A stretch of DNA of 44,774 bases, from the IMG/VR virus record IMGVR_UViG_3300034169_000012, positions 1 through 44,774 of that record; one strand, written 5' to 3'. The notes under the pieces were generated by a model. It was given only the letters and a program-made list of their open reading frames with translations. It was not told where the DNA came from and made no database searches. Below, piece after piece: positions 1 to 44,774 of this stretch (position 1 is the first letter of the stretch; each line of letters begins with the position of its first letter). The DNA is from a virus. Both the position numbers and the translations under genes were made by a program.

Positions 1-127
1 AGTTTACCTTGCCGGGCTGGCCCTTCTTCTTGGCGTCCTCGCCGGCGGAGAGGGCCGCCAGGTTCTTCAGGAAGTTAGCGCCGCCCAGCTTCTCGAGGAA
101 CACCGCGGCGGCCTCCTTGCGCTTCTT
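1..127. repeat. Terminal direct repeat, left copy
   Basis: These 127 bases are identical to the last 127 bases of the window (44648-44774). The repeat lies inside a coding sequence that reads continuously across the joint, so the window is a closed circle of 44,647 bp written with an overlap. A length of exactly 127 equals a k-mer size used by common short-read assemblers, so the repeat is more likely an assembly overlap than a physical terminal repeat. Confidence 0.95.
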
Positions 128-301
128 GATGTCGCTCCCGCGCAGGTGGTCGTTGTACAGGATGTCAGCGCTCAGGAGGATCCCGGAGTAGATTACCTTG
201 GGGATCCGGGCCTTGATCTCCTCGATGTCCATGTCCTTGATCTTGTAGCCAAGGCGGATCCTGTCGTCATCGAGCTCCGGGCCGAGGATGTCGGCCTTCA
301 T
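1..301 (-). CDS. Candidate small terminase subunit (5' part, continues across the joint)
   Basis: Starts with ATG at 301, overlapping the TGA stop of the giant virion protein gene (ATGA). It runs off base 1 and finishes at 44601-44647 on the circle, giving 115 aa in total. The product is small, charged and helical, with a lysine-rich tail; residues such as AAVFLEKLGGANFLKNLAAL look like an amphipathic helix. I do not recognise a conserved domain or a clear N-terminal HTH. The call rests on position: it lies directly upstream of TerL with an 11-nt overlap, where small terminase normally sits. It could instead be an unrelated packaging accessory protein. Confidence 0.5.
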   Translation of the reverse strand, partial: MKADILGPELDDDRIRLGYKIKDMDIEEIKARIPKVIYSGILLSADILYNDHLRGSDIKKRKEAAAVFLEKLGGANFLKNLAALSAGEDAKKKGQPGKVN

Positions 302-3300
302 CTTTGCTCGCCGGAGGTCTTTCCCCGGGAGGAAACGGCGTTTACCAGCTTCCAGATCGGGTCCACGATCGCCGACACCTTCTCGTCGATCTGATCCATC
401 GCCTCTCGCTTCTGCTTGGCCGTCAGGTTCTTGTTCGACACTACCGAGCTTTGAACCTTCCGCCAATTCGCCAGCTGAGTCTTGGCCTGGTTGAATAGGT
501 CGGACGAGTTTCCTTCCTTGTCCTTTTGCTGTGAGATCTTCAGCAGAGCCATCTCCGGCTCGTGGTTTTTGATCCATGCAAGCACCTCTGGACTTCTTTC
601 GTCTCCGGATTGTAACAGCCGCTCGAGCGTCCGCTTGGTGTGCTCAACGGCTTCGGCAGTCTTATAGAAGACCTTGGCCGGCTCGCTCTCGAATCCCACG
701 GCGCGACGAGACACGAAGCCAGCGAGGCCGGGGATGTTCATGGGGTCCGTGGGCTTCGGGCTCGACTCGAACTTCCCGACCGTGCCGGCGAACGCCAGGT
801 TGGCCACGGGATCCGTCGCCGACGGAGAGCTCTTGGCGATGGCCGAGAGCGCCATGTCGACGAGCTTCAGGGCGTGCCGGCCGACCCCGCCCGTGTACCC
901 GCGCAGGGTGTTCTCGAGCTTGATCGGGGAGACGCCCTCGCCCTTGTTGAGGACGCCGGCGGTCTTGCCCAGGACCTTCAGCGTCTCGCTCGTGCTGGGC
1001 TTGAACCGCATGTAATTGGCCACCGACTTGTCGGCCTCGGATTCCAGCGGGGTCTTGTAGTAGTAGCTCTTGTTGTTGACCCACTCAGCGATCGGGCGGG
1101 CGAACGTGGGGAGCGTCTCCCCCCAGTTTCCTACGGGGCTGATGTTCTGGAAGACCTCCTGGAGGAACGAGGTCACCCGGGGGCGAGTCTCCGCCTCGGA
1201 GTCGAGGGCCTGGAGGACCTTCTCGACGCCGGTGCCGAAGATCAGCCCGACCTCGCCCTTGGGGATCTTGACCTGGCGCCCGGCGATGTTGATGGGCAGG
1301 AACCAGTACAGGTCCCGCTCCATCTGATCTCGCTTCCAGTATTCCGGGTCGTCGCGGTTGATGGCGTAGAGGACGAGGGACGGGATGCCGGCGTAGGCCA
1401 GGCCCTTCATCGAGAACTTGGCGAGCGCCGCGGGACTCTCGAAGGCGGTTCGCCCGAGCTTCAGGGTCGTCTGCGCCCTGGCGTTCAGGAACGTGTAGAG
1501 GGCCGACATGGACTTGGTCTCGGCTCCGCGCACGGCGAAATCTGTAGAGGCCTCGCGCGATTCGATAGCGGCCTCCACGTCCGACAGGCCCTTCCTGCCG
1601 GCCTTCTCGAAGACTCCGATCCGAGTAGGCTTCTCGCCGTATTCGGACAGCCCCTCGAGGTACCCCAGCGGGCTCTTGATGTACTTCCGCAGGGACTTCA
1701 GGCCCGTGTCGGTCTCCTTGTGCATCGCCTTGATAGCCTCGGACCCGAGCGACTTGTCGAGAGACACCAGCATGGACCACTCGCCGCCGGACGCCTTCCA
1801 CTTCCAGTAGGCCTCGGGCTTCGAGATCAGCGTGAACAGGCCCTTGGGGAAGTCGATGATGGGGTTAAACCCCTTCTTGGCGTTGAGCGCGGCGTTCATC
1901 CAGTCCCGGAGAGGGTTGCGGAACGCGAACTCGGGGGCCGCCGTGGCTCCCGTCCTGAGCGTCCGGGCCGGGATGGCCATGAGCTTGACCCACCGGCCGA
2001 GGCCCGTTTCGTAGATCAGCTTCATCGAATCAGCCACGTCCTCGGGCACCTTGAAAAACTTGCGCTTCCCGTCGATCGAGACGGAGATGGTGTCGGCTTC
2101 TTGCCGGCCGATCGTGGGGACATCCTTGCCGGTGGCGATGTCGCGGACGTAGGTGATCCTGGGCCTTACCGGGGTGATGAGCTTGGCCATGTCGGGCGAC
2201 AGGTTGCGGAGATTGATGATAGCCTGAGCCGCGCGGTTGCGCTCGACGGCGCTCGTGATCTCGTAGGTCATCATGATCGCGGCCTGGGTCGGAGGGATCT
2301 TTTCCTCCTGGGAGCCGCGGAGCTTACGGATCGGGTTCTGGACTCGGTCCAGGGTCTGCCTGGCCGAATTGGTGCCGGAGGCCTGGTCCAGCCTGGTGGC
2401 GATCGTCTCGAGGTCGACGCGCATGGGAGCGTAATTGGGGCTCTCGGTCTTCCACTGGTCTATCAGCTTCTTCTCTACCAGCCCGGAGTCAGCCAGCTCA
2501 TCGAGCAGGCCGTGGAAGTAGGACGTGAACTCCTGGGCCGATGCGCCGTACTTGGCCTGGTCCCTGGCGACGATCTGCTTGGCCCAGGTGAGGTCGATAC
2601 CGACGTCGACCTGGTCCTTGGCGGACTTGCCGGCGTTGTTCTTGTCGATCTCGATCGCGCGTCTGGCCACCAGGAAGTCGTCGAGGCCGGCCATGTCGCC
2701 CTTGTGCGGGGCGTAGATGTCCTTGAGGGACTTCCCCTTGAACGTGATGTTTCCGTCCGCGTCCGTCGTGAACGTTTTGTAGGAGACCTTTGCGTCAGCC
2801 CTGCCCGACAGCCCGCCCAGGAGCTTCACCGCATACGAGGGGTTCTGCATGACGGGAACGTCGATCCCTGCATCCTCGAGCATCTTGGTCAGCTCGTGGA
2901 TCGGGGCGAACTTATCGAACAGCAGGAACCTGATGCGGCTGACCAGGGCCTTGACGTCGCTCCCACTGGTGGTGACGGCGCCGCGCTGGTTCCCCATGAC
3001 GCCCTTGTCTCCGAAGACCTCGCTCTTGCTGTAGTCCTCGGCCGGGGCCTTGGGGTCCTCGATGAGCGTGGGGTTGTCGGGCTTGATGTACTTCTCGACA
3101 TCGCGGCCGGTGAGGGCGTTGAGCTTCCCGCCGGCGAAGCTTGCCGTGCCGAGGCGTTCGACATTCGACCTGGCGAGAAGGCGAACCTGGCCCGTCTCCG
3201 GATCGTACCAGCCGCGCTTGCCGGCCATGACAGCCTCTCGGTCGATGCTCTCGGTGACCGCCTTGGAGGCGTCGAACAGCTGGCCCTTGTCGATCTCGCC

Positions 3301-6300
3301 CTTGCCGACGCCCTTTCCCGCCCAGCGGTGAGCCTCGATGGACCGCGACTCGGGCGTGTAGAAATTGGTCTTGAACCTGTTGCCGTACATCAGGCGGTTT
3401 GTCTCCCCGACGAATTGACCGGCCTCCTCTCCCATGTCGCCGCGGCCCATCGCCTGCGGGGTGAGCTCGCCGGTCTGGCCGTAGTGGTAGACGGTCTGCT
3501 TCTCGCCGGTGAGCCCGAGCTCGTCGAGGCGCTGGAGCTCAGGGGCCCACCCGGCGTCGGGGAGGTCCTCGCCAGTGCCACCGAGCTTGACCTCGGGGAA
3601 GTTATACTCCTTGTCCAGGAGAGTCATCGCCTTTTGATTGTACTTCTTCCCGAGCCTTTCGGCCTCGGCCTGGTCGGCCTTGGGGATCAGGAGCGACACG
3701 TCCATGTAGGTCAGCCCCGACTCCTTGTCATACCACGTCCCGATGTTCAGGCGCGGGTCGGACGAGAGCAGGTCAGCGTTCTTCCTCCAGAACGCATAAA
3801 TCTCATCCTCGGTGAGCTCCGCCCCGGGCTTCTTGAACGTCCTCTTGGGATAGAGAGAGACGGCCCACATGTCCGTGCCAGCCATGTCGCCATCGTAGGG
3901 GTTGACCGTGCTGGCGCCGTTGGCCTTGTGCCCATCGAACACTTCGCCTACCGTCTCCTGCTCGAGAGCCTTGAACCCGTCGTGCAGGAGAAGACCCTTG
4001 TCGTACTTGGGGGTCCCGACAGGCGGGCGCTTGGCCTTGGGCGGCCGGACGGAGGACAGCTCGCGCTTACGGATGTCGTCGGACTGGCGGATCACCTTGC
4101 CCTTCGGGTCGGTCATGATCTCGCCGGGATTCAGCGGCTCGTCGACATCGTCGGTGAGCCTCATCTCGTAAGGGGCCCGGACGCCCTCGATGGTGAACTC
4201 GGTTCCAGGCTTGTACTTCGGCTTCTCGGGAACGGGAGCCGCCTCCTGAGCGATCGGCTCGGCAGGCTTGGGCTCTGGCTCCGCGACGACGGGCTCCTTT
4301 TCGACTGGCAGGGGAGCAACCGGCTCCTCGACCGCCGGCTTTGGAGCGGTCTTCCTTCCCGGCTTGGCCCGCTGGGGGGCCACGACATCCTCGAACTTAT
4401 CACCGAGGCCGGCCAGCCTGGTAGCCTCATCCAGGTCCCTGGTCTGCTGGATCCTCTCGGAACCGGTCATGGGCCGACGACCAGGAGTCCGGCGCATCTC
4501 AAGCGGGTACACCGACTCCATCTCTGTCGGAGTGCGGCCCTCATGAACAGCCCTGTGAGCTTCCATCGTCGGCATGAGCTCGAGGTTCCCGGCGCTGTTG
4601 TCGGACACGGTCGCGTTGGCGTGGTGGACCTGCTCCCACGGGGCGGTGAGCTTGTTGTGGTAAGTCTCCCAGATCAGGCGATGGAGAGCGACCGTCCCCT
4701 GCGTTCCGGCCAGCGGGTGATCGGGCATGAGGACCCTGATGTAGCCGTTGGCGTCTCGCGTCGGCTTCATGAACGGGACGATCTTCATCAGGTTTGCGAC
4801 CCGCTCCTCGGGTCCGATGGGGCGATCCACAATGGCCCCGGCGCCGTTCTTAGACGTGGCGATGACCCGGGCCCCGGGCTCCAGGGGGTACTCTGCGCTC
4901 CTGGACTCGGAGAGGGGTGGGGCGTTCAGCGCCTCCTCGCCCATCGGGGCAACCGCTCCGGGAACCTGCCGGCCCTGCTGGTCGAGCCTCAGCACTTCAC
5001 CCTTCTTGTTCACGAGCGGCTTCCCGTCGCCGTGCAGGCCGCGCTTGGCGATCTCCTCATCCAGGGTCTTCGCCATGATGTTCATCTGGGGGTTGGCCGG
5101 ATCGGATGTCGCGTAGCGCCAGCTGTCGACCAGCTCGCCGTCCGTCAGGACTGCGGCTGAAGTGCGAACCTGCGCCTGGAACGCCTCGACGCTCCTGGCC
5201 TCAACGTCGACCGCCTTCTTGACCGGCTCCATGATCTCGGTGAGGACCTTCATCCCGCCGCCGGCGGCCTGGATGTCTTCAGGCGTGGCGCTGGGGTGCA
5301 GGTTCAGGATCATGTTCTCGGCCATCTCATCGGTCATCATGCCCTTCATCTCGGGCCACCGGTACAGGAACTCCTCTCGAGTGATCCCCGCGTTCCTCTC
5401 GCGCACGACCGGGTCGAACGGATCCCGGTTGAACTTCTGGACCGCGCGGCTGGCCTTGTAGCCCTTGGCGCCGGCGATGAGGTTGGGGTAGCGCTCCGAG
5501 AACTCCTTGACCGTGAGGGGCCCACCGCCCTTCCCAGTCAGGACGGCCCAGGTGGCGGCGTCTGCCAGGATCTTCCGGGGATCCTCCTCCCCGCTTGCCA
5601 CGGCACTCCCGCCACCGAACAGGGCCGCGGCCGGCGTCCGGAAGGCCGACGGCAGAGCCCCAATCCCCTGGATGATACCGTGTGTCAGGGCCCCGCTGAT
5701 GGCTCCGGCCACCATGCCCTCGACACCGCCATCGGCCAGCCCGTAGGCCGCGCCGTGGACTGCTAGGCCGTAGGGGCCAGCCAGGTAGATCTGAGGAAGA
5801 TCCCAGGCCAGAGTCCCGGCGATGTCCGCGGTCATCCCGGCCATCCAGGGGAGATCCTTCTGATTGGTCCCGGCGACCTTCCCGGACTTGGCCTTGTAGT
5901 AGTCGGCCAAGAAGCTCGCGTCCTCGGCCCACTTGTCGAACAGGACGGCCTTGGGCGTCCCGGTGAGCCGGCTGAGTGAGTCGGCCCCCTTGGCGAGGGC
6001 CTTGGCCGTGCGCGTGGCGCCAACCTGAGCGCTCCCCATGAGCCGGTCGACGAACTGCCCCAGCGTGGCCAGCTTGCCGACGTTCTCCCAGCTGTCCTCT
6101 TGGGACTCGAGCCGTCCGTACATCGTCCCTTCGGTCATCCCGGGCGGAACGGCGGCCGCCCTGCCAACCTCACCCGGGGTCGCCGGCCCGATCGTGGCCC
6201 CGCCGCTCTTGGCGAGCTGGTCGGCCTGGAACTCAGGGCTCTGCTCGACCTTCTCGATGTCGATGGGCCCGATGGTGGGCTGGCCGTAGGTCGGAGGCGG

Positions 6301-6555
6301 GGCAGTGATGCCCATGCCCTCAAGCGAGTCCTTGACGCGGCTCATGACGGGGGCCGTGACCATCCCGCCGTGCGCCCGCACGTAGTCGTCGCGCTCCTTG
6401 GTCTTGGCGACCTCGTCGAGCGCTTCCTTCTTGCGTCTCTCGATCTCCTGCTGGACCCCGAGCTTGTCCATCGAGCTCATCATGCCCGCGGGGATCTCGG
6501 TATCGACCACGACCTGCTTGGTCAGCGAGTCGCGGATATTGTCGAGGACGCCCAT
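298..6555 (-). CDS. Giant polyvalent virion/ejection protein with HNH-like and LPD38-like regions
   Basis: 2085 aa, the largest gene here. The N-terminal part is charged, followed by a Gly/Ala-rich hydrophobic stretch (about 247-300). Around 610-670 there is an HNH-like arrangement (HRLIWETYH, VHHAN, DN, NLELMP, HRAVHEGR). A Pro/Glu/Lys linker follows, then a region with DMWAVSLYPKR near 895 and YMDVSLLIPKA that I associate with phage polyvalent proteins, and a VYHYGQTGEL segment near 1020 resembling ADP-ribosyltransferase-type entry motifs. From about 1540 (RNPLRDWMNAAL) to 1800 it resembles the large polyvalent-protein domain LPD38. Proteins of this kind are carried in the virion and injected with the DNA. 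RBS TTAGGATAACC precedes the ATG. Its stop overlaps the next start. Domain names are from memory, not from a search. Confidence 0.75.
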   Translation of the reverse strand: MGVLDNIRDSLTKQVVVDTEIPAGMMSSMDKLGVQQEIERRKKEALDEVAKTKERDDYVRAHGGMVTAPVMSRVKDSLEGMGITAPPPTYGQPTIGPIDIEKVEQSPEFQADQLAKSGGATIGPATPGEVGRAAAVPPGMTEGTMYGRLESQEDSWENVGKLATLGQFVDRLMGSAQVGATRTAKALAKGADSLSRLTGTPKAVLFDKWAEDASFLADYYKAKSGKVAGTNQKDLPWMAGMTADIAGTLAWDLPQIYLAGPYGLAVHGAAYGLADGGVEGMVAGAISGALTHGIIQGIGALPSAFRTPAAALFGGGSAVASGEEDPRKILADAATWAVLTGKGGGPLTVKEFSERYPNLIAGAKGYKASRAVQKFNRDPFDPVVRERNAGITREEFLYRWPEMKGMMTDEMAENMILNLHPSATPEDIQAAGGGMKVLTEIMEPVKKAVDVEARSVEAFQAQVRTSAAVLTDGELVDSWRYATSDPANPQMNIMAKTLDEEIAKRGLHGDGKPLVNKKGEVLRLDQQGRQVPGAVAPMGEEALNAPPLSESRSAEYPLEPGARVIATSKNGAGAIVDRPIGPEERVANLMKIVPFMKPTRDANGYIRVLMPDHPLAGTQGTVALHRLIWETYHNKLTAPWEQVHHANATVSDNSAGNLELMPTMEAHRAVHEGRTPTEMESVYPLEMRRTPGRRPMTGSERIQQTRDLDEATRLAGLGDKFEDVVAPQRAKPGRKTAPKPAVEEPVAPLPVEKEPVVAEPEPKPAEPIAQEAAPVPEKPKYKPGTEFTIEGVRAPYEMRLTDDVDEPLNPGEIMTDPKGKVIRQSDDIRKRELSSVRPPKAKRPPVGTPKYDKGLLLHDGFKALEQETVGEVFDGHKANGASTVNPYDGDMAGTDMWAVSLYPKRTFKKPGAELTEDEIYAFWRKNADLLSSDPRLNIGTWYDKESGLTYMDVSLLIPKADQAEAERLGKKYNQKAMTLLDKEYNFPEVKLGGTGEDLPDAGWAPELQRLDELGLTGEKQTVYHYGQTGELTPQAMGRGDMGEEAGQFVGETNRLMYGNRFKTNFYTPESRSIEAHRWAGKGVGKGEIDKGQLFDASKAVTESIDREAVMAGKRGWYDPETGQVRLLARSNVERLGTASFAGGKLNALTGRDVEKYIKPDNPTLIEDPKAPAEDYSKSEVFGDKGVMGNQRGAVTTSGSDVKALVSRIRFLLFDKFAPIHELTKMLEDAGIDVPVMQNPSYAVKLLGGLSGRADAKVSYKTFTTDADGNITFKGKSLKDIYAPHKGDMAGLDDFLVARRAIEIDKNNAGKSAKDQVDVGIDLTWAKQIVARDQAKYGASAQEFTSYFHGLLDELADSGLVEKKLIDQWKTESPNYAPMRVDLETIATRLDQASGTNSARQTLDRVQNPIRKLRGSQEEKIPPTQAAIMMTYEITSAVERNRAAQAIINLRNLSPDMAKLITPVRPRITYVRDIATGKDVPTIGRQEADTISVSIDGKRKFFKVPEDVADSMKLIYETGLGRWVKLMAIPARTLRTGATAAPEFAFRNPLRDWMNAALNAKKGFNPIIDFPKGLFTLISKPEAYWKWKASGGEWSMLVSLDKSLGSEAIKAMHKETDTGLKSLRKYIKSPLGYLEGLSEYGEKPTRIGVFEKAGRKGLSDVEAAIESREASTDFAVRGAETKSMSALYTFLNARAQTTLKLGRTAFESPAALAKFSMKGLAYAGIPSLVLYAINRDDPEYWKRDQMERDLYWFLPINIAGRQVKIPKGEVGLIFGTGVEKVLQALDSEAETRPRVTSFLQEVFQNISPVGNWGETLPTFARPIAEWVNNKSYYYKTPLESEADKSVANYMRFKPSTSETLKVLGKTAGVLNKGEGVSPIKLENTLRGYTGGVGRHALKLVDMALSAIAKSSPSATDPVANLAFAGTVGKFESSPKPTDPMNIPGLAGFVSRRAVGFESEPAKVFYKTAEAVEHTKRTLERLLQSGDERSPEVLAWIKNHEPEMALLKISQQKDKEGNSSDLFNQAKTQLANWRKVQSSVVSNKNLTAKQKREAMDQIDEKVSAIVDPIWKLVNAVSSRGKTSGEQR

Positions 6556-6559
6556 GAGG

Positions 6560-7948
6560 TTATCCTAACACCCTGTCAGCCATCGCCGTGACCAGGGAAA
6601 ACAGGCGCTCGTTCAGGCCGTACTCGGCCATGAGAGCGTCCTTGTTCCCCACGATACTAGCACGGATCTCCTCGCTTGTCAAGTCGGGTCGCTTTGCCAC
6701 GGCCCCGAGAACGATCTCCTTCAGCCCGTCGTAAACCTCCTTGACCTTAGCCGAGTCGGACTTCGCGCTCGCGGCGCTCGGTTGGCCAGGAATGGACGCG
6801 CCCCTGGATTCGTTCCGGATGTCGGACGTGAGCTTTTCAGCCTTGGCGGGCTGGCGCCGCTTCAGCCAGTCGACCTTGCTGATGCCGCCCGAGACGTCCT
6901 CGAACCTCAGCGGGGCGACCTTCCTGGATTCGATCTCATCCTTGCCCAGCCCGAGGCCCTTGGCGGCCACGGCGTTGCGCTTGTTGTACTGGTCGATGTC
7001 GGAGTTGACCGACTTCAGGAGCGTGTCGACAGCCTCGGCCCGCTCGACGACCTTGTCCTTGCTGGTGCTCTTGTTGATCTGAGAAATGGCATCGCCGAGG
7101 GCCTTCGCCACCGGGGCCGATACGCCCTCATCCATCGCCAGATCCTCGAGGGCAACGTCGCGCTCGAGGACGGACCTGAGTCTCATGGCGTGGGCCGTCT
7201 TCTGGACGCCCGTCTGCGAGATGTAGTTTTCGTACCGGATCTCGTTGTTGATCTTGCGGTTGCTCCTGGACTCAGCCCTGGCCTCCATGGCGGCCGGGTC
7301 GACAGAGGCGGATACCCTAAGATTCCCCTCCTCGTCGAGAGAGACCGACACCTGGCCCTCCGGGATGTCCAGCTGTTCCTTGAGGGCTTGGAACTGACGG
7401 ACCTGCTCGTCGATCGACATCATCCGGTTCTTCCTCATGGTCTCGTCCCACTGCCGGATGAGGAGCTGGTTCTTCAGCGTGATCTCCCGCTCCTTGTTCG
7501 TAACCTCGAGCGCCTTGGCCTCCTCCTCCTTCCGGATGGTTTCCTGGACGGACTCCAGGGTAGGCATGGGCTTCGGGATGTTTATCATCGGGCCGCCCAC
7601 CCCGCCAGGCTCCGCGCCCGGGGCCGGGGGCGCCTCGAGCTGAGTCGGCTCGCCGGACGCCAGCTCATTCGCCTGGGCCTCTGTCAGGGCCGCCTGGATC
7701 CCGGGGTGCTTGTCGAGGCCGTGACTCCGAAGGAAGTCCTGCCCAACCTGGGTGTTCAGGATCCTCGGCGGAAGCTTCCCGGTCAAGATGTTCATGGTGA
7801 TCTGATCGCCCATGTTCTGAGCCTGGTCCGCCCGGGCCTCCTTGCGCTCCATGCCACGGGAAACCCCCTGGCCCAGCCCACCGAGGAACTGGGTCCAGGG
7901 AGATTCGTTCTCTAGTACGATCGCGTTGCTACGCCTGTAAGACGGCAT
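6560..7948 (-). CDS. Putative internal virion/ejection protein, coiled-coil
   Basis: 462 aa with a clear AGGAGA site before the ATG. A Pro-rich stretch lies around residues 100-130, then a long charged helical region (about 130-260) rich in Glu, Lys, Arg and Gln, with heptad-like spacing. No enzyme motif is visible. It sits between a 322-aa and a 2085-aa virion-type protein and directly upstream of the latter (4-nt gap). In podoviruses, this place just before the giant injected protein usually holds other internal core or ejection proteins, and that is my inference here. Confidence 0.6.
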   Translation of the reverse strand: MPSYRRSNAIVLENESPWTQFLGGLGQGVSRGMERKEARADQAQNMGDQITMNILTGKLPPRILNTQVGQDFLRSHGLDKHPGIQAALTEAQANELASGEPTQLEAPPAPGAEPGGVGGPMINIPKPMPTLESVQETIRKEEEAKALEVTNKEREITLKNQLLIRQWDETMRKNRMMSIDEQVRQFQALKEQLDIPEGQVSVSLDEEGNLRVSASVDPAAMEARAESRSNRKINNEIRYENYISQTGVQKTAHAMRLRSVLERDVALEDLAMDEGVSAPVAKALGDAISQINKSTSKDKVVERAEAVDTLLKSVNSDIDQYNKRNAVAAKGLGLGKDEIESRKVAPLRFEDVSGGISKVDWLKRRQPAKAEKLTSDIRNESRGASIPGQPSAASAKSDSAKVKEVYDGLKEIVLGAVAKRPDLTSEEIRASIVGNKDALMAEYGLNERLFSLVTAMADRVLG

Positions 7949-7960
7949 GGTGTTCTCCTG

Positions 7961-8929
7961 TTACTTCCCGCCGAGGCCGCCCAAATAATTCCCGAGCACG
8001 TTGCCGCCCGTCTGGAGAAGCGCCCCCCACGGGGACTGCGTCTGGGTGACGATCGGCTCGACGGCCTGCTGGCCGACAAGCGAGCTGGCCATCTGGAACG
8101 GCATGAGCTTTTCGGATCTGGCCCGGACCCAGTCCTGGTACGAGCGCTGGAGGGCGTTCTGATACTCGGCCCTGTTCGTCTGATCCCTGCCGGTAATCAT
8201 CCCGCCGGTCGAGAGCAGGTAATTCAGCATGTCGCCGGACACTCCGGACTGCGCCTGGCCAAGACCAACGAGGCCGCTGGCCGCGCCGCCGCGGCGCGTC
8301 ATGTCGTCAGAGAACGCCTGATACCGGAGGTTGGCTTCCTGCTGGGCCATGTTGTTGGCCGAGTCGGACGCGAGCCGGCCCTGGGCCACGCCGGACTTCC
8401 CGCCGTAGTAGGCCCCGACGTTGGAGAATCGCGTAGCCAGGTTCTTCGACATCTCGTCGTAATTCTTCATGGCGCTCGAGCGCATGGGGTCCAGGACCGA
8501 CTGAAGGTACGCCTGTCCCTCGGGCCCGAACTCGCCACCGAGGACCTTGTTGTAGTAGTCCTGGGCACCACCCATTGTTTCCAGCGGGCCCTGCGTGGCG
8601 TACATGTTGTTGACGAAGTCGATCGCCTGCTGTTCGACGTTATTGATCGGGATCTCCCCGGTGTAGCCCCACATCGCCAGGTTGTCGTTCGGGTTCTGAT
8701 AATTGGGGACACCGGCTTGGGCCGGGGTCGAGACCATGTTCACCGGGTCACTGGCCGCGGCCGCCGGCGCCGCCTGAGTGGATCCGCCGCCCTGGATCGT
8801 GGCCGTCCCTACGGACGGAGTCACGGCAACGCCAGGCTTCGGCTTGAAGCTCGGTACCGTCAAAGGCTGAGGGAAGCTGTTGATGGCTTCGCCAGCCAGG
8901 CTTCGCCCATAAGGATTCGTATTGGCCAT
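7961..8929 (-). CDS. Putative internal virion protein, Gly/Ala-rich helical
   Basis: 322 aa, RBS GGAGGGTAAC. The first 80 residues are low-complexity (Pro, Ala, Thr, Gly). The central part (about 150-230) is helical with small residues, including YYGGKSGVAQGRLASDSANN, a pattern I associate with phage internal core/ejection proteins in which a FS.AG-type motif precedes a long Ala/Gln helix. The C-terminus is Gly-rich and may be membrane-active. It is first in a run of three candidate ejection proteins (322, 462 and 2085 aa). No catalytic motif is seen. Confidence 0.6.
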   Translation of the reverse strand: MANTNPYGRSLAGEAINSFPQPLTVPSFKPKPGVAVTPSVGTATIQGGGSTQAAPAAAASDPVNMVSTPAQAGVPNYQNPNDNLAMWGYTGEIPINNVEQQAIDFVNNMYATQGPLETMGGAQDYYNKVLGGEFGPEGQAYLQSVLDPMRSSAMKNYDEMSKNLATRFSNVGAYYGGKSGVAQGRLASDSANNMAQQEANLRYQAFSDDMTRRGGAASGLVGLGQAQSGVSGDMLNYLLSTGGMITGRDQTNRAEYQNALQRSYQDWVRARSEKLMPFQMASSLVGQQAVEPIVTQTQSPWGALLQTGGNVLGNYLGGLGGK

Positions 8930-8930
8930 G

Positions 8931-9350
8931 TTACCCTCCGATATTCCTGCGGAACGGATTGACGATCGGCGAGACCAGCTGTTCTCTGTTGGAGTAGGCG
9001 GCCATGCCGAACGGGTTGAGGTTGTTGGGGTTCGACGCCTGGACCGGGTTGGCCGCCGGGACAGGAGCCATGCCCTGTTGCGGGGGCGCCGCGGCGGAGA
9101 TCGCCCTGGTCGTCATCCCGGGGCCATTCGCGCCACCCCTGGACCACGGCTGGCCCGCGCCTCCGGGGCTCCACACCTTCCCGCCATATCCGGAGCCGTT
9201 GCCGTAGGACTCGTTGCTGGGCCCGCCCCAGCCCTCTCCGAACTGGAACCCCTGCATCTGATCGGTGACACCCCTCATCATGCTATCGAGCAAAACCTTC
9301 TGCTCCGGGGTGAGGGTAGATACCGAGCTGACGTCTGTCTTAGCTCCCAT
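8931..9350 (-). CDS. Small Gly/Asn/Pro-rich virion-associated protein, unknown
   Basis: 139 aa. I take the ATG at 9350, which overlaps the end of the GNAT-like gene by 11 nt, rather than an upstream start at 9422 that would bury the overlap further. The product is rich in Gly, Asn, Pro and Ser (GFQFGEGWGGPSNESYGNGS) and probably disordered. Only one base separates its stop from the next gene. It lies between the acetyltransferase-like gene and the ejection protein genes, so a structural role is likely but not shown. Confidence 0.6.
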   Translation of the reverse strand: MGAKTDVSSVSTLTPEQKVLLDSMMRGVTDQMQGFQFGEGWGGPSNESYGNGSGYGGKVWSPGGAGQPWSRGGANGPGMTTRAISAAAPPQQGMAPVPAANPVQASNPNNLNPFGMAAYSNREQLVSPIVNPFRRNIGG

Positions 9351-9870
9351 TGGCGTCCTTCCTTTCGAGGCCGTACAAACGGTCTCCGTTGAGTACGATG
9401 TAGTATTCGTCCACGTCGGCATACTTCCCGTCGACCATGACGTTCCCGGGCTTCGTGCCGATCTTATTCATTCCGATCTTCTCGAGCAGGTGGCCGGCCG
9501 GGGCGTTCGTCGAGAGCACCCTGGCCATGGCGTAGTGCAGGTTCCACCGGTAGAGCAGGTCGCCCTTGAGCTGTTCGGCGATCCCCTGCATTTTCTTGGC
9601 GTTGCGGTTCTCCGGCAGGAACATGGCCGCGTGGATGGAGCACCCGCGGAACGGGCGAAGGTTCTCGAGAATGATCGTGCCGATCGGGATCGGCCGGCCC
9701 TTCTCGAATATCCCATATACCATCGTGAACGGATCGAACATGGCCAGAGAGATCTCCGCCATGCCGATGGCGTCGTCGAACATCTTGAGCTTGAGGTCGG
9801 GCTTCATGAGTTCGTTGACGATAAAGTCAAGGTTCCCGGGTCTCTTGTCTAAGAGCTTGATTCCAGCCAT
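9340..9870 (-). CDS. GNAT-like acetyltransferase in the virion module
   Basis: 176 aa from the ATG at 9870, chosen because AGATAGGAGGCCTGTC stands just before it; a longer frame to 9945 lacks such a site. The layout is that of GNAT proteins encoded in podovirus structural clusters: a central beta-strand region (FEKGRPIPIGTIILENL), IHAAMFLPENRN, a helix with KKMQGIAEQLKGDLLYRWNL, and LLEKIGMNKIGT near the end, matching the typical GNAT ending in which an aromatic/loop segment follows 'A..l.ekiGF'. The substrate is unknown; acetylation of a host or virion target is possible. Recognition is by pattern only. Confidence 0.6.
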   Translation of the reverse strand: MAGIKLLDKRPGNLDFIVNELMKPDLKLKMFDDAIGMAEISLAMFDPFTMVYGIFEKGRPIPIGTIILENLRPFRGCSIHAAMFLPENRNAKKMQGIAEQLKGDLLYRWNLHYAMARVLSTNAPAGHLLEKIGMNKIGTKPGNVMVDGKYADVDEYYIVLNGDRLYGLERKDANGS

Positions 9871-9880
9871 GACAGGCCTC

Positions 9881-10522
9881 CTATCTAATTTTTTCGGCGA
9901 GGACGCCGGCCGCAAACCCGCCGGCCGCCCAGGCCACTTTTTCAAACAGCGTTACGTCCTTCCGGTGAGAGATCACGTCCTTGAGCCCGGAGATGATTCC
10001 CGCGTTGAGCGCGTCCTTCTGAGCGTGCAGGATCTCCTTGGCCTTCCAGTCGGAGATCTCCGTCCGGTACAGCGCCTCGCGTGCGTTCCATGCGGGCTCC
10101 CGCACGTTCACGTACTCCTGGTGCTCGACGATTCTGAACACGACCAATCGGTACGTCTCGAGCCCCATGGTCACTGACTTTCCGTCAGTTGCGATGTCCG
10201 ATACCCCGAGGATCTGAGACGCCTGATCCACGAGCTCGGTCGGCGTGGCGGTCTCTATCTTGGCGAGCTGGGCCCGGAACCACCGCTCCCGCTCCAAGGC
10301 GTCCTGCCTGGATTTGGCCAGCAAGGCCTCTGCGGCGTCGATAGCGGCATCTTTGCCCTTTAGCTGGGCGTCCAGGGAGGCTATCTGCACCTCGGCCAGC
10401 CTGGCTCGCTCCAGGGCCACCGCCGCGTCGATCCTGGCGTTGATGTAGGACCCTACCCCAAGGGCGATCCCGGCCAGGACCAGTGCCGCGGCGATGATGA
10501 TGATGAAAACCTTACCCTTCAC
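9881..10522 (-). CDS. Candidate spanin-like membrane/coiled-coil protein (lysis cassette)
   Basis: 213 aa, GTG start at 10522 overlapping the upstream small membrane protein gene by 11 nt. An N-terminal membrane segment (about residues 5-27, very rich in I, A, L, V) is followed by a long Ala/Glu/Arg helix (30-90) expected to form a coiled coil in the periplasm. A second weakly hydrophobic stretch lies near the C-terminus (192-208). This is the topology of an inner-membrane spanin (Rz-like), but the protein is longer than usual and no nested outer-membrane lipoprotein frame was identified. It is third in the cassette after endolysin and holin candidates. Confidence 0.5.
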   Translation of the reverse strand: MKGKVFIIIIAAALVLAGIALGVGSYINARIDAAVALERARLAEVQIASLDAQLKGKDAAIDAAEALLAKSRQDALERERWFRAQLAKIETATPTELVDQASQILGVSDIATDGKSVTMGLETYRLVVFRIVEHQEYVNVREPAWNAREALYRTEISDWKAKEILHAQKDALNAGIISGLKDVISHRKDVTLFEKVAWAAGGFAAGVLAEKIR

Positions 10523-10811
10523 GTTGCGGCCTCATGAGTAGGTTCTGGATGTTGTCCAGCTTCCTGTCGATCGACGTCAGGTTAGCCTTGATCGAAGCCA
10601 GCTCGGCCGTGTGCGTGGCGAGCAGTGAGATGTGGGCCGAGACCATGTCCGTCGATGCGGCACATTCCGAGTGAGATGTGAGTCTATCCTTGTTTGCCAC
10701 GGCAACACTCTCCTTCAGTCGCTTGTTGTTGTAGTAGATGTTCGCCCACTGAGCCAGCGACGAGAGGATCAGCAGGAGCAAAGAGATGCTTACAGTCGTG
10801 TCGCCGTTCAT
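10512..10811 (-). CDS. Small membrane protein, candidate holin
   Basis: 99 aa. One hydrophobic segment lies at about residues 8-30 (SISLLLLILSSLAQW), followed by a charged helical tail with heptad-like Leu/Ile spacing (about 60-95). The start follows the endolysin stop by one base, and the end overlaps the spanin-like gene, so the three are translationally linked. A single N-terminal membrane helix with a coiled-coil tail fits a class III-like holin or a holin partner. The three-helix protein at 12225-12509 is a competing holin candidate. Confidence 0.5.
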   Translation of the reverse strand: MNGDTTVSISLLLLILSSLAQWANIYYNNKRLKESVAVANKDRLTSHSECAASTDMVSAHISLLATHTAELASIKANLTSIDRKLDNIQNLLMRPQREG

Positions 10812-10812
10812 G

Positions 10813-11298
10813 TTACCACTCCACTCCAGCCATGAAGCTGTCGCTCGGCGACGGCTGGATAAATTGGGCGTAGTCGATGTGGACCATCAACGAGCCGTGC
10901 TTCTTGTAATTGAGCCACCCCACCCGGGGGGCCGGCTTCAGCTTGCGGGCCAGGCTGACGATCAGGTCACGATCCTTCGGGCTCGTTGCCTGGAGATCCA
11001 GGGCGAGCCCGAACAGGTGCGCCGACAGGAAGCCTTGAACCATCCCCTTCTTCCCACCAGCTACCCAGGCTTCGTACCTCTCGCGCTCGTAATCGAGGCA
11101 CCGGTATCCGCTGTTCACTGCGAGTGGCGTGCCGCCCCGCTTCTCCCGGATCTCCTCGAACCCTGCGAACAGGATCTGATACTCGAGGGCGATCTCGAGG
11201 TCCTCATCCATGAGGCCGCGGGGCAGACGCTTACAGTGCTTGCACCGGTACTCCTCTACCGTGATGTGCGTCTTGCCGAGATACTTTACCTGGGCCAT
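10813..11298 (-). CDS. M15-family peptidoglycan peptidase (endolysin)
   Basis: 161 aa. The peptidase M15A metal site is visible: SGYR at 63-66, then SAHLFGLALD with His94 and Asp101 (SxHxxGxAxD) and VHID with His140 and Asp142. Family members are zinc D-Ala-D-Ala or L-Ala-D-Glu peptidases that cut peptidoglycan cross-links or stems. An N-terminal segment (CKHCKRLP, residues 19-26) carries two cysteines, seen in other phage M15 proteins. There is no signal peptide, so it should need the neighbouring holin for export. It is the first gene of the lysis cassette. Confidence 0.9.
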   Translation of the reverse strand: MAQVKYLGKTHITVEEYRCKHCKRLPRGLMDEDLEIALEYQILFAGFEEIREKRGGTPLAVNSGYRCLDYERERYEAWVAGGKKGMVQGFLSAHLFGLALDLQATSPKDRDLIVSLARKLKPAPRVGWLNYKKHGSLMVHIDYAQFIQPSPSDSFMAGVEW

Positions 11299-11302
11299 GG
11301 GA

Positions 11303-12259
11303 CTACACTACGGGCGGAGTAAGAGTTTCGACGTTCTCGCAGTGGAGGTTGTCGATGTACTGGTGGACCAGGTACCCGGCCGACCCGTGAAGGTCGTTCG
11401 AGCTGAAGATGACGGCGTAGGCCGTGTGGTCCGACAAGGACGTGAACCGCTTGGAGAAGCGATCCATCGCGGCCTTCGAGAGGATCGGGAAGGCGTAAGG
11501 GTCGGCGCCCCACGTCAGGTCGGCCTGGAGGTAGTGGGCGCTGTCGGCCGTCCGGATCGTGATCGTGGCGTAGTGAGCGTCGGGGTCCGTGATGGCGGGG
11601 TCGTCGTGGGACCACTGGTGATTGAAGTACAGGTGGTAGTCGGCCGAGAGCTCGAGCGTCCCGACCCCGGTGAGCGTGGCCACGTTGGGGGTCGCGTCGA
11701 TGGCGAAGTCGAGCCCAAAGAGGGACGGGTAGGGAGCCAGGTGCGCCCGGTCGCCGCAGATCCGGATGTCCGAGAGGGCGATGTCGCGCACGGAGATGCT
11801 GTCCACCCCGCCGTCATACGTGGCGCTGGGCGTGAGGGCCAGGAGAGACGTGGCGTCGGTCGCGTTAGCCAGGACCACGATCTCGTAGGTGCCCTCGGAG
11901 TAGCCGCCAACGGCGAACGGGCCGGTCGTGACGTTCTCGAGGCTCAGGGCCAGGGTCCCCGCGGTCCTGCCGGAAAGGCGAACGGAGATGCGGTAGCTGT
12001 GACCCGTGGTCAGGGAGATGTTCTGGGTCAGGGGGGTCGTGTCGGCGATCGTGCCGTCATGGACAGCCCGGCCCAGCGTGCCGGCCCAGCCGGCCGCGGC
12101 GGTCCAGCTCGTCAGGTCGTTGGTGGCGAAGTCGCCATTGGCGACCAGGTTGGCGCTTCCGTCCAGGGCGCGAGTCCATCCGGTCGGGGCGAAACCGCCC
12201 TCCGCGGCATGATGACCCCAGGCCTCAAACGAAGGGTTCAGAAGGGTTTGCGGGCTCAT
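11303..12259 (-). CDS. Virion protein with carbohydrate-binding-like beta-sandwich
   Basis: 318 aa; AGGAGG precedes the ATG at 12259, and the start overlaps the upstream membrane-protein gene by 35 nt. The N-terminal 150 residues (NPSFEAWG, NGDFATNDLTSWT, beta-rich, ending SISVRDIALSDI) have the signature of CBM4/9-type galactose-binding-like beta-sandwiches, which start with 'NGDF....W'. The C-terminal half is beta-rich and unrecognised. It probably sits on the tail or capsid surface and binds sugars; this is inference from fold and neighbourhood. Confidence 0.6.
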   Translation of the reverse strand: MSPQTLLNPSFEAWGHHAAEGGFAPTGWTRALDGSANLVANGDFATNDLTSWTAAAGWAGTLGRAVHDGTIADTTPLTQNISLTTGHSYRISVRLSGRTAGTLALSLENVTTGPFAVGGYSEGTYEIVVLANATDATSLLALTPSATYDGGVDSISVRDIALSDIRICGDRAHLAPYPSLFGLDFAIDATPNVATLTGVGTLELSADYHLYFNHQWSHDDPAITDPDAHYATITIRTADSAHYLQADLTWGADPYAFPILSKAAMDRFSKRFTSLSDHTAYAVIFSSNDLHGSAGYLVHQYIDNLHCENVETLTPPVV

Positions 12260-12509
12260 TGTAAGCCTCCTTGTGCAATTTTACAATTATGAAAGTCCCC
12301 AGGCCTGCGCCGAGGGAATAGAAAACGATCAACGCCGGTGACCAAGACCGGATGAGCAAGCCCAAGACTACAATGTCGAAGGCCGTCAGCCCACCCCCGA
12401 GACCTCCCGCATGGTACTCCCGGCTGTCCGTTACGTACTGATACCACATCGTCGCCATAGCGTCCCGAAGGAGACCGACGACGAAGTAGATCAGGCACGA
12501 GAGAATCAC
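12225..12509 (-). CDS. Three-helix membrane protein, unknown (alternative holin candidate)
   Basis: 94 aa. GTG start at 12509 with GGAGG seven bases upstream. Hydrophobic segments at about residues 2-21, 41-54 and 57-76 are joined by a Gly-rich loop (YHAGGLGGGLTAF). The size and number of helices fit a class I holin, but the gene is two genes away from the endolysin, inside the tail adhesin cluster. It could instead be a membrane channel or anchor used at DNA entry. I do not recognise the family with certainty. Confidence 0.55.
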   Translation of the reverse strand: MILSCLIYFVVGLLRDAMATMWYQYVTDSREYHAGGLGGGLTAFDIVVLGLLIRSWSPALIVFYSLGAGLGTFIIVKLHKEAYNEPANPSEPFV

Positions 12510-12521
12510 TTGAGGCCTCCA

Positions 12522-13775
12522 TTACGGCATCTCCGGGACGAACACGATGTTTTGCTCGGCCCCCCAGGTAAGCCCGCCGTCGGCGGCGGCCATGTTCGCG
12601 TATTCGTAGGCGATCCAGGCGGCCGATCTGGCGACTGAGGAAAGCCTTATTTCGTCCATCACCCCATCGACGTAGGTCGGGTCAATACTCTTGCCGAGCC
12701 AGAGGCCTCCCAACGAATCGGTAGTCCCAGTGTTGCCTGATATGTCGGCGCTCTGAACGAAGGCCCCGTCCACATAAAAGTCAAGGAGACTGGTAGCGCG
12801 ATTTATCACTACGGTCCAATGGTGCCACCCGTCCGCCGCGATGCCGGGAAATGCGTAGGCCACATTTGCCAGCAAGACATAGGTATAGGGGGGGCCAGAA
12901 GCGAAAATCCAGCCCGTAGCCCCAGACCTCTTTTCTACTATCCCAGAGTAGGAGGCGAGACTTACCCAGCCGCTGACGGAAAAGCTCCCCGCCCCGAACT
13001 GTATGCTCGCAGGGTTTCCGATAGCGATGGCGCCTGAATCACCGTCGAAGTCCTGTCCCTTGCCGATTTTGCTATCGGCCTCAGCGGGGTCATTCGCACC
13101 ATTTTTAGCCCCGTCGTTGTCGTTTCCCGTCGAGTCGAGTATCGTCGAGGTCGTCGCGTCGTTCATGTGCCAGATGGCGGCGAAGTCGGCGTCCCACACG
13201 GCCTCGTGGTCATCACCGTCGGCCGCGTCGACGTTACCATAGTAACACCAAATATGGGTGCCGGCCGCGGCAACGTCGGTCCTGACCCAGAAGATGCCGG
13301 TCGCCTCTCCGCCAGCAACGACGAAGGACTCCCTTTCGTAGGGCAACGGCGTCTGCCCATCGGCCGCGGTGAAACGGATGTCGAACCCATCGGCGCGGCA
13401 CTCAGCCCCGATGCTGGGATCGGATACTATAGGGACTTCGACGGGGAAGCTGGCGAGATCGCTCGCCGTAGCGGGGAGGTCGATGCGCCGGCGATAAGCC
13501 CACCCGGACAGGAAGTCAGTCCGATACTGGGTGTCGGTCGGCACCCACGCCGAGCCGTTCCACATTTCCATGGACCCGCCATGAGCCCACAGGTCTCCGA
13601 CCTGGGGATTGACTGGGGCCGAGGTCCCGGCGCTGATCGTAGCCACACCGTCACCGGTCACCTTGGTCTGGATCAGCGCAAGCATCTTCCCGAACTCCTC
13701 GTCGATCTGCATGAGCGCCTTGGCCATCACGGGGTCGCCCACAGCCGGACGCTTGAAGCTTCTGTTGTAGGCCAT
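12522..13775 (-). CDS. DUF2341 plus LamG (concanavalin A-like) tail adhesin
   Basis: 417 aa. The N-terminal 60 residues form a short helical attachment region. DUF2341 follows (about 90-185) with its hallmark elements WAYRRRIDLPA, GFDIRFTAADG, LPYERESF, IWCYYGN and AVWD. A LamG/ConA-like jelly-roll (about 205-395) follows with FAAIWHMND, DSTGNDNDG, SFSVSGWV, WHHWTVV and VDGVMDEIRL. This pair is common in secreted and virion surface proteins that bind glycans. The ATG overlaps the previous stop (TAATG), so it is co-translated with the tail-tube-like protein. A receptor-binding or virion decoration role is inferred. Confidence 0.8.
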   Translation of the reverse strand: MAYNRSFKRPAVGDPVMAKALMQIDEEFGKMLALIQTKVTGDGVATISAGTSAPVNPQVGDLWAHGGSMEMWNGSAWVPTDTQYRTDFLSGWAYRRRIDLPATASDLASFPVEVPIVSDPSIGAECRADGFDIRFTAADGQTPLPYERESFVVAGGEATGIFWVRTDVAAAGTHIWCYYGNVDAADGDDHEAVWDADFAAIWHMNDATTSTILDSTGNDNDGAKNGANDPAEADSKIGKGQDFDGDSGAIAIGNPASIQFGAGSFSVSGWVSLASYSGIVEKRSGATGWIFASGPPYTYVLLANVAYAFPGIAADGWHHWTVVINRATSLLDFYVDGAFVQSADISGNTGTTDSLGGLWLGKSIDPTYVDGVMDEIRLSSVARSAAWIAYEYANMAAADGGLTWGAEQNIVFVPEMP

Positions 13776-15301
13776 TACTTCACCGTCGTCATGTAGCCGC
13801 GGAAGATGATCCCGTGGAACTCGAACCCGTAGGAATTGTTGCTGTCCTTGATGACCGGGCGGAACTCCTTGCCGAGAACGTCGATCAGGACCTCGTAGCG
13901 CCGGATGCCGGCGCCGCCCGTGCCGGCAATAGTGTACGGCACTACTACCTTGACGTTGGCCTCGTTGGACATCTCGAGAAGGATCGTCACGTCCTCGCTC
14001 GTCTTCTTCTCGATGAACAGGTCGGCCTGGAGGATCCTCTTGTTCTTGTGGCGATCGCCGAAGAACAGCGGGGGGAAGGTCATCCCCGACTCGTAGGGGG
14101 TAGATAACTCCTGGTAAGAGGCGTACTTCTGCTCGAGAACGTCGCCGCCCGTCGTCCCGATGATGGGGATCCCGCCGACGCCGTAGGCCCGGCGCTCGTC
14201 AGCGGTCAGGCCGGTCAGGTCCTTCTCGAACGCGCCGAGCGCTGAATAGCTCAGGCCGGTCAGGTTCTTCTTCCCGACCAGCTCACCCTCGAAGGTGCTG
14301 TAGATCAGGAGGGTGCCGTTTGTCGCCGTCCCCGCGGGCGGGAACGCCACGTAAAGGAACCCGGTATCATCGTAGTACCGCGCCACGGCCCTGTGATAGT
14401 AGAGCGGGTCGATCCCGTCGATGATGAACTTGTTGAACTTCGACCAGGAGAGCGGCGAAGGGGCAGAGCCGAGAGACATCTGCTCGAACCCGCGCTTGGT
14501 CAGGAAGTAGTGGACCCCAGGCTTCCCCGTGAGGGTCTTGGGCGCCATCAGCCCGACTTCCTCGGTGATCGGGGACGACCCGAACCCCTCCGTGTCGCTG
14601 ATGAGCGAGACGCGGTGGATCGAGTTGTTGAAGTAGATGATTACGGCGTCCTCGAGCTTCCGGCCGCCGTTGATGGCCCCGCCGGCAGTGATGAGAAGGC
14701 GGTCCTCCTCCTGGAACGTGTCGATGTCGCCCGGGTAGGACGGCCAAATCTCCTGGTACCCCTCGACCCACGAGCCGTCGACGAAACGGATGGGCCGGAG
14801 CAGGAAAAGCCACGTCTTGTAGCCCAGGAGGTACCTGGCCTTGAGCGTTTCGCTCGAGACGAGCTCGGCAAACGTCGTCCCGTCCCAGTATCTGATGATC
14901 GGGTCGTCCGAATAGGTGAAAACGGCCCGGTCGTCGATGTTGGCGAAGCTCACGACCGAGTCCGGGGTGCCGCTCGCCCCGCCAAGGAGCGTCCAGTCGA
15001 TGTTTCCGGACAGGTACTCGACGCCGGCGGGCGTGAAGGCCATGAGATTCTTCGTCAGGTCGTACTTTTCCATGATCGGGAGCAAGAGCACGTCCCGGTT
15101 GTCTCCCAGACCGCGCTTCACGGAGACCCCGTTGAGGTAATCGACCCCGGGGAGCTTGCCGGCCTTCCCGTTCTTGACGAGGACGTTGTTCGCGTCCGTG
15201 AAATAGAGCGGGTTGTCGGGGTTGGGGAGCATCTCGGGGATGAAATCCGCGTTGATGCCCTTCCACCCGATCATTTCGGCCAGCGGGAGCAGGTGATCCA
15301 T
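13775..15301 (-). CDS. Tail tubular/stabilisation-like protein (beta-propeller type)
   Basis: 508 aa, beta-rich throughout. It opens with helical MDHLLPLAEMIGWKGINADF and then NPLYFTDANNVLVKNGKAGK, the 'a.N..v..G....r.G' pattern shared by P22 gp10-like DNA stabilisation proteins and T7 gp12-like tail tube proteins. Repeated blades with aromatic-rich strands follow (RYWDGTTFAEL, YKTWLFLL). In podoviruses this protein forms the nozzle below the adaptor. The gene is preceded at short spacing by a carbohydrate-binding-like gene and overlaps the next start by one base. Assignment is by pattern and context. Confidence 0.6.
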   Translation of the reverse strand: MDHLLPLAEMIGWKGINADFIPEMLPNPDNPLYFTDANNVLVKNGKAGKLPGVDYLNGVSVKRGLGDNRDVLLLPIMEKYDLTKNLMAFTPAGVEYLSGNIDWTLLGGASGTPDSVVSFANIDDRAVFTYSDDPIIRYWDGTTFAELVSSETLKARYLLGYKTWLFLLRPIRFVDGSWVEGYQEIWPSYPGDIDTFQEEDRLLITAGGAINGGRKLEDAVIIYFNNSIHRVSLISDTEGFGSSPITEEVGLMAPKTLTGKPGVHYFLTKRGFEQMSLGSAPSPLSWSKFNKFIIDGIDPLYYHRAVARYYDDTGFLYVAFPPAGTATNGTLLIYSTFEGELVGKKNLTGLSYSALGAFEKDLTGLTADERRAYGVGGIPIIGTTGGDVLEQKYASYQELSTPYESGMTFPPLFFGDRHKNKRILQADLFIEKKTSEDVTILLEMSNEANVKVVVPYTIAGTGGAGIRRYEVLIDVLGKEFRPVIKDSNNSYGFEFHGIIFRGYMTTVK

Positions 15302-15302
15302 G

Positions 15303-16181
15303 CTAATTCCCCTCGTAGTCGATCGTCACTGGGATCCGCGGAGCCCAAATCGTAGGCTCCTCACCGGCGAGCGACCTGGTCCTCGAGATGTTTCCCTCCT
15401 GGAAGGAGGCCTCCAGGTATTCGTAGAGCCCGGCCACCTCGGTTCCGCCCGGGACGTCGCGCTGGCGGTACCCGAAGGTCCTGGTCAGCGTCTCGAGAAG
15501 GCCGGCGATCTCGATCTTACCCACGGCCAGGGCCCGGGAGAACGTCTCCCTGAGCCTCATGGCGTTGAACGCGAATCCGCCGGCGCCCGTATTGGTCAGC
15601 GTCTCCTCCATCGCCATGCCCTCGTCTGCGTTCCCGTCGGCCCGAGCCTTCGGGGCCTCGCCGGATCCAAGCACTTCGGTAACGGAAGCGAACAGCCGCT
15701 CCACCATGACGAGCGAGACGTCGTCGTACTTCCCGTTGCTGATGACGAAGGTGCCGCCGTCGTCGGCCGACTCGCTGTCGAGGTCGAGGATCAGGTTGTA
15801 GATACCGCTTTCCGTCATGTGCTCCGATATGTCAAGAGCATCGCAGATGAGCTCATTCCCGTCCTGGGCGCCAATAAACTCGTCGAAGGCCAGCTCCACG
15901 ATCGTCCCGCTCGGCTTCTGGAGGCTCACGGTGAACGTGTTGGCCCCGTCTCCGCCAGAGCCCTCATACGAGGTGTAATAGATCCTGACCGTGAGGGCCG
16001 CGGAGATGACCGAGCCGTACTTGGACACCCCCTGGGCCAGGCGGTAGCTGTTGGCCAGCTCGCTCGTCGCCCTCGAGCCCCCTCGCGCCATGCCGGCGAC
16101 CCAGGCGAACGGGCGGGCGCCGATGTTGCCCCACCCGGAGAGGTCGGTGTCGAACGTTCCGTTGACGATCTTCTCGGCCAT
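15303..16181 (-). CDS. Tail-associated protein with N-terminal carbohydrate-binding-like domain
   Basis: 292 aa. The opening IVNGTFDTDLSGWG is the typical start of a CBM4/9-like beta-sandwich, which runs to about residue 180 (YDDVSLVMVE). The remainder carries loosely repeated segments with 'LRETFSRALAV' and 'LLETLTRTFGY', similar to repeats in the gene just upstream. It starts immediately after the upstream TAA stop (TAAATG) and in the same reading frame, so it may be a module of one larger ancestral protein. A tail fibre or adhesin role is likely but unproven. Confidence 0.55.
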   Translation of the reverse strand: MAEKIVNGTFDTDLSGWGNIGARPFAWVAGMARGGSRATSELANSYRLAQGVSKYGSVISAALTVRIYYTSYEGSGGDGANTFTVSLQKPSGTIVELAFDEFIGAQDGNELICDALDISEHMTESGIYNLILDLDSESADDGGTFVISNGKYDDVSLVMVERLFASVTEVLGSGEAPKARADGNADEGMAMEETLTNTGAGGFAFNAMRLRETFSRALAVGKIEIAGLLETLTRTFGYRQRDVPGGTEVAGLYEYLEASFQEGNISRTRSLAGEEPTIWAPRIPVTIDYEGN

Positions 16182-16694
16182 TTATCGCCTCGTCCTGCGC
16201 TCGAGCCACCGCGTAATGCGGCGGTCCCGGATTCTCCTGGTGAACCACGACTCGTTGATGCCGACCACGTCCCCAACGACCATGATGATGCCCATCACGG
16301 CGCGAGCGATCAGCCTGGTCAGGCTGTCGTACACAGTGATCGAGTCGCTGATGATCTCGACCAGCCGGAGAGCCAGCACCGTGGACACCAGCTCGACAAG
16401 TCTGACTATCTCGGAGACCACCTCCGACATCTGGATTACAGCCTCGAACTCACCCTCGCGAACATCCTCGGTCTCGCCGATGACATGGGTGAGCGCGAAC
16501 GTCCACGACGCCTCGAGCACTTCGCTGATGATCCGAAGGATCCTGGCGCCAAGGGCTTGGATCCGGCTCTCGACCAAAGAGGAGGACTCGTCGATGACCT
16601 TTACGGCGAGCACCCAGAACGATTCCAGGACCTCGTCGATGATCTTGAGGAGGGCGTGGCCGATCGTTGTCTGGGGGGTCTCGCTGATTTCCAT
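16182..16694 (-). CDS. Helical repeat protein, in frame with its upstream neighbour
   Basis: 170 aa made almost wholly of degenerate repeats: LLKIIDEVLES, ILRIISEVLEAS, LRLVEIISDSITVYDS, VVGDVVGINES, with Ile/Leu/Val alternating with Glu/Asp/Ser and an Arg-rich end. The preceding gene ends with LLKIINE, the same unit, followed by TAG, one codon, then this ATG, all in one frame. Only a weak RBS is seen. I think it is the C-terminal repeat part of the upstream lectin-like protein, separated by an amber stop; it may be made by readthrough or reinitiation. Confidence 0.5.
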   Translation of the reverse strand: MEISETPQTTIGHALLKIIDEVLESFWVLAVKVIDESSSLVESRIQALGARILRIISEVLEASWTFALTHVIGETEDVREGEFEAVIQMSEVVSEIVRLVELVSTVLALRLVEIISDSITVYDSLTRLIARAVMGIIMVVGDVVGINESWFTRRIRDRRITRWLERRTRR

Positions 16695-16697
16695 GGT

Positions 16698-17816
16698 CTA
16701 CTCGTTGATGATCTTGAGAAGCGGATTGGCCCCGGCGGCCGCGGCATACGCCACCTGGAGCATCATGGCGTCCCAGTACGGGACGACATCCACGTTGCTG
16801 GCGAAGCCGACGCGACCGCGGAGGGCGTTCACGTGGGCCATCGTCCACCCGCCGGACGGGACGGCAACCATGGCGCCAGCCCTGGCTTGCGTCGTCTCGC
16901 TCATGTCGCCAGACTTTATAACCGACTCCTGGTTATTCGAGTCCAGGATCTTAGCGATGGCGCTGTTGGCCGGCGTGGACCCGGAAGACCTGTAGGCGAC
17001 GTGGCCAGACACCCCGTGGATCGTCGCCTCGGCCGTGTCCGCAAACAGCACCTCGGCGTAAAGGTCCGCGTCGATGGCCGTCTGCTTGATGTAGTCTGTC
17101 GCGCTCGTCATGGGAACGTCGTCCAGCTCGACGTTAGCCGGATTGGTAGCATCGTCGATTATGTCGTCGGCGTTATCCATGACGTAATTCCCGGGGCTGG
17201 ACGTGCCGGCCGCGTTCGGAGAGAGCCCCACGACTCCACCGGGCCCGATGGGGTAGTCGCCGGCCGTGATAGAGCAGGCGAGGTCGTCCATGAACATGTC
17301 GAAAGTCCCGGCCGTGTACGCGCCGAAATACTGGTTGGCGGGGTACGTCGCGGCCTGGGCCTGAGTCGACTGCGTGGCGGCGACACCATCGACCTGGAAG
17401 TCGATCGCCGACGGGTTCGCCGTGACATCGAACTTGAGGTCGATCCTGTACCAGGTGTTGAGCTGGAGGACCGTGGCGCAGGCGTTCCCGACATTGGCCC
17501 CAAACATGGCCTCTATCTGACTTGTCGTTACGTTCAGGCGAAGTGCGGGGGCATCGCCGGCGACGAGGGAGGTCCTGTAAATGATCTCATCGACATTGGG
17601 CCAGGCGTCGAATCTTACGTATACCCGCGCAACGAAGACGCGGGTTGTCGTGATCGACTTTTGCAGGTAGCATGTCGAGGACGACGTCTTATAGAACCTG
17701 GCCGAGTAGGCTCCAGTGCGGAACACGGAGCTCGAGATAGCCGGGCCATTCGTGGCGGTGTACGCCCAGCCGGTTATGTGGCCATGCTCCCATCCATCTA
17801 TGTGCGTGAGTGCCAT
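16698..17816 (-). CDS. Lectin-like (jelly-roll) virion protein
   Basis: 372 aa, RBS AGGAGA. The first 190 residues (DGWEHGH, SARFYKTS, LRLNVTTSQIEAMF, NTWYRIDLKFDV, DFQVDGVA, FDMFMDDLACS) follow the strand order of concanavalin A-like phage structural proteins: an N-terminal 'Dgfe', the W-Y-R-hydrophobic strand, and a final 'mDDl' strand. The C-terminal 180 residues contain PYWDAMMLQVAY, also typical of this phage family, and end in LLKIINE before a TAG stop. It probably forms part of the capsid or tail surface. See the in-frame 16182-16694 gene. Confidence 0.65.
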   Translation of the reverse strand: MALTHIDGWEHGHITGWAYTATNGPAISSSVFRTGAYSARFYKTSSSTCYLQKSITTTRVFVARVYVRFDAWPNVDEIIYRTSLVAGDAPALRLNVTTSQIEAMFGANVGNACATVLQLNTWYRIDLKFDVTANPSAIDFQVDGVAATQSTQAQAATYPANQYFGAYTAGTFDMFMDDLACSITAGDYPIGPGGVVGLSPNAAGTSSPGNYVMDNADDIIDDATNPANVELDDVPMTSATDYIKQTAIDADLYAEVLFADTAEATIHGVSGHVAYRSSGSTPANSAIAKILDSNNQESVIKSGDMSETTQARAGAMVAVPSGGWTMAHVNALRGRVGFASNVDVVPYWDAMMLQVAYAAAAGANPLLKIINE

Positions 17817-17825
17817 GAGTGTCTC

Positions 17826-19916
17826 CTATCTAGGATACGGGTGAGCGCCGAGATCGGGGGCGGTCCCGTACAGAACCCGCCTTCCGCTGGAGTCCATGTA
17901 GAGCCAAATCGGGGCATCGTCAGCCCACGTCAGCGGGGTCGCCAGGGTGACAACGCCAGTGATGTAGTTTACGCTGGAGATCTGAGCAACGTTCCCGACC
18001 GTTCCGACCGCAATCCAATCCGCCCGAAGCGTGCCGCCGAGGCCGGCCGACAGCCTGGCGAGGTCGGACCCCCACGTCCCGTCCTGGAAGTACCAGGCGT
18101 CATTCGGGGTCGGAAGGGTAATCGTTACGCTCCCACTCCCGGCCCCAACGGCGTGGGTCAGGTGGCCCCCGGCCCCGATGCACGGAGAGGAGGCCTGGAG
18201 CGAAAGATCCGGCGCGGTAAAGTCCCAAGCATCGCTCGTGTCCGGATCAACGAACAGCGGATCCCCGTCGGGCGTCCACCAGTTATTCTCCACTACGGTT
18301 TGCGGAGGAAGAACAGGGGCCGACGCCCCGCACCCGATCTCGAATCCGCTCATCTCCTGGCGCCTGGTCTTGTAGACAATGTTGTTCTTGACGTGGTTTC
18401 CGATAGTCACGTCTGACGTATAGAACCGGATGGCCAGGAGGGATTCCGGGGCGGTGCTCACGTCGTCATCGGCCAACTCGTAGCGCGGGTTCCCGTAGCC
18501 GCTCTCATAGATCGTGTTGTTATAGAACCTGTTGTGGATGCCGCCGCTACCAGCCCCGCCGAGAGCGTACTGCCCGTACTTGAACATCATGCCACAGTGC
18601 ATGTTGGCGTAGATGGTGTTGAACCGAGCGATGTTCCTCGGTCCAGCCAGGTCCATCCCGTCGGCCCCGTTGTTGTTGGGGTTGGCCCCGGCGTGGCCGA
18701 TCCTGTTGCCCTCGATGAGATCGTAAAGAGAGAGGCGGTCCCCGCCGTCGCTGACCGTGAAGGCACGATGGCTAAACTTGCCGCGATACGCGGGATTGGT
18801 GTACATGTCGGGGTGGTATCTAGGCATGGCCTGGACCGTGGCGCCAGTGCTATGGGACGCCGCCGTCGATCCCGATCGGCCGCGGCCGCATCCGGTGAGC
18901 GTGGTGGCCGTCCGGCTACTGTAGGTTATGTCCTCTCCGTCGATGACGATGCGGCCCCAGAGGAAGTCGGCCTGCCCGATGGTGGCCGCGTTGGCCACGT
19001 ACAGCGTCGTGTCCGCAGGGCCGGCGTCTGCAGTCAGGGTCGTCGACCGGCCAACGCTGTCGTCATCCCAGAACGGGGGATTGTGAAAGACGTTGTTCCT
19101 GATTACGGTGTACATCCCGTAGCTCTCGAAGCAGGTATGCCCGGCCTCGTAAACGATGTTGTCCTCGAAGGTGTTATTGTTGTCCCCGTAGATGTTGTTG
19201 TCGGACCCGATGCAGAAAGCATCACTGCCCTCGTTCAGGATCCAGGTGGTTTGCGATTCGTGCATCGTGTGGAGGACGCAGTGGTGGATCCAGTTATGGG
19301 TCGAGGGGCACGTGTAGCTCCCGCCGCCGAGACAACCGCCGGAGATGCGGAACCCGAACGTAACATCCTCGCCCGTGTCGCTGTAGAACCAGCTCCGGGC
19401 CACCTCATTGTGATGAGACGAGGCGTTCACGACCGCCCACTGGTAGAAGTTTTTGAAGCGGATCCCGTCGATCTTGGTGTAAGACTTGGCGGAGAGGACG
19501 AGGCCATACGAATTGACGCTCCCGGCCCCATCCACGATGGGGGTCTCGCCCGGGTACGCCATGAACACGACGCGGTTGCTGATGCCCGTCCCCGATCCGG
19601 CCGGCTTGAAGGCCTCCCTGTAGGACCCCGTTACCGAGTAAGTCCCTCCGCGGAAATACACCACGTCGCCGGCGACGGCGCCGGCCGTGGCTCTAGCGAG
19701 CGTCGTGCACTGGGCCAGAGGCAGTGGCGTATCGCTCCTGGCGGCCGCGTACAGGGCTGTCCCCTCGGGGCTGACCCAGTAGGCGTTCCCAGTCGGAGGC
19801 GGGGGAGGCGAAGAAGATCTCCGCACCATCCCCTCAGAGATAGACTGGTAGTCCTGGATGAGCTGGATCAACCGGCCCCCGCCCGGACGACTGCGGAACA
19901 GGATCCTTCTGGCCAT
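17826..19916 (-). CDS. Right-handed parallel beta-helix tailspike (pectate-lyase-like fold)
   Basis: 696 aa. A short basic, Pro-rich N-terminus (1-42) probably anchors it to the tail. Residues about 45-560 have the PbH1 pattern with short repeats: YFRGGTYSV, GIRFKNFYQWAVV, NWIHHCVLH, NTFEDNIVYEAG, TVIRNNVFHNP, ARFNTIYANMHC, NRFYNNTIYES, KNNIVYKTR, VENNWW. Asn-rich ladders of this kind are characteristic of polysaccharide-binding or -cleaving tailspikes and pectate-lyase-type enzymes. A 270-340 insert (TTLTADAGPADTTLYVANAA) resembles a small beta domain. Cleavage of capsule or O-antigen is plausible; catalytic residues cannot be assigned by eye. Confidence 0.8.
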   Translation of the reverse strand: MARRILFRSRPGGGRLIQLIQDYQSISEGMVRRSSSPPPPPTGNAYWVSPEGTALYAAARSDTPLPLAQCTTLARATAGAVAGDVVYFRGGTYSVTGSYREAFKPAGSGTGISNRVVFMAYPGETPIVDGAGSVNSYGLVLSAKSYTKIDGIRFKNFYQWAVVNASSHHNEVARSWFYSDTGEDVTFGFRISGGCLGGGSYTCPSTHNWIHHCVLHTMHESQTTWILNEGSDAFCIGSDNNIYGDNNNTFEDNIVYEAGHTCFESYGMYTVIRNNVFHNPPFWDDDSVGRSTTLTADAGPADTTLYVANAATIGQADFLWGRIVIDGEDITYSSRTATTLTGCGRGRSGSTAASHSTGATVQAMPRYHPDMYTNPAYRGKFSHRAFTVSDGGDRLSLYDLIEGNRIGHAGANPNNNGADGMDLAGPRNIARFNTIYANMHCGMMFKYGQYALGGAGSGGIHNRFYNNTIYESGYGNPRYELADDDVSTAPESLLAIRFYTSDVTIGNHVKNNIVYKTRRQEMSGFEIGCGASAPVLPPQTVVENNWWTPDGDPLFVDPDTSDAWDFTAPDLSLQASSPCIGAGGHLTHAVGAGSGSVTITLPTPNDAWYFQDGTWGSDLARLSAGLGGTLRADWIAVGTVGNVAQISSVNYITGVVTLATPLTWADDAPIWLYMDSSGRRVLYGTAPDLGAHPYPR

Positions 19917-19925
19917 CGCTAGGCC

Positions 19926-20495
19926 TTAAACGCCGTTGAACTGGTGGTTGATGATGACCTTGAGCGTGTCGGCCGAGGTCTTGGTGAACGGAGCCGCGAA
20001 CAGGAAATGGGAGACCAGGGCCGTGGGGGTCGTGCGGTCGTCCGCGATCGCGCCCTCGGCGATGTCGGCGCCGTTACCCTCGGAGGTCAGGTACTCATAA
20101 ATCCACGAGGCGATGTCTACACCGGCGCCCGTGTTGTCGCCGTCGTTGTCGTTCGTCTTGGGGTAGCCCGACTTGATGGCGTGGGCCGACCCGGCGAGGA
20201 ACGTGGTCACATCCGTGTGGTCCTTATGGGGAGTGCCCGTGCCGGTGCCGAGCCGAAGGCCCGAGCCGGCCGCCTTGAAGTTGACCGTGGGTGTCTGCCC
20301 CATGGCCATCTCGGCGTAGTACCGATCGCCCTGGTCGGTGACGATGTTCACGAGCTCGATCAGCTCCACGTCTCCGTTGCCGCGCTTGAGGATGCCCATG
20401 CCGCGGCCGGCGACCTTGCACTCGCTGTTATCGACCATCGAGGCGATCTTCTTCCAGAACAGATCGCTGAAACGAAATCTCTTAACCTTGATCAT
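19926..20495 (-). CDS. Putative tail appendage/structural protein
   Basis: 189 aa. ATG at 20495 chosen because CAGGAGGGGAAA precedes it; an extended frame to 20630 overlaps the small membrane-protein gene. The ATG overlaps that gene's TGA (ATGA). The product has an N-terminal helical part (RFSDLFWKKIASM) then beta-rich sequence with KAAGSGLRLGTGTG and many Asp/Asn/Gly. The fold resembles the 148-aa neighbour (20698-21144), since both contain a central 'TGTG/GAG' region and a C-terminal strand-rich tail. A tail appendage role is inferred from position between adaptor and tailspike. Confidence 0.5.
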   Translation of the reverse strand: MIKVKRFRFSDLFWKKIASMVDNSECKVAGRGMGILKRGNGDVELIELVNIVTDQGDRYYAEMAMGQTPTVNFKAAGSGLRLGTGTGTPHKDHTDVTTFLAGSAHAIKSGYPKTNDNDGDNTGAGVDIASWIYEYLTSEGNGADIAEGAIADDRTTPTALVSHFLFAAPFTKTSADTLKVIINHQFNGV

Positions 20496-20698
20496 TTTCC
20501 CCTCCTGAAAATCAGCACGTAAAGTAAGATCGGGACGATCAGCGGTGACAGGATTATCACCACCACCGCCCGGATAGCCTTCATCCCCAAGTGGTGATAC
20601 CACCTGGGCTCGATCACGACGGCCTTGCACCCGGGCCGGCGGAGGATGGCTTTCGCCTTCTCGCCTCCGCGCACCCGGTCAAACAGGCCCCTGTTCAT
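20492..20698 (-). CDS. Small single-helix membrane protein
   Basis: 68 aa. Its ATG overlaps the previous stop (TAATG) and its TGA overlaps the next start (ATGA), so it is tightly coupled to two appendage genes, which argues that it is real. The N-terminal 40 residues are basic and the last 28 form a strong membrane helix (AIRAVVVIILSPLIVPILLY) followed by FRRGK. The family is unknown. Its place in the virion cluster suggests a membrane step in entry or assembly, but there is no direct evidence. Confidence 0.6.
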   Translation of the reverse strand: MNRGLFDRVRGGEKAKAILRRPGCKAVVIEPRWYHHLGMKAIRAVVVIILSPLIVPILLYVLIFRRGK

Positions 20699-21144
20699 TA
20701 GACCCTGGTCGCCTGGACCTTGTAGGTGAACTCGAGCTCGTTGCCGACGGCCAGATTGATGACCGCGAAGACGACCCGGTTGAACAGGATTCCGGCCGAC
20801 GTCTTGATGCCGTACTCCGTGATGGCCCAGCCGCCGACGGGGGCGGTGTGAACCGACACGAACTGGGCCGTGTCACCGGCGACTGCGGTCTGGATGGCCG
20901 AGTAGGTGGCCGTCTGGAAGTCCACCTGGGCCCCCAGGTCCGCGTCCGTAGCTCCGGCGCCGACGGCGCCCGTGCCGATGCAGGCCCGGCTAAGGGGCTC
21001 CGCCGCGGCGTTGCCGAGAAGGGCCATGGCCTGCGCCAGGCCGAGGTTGACGATGATGTTCTTGACCTCCCGGACCAGCTCGCCGGTCTTCCGGTCGCGG
21101 ATCTCGAGAGTACCCGTGATGTCGATACCGTTGATTACGTTCAT
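20698..21144 (-). CDS. Putative tail fibre/appendage protein
   Basis: 148 aa. It begins with beta-strands (ITGTLEIRDRKTGELVREVKN), then IIVNLGLAQAMALLG, and ends with WAITEYGIKTSAGILFNRVV and LEFTYKVQATRV. The 'N.vvn.G....a.ll' segment followed by 'a..iGtG' and a C-terminal 'ita..l.yt..v' strand pair is a pattern I know from small phage tail-appendage proteins. It is adjacent to the endonuclease VII gene and overlaps the small membrane protein downstream. Function is inferred. Confidence 0.55.
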   Translation of the reverse strand: MNVINGIDITGTLEIRDRKTGELVREVKNIIVNLGLAQAMALLGNAAAEPLSRACIGTGAVGAGATDADLGAQVDFQTATYSAIQTAVAGDTAQFVSVHTAPVGGWAITEYGIKTSAGILFNRVVFAVINLAVGNELEFTYKVQATRV

Positions 21145-21148
21145 TCGC

Positions 21149-21517
21149 TCACTCCTCTGATCGCTCGATATATTCCGCCATGGCCCGCAGACGATCCGGG
21201 CTATCGTCGGCCATACCCAGGGCGAGGTTGCACTTGTTACACAAGATGCCGCGAACCCTGCCCGAGGCGTGGCTGTGATCTACGTTTTTCTCTACCAACC
21301 CTTTGTGGCAGATGGCACAAGCACCGCCCTGGCCAACGAGCATGGCGGAAAACTCATCGGCCGACAGTCCGTATTTGCACTTCCGAGCGTAGGCGTTGCA
21401 CTTGTCGCGGTGCTCTTTTCTCCAGGCCTTATTCTTAGCGTTTTGCTCCGGCCCGTACCGTGAGCGAGCGTATTCCCGCTGGTACTTACGCCTCTCCTCA
21501 GCATCTTTGAATGGCAC
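21149..21517 (-). CDS. Endonuclease VII-type HNH nuclease, probably a free-standing mobile gene
   Basis: 122 aa. GTG start at 21517, overlapping the adaptor's TAG stop (TAGTG). A basic N-terminal helix (1-50, many Arg/Lys/Tyr) precedes the nuclease: Cys67-x2-Cys70, then NVDHSH with Asp80, His81 and His83, then Cys93-x2-Cys96 (ILCNKCN) and LGMADDSPDRL. This zinc-bound beta-beta-alpha-metal layout is that of the recombination endonuclease VII family. Its place between the adaptor and a tail gene, away from the recombination genes, suggests a homing-type insertion rather than the phage's main resolvase; a RusA gene at 39487-39909 can fill that role. Confidence 0.88.
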   Translation of the reverse strand: MPFKDAEERRKYQREYARSRYGPEQNAKNKAWRKEHRDKCNAYARKCKYGLSADEFSAMLVGQGGACAICHKGLVEKNVDHSHASGRVRGILCNKCNLALGMADDSPDRLRAMAEYIERSEE

Positions 21518-22224
21518 TAGGCTGTCCTTGCGAACTCAGTCCCAAACTGAGGAAATAAATAGCGTTGCTTGTCTGAAAACTCGTCCCAATTCATGACCCG
21601 GACCTTCATCCCACGGAGCCAGAACTTCCGGTTGTCGAGCATGAGGCGCTGAAGCTCCTCGCGGAACTCGTCCCGGAAATACTTGGCCTGGCTGTTGGCG
21701 CCCAGGGAATCGAGGGCGAACTTGGCCATGCCGGCCACGTGGAGATTGGCCCACTGTTCCATGAAGTAATCGTGGAACCCGAGGCCGGAGACGGTGTCGG
21801 CCGTCCCGTTGTAGAACATGGCGATCCGGGTGCCGTCGAGAGACGGGGCCGGGATCAGCTCGAACTCCATGCCGCGCGGTACGTACCACGTCGGGGAGCC
21901 GGTAGGTGGCGTCTCGCTCTCGGCCGATCCGGTCGTGATGTCCATCACCCCGGGGGAGGCCTTTATCATGGGGACACCGTCGAACCACAGCGCCAGGTCT
22001 GACACGTAGTCGTCAGGGAGCGCGTAGCGGGCCTGGCCGGCGATCGAGCCGTCGATCACGTCGGCTTCCTTGTATAGGAAGTACAGGCCGTGGAAGCCCG
22101 TAGCCAGCGCCGATCTCGATGCCTCTGAACGAACGAGGTTCGCCCATCGCTGGTGCTTCTCTATTCCGAAGGACCGCCCGTCGGCTTTTTCCTCGACGAG
22201 CGCGATGATGTCACTGAAAAACAT
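21517..22224 (-). CDS. Head-tail adaptor (connector) protein
   Basis: 235 aa. The N-terminal helices (FSDIIALVEEKADGR, RWANLVRSEASR), the strand with YALPDDYVSDLALWFDG, and a C-terminal helical bundle (FMEQWANLHVAGMAKFALDS, REELQRLMLDNRKF) match the phage adaptor family, related in layout to P22 gp4 and T7 gp11. Such proteins form a 12-mer ring below the portal. The gene follows the head genes and precedes the tail genes, as in other podoviruses. Its stop overlaps the endonuclease VII start. Confidence 0.7.
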   Translation of the reverse strand: MFFSDIIALVEEKADGRSFGIEKHQRWANLVRSEASRSALATGFHGLYFLYKEADVIDGSIAGQARYALPDDYVSDLALWFDGVPMIKASPGVMDITTGSAESETPPTGSPTWYVPRGMEFELIPAPSLDGTRIAMFYNGTADTVSGLGFHDYFMEQWANLHVAGMAKFALDSLGANSQAKYFRDEFREELQRLMLDNRKFWLRGMKVRVMNWDEFSDKQRYLFPQFGTEFARTA

Positions 22225-22250
22225 GGCGACCTCGCTTCACGAGGCCACGC

Positions 22251-22721
22251 TTACTTTTCTGTCTCGATCTCGGCGACTGCCGGCTGGGCTACCTTAACCC
22301 CGGGCCGGTGGCTCAGGAGGTGCATGTTGAGCGCCTTCTGATTCTTGAAGTGCTTGGGCGGGTCGCAGATGGGGCACTTGACCGTGTCGGAACCCTCGGC
22401 CTTTTCCTCGAGCTTGATCGGGCCCGCGATCGCCTTGCTGGTCTCGGCCGCGGTGACGGCCGTCCTGGAATTGAGGGCCTTCTGGGCCTTCCGGAACGCC
22501 AGCTCCTCCTCGGAAGCGATCTCGACGATGCCGCGATCGTGCGTCAGCTCGACCTTCTTGCGGAGCAATTCGGCGACCTCGGGGTCGTCGGTCGTAAACA
22601 GCCCGTTCTCGAACCTGGCCTTGAGCGATCCCTCGTGGACCACTTCCGTGCCGATCACCGTCCTCCGGCTCGGCCGAAGGATTACCGTAAGCGTGTTGAT
22701 CCTCGAATTGAAAATGAACAT
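22251..22721 (-). CDS. Head-associated protein with C-terminal C2H2 zinc finger
   Basis: 156 aa; GGAG before the ATG. The N-terminal 60 residues are beta-rich, the middle is helical and charged, and residues 116-138 form a C2H2 finger: Cys116-x2-Cys119, 14 residues, His134-x3-His138 (CPICDPPKHF, ALNMHLLSH). A similar N-terminal part ('vi.p......g....v.FenG.f.t.d.e..e.L') is common in small proteins between the capsid and connector genes. The finger could bind DNA or stabilise a small fold. It is an unusual domain for a head gene. Confidence 0.6.
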   Translation of the reverse strand: MFIFNSRINTLTVILRPSRRTVIGTEVVHEGSLKARFENGLFTTDDPEVAELLRKKVELTHDRGIVEIASEEELAFRKAQKALNSRTAVTAAETSKAIAGPIKLEEKAEGSDTVKCPICDPPKHFKNQKALNMHLLSHRPGVKVAQPAVAEIETEK

Positions 22722-22829
22722 GTTGGCTCCATGTCAGGAGTGAGATGCCGGAGGGCCCCCAGGACCCCTTGCGGGGCCCCGGGGGGCAACCGGTTAGTCA
22801 AGTCCCCCGCAGGGGAACAGGACTGCTAC
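22722..22829 (-). other. Post-capsid intergenic stem-loops (possible attenuator)
   Basis: The 108 bp after the major capsid gene are extremely GC-rich and fold: arms TCCCC/GGGGA around CGCA (22803-22816), and arms CCCC/GGGG around a 4-nt loop at 22762-22778, with runs of C and G alongside. No T-run follows, so this is not a standard intrinsic terminator. It may partly stop transcription or protect the upstream mRNA end, raising capsid protein output over the later tail genes. The function is inferred. Confidence 0.5.
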
Positions 22830-23990
22830 TTAGGTCGCGCCGTAGATCCGGGCGTGCTTCAGGGCGCTGTGGAACTCGAGGCCGATGTGCCCGGAGTATT
22901 CGTCGAGCAGGTACTTGGCGTTCTTGGGCTGAAGATCCGTCTCCAGCGTGAGGTCGAGGCCGGTGAGGTACCTGTAAACGAGCTCCTTCATGTCGATGAG
23001 GAGCGCTTCGCCGGCGTAGGGGCCGAGGAAGTTACGGTTGAGGACGATGTTGACATCGCCGAACGGGGAGGTGTAGATCGTGTACTTAATGCCGAACTTG
23101 CTGATGTCGCCCTGCTTCGTGATGAAGGAGGTCGTCTGGGCCCAGCCGTTCATGTAAGCGACGATGAGCGGGGAGGCGAACAGGAACTTTTCGCTGGAGC
23201 CGTAGGCCATGGCGTCCCGGAGCCAGCCGTCGAAGTCGTCCTTGTGGAGGGCGCCGGCGGCGTTGAGGGCGGGGGAGGTGGAGCCCATAAAGTACTTCAT
23301 GCCGCCCGTGGCGTACTTCGGGCCGGTCGCGTCGAGGTAGGGCTCGCCGAACAGAAGCTGGGCTTCGATGTCGCGCTTGATGTCGATGCCGACCTTCTTG
23401 CGCTCGTACATCCGGCGGTTTCCACCGTAGGTGGCGACGGCGTTCTGGGTCTGCGTGAACTGAACGGGCCGGGAGAAGATCTGGATGTAGTTGTCGACCT
23501 TGGTCTTGACGGTGATGAGCTGATTGCCGACCGTGTAACCTTCGGCCATGGACTGACCGAGCCGGAACAGGTAGGCGTTATTGGCGACGGCGTCAGCGTG
23601 AGCCGCGGTCGTGCCGAAGGCGCGGGTGACGTGGATGTGCTGGGCGGCGCCACCGGTGGGATCGACATCCGTAACCCGGAGAACTTCGCCCGTGGCCACG
23701 GCCTTGACGAGGTCACCGATCTGGAAGATGTCGGCATCGTCCACGATGAGCTCGGTCGTGCCGGCGGTGTAAGCGCCGCCGCCGTTGTTGATCTGGGTCC
23801 ACTTGCCGATCGACTGATCCTCGAACCAGCTGAAGGCTACGTCCTGCGTGGCTTCCTTGCGGAGCTTGGAGAGCAGGGTGACGAAGGGGGCCTCGTCGGG
23901 CTCGAGGTTGAAGATGAAGTCTCTGACGTCGAGCTTCTTGGAGCCGGCTTCGAGTCCGCCGGTCGTGAGAACGGTCCTGGTGTTGGCCAT
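22830..23990 (-). CDS. Major capsid protein, SU10-type (DUF5309)
   Basis: 386 aa, AAAGGAGGGCTCCA before the ATG. The order of elements fits the SU10 major head protein family: N-terminal LDVRDFIFNLEPDEAPFVTL, a small beta domain (TELIVDDADIFQIGDLVKAV, HIHVTRAFGTTAA), YLFRLGQSMAEGY, YIQIFSRPVQFTQTQNAVAT, YGGNRRMYERKKVGIDIKRD with IEAQLLFG, and a C-terminal HK97-like part ending EYSGHIGLEFHSALKHARIY. It builds the icosahedral shell and follows a scaffold-like gene, as usual. Confidence 0.92.
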   Translation of the reverse strand: MANTRTVLTTGGLEAGSKKLDVRDFIFNLEPDEAPFVTLLSKLRKEATQDVAFSWFEDQSIGKWTQINNGGGAYTAGTTELIVDDADIFQIGDLVKAVATGEVLRVTDVDPTGGAAQHIHVTRAFGTTAAHADAVANNAYLFRLGQSMAEGYTVGNQLITVKTKVDNYIQIFSRPVQFTQTQNAVATYGGNRRMYERKKVGIDIKRDIEAQLLFGEPYLDATGPKYATGGMKYFMGSTSPALNAAGALHKDDFDGWLRDAMAYGSSEKFLFASPLIVAYMNGWAQTTSFITKQGDISKFGIKYTIYTSPFGDVNIVLNRNFLGPYAGEALLIDMKELVYRYLTGLDLTLETDLQPKNAKYLLDEYSGHIGLEFHSALKHARIYGAT

Positions 23991-24009
23991 TGGAGCCCTC
24001 CTTTAGGGG

Positions 24010-24888
24010 CTAGAACTTGTCCGAGTCGTTGATGGCCTTCAGTATGTCAGCCGCTTCCTTCTCGCCAGCCTTCAGGATGCTGGGAACCTGGACACCGGTC
24101 CCGGACGATACGGGCTGTTGGCGGATCCGCCCAAGGAGACCCTTGAGCTTTTCGGAGTCCGCCGCGGCACCCAGGCCAAGCTCCGCTCGGAGCTCGCTGG
24201 CCAGGCCCTTGATGTGCCTGGAATATGCGCCCTGCGCCCTGTCGTACAGGGTGTCGATGTCGGCCCCTGGGTCCTGCTTCGAGAGCTCCAGCATCACCGG
24301 GCGTAGCTTCTGCCACTCCTCGGGATTGGCGGCGATCTTGGCTTCGACCCGAGTCTTCAGGGACTCGAACGTCTTGGCCTCCTCGCGCTTCTGGGCTCTG
24401 CGATCCCCCAGGTCCACGAGACCCTTGGCGAACTCCTTGAGCTTCGCCGGGTTCATGACGAGGTCGAGCGGGTTGTCGGGAATGACGATGTCTTCATCGC
24501 CGTCGCTGGCCGAGCCTCGCGCATCTCGCGCTCCGCCCTGAGCCATGCCCTCACCCACCGCCGGAAAGCGTCCGACTGCTGAGAGGCGCCTCACGTCTTG
24601 GTCAAGCTGTGTGTTGCGCTTCTCTAGACTTTCCGCCATCTCGACGATCTTCGCCGGGTCGTTGATGCCCTTCTTCCGCATGAACGCCTGGACCCTCGCA
24701 ACGGAGGCGTCCTCGTCGCTCATCTCGGGAGCGGCACCAGCCTCAGCCGGCGCAGGTTCGTCTGCCTTGGCGGCCGCCTGGATCTGCTCGTCGGCCTTCG
24801 CCTCGAGCGCGGCCAGGTCTTCCTCTGGAGTCCTCGTCACCGACTCGGTGCCCACATCGGGGCCCGCGGTAGCTTTCGGGTCTTCCAT
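24010..24888 (-). CDS. Putative scaffolding protein
   Basis: 292 aa, first gene of the leftward late unit; GGAGAG precedes the ATG. It is acidic, Ala/Glu/Lys-rich and almost wholly helical, with an N-terminal disordered Pro/Ala part, helices such as AKIVEMAESLEKRNTQLDQD (about 80-100), a Gly/Asp-rich linker, and a C-terminal helical end (GEKEAADILKAINDSDKF). This composition and the place just before the capsid gene are typical of internal scaffolds of podoviruses. No protease motif is visible. Confidence 0.7.
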   Translation of the reverse strand: MEDPKATAGPDVGTESVTRTPEEDLAALEAKADEQIQAAAKADEPAPAEAGAAPEMSDEDASVARVQAFMRKKGINDPAKIVEMAESLEKRNTQLDQDVRRLSAVGRFPAVGEGMAQGGARDARGSASDGDEDIVIPDNPLDLVMNPAKLKEFAKGLVDLGDRRAQKREEAKTFESLKTRVEAKIAANPEEWQKLRPVMLELSKQDPGADIDTLYDRAQGAYSRHIKGLASELRAELGLGAAADSEKLKGLLGRIRQQPVSSGTGVQVPSILKAGEKEAADILKAINDSDKF

Positions 24889-24929
24889 GCTTCACTCTCC
24901 GTAGCCCATTACAGGGCCCGTCTCATTAC

Positions 24930-24966
24930 GCCCGTGATATTACCATGCCGCCAGGGGGAATGTCAA
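24930..24966 (-). promoter_or_regulatory. Predicted sigma70-type late promoter with extended -10
   Basis: On the minus strand, TTGACA lies at 24966-24961, an 18-bp spacer follows, and TAATAT lies at 24942-24937, preceded directly by TGG (extended -10, TGn). The predicted transcript start is near 24930, about 42 nt upstream of the scaffold ATG. This would be the start of the long leftward virion unit. The -10 overlaps the sequence CCGTGATA (plus strand 24932-24939), which also occurs in the promoter of the Cro-like gene. Confidence 0.65.
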
Positions 24967-25066
24967 GGCGGCGTCGACGGAGCCCATCCCCACCACCTCC
25001 CATCCGGATCGCCCTTTAGACTAAGTAAGATTAAATCTAATATACCGGTAGTGCAAATTAAAATGA

Positions 25067-25142
25067 AGAAGAAGACTTGCGGTTCTAGACACGTAGCATT
25101 AGCGTAGTGGCTAGAACATAGCAAGCTTCGTAGTCTTCTTCT
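25067..25142. other. Strong 76-nt hairpin with interrupted 21-bp stem
   Basis: Arms AGAAGAAGA (25067-25075) and TCTTCTTCT (25134-25142) pair perfectly; CTTGC (25076-25080) pairs with GCAAG (25121-25125); GTTCTAG (25082-25088) pairs with CTAGAAC (25111-25117). An asymmetric bulge and a 22-nt loop remain. Read on the minus strand, the stem is followed by TCATTTTAATTT, which could serve as a weak terminator or as the 3' end of a small RNA. On the plus strand no T-run follows. Confidence 0.7.
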
Positions 25143-25564
25143 GACCAGATAAGATCCCCTCCGTAGGTCCCCCTCCGATAGCACCAATCCAGCAAGACGA
25201 AGCCGCACCGATGGCGAAGCCACAAGACAGCCGGCCGAGAGCCCCACTCGAATTGACCACTCGATGAAGCCCGGAGTCGGAACGGATACCACCCCAGCTG
25301 GTACTTGCTGTGAGTAAGCCACAACCAGTGGTACCGAAAGGGATCCCTTGCATAATGCAAGGTGGATGGGACCCTATCTCGTTGATAGCACGGGGGGAGC
25401 GATGTAGGAAATGGTGTGTGCGTTCTCGAGACAAGCATATCATCACTGCCCTCGGGACGGGAGTCCCGGGTGCCTACCCTCCCCACCATGGTCTAAGCTG
25501 TTGATCCTCCTTGACTTAGAGCCTGCTCAAAAGAGCCAGCCCTGCCTGATCCCTGCTTAGTTGA

Positions 25565-25580
25565 CATAATAGCTATTATG
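25565..25580. promoter_or_regulatory. Perfect 16-bp palindrome in AT-rich patch (candidate operator)
   Basis: CATAATAGCTATTATG is its own reverse complement. The TTGACA at 25561-25566 overlaps its left end, but no -10 lies 16-18 bp downstream, so I do not call a promoter. Symmetric sites of this length usually bind dimeric HTH repressors. The patch around it is the most AT-rich in the genome. Which of the phage regulators binds here is unknown. Confidence 0.5.
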
Positions 25581-25607
25581 CGACTCAGATCGCTGTATCT
25601 ATATGTG

Positions 25608-25616
25608 TTATCAACA
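25608..25616 (+). promoter_or_regulatory. DnaA-box-like site
   Basis: TTATCAACA differs from the consensus DnaA box TTATCCACA at one base. It lies in the AT-rich patch (25555-25640), between the 16-bp palindrome and the iteron cluster, which is a plausible origin layout. One imperfect box is weak evidence alone. Confidence 0.3.
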
Positions 25617-25744
25617 GGTTAAAAGGGTGTGTTACTACTATGCTTGACGTGGTAGTGTGTCACGCACAGCATGAAAAGGGGCCGATCCAGGCCCTCGACG
25701 TGGGCCGATGGGCATCTATTTGCGATACGGCTCGACCCTAACCC

Positions 25745-25804
25745 GCACCGCTCTTTTGACACCGCTCCGCACCGCTCCGGCTATAGCTCCGCACCGCTCC
25801 GGCT
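25745..25804. repeat. Iteron-like cluster, four copies of CACCGCTCY
   Basis: CACCGCTC(C/T) starts at 25746, 25760, 25770 and 25792; the last two are part of a longer identical unit GCACCGCTCCGGCT (25769-25782 and 25791-25804), 22 bp apart, which is two helical turns. Short direct repeats next to an AT-rich patch are typical of iteron-type replication origins and of arrays bound by an initiator or repressor. The binding protein could be the replication-initiator-like product at 35641-36072. Function is inferred. Confidence 0.55.
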
Positions 25805-26095
25805 GGCTGGTCCTTCTTAAGCTCTGGCCGACCCTCCGGCTGGACCTGATCTTCGAGCGCTGGCCGTCCTGGCCTGTTTTTCGGCTTCACTGCTCTAGCG
25901 GCTGGCTGTACAGTTTGGCCCTGCCTTATGGTATAGTTTGCTCTGCGGCTGTAACTCCATTCAACAACAGCGACTTGACTCAAGCTCCTGCCTGTAGACC
26001 AAAATGGCTTCGAGGCTGAAAACACCACAAGACGAACTATTTTCAAATATCTTTTCTCCCCTGGTGATATGGGGGGAATTGTGACCTCGGGGCAT

Positions 26096-26131
26096 TTGAC
26101 AGCGACAGGAGCTTGTCTCATTATGTGGGTG
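26096..26131 (+). promoter_or_regulatory. Predicted rightward sigma70 promoter for the structured RNA/early unit
   Basis: A consensus TTGACA (26096-26101), a spacer of exactly 17 bp, and CATTAT (26119-26124, four of six matches). The spacer holds GACA-N6-TGTC, a possible operator. The predicted start, near 26131, falls on the first base of a perfect 7-bp hairpin, as expected for a structured RNA. This is the best rightward promoter in the control region. Confidence 0.7.
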
Positions 26132-26830
26132 TCACCCGGTGGGTGACGGAAGGCGACCCGGGAGCGGGGCCTTGACGAGCCGGAAGCCCGGCGGCCACGG
26201 GGTCGAGGCGGAAGGCGACAATCGAACCTGAGCGAGAGGCCCGGCGATCCCCTCTGAAGAAGGGGCCGAGGGCCCAGGCTAATGACTCGGGGCGGCACCC
26301 GAGGCGACAAGGCATGGCCTGGGGGACGCGGGAGCGGATAGGCCCGGCAGTCTCGCAAAGGGTTCGTACATCCGGCAGAACTGACACACAGGGAAGGCGT
26401 GGCCGCCTCCGTTCAAGCTTAAAATGGGAGCGTTCTCCTGGCCTGGCGATGACCCAGGCTCGGCGGCGGAGCGAAGCCAGGCGCACCCCGAGACCAACCC
26501 ATGACCTAACGAGCCGCCGTCATCGGCGACTATGAGGCCCGGCAAATATGGGGGGATCGAGGGACGCGCCCGGAGGCTTGGGGCCAGAGCGTGACAGGCA
26601 AGGCTTACCCTGTGTCGTGCCGGGTGCTCGAGACCGCTCGGGCTTGGGGCCTGGAGGCCCTGATAGAGTGGCGGCTGTGCTATGGCGCTTAGCTCCCATG
26701 TAGGACGTTCCCGAATGGGGCGGCCGTGGGCGCGGTGACCGGGCCGCCGCTCTATCAAGACCCCCAGGGTCGAGGCCGGGCAACGGCTGGCAGTCTTAGC
26801 CCCTCGGGGCCAAGCGCTCAGGCCTAGCCC
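26131..26830 (+). ncRNA. Candidate large structured non-coding RNA (or very long structured leader), about 700 nt
   Basis: GC-rich sequence without a credible gene, starting at a predicted promoter. Helices that can be seen: GTCACCC-GGT-GGGTGAC (26131-26147); CGACCC/GGGTCG (26154/26200) enclosing GCCGG-AAGC-CCGGC; CTCGGG/CCCGAG (26286-26303); GCCTGG/CCAGGC (26441-26459); CGCCG-TCAT-CGGCG (26515-26528); GGGCC-TGGA-GGCCC (26647-26660); a 15-bp stem with one G-U pair between 26661-26675 and 26743-26757; GACCC-CCA-GGGTC (26759-26771); GCCG/CGGC (26775-26787). Internal repeats occur: CGGAAGGCGAC twice, CGGGAGCGG twice, GGCTTGGGGCC twice. No terminator is seen before the gene at 26865, so it may also be a leader. 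Size and setting recall GOLLD/ROOL-type phage RNAs, but I cannot match it to a known family. Confidence 0.55.
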
Positions 26831-26864
26831 TTCACCACTAACCCACAGAAAACATGGAGGAAAC

Positions 26865-27050
26865 ATGGTCAGCGTCACGTTCCACAAGGTCGTCAAGGTC
26901 GAGGCGGAGAAGATCGGCCGCCTCGGAACCGGGTCCTACGCCCGGAGGATCATCGCCAAGGACGAGACGGGCCGGACAGTCGAGCTTGTCCTGTTCTCCG
27001 ATGAAAAGGCCAAGCTGGCCATCGAGGCCGAGACGAAGGTCCGGTCCTGA
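26865..27050 (+). CDS. Small hypothetical protein, first early gene
   Basis: 61 aa, ATGGAGGAAAC before the ATG. Highly charged with beta-strand-like alternation (TFHKVVKVEAEKIG, GRTVELVLFSDEKAKLAIEA). No motif is recognised. It is the first gene after the candidate structured RNA and would be the first translated product of the early transcript. The shape is that of small early phage proteins that modulate host factors, but nothing specific can be stated. Confidence 0.75.
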   Translation: MVSVTFHKVVKVEAEKIGRLGTGSYARRIIAKDETGRTVELVLFSDEKAKLAIEAETKVRS

Positions 27051-27066
27051 TGGATTATCCTGCCTG

Positions 27067-27216
27067 ATGGACACCACGTCCGATCTGCTCTTTCTCCTGG
27101 TCCTAGTCGGCGGTCCGATCATCGTGTCCCTGGCCATCGTCGGCGGGGCCCTGATCCGGATCGCTGGCGAGTTCTTCGGCACCCGGCCCCGCCACGGGCG
27201 GCGGCCTCTGATCTAA
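27067..27216 (+). CDS. 49-aa single-helix membrane protein
   Basis: ATG at 27067, TAA at 27214-27216. Residues about 7-33 are strongly hydrophobic (LLFLLVLVGGPIIVSLAIVG), followed by a basic tail with several Arg. Its RBS is weak. The gene fills the gap between two well-supported genes and has the same codon bias. Small early membrane proteins of this kind sometimes block superinfection or lysis; nothing proves that here. Confidence 0.6.
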   Translation: MDTTSDLLFLLVLVGGPIIVSLAIVGGALIRIAGEFFGTRPRHGRRPLI

Positions 27217-27240
27217 CAGCGCTCAAGGAGGCGCGACAAC

Positions 27241-27669
27241 ATGAACACGACCACGAAGACGGCGGCTGGACTCCCGGACATGGCTTTCGCCATCCACCCG
27301 AGCGAACCCGGAACCCTGATCCGTGTCTACCGGGGCGAGAGCGGCTACTTCATCGAGGCCCGCTACAACGACCCCAAGCTGGCCAAGTCCGTCATGGAAG
27401 GAGTCAACGGGCCGAGCATGACCAGGGGCCAGGTCGAGGCGATGCTGGCGGGCTCCATGTTCGGATGGTCCTGCCCGGCGTCCGACCCCGAAAGCTACAT
27501 GGAAGACGGCACCATGAAGCCCCGCCGGGAGTACGACATCGCCTTCCAGGGCAGGGTCAAGGCTATCGGCTACTCGCACCACCAGGCGTGCGCGAAGGCG
27601 GCCGAGAACATGGCCAAGGTCGGAGTCGAGGCCGTCCGGTGGGGCGGATCAATCGGGAAGGAGATATAA
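27241..27669 (+). CDS. Hypothetical early protein
   Basis: 142 aa, strong AAGGAGGCGCGACAAC before the ATG. Mixed alpha/beta composition: an N-terminal segment with IHPSEPGTLIRVYRGESGYF, a central region with MTRGQVEAMLAGSMFGW, and a C-terminal helix with HHQACAKAAENMAKVG. The 'Ytkt.....yy.ar...gw' type of fold is seen in several phage proteins of unknown function. Followed after 4 nt by the next gene, so co-translated. Confidence 0.75.
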   Translation: MNTTTKTAAGLPDMAFAIHPSEPGTLIRVYRGESGYFIEARYNDPKLAKSVMEGVNGPSMTRGQVEAMLAGSMFGWSCPASDPESYMEDGTMKPRREYDIAFQGRVKAIGYSHHQACAKAAENMAKVGVEAVRWGGSIGKEI

Positions 27670-27673
27670 CAAC

Positions 27674-28123
27674 ATGTTCGACCTTCAGACCATCAACCGC
27701 ATGAACAGCGCGGGGGGCCTCAGCAAGGCCGAGGTCAAGGCCCGCTTCCTCGGGAGCGTCAAGGTCACCAGGGCGGCCAATAATTCCTGGTGCGTGGACT
27801 CTCCCGAGCCCGAGACGGATCGCGTCTATATCCACATGAAAACCGAAGTCGTCCACATCTACCACGACGGCTCCGTCTCCCTCGACAGCGGCACCTGGCG
27901 GACAGTCACGACCAAGGACAGGATCAACCGCTTCCAGGGCGTGTGCTCGGTTTACTCCGAGCGCGGGCGCTGGATCGTCTGCGTCCTCGAGACGGGCAAG
28001 CGGTTCCGCTTCGACGACGGGATGCTGATCCTTCCGGACGGCTCGGTCGAGGACGGGGTCGGTCGGCCCATGGACGCGCTCCCCGAGAAGCGCACCCGCA
28101 AGGTCAAGGAGGTCCAGTCATGA
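27674..28123 (+). CDS. Conserved phage hypothetical (TTKDRINRF family)
   Basis: 149 aa. The core [24 protein letters not shown] is one I know from many unrelated phages, where it lies in small early proteins of unknown function: a 'fh.dG.i.LnsGGWrT.TTkdRiNr' beta-meander. The C-terminal part is basic. Its stop TGA overlaps the next ATG. No activity is known for the family, so I give none. Confidence 0.8.
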
Positions 28124-28452
28124 GCACCAAGTACCTGCTCGTTATCTGGAACGATCTGGAGATCGAGAAGCTCGGGCCCTACTCCTGCGAGCCGGAGCGC
28201 TCGAAGGCGGCCCGGGCCGTCCGGGCCGAGGAGGGCGACGAGCACGGCATCCACTGGCTCGACGTTCACGAGGACGGCATCGAGGTCGGAGACTACCCCG
28301 GCGGGTTCTTCGACGATCCCCAGGGAGAGATCGACTCGGCCCAGGCGGCCCTGCTCAAAGCGGCGAAGGAGATCAGGGACGGCTGGACGAAGAACCTGAC
28401 CGAGCCCATGGCTCGACTGAACGCGGCCATCGAGGCCGTCGAGGAGAAGTGA
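28120..28452 (+). CDS. Conserved phage hypothetical, acidic
   Basis: 110 aa; ATG overlaps the previous TGA (ATGA). It begins [20 protein letters not shown] and continues with [24 protein letters not shown], a pattern (LLIWND...GPF...HGIF.LDV....V..YSGGF) that recurs in small early phage proteins. The C-terminal third is a helical, Ala-rich tail. The function is unknown. The acidity could suit a DNA-mimic or protein inhibitor, which is speculative. Confidence 0.75.
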
Positions 28453-28454
28453 CC

Positions 28455-28769
28455 ATGAACATCAACACCATCAACGCCGGAGACAGGCTGGCCCTGCTGG
28501 TCACCGGGCAGGTCGTCGAGGTCGTGGCTGTCGACTACTGCACCGGGAGGCTGAAGGTGAAGCGCCTCGATGACGGCGAGGTAAAGTGGGTCGACGAGCT
28601 CGAAGTGGAGGCCGTCGACACAAAAAAGTACAAGATCGTCCGGGCGTGGCGCTCCGGGCGGAGACAGATCATCAGGCGGCGCCTGACCCTGGCGGAAGCC
28701 CGGGCCTGGTGCAAGCGCCCGGACACCCGCAAAGCGGGCGTTTGGTTCGACGGGTACGAGGAGGAATAA
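28455..28769 (+). CDS. Conserved phage hypothetical (GVWFDGYEE ending)
   Basis: 104 aa from the ATG at 28455 with GAGGAGAAGTGACC before it; a GTG at 28449 is possible. Residues about 10-55 look like an SH3/KOW-like small barrel ([20 protein letters not shown]), and the C-terminal half contains [28 protein letters not shown] and [10 protein letters not shown]. That second part is a widespread small phage family of unknown function that usually stands alone, so this looks like a fusion of two small modules. Confidence 0.75.
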
Positions 28770-28773
28770 TTCC

Positions 28774-29013
28774 ATGTTGATCTACGGAAAAAAGGTGACG
28801 TTCCCCGGGGGGTGGACCAAGCCCATCGAGGCCGGGGTCCTGGACCCCATCCCGTATTCGGTCGTGTACTTTTTCATCTACCCGGAGGTCTTCGCCGGGT
28901 TCATGCTCAAGAAGGACGCGATAGAATACGCCGAGGCGAGACGGGCGGCGCAACCGCTCGATCCCGGCACCTGGTCCATCATCCAGACGGACGACGAATT
29001 ACATTACGACTGA
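28774..29013 (+). CDS. Hypothetical early protein
   Basis: 79 aa, GAGGAGGAATAATTCC upstream of the ATG. Aromatic-rich central segment (YSVVYFFIYPEVFAGFMLKK) followed by a helix (KKDAIEYAEARRAA) and an acidic end. The aromatic stretch is too polar and Pro-broken for a clear membrane helix. No family recognised. Confidence 0.7.
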   Translation: MLIYGKKVTFPGGWTKPIEAGVLDPIPYSVVYFFIYPEVFAGFMLKKDAIEYAEARRAAQPLDPGTWSIIQTDDELHYD

Positions 29014-29032
29014 GCTTAGGAGGCTCAACATC

Positions 29033-29221
29033 ATGAAAAAACAGACACCCCATCACACCGTCCTGGCCACGGGCGGCCGGGTGGCCAGCCGCAAGGGCGT
29101 CCGGCCCCACATGAAAATCACGTCCAGGTGCTCGGCGGCCACGGCCACCCCGGCCATCACCCCCGCCTGGATGAGGCGGACACGCCCGAAGGGCTCGACC
29201 CTGAACCTGATGGTGGCCTAA
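29033..29221 (+). CDS. Small basic hypothetical protein
   Basis: 62 aa, preceded by TTAGGAGGCTCAACATC, a strong RBS. Very basic (many Arg, Lys, His) and rich in Thr/Ala with little acidic content; probably disordered or nucleic-acid binding. It lies 1 base before the next GTG start. The good RBS is the main reason to accept it, since composition alone would not. Confidence 0.6.
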   Translation: MKKQTPHHTVLATGGRVASRKGVRPHMKITSRCSAATATPAITPAWMRRTRPKGSTLNLMVA

Positions 29222-29222
29222 C

Positions 29223-29567
29223 GTGGCCGGCCAAATACGGATCATCGACGTGAAGATCGAGGTGCGGCAACCCCCGTTCGCCAGCTTTCTCATTCCTGTC
29301 CCGGTTGTGGCGGTGGATAAAGGCACGCTGGAAGTCGTTGCTCGCTTCGATATTCAGGTGACACCGGAGCCCGGGTACGACAAACCCGTATGGCTCGATG
29401 TTATCAACGCCTCCGGCGGGTACGAGTTCAGCGTCAACCCCATCCCCGTGGGCGGCGGGGCCTCGCTCCTGACGATCCACTGCGAGGGCTTCCAGGTCGG
29501 AGACTCCTGGCTGTCCGTGGCGGCGATGGAAGACCAGCCCGTCCTCGGGGAGGAGGGCGATGCCTGA
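29223..29567 (+). CDS. Hypothetical beta-rich protein
   Basis: 114 aa, GTG start 1 base after the previous stop, so translation probably depends on coupling. Nearly all beta-strand by pattern (IRIIDVKIEVRQPPFASFLI, PVVAVDKGTLEVVARFDIQV), with Pro/Gly turns, suggesting an immunoglobulin-like or small beta-sandwich domain. Its end overlaps the LuxR-type regulator gene by 8 nt. Function is unknown. Confidence 0.65.
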   Translation: MAGQIRIIDVKIEVRQPPFASFLIPVPVVAVDKGTLEVVARFDIQVTPEPGYDKPVWLDVINASGGYEFSVNPIPVGGGASLLTIHCEGFQVGDSWLSVAAMEDQPVLGEEGDA

Positions 29568-29865
29568 GACAATCGAGACCATGCGGCAAGCCCTGGTGTC
29601 TGGAGTAGCCAGCACCAGGGCCTCCCTGCCCGGGCATGAGGGGAACAGAACCTGCTCGACGCTCTCGCCGAGAGAGGTCGAAGTCCTCGAGCTAGTAGGG
29701 CTTGGCCTCAGCAACGCCGAGATCGCTGACTGCCTGTTCATCTCACCGCTCACGGCCAGGGTATATCTCAAGCGGCTCCACGATAAATGCGGAGTCGAAG
29801 GGCGGGCCAGACTCGCCGTGGTATCATCAATCATTTTCCAAGGAGGAAAATCATGTACGGACTGA
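29560..29865 (+). CDS. LuxR/GerE-type HTH DNA-binding protein without sensor domain
   Basis: 101 aa. Residues 35-90 form a complete LuxR C-terminal HTH: LSPREVEVLELVGLGLSNAE, IADCLFISPLTARVYLKRLH, and a final helix with GVEGRARLAVV. Family features (S-x-R-E-x-x-V-L, G-x-S-N-x-E-I-A, T-x-x-x-Y/H-L) are present. The first 34 residues are too short for an autoinducer or receiver domain, so this is a stand-alone DNA-binding module like GerE. It overlaps both neighbours, so it belongs to the early run. Likely role: transcription control of phage or host promoters. Confidence 0.88.
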   Translation: MPETIETMRQALVSGVASTRASLPGHEGNRTCSTLSPREVEVLELVGLGLSNAEIADCLFISPLTARVYLKRLHDKCGVEGRARLAVVSSIIFQGGKSCTD

Positions 29866-30104
29866 CGACCATCATGCAGATCAACGCGGCCCGGGCCGGG
29901 GCCGAGGCCAAGGCCAAGCGCGACCTCGCGCCGCCGCCCGTGCCCAGGGCACAGAGAAAGCTGGCCTGGTTCTCGGACAGGGCGCTCGTGAAGCTGGCGG
30001 CAGAGATCCAGGGCGGGAGCGTAGCCGACCTCCTGGCCGCCGTCGAGCGGGAGATCGACTACCGCAAGCGCGAGGACCGGATCATCAAGGCCATCAACAA
30101 GTAG
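29853..30104 (+). CDS. Hypothetical helical protein
   Basis: 83 aa from the ATG at 29853, which has CCAAGGAGGAAAATC directly upstream; a longer frame to 29787 lacks a site. It overlaps the end of the LuxR-type gene by 13 nt. Helical and basic at the N-terminus (INAARAGAEAKAKRDL), Pro-rich hinge, then helices (SVADLLAAVEREIDYRKRED). No family recognised. Confidence 0.7.
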   Translation: MYGLTTIMQINAARAGAEAKAKRDLAPPPVPRAQRKLAWFSDRALVKLAAEIQGGSVADLLAAVEREIDYRKREDRIIKAINK

Positions 30105-30141
30105 GGTACGAGACCACCTCAGACACGAAGAAAGGAACATC

Positions 30142-30750
30142 ATGGACACGCCACTCGAAACCATCGCCGGAACGAAGGGCCTCCTGGCCCACATCTATCA
30201 GCAAGACGACCCGAGCGACCCGCGCGAGGAAAGCAACCTCGGCCTCATGGTCTGCTTCCACCATCGCTACAGGCTCGGCGATCCCACCACCCTCAACAGC
30301 AACAGCTTCTCTGGCTTCGCCGCCCTCGAGGAGCACCTGGTCCAGGACGAGGACGCGGTGGTCATCCTGCCGCTGTTCCTCTACGACCACGGCGGCCAGG
30401 CGATCAGCACGCAGAGCTGGCTCGGCCGCGCACCACACGCCGGGTGGGACAGCGGACAGGTCGGCTTCATCTACGTCACGCGCGACGCCCTGCTCCGGGA
30501 GTACGGCGGAAAGCGCGTCACCCTCGGCATGAAGGAGCGGGCCCGGAAGGTTCTGCTCTCGGAGGTCGAGACCTACGACCAGTACCTGCACGGAGACGTG
30601 TACGGGTACAGCATCGTCCGCAAGAACACCTGCCCGACGTGCGAGCACACCGAGGAGGAATCGCTCGACTCCTGCTGGGGGTACTACGGGATCAAGAACG
30701 TGCGCGAGGCCGCCATGTCCATGCTCGAGTGCCTCGAGAAGGAGGACTGA
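30142..30750 (+). CDS. Conserved phage hypothetical (GQVGFIYV family)
   Basis: 202 aa. The core YDHGGQAISTQSW, WDSGQVGFIYVTRDALLREY and VETYDQYLHGDVYGYSI is a pattern I know from early genes of many phages of both Gram-positive and Gram-negative hosts; the family has no established function as far as I know. Two cysteines near the end (CPTCEH) and a C-terminal helix follow. Starts from ATG with GAAAGGAACATC upstream. Confidence 0.8.
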   Translation: MDTPLETIAGTKGLLAHIYQQDDPSDPREESNLGLMVCFHHRYRLGDPTTLNSNSFSGFAALEEHLVQDEDAVVILPLFLYDHGGQAISTQSWLGRAPHAGWDSGQVGFIYVTRDALLREYGGKRVTLGMKERARKVLLSEVETYDQYLHGDVYGYSIVRKNTCPTCEHTEEESLDSCWGYYGIKNVREAAMSMLECLEKED

Positions 30751-30751
30751 C

Positions 30752-30850
30752 ATGACGATCCTCAAGATCATCCTGGCCTGGGCCTGGCTTGCCGGCATCG
30801 TCGTCCTCGGACTTCGGGCCGCGGGCTACAACGACGAAAGCAAGGGATGA
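30752..30850 (+). CDS. 32-aa single-helix membrane peptide
   Basis: ATG at 30752 with GAAGGAGGACTGAC upstream; stop TGA at 30848-30850 overlaps the next ATG. Residues 3-22 are hydrophobic (ILKIILAWAWLAGIVVLGLR) and the tail is polar. The strong RBS and exact coupling to both neighbours argue for a real gene despite its size. Role unknown. Confidence 0.65.
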   Translation: MTILKIILAWAWLAGIVVLGLRAAGYNDESKG

Positions 30851-31347
30851 TGACCACCACACCCGAGCGGTTGGCTGAGTTGCGGGACATCGTGAAGGAC
30901 ATGGGCGAGGTTTGGGCGACCAATGCCTTTTATAGCCATGTGCCTGAAACAGCCGCCGACCTCCTCTCCGTCCTAGACGACTACGCGAGTGCAGTAGCAG
31001 AGCGCGACCTGTTCAGTCGCTATTGTGCTGAGTTCAAGGCCCGCGCCGAGGCGCTCAAGGAATCTGCCACGGCTCTCTACGTGGCCGGGGTGTGGACGAC
31101 CACCGGCGTTCCGGGGGACCAGCAAGCGAAAATGTGGGAGAGGTTGCGGGACGCCATCGGCCTGCCGGTCGGAACGGCGACGAAGGCCGGGGTTGCCGCA
31201 CTCGACGAACACGCCGCGCTGAAAGACGCGCTTGGTCAGCACAAGGGGGCGCTCGAAACGACCTTGGCCTCATACCAGGCGCTGAGGGAGGAGAACGCCG
31301 CGCTCAAGGCCGAGGTGGATACTTGGCGCGAAAAGAAGGGAGCCTGA
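30847..31347 (+). CDS. Coiled-coil hypothetical protein
   Basis: 166 aa; starts at an ATGATG that overlaps the previous stop. Helical throughout, with a C-terminal coiled-coil (ALETTLASYQALREENAALK). The 'SALAEVVALRAALAEAE'-type organisation is common in small phage early proteins. Its codon use is slightly less GC-biased than its neighbours (for example CCTTTTATAGCC in the first third), which may point to recent acquisition. No function can be given. Confidence 0.65.
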   Translation: MMTTTPERLAELRDIVKDMGEVWATNAFYSHVPETAADLLSVLDDYASAVAERDLFSRYCAEFKARAEALKESATALYVAGVWTTTGVPGDQQAKMWERLRDAIGLPVGTATKAGVAALDEHAALKDALGQHKGALETTLASYQALREENAALKAEVDTWREKKGA

Positions 31348-31348
31348 C

Positions 31349-31546
31349 ATGACCACCAGGCAAATCCTCGAGATCGACGAGAGCGGCCGGGCCATGCCCG
31401 ACTTCGTGATGGGCGGGCAGGGCTACATCCTGCGGACACGCCCGAGACTTTCGGTCCACCACCCGGATCGGTGCCTCTCCTACAGCAACGAGCCGACCCC
31501 GTGGGAGCACGTGACTTACTCCAGGGTCAAGCCGAGGGTCCGGTGA
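31349..31546 (+). CDS. Small hypothetical protein
   Basis: 65 aa, GAAGGGAGCCTGAC before the ATG. Polar and basic with several His and Tyr (LSVHHPDRCLSYSNEPTPW). Its TGA overlaps the next GTG start (GTGA). No motif recognised. Confidence 0.6.
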   Translation: MTTRQILEIDESGRAMPDFVMGGQGYILRTRPRLSVHHPDRCLSYSNEPTPWEHVTYSRVKPRVR

Positions 31547-31776
31547 GGACGCCCAAGCACGTGCCCGGAACCATCATCCAGGACATCCCGCTCGTGCTGT
31601 CCGCCGTCCTGACTGCTCAGGTGCGGACAGCCACGGGTGCAGACACGTCGAAGATCATGAGCTCGCTGGCCCAGGAGATCTTCACCAGGCTCCAGCAGAT
31701 CCCGTGCATCGTAGACGTGCAAGCCGTCAACCTGATAGAACGCGAGGTCCCGATGGCCTCGAAGGAGACACACTGA
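31543..31776 (+). CDS. Small hypothetical protein
   Basis: 77 aa with a GTG start at 31543 that overlaps the previous TGA. Alternating strand and helix (IIQDIPLVLSAVLTAQVRTA, IMSSLAQEIFTRLQQIPCIV), giving a compact alpha/beta look. Its TGA overlaps the next ATG (TGATG). No family recognised. Confidence 0.65.
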   Translation: MRTPKHVPGTIIQDIPLVLSAVLTAQVRTATGADTSKIMSSLAQEIFTRLQQIPCIVDVQAVNLIEREVPMASKETH

Positions 31777-31964
31777 TGGACAAAGTTATCTGCCCGCACT
31801 GCGGGTACAAGTACAACGGGCTCGACGCGGCCTTCATGAAGAACCTCGGCCAGACATGGGGCGACTCGTTCGAGGAGACCTGTGTCGAGTGCGGCAAGGC
31901 GTTCATCGTCACGCTCAAGATCAAGGCCACCTACGAAACAAAGAAGCCGGAGCTTCCGTCATGA
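31776..31964 (+). CDS. Small zinc-ribbon protein
   Basis: 62 aa. Two CxxC knuckles, Cys6-x2-Cys9 (ICPHCGY) and Cys36-x2-Cys39 (CVECGKAF), about 27 residues apart: a typical zinc ribbon. Such small proteins in early phage operons often bind RNA polymerase or nucleic acid. Coupled on both sides through TGATG and ATGA overlaps. Confidence 0.75.
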   Translation: MDKVICPHCGYKYNGLDAAFMKNLGQTWGDSFEETCVECGKAFIVTLKIKATYETKKPELPS

Positions 31965-32266
31965 GGTGCCGAGTCATTGGGAAGCGCGGGGGCATCAGGT
32001 TCGACGTCGTGTCCTGTGTCACCTGCATCAGCTGGCCGGGGTGCTCGAGCGCTTCGGCCCTCACCCTCAGCTACGGGTGCCGGGACTGGGTCGACTTCGA
32101 GGACGGGAGCCGCATCGCTCCGGACGTGCCGGCCCCGGCCGAGATCACGATTGAGGGAGCAGACTCGCCGGCGGACATCGTGGCCAAGGACGCGGCGGCC
32201 AAGGTCGACCACATCCGAGAGGCGCTGGTCGACATGCTACCTCCGGACAAGGAGAAGAAATCATGA
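31961..32266 (+). CDS. Hypothetical protein with N-terminal cysteines
   Basis: 101 aa; ATG overlaps the previous TGA, and its own TGA overlaps the next ATG. Four cysteines lie in the first 45 residues (RCRVIGK, SCVTCISWPGC, YGCRDW), which could bind a metal together. The second half is acidic and helical (VDHIREALVDMLPPDKEKK). No family recognised. Confidence 0.65.
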   Translation: MRCRVIGKRGGIRFDVVSCVTCISWPGCSSASALTLSYGCRDWVDFEDGSRIAPDVPAPAEITIEGADSPADIVAKDAAAKVDHIREALVDMLPPDKEKKS

Positions 32267-32574
32267 GGCACCACGAAGCACCGAACCCGCTACGCCGAGG
32301 GGCCGGCGAGGCCGAGGCATCAGAGGTCGAGTTCACAAACAGCAAGCACAGCGCAGACGTGAAGTACGACGTGCACCGGGCCCTCGCCAAGCTCCCGGTG
32401 GTCAACCGCCGGATCATCGTGCTCCGATACTTCGAGGAGATGACGTTCAAAGAGGCCGGCGAGATCATGGGGATCAGCGACGAGGCGGCCCGCCGCCTGT
32501 TCGTGACGTCGGCCAGGGCCCTGAAGGCCGAGCTGGAGAGGGCCGGGCACGGGAAATCATCCATCACTCCTTGA
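32263..32574 (+). CDS. Sigma factor region 4-like HTH protein
   Basis: 103 aa. Residues 36-92 fit sigma-70 region 4: VHRALAKLPVVNRRIIVLRY, then FEEMTFKEAGEIMGISDEAA as the HTH, and RRLFVTSARALKAELE as the last helix. Region 2 is missing, so it cannot act as a full sigma factor. It may be an anti-sigma or polymerase-binding protein, or a transcription activator such as the small sigma-4-like proteins of phages. The stop codon lies inside the -35 box of the next promoter. Confidence 0.8.
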   Translation: MRHHEAPNPLRRGAGEAEASEVEFTNSKHSADVKYDVHRALAKLPVVNRRIIVLRYFEEMTFKEAGEIMGISDEAARRLFVTSARALKAELERAGHGKSSITP

Positions 32575-32599
32575 CATTCCGTGATACTCCTGCTACACT
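32571..32599 (+). promoter_or_regulatory. Internal promoter giving a nearly leaderless mRNA for the Cro-like gene
   Basis: TTGACA (32571-32576), a 17-bp spacer, TACACT (32594-32599, four of six matches). The predicted start, about 32605, is only 2-3 nt before the ATG at 32608, so the mRNA would be almost leaderless, as for the lambda cI gene from its maintenance promoter. The spacer contains CCGTGATA (32579-32586), also found at the late promoter. Confidence 0.65.
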
Positions 32600-32607
32600 G
32601 GGGGAAC

Positions 32608-32835
32608 ATGATAGAAATCAAGATCGTCCCCCGAATCCGCGAACGGCTCGCCGAGATGGGGCGCCGCCCGGTGTGGCTCAGTCGGCAGACGGGCATCCAC
32701 AAGCCGTCCCTTACAAAAATCATGAACGGTCAGCCCGTCATGCTTGAGACTGCCTACTCTATCTCGGCGGCGCTCGGCCAGACAGTCGAGCAAATCTGGA
32801 TCATCAAGGAGGTGGAGTGTGAAGACGATGTCTAA
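32608..32835 (+). CDS. Cro/CI-type HTH regulator
   Basis: 75 aa from the ATG at 32608. Residues about 5-60 form a Cro-like five-helix HTH: PRIRERLAEMGRRPVWLSRQ, TGIHKPSLTKIMNGQPVM as helices 2-3 with the recognition helix, and LETAYSISAALGQTVEQIW. The layout 'la..tgi....ls.i..g......al.ia.aLg.tve.iw' is that of the XRE family. It has its own promoter inside the early run and no dimerisation domain beyond the HTH. It probably represses early or late promoters. Confidence 0.88.
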   Translation: MIEIKIVPRIRERLAEMGRRPVWLSRQTGIHKPSLTKIMNGQPVMLETAYSISAALGQTVEQIWIIKEVECEDDV

Positions 32836-33025
32836 GATGGTGACCGTCGACGAGATGAAGACCCTGCCGCAGGTCGCCAAGATGTTGCAGGTATCACGCA
32901 GTCAGGTGCGCCGGCTCATGCAGAAGGGCGGGCTCCCGTACTATCAGTACCTGGTGCGCGGCACTCTGTTTTTCGATCCCGCCGAAGTGAAGGCGTGGGT
33001 CAAATCCCAAAAGAAGGAGGTCTGA
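32819..33025 (+). CDS. Excisionase-type (winged HTH_17) DNA-binding protein
   Basis: 68 aa from GTG at 32819 (GGAGG six bases upstream); the ATG at 32828 is an alternative start. Residues 14-65 match the excisionase/MerR-like HTH: LPQVAKMLQVSRSQVRRLMQ, GLPYYQYLVRGTLFFDPAEV and KAWVKSQ. Small proteins of this fold bend DNA or control transcription. With no integrase in the genome, an excision role is unlikely, so it is more likely a regulator or replication accessory. Overlaps the Cro-like gene by 17 nt. Confidence 0.82.
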   Translation: MKTMSKMVTVDEMKTLPQVAKMLQVSRSQVRRLMQKGGLPYYQYLVRGTLFFDPAEVKAWVKSQKKEV

Positions 33026-33026
33026 T

Positions 33027-33815
33027 ATGACCGAACCGACCGAGAAAACAGCGAAGGCCCCCATGATCTGCCGCAAGCTCGTCGCTATCATGGCGGACAT
33101 GGAAGCCTTGGGCAAGGACCGGAAGAACGTCCAGCAAGGATATAACTTCCGGGGGATCGACGACGTGTACAACATGGTCCAGCCGATCATGGCCAAGCAC
33201 GGCGTCTTCATGCGCTCCTCCATCCTCGACGAGCGGAGCGAGGACAGGCCCTCCAAGTCCGGGGGCACCCTGATCTACCGGATCCTCCGGATGAGGTACG
33301 GGTTCATCGCCGAGGACGGCTCGGAGGTCAACACCGACGTCATCGGGGAGGGCATGGACTCAGGGGACAAGGCCACCAACAAGGCCATGTCCGTGGCCCA
33401 GAAGTACGCCATCCTCCAGATGTTCATGATCCCCACCGAGGACCCGAAGGACCCCGAGAACGACAGCCCCCAGGCAGGGCAGAAGGCGGCCGCCAAGCCC
33501 GCGGCATCGACCAAGCCCGCCACGACGAAGCCGGCCGAGTCGGCCAAGGCCCCGGTCAAGACGGGCCCGATCACAGACGCGCAGTCCGCCCGCATCCTCG
33601 ACCTGGTGACGGCGTTCCAGGTAGTCTCCGGATGGAGCGAGCAGGAGCTGTCCGTCGCCATCAACAAGTCGATCCTGAAGAAGTACAAGGTCGAGATCGC
33701 CGGGGTCAAGGACCTGACCGAGGACATGGCCACCTTCCTGATCTCCGAGCTCAAGCGCTGGGGCGAAGCCTGGCTCGAGAAGCACCCCGCGCCCGACGCC
33801 GGCGGTAGCAAATGA
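33027..33815 (+). CDS. ERF-family single-strand annealing recombinase
   Basis: 262 aa, AAGGAGGTCTGAT before the ATG. Residues 14-140 match ERF: a helix ICRKLVAIMADMEALGKDR, GYNFRGIDDVYNMVQPIMAK, HGVFMRS, EDGSEVNTDVIGEGMDSGDK, ATNKAMSVAQKYAILQMFMI. A Pro/Ala/Thr/Lys-rich linker (about 150-180) and a C-terminal helical domain follow. ERF proteins anneal complementary single strands and help circularise or concatenate phage DNA. The next gene is a matching exonuclease. Confidence 0.92.
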   Translation: MTEPTEKTAKAPMICRKLVAIMADMEALGKDRKNVQQGYNFRGIDDVYNMVQPIMAKHGVFMRSSILDERSEDRPSKSGGTLIYRILRMRYGFIAEDGSEVNTDVIGEGMDSGDKATNKAMSVAQKYAILQMFMIPTEDPKDPENDSPQAGQKAAAKPAASTKPATTKPAESAKAPVKTGPITDAQSARILDLVTAFQVVSGWSEQELSVAINKSILKKYKVEIAGVKDLTEDMATFLISELKRWGEAWLEKHPAPDAGGSK

Positions 33816-34471
33816 CCTGGACCAGCAACAAGCGCTTCCACGCCCACCCCAAGCAGGTGCTGGCCGACGGCACCAAGGCCACGGGCGTCACCACCATCCT
33901 CAACGCCGTGCTTGCAAAGCCGGCGCTCTATCGCTGGAATAACACGATGGGGCTGAAGGGTATCGACACCCTCAAGTACGTGGACGAGAAGGCCCGCGCC
34001 GGATCCTACGCCCACGAGATGATCCTGTCCCACCTGGCCAAGGTCGAGCCCGACCACTCCCAGTACAGCCAGCACGAGCGGGACCAGGCGGAAAACAGCT
34101 TCATCAAGTACCTCGACTGGGAGGGGAAGCACAAGGTCGAGCCGATCCTCACGGAGAAGGGGCTGGTCTCGGAGATCCACCGCTACGGAGGGATCGTGGA
34201 CCTGTACTGCCTGCTCGACGGCATCCCCACCCTCGTCGATTTCAAGACGGCCAAGGCGATCTACCCGGAGATGTGGTACCAGGTCGCCGCCTACAAGCAG
34301 ATGCTCGAGGAGGCCGGCAACACCGTCGTCGAGTGCCGGATCCTACAGATCGGGCGCGACGAGACGGAAGGCTTCAACGAACAGGCTCGCGTCGACCTGA
34401 CCAAGCAGTTCGAGCTGTTCACCCACGCGCTTGCTATCTTCAATCTTATGAACCAATTAAAAGGAGAGTGA
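33812..34471 (+). CDS. PD-(D/E)XK exonuclease of the RecB/Cas4 type
   Basis: 219 aa; ATG overlaps the ERF stop. The core shows His68 (SYAHEM), Asp130 in GGIVDLYC, Asp143-x-Lys145 (LVDFKTAKA) and Gln157-x3-Tyr161 (YQVAAYKQ), the motifs of RecB-type nucleases. Together with ERF and SSB this forms a two-component recombination set: 5'-3' resection followed by annealing. It would act on phage DNA ends during replication and packaging. Confidence 0.88.
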   Translation: MTWTSNKRFHAHPKQVLADGTKATGVTTILNAVLAKPALYRWNNTMGLKGIDTLKYVDEKARAGSYAHEMILSHLAKVEPDHSQYSQHERDQAENSFIKYLDWEGKHKVEPILTEKGLVSEIHRYGGIVDLYCLLDGIPTLVDFKTAKAIYPEMWYQVAAYKQMLEEAGNTVVECRILQIGRDETEGFNEQARVDLTKQFELFTHALAIFNLMNQLKGE

Positions 34472-34473
34472 CC

Positions 34474-34716
34474 ATGACAAGAAAGTTCGTTCCCGGAGAC
34501 CGCGTCAAGATCGCGGACGAGCCCAGGGCCCGGGGCACCGTGCTAGGCTACTGCCGGCACGGCTACGCCCTCGTGTTCATGGGCCGAGACTTCGACGGTA
34601 TGCCCGGAGGGCATCCTAACTCCAAGCTGGCCGAGGACAAGCTCCCGAAGCGCTACCGCGGCCACGTCGAGTGGAAAAAGCAGAAGGATCTCTCCTTCGC
34701 CACGAAAGGAAAGTGA
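34474..34716 (+). CDS. Small hypothetical protein, SH3-like
   Basis: 80 aa, AAAGGAGAGTGACC before the ATG. The first half, FVPGDRVKIADEPRARGTVL and GYCRHGYALVFMG, has the alternation and turns of a small SH3/Tudor-like barrel; the second half is basic. It sits between the recombination nuclease and SSB genes, so it may help in DNA handling. No family assigned. Confidence 0.65.
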   Translation: MTRKFVPGDRVKIADEPRARGTVLGYCRHGYALVFMGRDFDGMPGGHPNSKLAEDKLPKRYRGHVEWKKQKDLSFATKGK

Positions 34717-34719
34717 AGC

Positions 34720-34920
34720 ATGAAGAACACCAACCTCACAGAGAAGCGCGTCTACGCCACGCCGGGACGCAAGGTCGCAGTGCGGGGCCAGGTCGGCAGG
34801 CCGAAGGCCGGCAAGCTGGTCGCCAACCTGTACAGCAAGGCCAACATCTACGCCCGGATCGTCGAGGTCAAGGGCGAGCGCATCCTGGTCGGCCGCAACC
34901 AGGTCAAGGTGATGCTGTGA
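34720..34920 (+). CDS. Small basic beta-rich protein
   Basis: 66 aa, AAAGGAAAGTGAAGC before the ATG. Basic and beta-rich (RKVAVRGQVGRPKAGKLVAN, ARIVEVKGERILVGRNQVKV), with the look of a small OB or SH3-like nucleic-acid binder. Its TGA overlaps the GTG start of SSB, so the two are co-translated. Confidence 0.65.
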   Translation: MKNTNLTEKRVYATPGRKVAVRGQVGRPKAGKLVANLYSKANIYARIVEVKGERILVGRNQVKVML

Positions 34921-35303
34921 ACGTCGTCGTCGTCGCCGGCCGGGCAGGCAAAGACCCGGAAGCCACGAAGGGAAACACCAAGGGCGCCCACTTCTCGATG
35001 GCCCTCTCGGAGCGCTATCAGGACAAGGCCACGAAGGAGTGGAAGGACAGGGTGACCTGGGTCAACATCCAGGTCTGGGGTAACTTCGCCGACTTCGTCA
35101 TGAAGCACATCCGGAAGGGCGACAAGGTCCTGGTGCACGGCAAGATCTCGGTGAGCGAGTACAACAACAAGACCTACACCAACATCGTCGCCGACGCGAT
35201 CGAGCCGGAGAAGTACCGCAAGGTCGAGGACCAGGGCCAGCCGAGCGACGAGCCCGCCGGCAGGCCCAGCGACGAGCCGGCCGACGAAGACCTCCCGTTC
35301 TAG
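34917..35303 (+). CDS. ssb: Single-stranded DNA-binding protein
   Basis: 128 aa with a GTG start overlapping the previous stop. The OB-fold is clear: VVVVAGRAGKDPEATKGNTK, AHFSMALSERYQDK, VTWVNIQVWGNFADFVMKHI, KGDKVLVHGKISVSEYNNKT. A Pro/Ser/Asp-rich linker ends in DEDLPF, the acidic tip that docks host replication and repair proteins. It coats single strands during replication and recombination and works with ERF and the exonuclease. Confidence 0.95.
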   Translation: MNVVVVAGRAGKDPEATKGNTKGAHFSMALSERYQDKATKEWKDRVTWVNIQVWGNFADFVMKHIRKGDKVLVHGKISVSEYNNKTYTNIVADAIEPEKYRKVEDQGQPSDEPAGRPSDEPADEDLPF

Positions 35304-35340
35304 GCAGTCATGAACATGGGCCCAATGGCAGGAAACCTAA

Positions 35341-35378
35341 CGCCGGGGGGCGCCCTCCCATCGGGAGGGTCCTCGGCG
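35341..35378. other. Strong hairpin after ssb
   Basis: CCCTCCC-ATC-GGGAGGG (35353-35369) inside a second helix CGCCG/CGGCG (35341-35345 with 35374-35378). No T-run follows, so it is not a plain terminator. It lies in the 130-bp gap between ssb and the next gene and may protect or separate the mRNA. Its position suggests differential expression within the early run. Confidence 0.6.
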
Positions 35379-35432
35379 CGGATCGACGGGAGCCTACGCG
35401 ATACTCCCAGGAAAACGACGGCCGGCGGGCCC

Positions 35433-36047
35433 ATGACTTTTTACACGATCGGCCGGTGCCCCGAGTGCGGGGCGCTGGCCGTGACCTTCGACGATTACCC
35501 TAACGGCATCGGGCTCCACGTCTACACTGAGCTCGGTGCCGAGTACGGCTCCCGGTTCTGGCTGGCGAACACCAGGCCACACCCCGAGTCGAAGAAGGTC
35601 ATCTGGCACATCATGTTGCACGGCACCGAGGAGGTGACGCATGACGAAGATCGACGTTCTTACAAAGTACCTGTTGCTGATGGCAGATCAGGTGGACAGG
35701 CTCCTCGTCGACGAGCGCCCAGGAAGCGAGCCGTGGATAGGGGACCAGCTCAGGAGAGACCTCGCCTCGCTCAGGGAGATGGCCAAGCCCATCGCTTCAG
35801 TACCGATTTCTTTCGACTTGTCGAGCGGCCTGTTCCAGGGGATCACGGGGACGCAGTACACCCTCTGGACGAAGGCGTACCCGGCAGTGAACATCGAGCA
35901 GGAGCTGGCGGCGGCCGGGGCATGGCTGATGGCCAACCCGAAGAAGGCACCACGCTCGAATTATTCCCGGTTCCTGGCCGGGTGGATGAGCCGGACCCAG
36001 CAAAAAGGTGGGACCCGAGGGTTCGTCCTGAGCCAGCCCGTAGATAA
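35433..36047 (+). CDS. Small zinc-knuckle-type protein with long out-of-frame overlap
   Basis: The first 68 codons (CPEC at residues 9-12, then ALAVTFDDYPNGIGLHV, SRFWLANTRPH, SKKVIWHIMLHGTEEV) look like real protein. The frame then runs, without a stop, through the next gene (35641-36072) for over 400 bp as Arg/Gly/Pro-rich sequence typical of a shifted frame. A TGA lies one frame over, just before the next ATG, exactly where an end is expected. So the gene may have lost its stop by a 1-base change, or the sequence has an error there. A start at 35310 is possible; neither start has a good RBS. Confidence 0.5.
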   Translation: MTFYTIGRCPECGALAVTFDDYPNGIGLHVYTELGAEYGSRFWLANTRPHPESKKVIWHIMLHGTEEVTHDEDRRSYKVPVADGRSGGQAPRRRAPRKRAVDRGPAQERPRLAQGDGQAHRFSTDFFRLVERPVPGDHGDAVHPLDEGVPGSEHRAGAGGGRGMADGQPEEGTTLELFPVPGRVDEPDPAKRWDPRVRPEPARR

Positions 36048-36072
36048 GGCGGAGTCATGGGCAAAGAGCTGA
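35641..36072 (+). CDS. Replication protein with DnaT-like C-terminal region
   Basis: 143 aa, GAGGAGGTGACGC before the ATG. The N-terminal half is helical and charged. Residues about 78-122 carry LWTKAYPAVNIEQELAAAGA, WLMANPKKAPRSNYSRFLAG and WMSRTQ, the 'W...YP.vdi..El.ka..W...nP.krk.n..rFl..WL.r' signature of phage replisome-organiser and DnaT-like proteins. These guide loading of the host helicase at the phage origin. The next gene looks like a loader partner. Overlaps that gene by 16 nt. Confidence 0.75.
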   Translation: MTKIDVLTKYLLLMADQVDRLLVDERPGSEPWIGDQLRRDLASLREMAKPIASVPISFDLSSGLFQGITGTQYTLWTKAYPAVNIEQELAAAGAWLMANPKKAPRSNYSRFLAGWMSRTQQKGGTRGFVLSQPVDKAESWAKS

Positions 36073-36728
36073 ACACCCAGGACTACGCCAAGCACAAGGT
36101 CCTGTTCTACCGCGCCTTCGAGCGGCTGTTCGCGGCGAAGGGGCGCAAGGTGGACACGACCATCCTGGACGGGTACTGGCACGCCCTGGGTAACTACCCG
36201 ATAGACCTCCTGTCCAAGGCCCTCGACAACGTGTCGCGCGAGGCTAACGCCTTCATGCCGGACGCCGGCAACATCATGGACGAGATGAAGCGGATCCGGG
36301 ATGACGACCAAAGCACGATCGTCCCTACCTACTGCCCGGATTGCCGCAACACCGGCATGATTATCGTCACCAAGATCTTCAACGGCCACCCTTACGACGT
36401 GGCCTTCCGCTGTGACTGCCCGAACGGCGGGCGGATCGACCAGCGGATCAAGCCGTTCAATCGGCGAGATCTCATGGAGGGCCCGGGGAAGATGCTCCCC
36501 CTGGTCAACCTGGTAGAGCTCGCCAGCTACCCAATCAACCACGTCTGGGAGGAAGGCGTGGAGATCACGAAGGTCTGCGCCGACTGTGGCCGAGGCTACT
36601 CGGTCAGGCACGAGCGCCGCGTGAGCGCCGGAGAGCTTCAAGACACGCACATCTTTAAGAGAGCCACCCCCCACCAGTGCGACGACTGTTACATCGAGGA
36701 AGGTCGCCAGCGCGGGATGTGGATCTAG
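36057..36728 (+). CDS. Candidate helicase-loader-like protein with two zinc sites
   Basis: 223 aa. The N-terminal 80 residues are helical (YRAFERLFAAKGRK, YWHALGNYPIDLLSKALDNV, FMPDAGNIMDEMKRIRD), like the helical domain of phage helicase loaders/inhibitors that begins 'l....y..l.d.p.e.v..Ai..l......fP.p.ei'. Two cysteine sets follow: Cys93/96 with Cys119/121 (CPDC, CDC) and Cys174/177 with Cys208/211 (CADC, CDDC). The role would be helping load host DnaB together with the preceding initiator-like protein. No ATPase motif is present. Confidence 0.6.
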   Translation: MGKELNTQDYAKHKVLFYRAFERLFAAKGRKVDTTILDGYWHALGNYPIDLLSKALDNVSREANAFMPDAGNIMDEMKRIRDDDQSTIVPTYCPDCRNTGMIIVTKIFNGHPYDVAFRCDCPNGGRIDQRIKPFNRRDLMEGPGKMLPLVNLVELASYPINHVWEEGVEITKVCADCGRGYSVRHERRVSAGELQDTHIFKRATPHQCDDCYIEEGRQRGMWI

Positions 36729-36736
36729 GAGGACGC

Positions 36737-37426
36737 ATGAACCAAATCATCAGCTACCTTAACCGCGACATAGCGGTCCACACACTTACGGTCGTCGCCT
36801 CGTTCGTCGTCATCATCCTGCTCGTCAAGATCTGGATCCTGGCGCGGGAGCATGGGCGCGAGCTCGCCACCACCCAGGACATGCTCGACCTGACCCAGGA
36901 CAGCTACGCCAGGGTGAAAAGAGAGGTCGACCAGTGGCGCAAGGCGTTCGGCCCGTTCCCCTCGCTCTACGAGAACAGCCCCGAGGCAGAGGCCGGATTC
37001 AGCCACGACGACATGACCATCGCCGTCGACCTGGACGGGGTGATCCTGAAGTACGTCGATCCCTGGGAAGGGATCTATCACTTCGGAGATCCCGAGCCCG
37101 GAGCGGCCGAAGCCCTCGGCCGGCTGAAGGAGCTTGGCTACAAGATCGTCATCTACACGACCCGCAACAATGCGATGGCCAACCACAACGGCGGCCACAA
37201 CGCGCTCGAGCTGACGGCCCTGGTGCAGAACCAGCTCGAGAAGCACGGGATCCCCTACGACTTCATCGCCCTGTTCAAGCCGCTGGCCCGCTACTACATC
37301 GACGACCGGGCGATCCGGCACGCCGGTGATTGGGGCGCCACGCTCCGAAAGGTCCGCTCGTTCGAGATAACCAGGCTCGATGAGCGGATCAAAAAGATCG
37401 ACGACTTGGCCGGGGGCGATCTGTGA
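36737..37426 (+). CDS. Membrane-anchored HAD-superfamily hydrolase
   Basis: 229 aa from the ATG at 36737 (AGGAGGACGC upstream). A membrane helix at about 15-36 (HTLTVVASFVVIILLVKIWI), then a coiled-coil (38-72), then a HAD core: motif I VDLDGVI with Asp98 and Asp100, motif II IYTTRN (Thr141-Thr142), a likely Lys at 181, and motif IV YIDDRAI with Asp189-Asp190. HAD enzymes of this size are usually phosphatases. Placing it on the membrane is odd for a phage early gene. Its substrate cannot be told. Confidence 0.8.
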   Translation: MNQIISYLNRDIAVHTLTVVASFVVIILLVKIWILAREHGRELATTQDMLDLTQDSYARVKREVDQWRKAFGPFPSLYENSPEAEAGFSHDDMTIAVDLDGVILKYVDPWEGIYHFGDPEPGAAEALGRLKELGYKIVIYTTRNNAMANHNGGHNALELTALVQNQLEKHGIPYDFIALFKPLARYYIDDRAIRHAGDWGATLRKVRSFEITRLDERIKKIDDLAGGDL

Positions 37427-37812
37427 TCGGGCTCTGGGTGAAGATCAAGGAGCGCTGGTACAGGCGGCAGGGCGCCCGGGCGCTGTGGTTCCTGCGCTAC
37501 ATGGACCGCGTCATGCACGAGATGGGGCTCCCTCGCACGGAGATCCGGGCGGCCTGGAGGGACTTCAGGGAGAGCTCCATGGCCAGGCGCGACATGCTTA
37601 ACTGGATGGCCGCCATCAACAAGGTCAAGATCAGGAAGATTCGCCAGACCCAGCTACAGAAAGCCATCGTAGAGCTACGCAGTAAGCTCAGTGAAATAAA
37701 CTACGAGGCCAACATGGCCAAGGGCAAGCTCGCGGAGATGGAGGCGCAGGCCGCGGCACGCGAGGCTATCGAGGCGCCAAAGACAGCCCCGGAGGAGGGG
37801 GTCTCCCATTGA
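37423..37812 (+). CDS. Helical coiled-coil hypothetical protein
   Basis: 129 aa, GTG start overlapping the previous TGA. Basic N-terminal helices (RRQGARALWFLRYMDRVMHE) and a long coiled-coil (about 60-115, QLQKAIVELRSKLSEINYEA). Its TGA overlaps the TTG start of the phosphoesterase. It may partner one of its two enzymatic neighbours. No family recognised. Confidence 0.65.
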   Translation: MIGLWVKIKERWYRRQGARALWFLRYMDRVMHEMGLPRTEIRAAWRDFRESSMARRDMLNWMAAINKVKIRKIRQTQLQKAIVELRSKLSEINYEANMAKGKLAEMEAQAAAREAIEAPKTAPEEGVSH

Positions 37813-38588
37813 AGTTTCAGCTATGTGACATCGACCAGTCGGCCGTCAACCTGTACCCGATAGGGGACTGGCATTACGGCTCCAAGCAGTGCCTTCTTCG
37901 CTTCGTCAAGAAGGTCATCGGCATCATTGATAAGGACCCGGAGGCGAGGTGGGTGAGCATGGGCGACCTGGCAGAGAACGCCATCATCGGCTCGAAGTCG
38001 GACGTCTACCTCCAGGAGAAGAACCCGGAGGATCAGTTCGATGACCTCGTCGATCTGCTGAAGCCGATCAAGGACAAGTGCCTGTTCACCATCCCCGGGA
38101 ACCACGGGCAAAGGACCCACCGGGTAGCCGGCCTCGACCCGGATCGGCTGATCGCCAAGGCGCTCGGCGTTCCGTTCCACAGATACTCGGTCCTGGCCAG
38201 CCTCATGTTGCGAAAGCTGGGGCCCCCCAATCGCGTCGTCGCCTACTTCCACCACAGCCGCGGGGGCGGGTCGACCCAGGGCGGCAAGATCAACGCCGCC
38301 TCCAAGCTCCGGCTCATCGCGCCCAACGCCGACGCCACGTTCGCCGGCCACTCCCACACCACGTCGAGAACGCCGGTGACGTGGTACGACGCCGGGTACA
38401 AAAGCCTGCTCCGCAAGACGGGGTACGACTACATCATCGGGTCGGCCCTGACGTGGAAGGAGAGCTACGCCGAGGAGAAGACTTACCGGCCGGCCGCGGT
38501 CGAGCAGATCATGGTCCGGTTCGAGCGTCATAAGACGAACGAGCTCAAGCACTTCCGCCAGACCTATACCATCATCCAGCCAGACTAG
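37809..38588 (+). CDS. Calcineurin-like metallophosphoesterase
   Basis: 259 aa with a TTG start at 37809 overlapping the previous stop; GGAGGAGGGGG lies upstream. The metal motifs are present in order: Asp20-x-His22 (GDWHYG), Gly52-Asp53 (MGDLAEN), GNHG at 97-100, His148 (YFHHSRG), and GHSH at 180-183. This is a common phage protein related to DNA-repair phosphoesterases; possible tasks are cleaving DNA ends or cyclic nucleotides. A cyclic-nucleotide anti-defence role is possible but cannot be shown here. Confidence 0.88.
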   Translation: MKFQLCDIDQSAVNLYPIGDWHYGSKQCLLRFVKKVIGIIDKDPEARWVSMGDLAENAIIGSKSDVYLQEKNPEDQFDDLVDLLKPIKDKCLFTIPGNHGQRTHRVAGLDPDRLIAKALGVPFHRYSVLASLMLRKLGPPNRVVAYFHHSRGGGSTQGGKINAASKLRLIAPNADATFAGHSHTTSRTPVTWYDAGYKSLLRKTGYDYIIGSALTWKESYAEEKTYRPAAVEQIMVRFERHKTNELKHFRQTYTIIQPD

Positions 38589-38596
38589 GAGGCACC

Positions 38597-38911
38597 ATGA
38601 AGAAAGACACGTTGCTCGCTCTGCAAAAGAGCATCCGTCACTGGGAGCGCCTGCTCCTCGGCGTGGACAAGAAAATGGGGCCGGGCTCCTGCGCCCTGTG
38701 CCAGAAGTTTTACAAGGGGATCAGCTTCAACCCGTGTCGCGGGTGCCCCGTCAGGGAGGCTGTCGGTTTCGGCGGGTGCGCCAGCACCCCGTATGCGGCG
38801 GCCGCGGCGCCTTTCAGGCACGGGTACAGCGCCGGCCGAGAGGCAATCCTGCCGATCTGGGACGAGCTCCAATTCCTACGCGGGCTCCTACCCGAGAAGG
38901 TGAAGAAGTGA
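38597..38911 (+). CDS. Cysteine-rich conserved phage hypothetical
   Basis: 104 aa, CTAGGAGGCACC before the ATG. Cysteines lie in CALCQKFYK, NPCRGCPVREAV and GGCASTPY, probably one metal site; helices before and after give a helical hairpin. I know this arrangement (C..C....C..CP....g.gC..TPy) from other phages as a protein of unknown function. Its TGA overlaps the next GTG. Confidence 0.75.
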   Translation: MKKDTLLALQKSIRHWERLLLGVDKKMGPGSCALCQKFYKGISFNPCRGCPVREAVGFGGCASTPYAAAAAPFRHGYSAGREAILPIWDELQFLRGLLPEKVKK

Positions 38912-39234
38912 AGCCCGCCGAGCGCAACGATCTGATACGATCGTACTTCGAGGCGGACATGGCGCTCCTCAAGGCCAAGGGCCACGACTACGCCGGCAAC
39001 GAGGACTGCCTGGCCAACCTCAAGCGCTTCGGATCCTACGGGATCGTCGTCAGGCTGTCGGACAAGTTTAGCCGGCTCGAGACGCTGACCAAGCAGGGGC
39101 AGATGGCCGTGACCAGCGAGTCGCTGATCGACACCGTGCGCGACATGCGTAACTATCTGTACCTCCTCCAGATTTTCCTGGAGGGGAAAGACAACGATCC
39201 GAATCTTCCACTATTCAACGTATCGGAGGTGTAA
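38908..39234 (+). CDS. DUF1599 / nucleotide-modification-associated domain protein
   Basis: 108 aa, GTG start. KGHDYAGNEDCLANLKRF, GIVVRLSDKFSRLETLTKQG, and ESLIDTVRDMRNYLYLLQIF match the DUF1599 family (all-helical, MazG-like). Members lie near phage nucleotide-metabolism genes and are thought to act on modified nucleotides. No base-modifying enzyme is seen in this genome, so here it may act as a nucleotide pyrophosphohydrolase that cleans or changes the pool. Confidence 0.82.
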   Translation: MKPAERNDLIRSYFEADMALLKAKGHDYAGNEDCLANLKRFGSYGIVVRLSDKFSRLETLTKQGQMAVTSESLIDTVRDMRNYLYLLQIFLEGKDNDPNLPLFNVSEV

Positions 39235-39235
39235 C

Positions 39236-39490
39236 GTGAAGCCAATCAACATCGAGATCCGGATCTCAATAAACTCGGGGGCGTCTCTGTTGCTGTTCCT
39301 GGCATCGTTCTTCCTGCTGATCCTGGGTGTCGCCCTGTCCCCGGCGGTGGCGTCGACCCTGGCGATCTCGCTGGGCGCCCTAACGCTGGCGTTTGCCGGG
39401 TACCTGAAGAAGCGCGACAGCAACAACAAGATCGCCGCCAAGGCTACGAATGACGCCTGCGCCTGCGAGGCCGAGAAGCGGGACTCGTGA
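39236..39490 (+). CDS. Two-helix small membrane protein
   Basis: 84 aa with a GTG start 1 base after the previous stop. Hydrophobic segments at about 15-38 (ASLLLFLASFFLLILGVALS) and 41-58, a basic tail (GYLKKRDSNNK) and two cysteines near the end (ACACEAEKRD). TGA overlaps the RusA GTG start. Membrane function is unknown. Confidence 0.65.
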   Translation: MKPINIEIRISINSGASLLLFLASFFLLILGVALSPAVASTLAISLGALTLAFAGYLKKRDSNNKIAAKATNDACACEAEKRDS

Positions 39491-39909
39491 GTAACCGCTA
39501 TAGCTTCTTCATCCCGGGCCCTCCGCAGGCCAAGCAGAGAGCTCGGTCAACGCGGCGCGGGATCACCTACACCCCGAAGGAGACCGTAAACTACGAGGTC
39601 CTGACCAAGCAGATGTTCGCCGCCGAGTTTCCCGACTTCGTGATGTTCGGACCCAAGGTGGCGGTCAGGCTCTGCGTCTCGGTCTTCTTCCCCATCCCAC
39701 AGTCTGCATCGAAGAAGCTGTACGCCAAGATGGAAGCCGGCACGATCAGGCCCACCAAGCGCCCAGACTGGGACAACCTCGGCAAGATAGTCAGCGATGC
39801 CCTCAATCAGATCCTGTACCACGACGACTGCCAGGTCTGCTCGGCTACGGTGCTGAAGTTTTACAGCGAGCGGCCCGGGGTGAGGGTTGACTTCGAGGAG
39901 ATCGAATGA
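39487..39909 (+). CDS. rusA: RusA-type Holliday junction resolvase
   Basis: 140 aa, GTG start. GPPQAKQRARSTRRG near the N-terminus, RPTKRPDWDNLGKIVSDALN with Asp94 and Asp96, and ILYHDDCQV with Asp113/Asp114 fit the RusA catalytic pattern (K.R.R, P.D.DN..K...D.l, DD.qV). It cuts four-way junctions formed by recombination so that concatemers can be packaged. It completes the set of ERF, exonuclease and SSB. Confidence 0.9.
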   Translation: MSNRYSFFIPGPPQAKQRARSTRRGITYTPKETVNYEVLTKQMFAAEFPDFVMFGPKVAVRLCVSVFFPIPQSASKKLYAKMEAGTIRPTKRPDWDNLGKIVSDALNQILYHDDCQVCSATVLKFYSERPGVRVDFEEIE

Positions 39910-40415
39910 ACGGGCACACCTACAATAAGTGTACCCTGTGCGGGGCTGGCGTCCAGCCGGCCGGGAAGAAGGACATCTGCTGGCGGTGCCGCAAGAAGCT
40001 CGAGGCCCGATCACCTCGCCTCGAGCCTGGCCACGGCCGGAGGATCCGCCTGTCGGGCATATTCACTACGTGCAAGATGCCCAGGTGCCGGAAGCGGTTT
40101 GAATTGAGCGAGTACCAGGATAAGAAATATACCTGGTACTGCCCGGACTGCCGCAAGGAAGTGGCCGAGATCACTTCAGGGCTGACCTGGCTCGGAAACA
40201 TCGGCGTCGACATCTCCGCCGGAGACGACGGGGACGAGGCGATCCTGATGGATTCCACAGCCAAGGCTTACGAGGAGGCTGACAATGAGGCCGTTCTTCT
40301 TCAACAAAAACAAGGGATACCAGGCGGCGGAGTCGCGGCGGGTCACGGCCTACCGCCTCAGCCAGAGCACCATGGACCGCAAGAAGAAGCGGAGCGGGGA
40401 GGGTCCGACCTATAA
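39906..40415 (+). CDS. Double zinc-ribbon protein with overlap into the next gene
   Basis: 169 aa; ATG overlaps the RusA stop. Two metal sites are likely: Cys9/12 with Cys25/28 (KCTLCGAG, CWRCRK), and Cys56/61 with Cys79/82 (TCKMPRC, YCPDCRK). The domain part ends near residue 125. The last 43 residues overlap the next gene out of frame and look like shifted-frame sequence; a TGA lies one frame over at the next RBS, as for the gene at 35433. It may bind RNA polymerase or nucleic acid. Confidence 0.7.
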   Translation: MNGHTYNKCTLCGAGVQPAGKKDICWRCRKKLEARSPRLEPGHGRRIRLSGIFTTCKMPRCRKRFELSEYQDKKYTWYCPDCRKEVAEITSGLTWLGNIGVDISAGDDGDEAILMDSTAKAYEEADNEAVLLQQKQGIPGGGVAAGHGLPPQPEHHGPQEEAERGGSDL

Positions 40416-40581
40416 GATCCTGAAGGGGATCGCCCGCTTCCTCGCGGGTGGCCGGCGCCTGGCCAGCTGGGAGATCGCGCTGATCGCCGACGCCCAGGCC
40501 AAGCGCGAGCGCAGGAAGGCCCGCAACCTGCGATGGTGGGCCAGGGATCGTAACTGGCACATCGAGTGCGGGAGGGGCTGA
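40285..40581 (+). CDS. Basic hypothetical protein
   Basis: 98 aa, GAGGAGGCTGACA before the ATG. Strongly basic (many Lys and Arg: DRKKKRSGEGPTYKILKG, AKRERRKARNLRWWARDR) and helical, so nucleic-acid binding is likely. The strong RBS supports it over the overlapping tail of the upstream frame. TGA overlaps the next ATG (TGATG). Confidence 0.65.
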   Translation: MRPFFFNKNKGYQAAESRRVTAYRLSQSTMDRKKKRSGEGPTYKILKGIARFLAGGRRLASWEIALIADAQAKRERRKARNLRWWARDRNWHIECGRG

Positions 40582-40790
40582 TGCCGATCTACGCCTTCAG
40601 GTGCCTGAACGTCGAGTGCGGCCTGGAGTTTGAGGGGACGCTTCCGATTGAGAAGCGCAACACGTTCATCATGTATTGCCCCGAGTGCGATGAGCCCAGC
40701 CTGCGCGTCCCGGCTCCGTCCACATTCCGCCTGCACAACGGCAAGGTCGGGGGGTTCATGAAGAACAGCGGGAAGGTGACGGGGGGATGA
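40581..40790 (+). CDS. FmdB-like zinc-ribbon protein, last early gene
   Basis: 69 aa. It starts PIYAFRCLNVECGLEFEG and has CPEC at 33-36, with Cys8 and Cys13 as the first pair (spacing of four rather than the usual two), then a basic/Phe end. FmdB-type ribbons are found as putative regulators. It is the last gene before the terminator at 40822. Function in phages is unknown. Confidence 0.75.
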   Translation: MPIYAFRCLNVECGLEFEGTLPIEKRNTFIMYCPECDEPSLRVPAPSTFRLHNGKVGGFMKNSGKVTGG

Positions 40791-40802
40791 GACTAAAAAA
40801 CT

Positions 40803-40818
40803 TAGTCATGTGACTAAA
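40803..40818 (-). terminator. Weak leftward terminator candidate (inverted repeat)
   Basis: TTAGTCA/TGACTAA arms at 40803-40809 and 40812-40818 form a short AT-rich hairpin; read on the minus strand it is followed by GTTTTTT. GACTAA also stands upstream (40791-40796), so alternative pairings exist. It would stop leftward transcription past the last late gene, aided by the strong hairpin next to it. Exact stem limits are by eye. Confidence 0.5.
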
Positions 40819-40821
40819 TCA

Positions 40822-40858
40822 GGGGGAGTCGGCCCGCGCCGGCTCCCCCTTTTTTTTT
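40822..40858 (+). terminator. Strong intrinsic terminator of the early unit
   Basis: A 12-bp stem (GGGGGAGTCGGC with GCCGGCTCCCCC, one G-T pair) around a 4-nt loop (CCGC), 40822-40849, then nine T. It stands 31 bases after the last early gene and just before the stop of the convergent late unit. The T-run fits the plus strand; the same stem could also slow leftward transcription. Confidence 0.9.
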
Positions 40859-40861
40859 GCC

Positions 40862-41029
40862 TTAACCGAAGATGCCCTTGACGATCGCCGACAGGGCTCC
40901 AAGCACGAGCGCGCCGAGGATGATGTTGTGCCACATCTTCAGCGGGCCGTCGCTGTAGTAATGCACCCGGTTGACCCAGTACAGGCCGCCGGCCGACAGG
41001 ACCAAGAGAACTAATCCGAAGATCCACAT
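40862..41029 (-). CDS. 55-aa two-helix membrane protein, last late gene
   Basis: ATG at 41029 with AAAGGAGATCGACC upstream; TAA at 40864-40862. Hydrophobic helices at about 2-19 (WIFGLVLLVLSAGGLYWV) and 34-52 (NIILGALVLGALSAIVKGIF) are joined by a polar hairpin. The good RBS and codon bias make it convincing despite the size. It lies downstream of the portal, at the end of the late unit; it could be a holin-like or head-vertex membrane protein, both speculative. Confidence 0.7.
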   Translation of the reverse strand: MWIFGLVLLVLSAGGLYWVNRVHYYSDGPLKMWHNIILGALVLGALSAIVKGIFG

Positions 41030-41062
41030 GGTCGATCTCCTTTCGTTATGGTGATAGCCGCC

Positions 41063-41464
41063 CTAGACCAGGTCGCTGGTATCGGCGGCCGCGTTCTTTT
41101 CTCGCTCCAGCTTCTCGGCCGAGATGCGGTCGAGGCTTTCTCCGGAGCGGATCATGGAATTGACGAGGTTGAGGATGGCGCCGAAGGCCTTGATCTGGGC
41201 GGCCTCCACGCGCGCGTCCTTGCCTTCCTCGATGAGCTCGAGCAGTCGGCTGGGGTTCTGCTTCTTGGCCAGGAACGGGCCGATGTACTTGGCCCAACCC
41301 GGCATCATGGCCATGGCCCGGATCTCCTGGATCATCGGCCTCATGCGCTCGAGGTTCTCCGACACGGAGTCAGGGGCCTCTACGGCCGCCTCGAAATCCT
41401 CAAAGGGCTGGCTGTTGAACAGCGTCCCGGAGAAGGTCTTGGCTACCGGCTTTCTTTCTATCAT
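41063..41464 (-). CDS. Helical hypothetical virion-module protein
   Basis: 133 aa, TAAGGAGATTAC before the ATG. An N-terminal polar strand-like part, then helices (ENLERMRPMIQEIRAMAMMP, RLLELIEEGKDARVEAAQIK, LNLVNSMIRSGESLDRISAE). It directly follows the portal gene (9-nt gap). In other podoviruses small helical proteins near the portal are packaging or scaffold helpers, so this is inferred for this one. Confidence 0.6.
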   Translation of the reverse strand: MIERKPVAKTFSGTLFNSQPFEDFEAAVEAPDSVSENLERMRPMIQEIRAMAMMPGWAKYIGPFLAKKQNPSRLLELIEEGKDARVEAAQIKAFGAILNLVNSMIRSGESLDRISAEKLEREKNAAADTSDLV

Positions 41465-41473
41465 GTAATCTCC

Positions 41474-43231
41474 TTACAGTCCGGACGAGATGGGGCTGGC
41501 CGGTACCTGGTTGGCCAGGTCCTGCGGGGTCATGCTGGCCGCGGCCTGGGCGGCCATCGCCGCGCCGTCCGGGGACTGCCCGCTCTTGAGCTTCTTGATC
41601 GCCTCGTTCGTGGCGTCCTTGCCGGCCGAGCTCGGGACCGCGTTCAGGATCTCCTTGATGTTGCGCTGTCCGAGCTTCTGGAGCAGGGTCTTGATGAGCG
41701 CCGTGGTGTTGATCCCGGGGATCCGGATCAGCCGGTCGAACGCCTGGAGGAACATGTTGGTGTCGATCTCCTTGATCGAGCTGATCGAGTCGGTCATGGG
41801 CCGGATGGCGACGAGCCGGCGCAGGTCGTTGGGCTCGAGCTTATAGAACTCCTCGACCCCGCTGGCCAGGTCCTCACCGACGATCGACATGGCGTCGGCC
41901 TTCGGGAGCGATTCCCGGATGTAGGTGATGATCCGCCGACACAGGGGCTGGAGGATGTAGGCGTCGAGCTTCCGCAGGTGCCACTCGTTGCGGGCCTGGG
42001 CGGCCTGCTGGAGCCGGATGATACCGGTGGCCGTCTCCTTGCGCCTGGGGGTGGCGCCGCGGCCGTAGTCCCAGAACGACAGGACGCTCTGGAGATCGTA
42101 GATCAGGGACTGCTCCTCCTTGTAGCTGGAGGACGACATGTCCGAGATCGGCATCTCGCTCACGCAATCACCCTGCATGAGGATGACGTTGCCGGGCCCG
42201 GAGAACAGGGTAGCGATGTCCACCTCGCCGGCCATCATGTCGTACTTGAAAAGCTTGTTGATGGACAGGGCGACGTTGTCGCGCCGCTGTGAACGGAGCG
42301 AGTTGATGTCCTTGTTCAGCGGCTTGATGGCCTCCATGGCGCCGACGCCGTCGAACTCGCCGGGGGCCCCGGCGAAGCGACAGTCGAGCACGGGGAGCTG
42401 GAACGAGTAGGGCTTCATAACGTCGTGCCTGGTGTCGCGGATGATGGCCCGGCGGTTGGCCAGGGTAACCACGTCGCCATCCTCGAAGCAGTCGATGATC
42501 TCGAGCTTGTTCTCGTTGAACTCGACGCTCGTCAGGCCCACCTCCGACAGCATAAGCTGGACGGGGTCCTTCTCTGTGGTCGAGTCGGTCGGCTTGATGT
42601 CGCCGATGTCCTTGTAGATCCCGCGCTCCTGCCACTTCTTCAGGTTGTCGTAGCTCTCGTAGCTCCGCTTCATGAGGTAGCTGGCCCGGGACAGCCGCTT
42701 GGGCCCGGGCTCGGGGAACATGAGGAACGGGTGCGGGGCGTCCAGGTACAGGTAGTCGAAGGCGTCCACCTTCTGCCCCTCGACGACCGCGCCGGTGGCC
42801 GGGTCCCTGGAGTCGACCTCCATCATCATGGGGTAGTTTACCAGGTACGCGGAGTTATACAGGTTGAGGTTCTTCAGCATCTCCTCGATCTCTAGGGCGA
42901 ACTCCGTCCGTTCCTCACCGATCGCCCAGTTGACGATGATCTCGAGGGCCTTGCACATGTTGACATCGACCCCGTTCCAGCGGGGCTCGATCGTGAACAG
43001 GGTGGGGGAGGCGACGACCGACATCATGAAGTACGCCGTGAGATCCTCTAGGAACGCGAAGGAGTAGGGAACGAAGATGTCGTGCTTGTACACCTTCTCG
43101 CTACCCTCCTTGTACATCTTGTACATTTTGTAATTCTCTCGGCCGCGGTCCCGCTGGGGGCGGACGTAGTCCTCTGACCTCTTGAACCGGTTGGTCCAGG
43201 TTCTGAGCAATTCAAGGTCTGTAGCCATCAT
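41474..43231 (-). CDS. Portal protein
   Basis: 585 aa (ATGATG start; the second ATG is possible). It begins with a helical, basic segment (RFKRSEDYVRPQRDRGRENY), FVPYSFAFLEDLTAYFMMSV, and has the mixed beta wing and long helical core typical of podovirus portals: ALEIIVNWAIGEERTEFALE, YNSAYLVNYP, LDAPHPFLMFPEPG, MKPYSFQLPVLDCRFAGAPG, MEAIKPLNKDINSLRSQRRD and TATGIIRLQQAAQARNEWHL, with a Gln/Ala/Pro-rich C-terminus. It forms the 12-mer vertex ring through which TerL packs DNA. Here it follows TerL in the order usual for tailed phages. Confidence 0.88.
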   Translation of the reverse strand: MMATDLELLRTWTNRFKRSEDYVRPQRDRGRENYKMYKMYKEGSEKVYKHDIFVPYSFAFLEDLTAYFMMSVVASPTLFTIEPRWNGVDVNMCKALEIIVNWAIGEERTEFALEIEEMLKNLNLYNSAYLVNYPMMMEVDSRDPATGAVVEGQKVDAFDYLYLDAPHPFLMFPEPGPKRLSRASYLMKRSYESYDNLKKWQERGIYKDIGDIKPTDSTTEKDPVQLMLSEVGLTSVEFNENKLEIIDCFEDGDVVTLANRRAIIRDTRHDVMKPYSFQLPVLDCRFAGAPGEFDGVGAMEAIKPLNKDINSLRSQRRDNVALSINKLFKYDMMAGEVDIATLFSGPGNVILMQGDCVSEMPISDMSSSSYKEEQSLIYDLQSVLSFWDYGRGATPRRKETATGIIRLQQAAQARNEWHLRKLDAYILQPLCRRIITYIRESLPKADAMSIVGEDLASGVEEFYKLEPNDLRRLVAIRPMTDSISSIKEIDTNMFLQAFDRLIRIPGINTTALIKTLLQKLGQRNIKEILNAVPSSAGKDATNEAIKKLKSGQSPDGAAMAAQAAASMTPQDLANQVPASPISSGL

Positions 43232-43237
43232 GTCCTC

Positions 43238-44611
43238 CTATGCTTCAGCCGCTCGCTGGGCGGACCAGCGACGATTGAGCTGTGCCGACAGCTGGGACTT
43301 CACGGTGTCCGGGTTCACGTTCGGAACCCTAGCGTTGGCGATGTATTTCAAGCAGGAAATAAAGTCATCCTTCACGGCCTTGGGCCGGTCCTTGGCGCCC
43401 TTCTCCTCGCGGGCCCGGACGCTGGCCCACGAGTCCCACATGTAGCTCTGGAGCTGGCTGATGAGTCCCGGGCAGGTGCGGAGAATGTGGATCGTCGTGT
43501 GCGGCACGGCCCTCAGCCTGTCCGTGACCTCGTTGAAGAACGTCATGAAGTCGCGGTTGCCCTCGCGGAAGTAGAGCCCCAGGTCGGCGTACTGCTGGAC
43601 GACCGACCGCGTGGCCATGACCTTCTGCTCGACCTTGGCGAACGTGGGGTCGATCAGCCGGAGGCGGATCTTCTCCGTGCCCTCGAGCTCTCGCATCTGG
43701 GCGGCCGACTCCATGACAGTCAGCGGCTCGCGGGAGTCCTCGCGCTCGAAGCACCGCTCCCGGTAGATCCACCACTCGTTGTTCGGATCCTGGGCCCGCC
43801 ACAGGGCATGGATGGGCTTCTGAGGGTGCGGGTCGACGGCCATGGTGCGGATCCACGTGGGCGGGATGTCGATCGGCAGACTGGTGTGGACGTCGAACTT
43901 GAACCCCGGGAACACGAGGCCGTAGGACCGCGTGTAGCTACCGAAGTAGATGCGGTTCACGTCGCCCTCGCGGCCCTTCCGCTTCATCTCGGCGATGTCG
44001 CGGGCGACCTTCTCGTGGTTGATGTAGGGGTTGTCCATCGACGGGAAGCTGAAGGCCGTCGTCTTGCCGGTCATGACGGACTGGGCCAGCTTATCCTCGT
44101 ACATCTCCAGGAACTCAGGGGAGATCGCGTGGACCTTGGGGTCCGGGACCGACCCGATGAACAGCGCGTCACCATTGTAGTCCGCAAGCATGGGCCGGAT
44201 GACATCGTACCATACCGTGTAGGGGATGGTGGGGAACTCATCGAGGACGACGAAGTGCAAGCCCACACCCAGGAGGAACGTCTGATCCTGGACGCCCAGG
44301 AACTCGATCAGGCTACCGTTCACGAGCTCGATCGTGTGGCGGTCCTCGCGCTTCTTCAGGACGATCTCCTTGGGGATGTACTTCAGCATCACCTTCCAGG
44401 CGATACGGAAGGCCTGGTCCTTGGTGGGGGCCACGTACCAAATGCGAGCTCCGGGGACCTCGATGGACCGCTTGATGATCTCGTTGCAGGCCAGGATGGT
44501 CTTGCCGAAGCGCCGGCCAGCGATGACCATGATCTCGTCGCCGCTCAGGGGAACGGAGAGCGCGTCATGGACCAGGCGCTGACTAGCGTGGGGCTCGTAA
44601 TCAATCTTCAT
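43238..44611 (-). CDS. Large terminase subunit
   Basis: 457 aa. The ATPase shows Walker A AGRRFGKT at 31-38 and Walker B VVLDEF with Asp124-Glu125; IWYVAPTKDQAF (about 57-68) is the usual strand after it. The nuclease half has MAVDPHP (first Asp of the RNase H-like site), IRLRLIDPTFAK (second) and a C-terminal DDFISCLKYI (third). It drives DNA into the head and cuts the concatemer. The start overlaps the candidate small terminase by 11 nt; the portal gene follows after 6 nt. Confidence 0.96.
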   Translation of the reverse strand: MKIDYEPHASQRLVHDALSVPLSGDEIMVIAGRRFGKTILACNEIIKRSIEVPGARIWYVAPTKDQAFRIAWKVMLKYIPKEIVLKKREDRHTIELVNGSLIEFLGVQDQTFLLGVGLHFVVLDEFPTIPYTVWYDVIRPMLADYNGDALFIGSVPDPKVHAISPEFLEMYEDKLAQSVMTGKTTAFSFPSMDNPYINHEKVARDIAEMKRKGREGDVNRIYFGSYTRSYGLVFPGFKFDVHTSLPIDIPPTWIRTMAVDPHPQKPIHALWRAQDPNNEWWIYRERCFEREDSREPLTVMESAAQMRELEGTEKIRLRLIDPTFAKVEQKVMATRSVVQQYADLGLYFREGNRDFMTFFNEVTDRLRAVPHTTIHILRTCPGLISQLQSYMWDSWASVRAREEKGAKDRPKAVKDDFISCLKYIANARVPNVNPDTVKSQLSAQLNRRWSAQRAAEA

Positions 44612-44774
44612 CAGGCGTTTCCTTGGGCTTGGGGCCCTTGCTGGCCCAGTTTACCTTGCCGGGCTGGCCCTTCTTCTTGGCGTCCTCGCCGGCGGAGAGG
44701 GCCGCCAGGTTCTTCAGGAAGTTAGCGCCGCCCAGCTTCTCGAGGAACACCGCGGCGGCCTCCTTGCGCTTCTT
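44601..44774 (-). CDS. Candidate small terminase subunit (3' part; start lies at base 301 after circular joining)
   Basis: This is the C-terminal part of the same 115-aa gene; 44648-44774 repeats bases 1-127, so only 44601-44647 is new sequence. The stop TGA at 44603-44601 overlaps the TerL start (ATG at 44611) by 11 nt, which suggests translational coupling of the two packaging subunits. The C-terminal tail is rich in Lys, Pro, Glu and Asp, as expected for a flexible region that contacts TerL; that contact is an inference. Confidence 0.5.
   Translation of the reverse strand, partial: KKRKEAAAVFLEKLGGANFLKNLAALSAGEDAKKKGQPGKVNWASKGPKPKETPDED
44648..44774. repeat. Terminal direct repeat, right copy
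   Basis: Exact copy of bases 1-127. Joining base 44647 to base 1 restores one open frame on the minus strand for the 115-aa protein upstream of the large terminase. This supports circularity, which is expected both for a circularly permuted headful-packaged genome and for a circular replicating form. Confidence 0.95.

Follow-up and report, generated by a model that had tools for sequence, protein, structure and literature searches.

What lies in the ~700 nt between a putative early promoter and the first early gene of an uncultivated bacteriophage? The phage is known as virus record IMGVR_UViG_3300034169_000012 (IMG/VR), and the window analysed here is its whole stretch of 44,774 nt, with a GC content of 63%. 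A first-pass annotation had read this segment either as a large phage RNA, perhaps of a new family, or as a long leader with a regulatory role. Our analysis favours the leader as the probable reading; for the large RNA, possible but unproven, the searches gave neither an Rfam match nor a homologue.

Genome organization and the non-coding hub

Late genes run leftward from 24888, with an SU10-type major capsid protein at 22830-23990. The late operon appears to run on via the terminase and portal genes at the right end, which are joined to the left part in three related contigs (L002-L004). Early genes run rightward from 26865 and include those for an ERF annealing protein, an exonuclease, SSB, RusA and small sigma-like and repressor-like proteins. 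The first of them (26865-27050, + strand) encodes 61 aa and scores +0.65 in the codon model; the family search gave no match for it, and no function was assigned. Two small early proteins (29560-29865 and 32263-32574) showed weak matches to phage sigma-factor or transcriptional-regulator families and are possible switches to later transcription. A near-consensus promoter, TTGACA-17-TACACT (from 32571), overlaps the start of the repressor-like gene 32581-32835.

The codon model and period-3 power delimit a non-coding hub of ~2 kb (24890-26864) between the late and early operons. The non-coding stretch noted in the first-pass annotation is thus present, but larger than was given there. Within the segment, all six frames scored about -0.05 to -0.8 with a codon model trained on the phage's own genes, versus about +0.5 for real genes. 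Period-3 power was 0.4-1.3, versus median values of 5.6-7.4 for coding DNA, and the spurious ORFs of the segment had no Pfam or PHROG match. These tests uphold the earlier statement that ~700 nt lack a credible gene, and lead us to reject coding on either strand of the segment.

Several other features were observed in the hub. A perfect 16-bp palindrome, CATAATAGCTATTATG, is operator-like and lies in its AT-rich part (25565-25580). Iteron-like repeats at 25743-25804 consist of three copies of CCGCACCGCTC spaced by 22-24 nt and could mark a replication origin. A long hairpin at 25067-25142 (AGAAGAAGACT / AGTCTTCTTCT plus an inner helix) has z of about -2 to -2.6 on both strands. The boxA-like sequence GCTCTTTTGA occurs at 25527-25536 and 25750-25759, one copy per strand and facing outward, possibly by chance.

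The early promoter and the predicted transcript start

The promoter proposed at the head of the early operon was found on the + strand at 26096-26124 (TTGACA-17-CATTAT), with a predicted +1 at 26131. It is sigma-70-like with 10/12 matches, a score that assumes the sigma-70 consensus, which may not be that of the host. Scores of 10/12 or more are reached at only four sites in the whole 44.8-kb genome, half of them inside the hub. The other hub site, on the minus strand (24966-24937, TTGACA-18-TAATAT with an extended TG), faces the late operon; on the + strand of the hub, the promoter at 26096-26124 is the sole near-consensus one. A perfect 7-bp hairpin, GTCACCC-GGT-GGGTGAC, was likewise confirmed at the predicted +1 (26131-26147, + strand), with a pair probability of 0.98 and z -3.0. 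The right arm of an inverted pair, TGACTCAAGCTCCTG / CAGGAGCTTGTCTCA (25976-26120), falls inside the promoter spacer, and the two arms are a possible operator pair.

Composition edges

Change points were sought in the region 25500-26864 using 300 permutations. GC jumps at 26127 (support interval 26119-26158) and T drops at 26133 (26123-26154), the predicted +1 at 26131 lying inside both intervals. The strongest of the 300 permutations was less than half as strong as these changes, a strength that is overstated because permutation preserves composition and not local correlation; the telling part is the position of the edge. Not all bases switch exactly at +1, since G, which climbs to 0.37, rises already at 26063 (interval 26054-26125). 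The changes at the 3' edge are weaker than those at the 5' edge: GC falls at 26831 and A rises at 26834, where a linker rich in A begins (26834-26864, + strand) that contains the Shine-Dalgarno sequence GGAGGA and lies directly before the first early gene.

These change points bound a GC-rich non-coding unit on the + strand (26131-26833, GC 0.69, T 0.13), the proposed untranslated leader RNA. The segment is unlike the remaining spacer, because its GC of 0.69 compares with 0.53 in the upstream hub and exceeds that of every early-gene window. Like the early genes, it has a purine-rich sense strand, and the bias is strongest over the first 300 nt. The composition edges are the best homologue-free sign, albeit an indirect one, of the segment being transcribed as a unit, and if it is transcribed their sharpness suggests selection on the RNA. 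Promoter, lack of coding signal and edges at +1 together support, indirectly, the view that the segment is transcribed as a non-coding unit from a promoter of its own.

A candidate leader of the early mRNA

The + strand has no terminator-like site from 26131 to 26864, and a transcript from the promoter should therefore run on into the early genes. Because no terminator precedes the first early gene and a Shine-Dalgarno sequence lies directly ahead of it, we favour, at slightly better than even chances, the reading of the segment as a ~700-nt untranslated 5' leader of the early mRNA. What marks an early-operon leader is found here: a promoter at the operon head, non-coding sequence and no terminator before the first gene. 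Against this reading stand the lack of any homologue found, a whole-length fold within the range of the genome's other windows and a minus strand that reaches z -3.4. Its length is a further objection, as ~700 nt of untranslated leader is long for an early operon in a phage. If the segment is transcribed, such an operon would begin with untranslated RNA of unusual length, about 1.6% of the genome.

Local hairpins and repeats

On the + strand, a long hairpin at 26661-26757 combines an outer stem of 15-16 bp with inner helices (z -3.6; no shuffle was as stable). The stem described earlier (15 bp including one G-U pair, between 26661-26675 and 26743-26757) is present and extends to 16 bp with a second wobble. 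That length was reached in 1/200 shuffles; with the genome covered in 60 tiles of 738 nt each, one held a 16-bp stem (most likely this same 26661-26757) and one a 15-bp stem. The three hairpins reported beside it (26647-26660, 26759-26771 and 26775-26787) are all there, making up a four-hairpin cassette (26647-26787, + strand; z -3.2 for 26646-26790) close upstream of the early genes. Among the 150-nt windows within the segment, 26650-26799 alone stands out. A stable two-helix hairpin lies further upstream on the same strand (26270-26326, pairing 26273-26281/26315-26323 and 26286-26291/26298-26303), with z -2.9; this and the other z-values of local hairpins are generous, because the hairpins were chosen after viewing the fold.

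Motifs of 9-11 nt occurring twice had also been reported. Such repeats do exceed shuffles (13 repeated 9-mers versus 3.5 expected, and 7 repeated 10-mers versus 0.9), but their counts are as high in some other windows of the same phage.

Whole-segment fold, RNA families and homologues

The full-length fold has z -2.2 to -2.3, and 3/120 shuffles were equally stable. Other windows of the phage, mostly coding, have z-values between -3.2 and +1.4; the complementary strand of the segment, at -3.4, folds relatively as well as or better than the sense strand. Ensemble diversity is average for the genome, ensemble definition as a homologue-free sign of structure gave nothing above genome background, and adenines in the segment are unpaired no more often than those of shuffled sequences. 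The comparison with Rfam suggested in the first-pass annotation returned no family for the segment. With Rfam 15, no match reached gathering thresholds in the whole window, and 24880-26880 yielded only two chance-level matches at E up to 5; the segment does not match the GOLLD and ROOL covariance models. No tRNA genes were found in the 44,774-nt window. Of the 'giant structured RNA', the local hairpins rise above chance, but the overall fold stays within genome background and has no Rfam match.

DNA searches found no homologue of the segment in phages, plasmids, fetched viral DNA or the relatives' contigs. Four stem-pattern matches in genome contigs had no other similarity to it and were judged to be chance. 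Relatives were sought via terminase, ERF (among the matches listed), head protein, and structural and early proteins. Among the matches listed none covers the hub; only L002-L004 turned up, three short contigs that are the closest relatives by terminase (75-77% identical), carry the terminase-portal side and stop short of the hub. A single early gene, 40566-40790, has a recognisable match in them, at about 38% identity.

Alternative readings

These searches weigh against the idea that the segment is a large structured RNA in its own right, from a new family and acting alone after being cut from the early mRNA or terminated before it. Its attractions are a ~700-nt non-coding stretch with its own promoter and a distinct composition with sharp ends, several stable hairpins, the repeated 9-11-nt motifs and a size comparable to ROOL and GOLLD. 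We nevertheless consider it unlikely, given that the segment has no intrinsic terminator, its fold energy and ensemble diversity are unexceptional, Rfam gave no match at gathering scores (and two at chance level at E up to 5), the homologue search was empty and, unlike many ROOL and GOLLD loci, this one has no tRNAs nearby. We are just as doubtful that 26131-26833 is an orphan large RNA with its own function, the first of a new family, from an uncultivated clade with an SU10-type capsid protein.

More improbable is a replication origin region, in which a G-rich transcript from 26131 would form an R-loop or a primer near the divergent operons. Gene orientation and skew do switch at the 2-kb hub, G content reaches 0.37, iteron-like repeats are present at 25743-25804, and no replicative polymerase was recognised among the early genes searched. 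The AT-rich stretches and the iteron-like repeats, however, lie upstream of the promoter, outside the segment, and no initiator was recognised.

We give slightly less credence still to the segment being regulatory or spacer sequence that works only as DNA, the real early mRNA starting close to the first gene. In its favour are the empty homologue search and the ordinary whole-length fold, but the hub has no second near-consensus promoter on the + strand, the composition edge falls at +1, and the segment differs from the remaining non-coding hub. A decayed or unusual protein gene, which the long minus-strand ORFs (up to 205-206 aa) would favour, is very improbable and already largely refuted by the lack of codon bias, period-3 power or a family match.

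Proposed mechanism

For the favoured reading, an untranslated leader, we infer transcription, processing and a regulatory role from sequence features. Host RNA polymerase would start at ~26131 from the near-consensus promoter and continue through the leader into the early operon, and the +1 hairpin would shield the 5' end of the transcript. The cassette at 26647-26787, behind which the ribosome-binding region is A-rich and bare, would exert its effect on the transcript ahead of the first gene. Long hairpins placed near the first ribosome-binding site typically serve in processing or regulation. Most likely, the cassette would be where a double-strand RNase (RNase III) processes the transcript; the cassette could otherwise be a folded element that sustains transcription and ribosome access over the long untranslated stretch. 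By analogy with lambda and T7, RNase III processing at the long hairpin is the simplest proposal, and the same leader could alternatively serve in antitermination like that of HK022 put. The segment is a clear query for a metagenome homologue search and could enlarge the small set of large non-coding phage RNAs.

Comparison with known systems

The ornate RNAs GOLLD and ROOL occur in phages and are similar in size to the segment (PMC12286853). The segment differs from them in having no Rfam match and no nearby tRNA genes, which are typical of these RNAs though not strictly defining; it also heads the early operon, and neither folding energy nor ensemble supports a globally well-defined fold. 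The put RNAs of HK022 are folded RNA downstream of the early promoters that acts on early transcription by antitermination (PMC9378689). Their likeness to the segment is confined to position and proposed role, put being ~70 nt with two stem-loops versus a leader of ~700 nt here. RNase III sites are found in the lambda N leader and in T7 early mRNA. The leader proposed here is much longer, and its cleavage by RNase III is a proposal, but here too a long hairpin would precede the first gene within the untranslated part of an early transcript.
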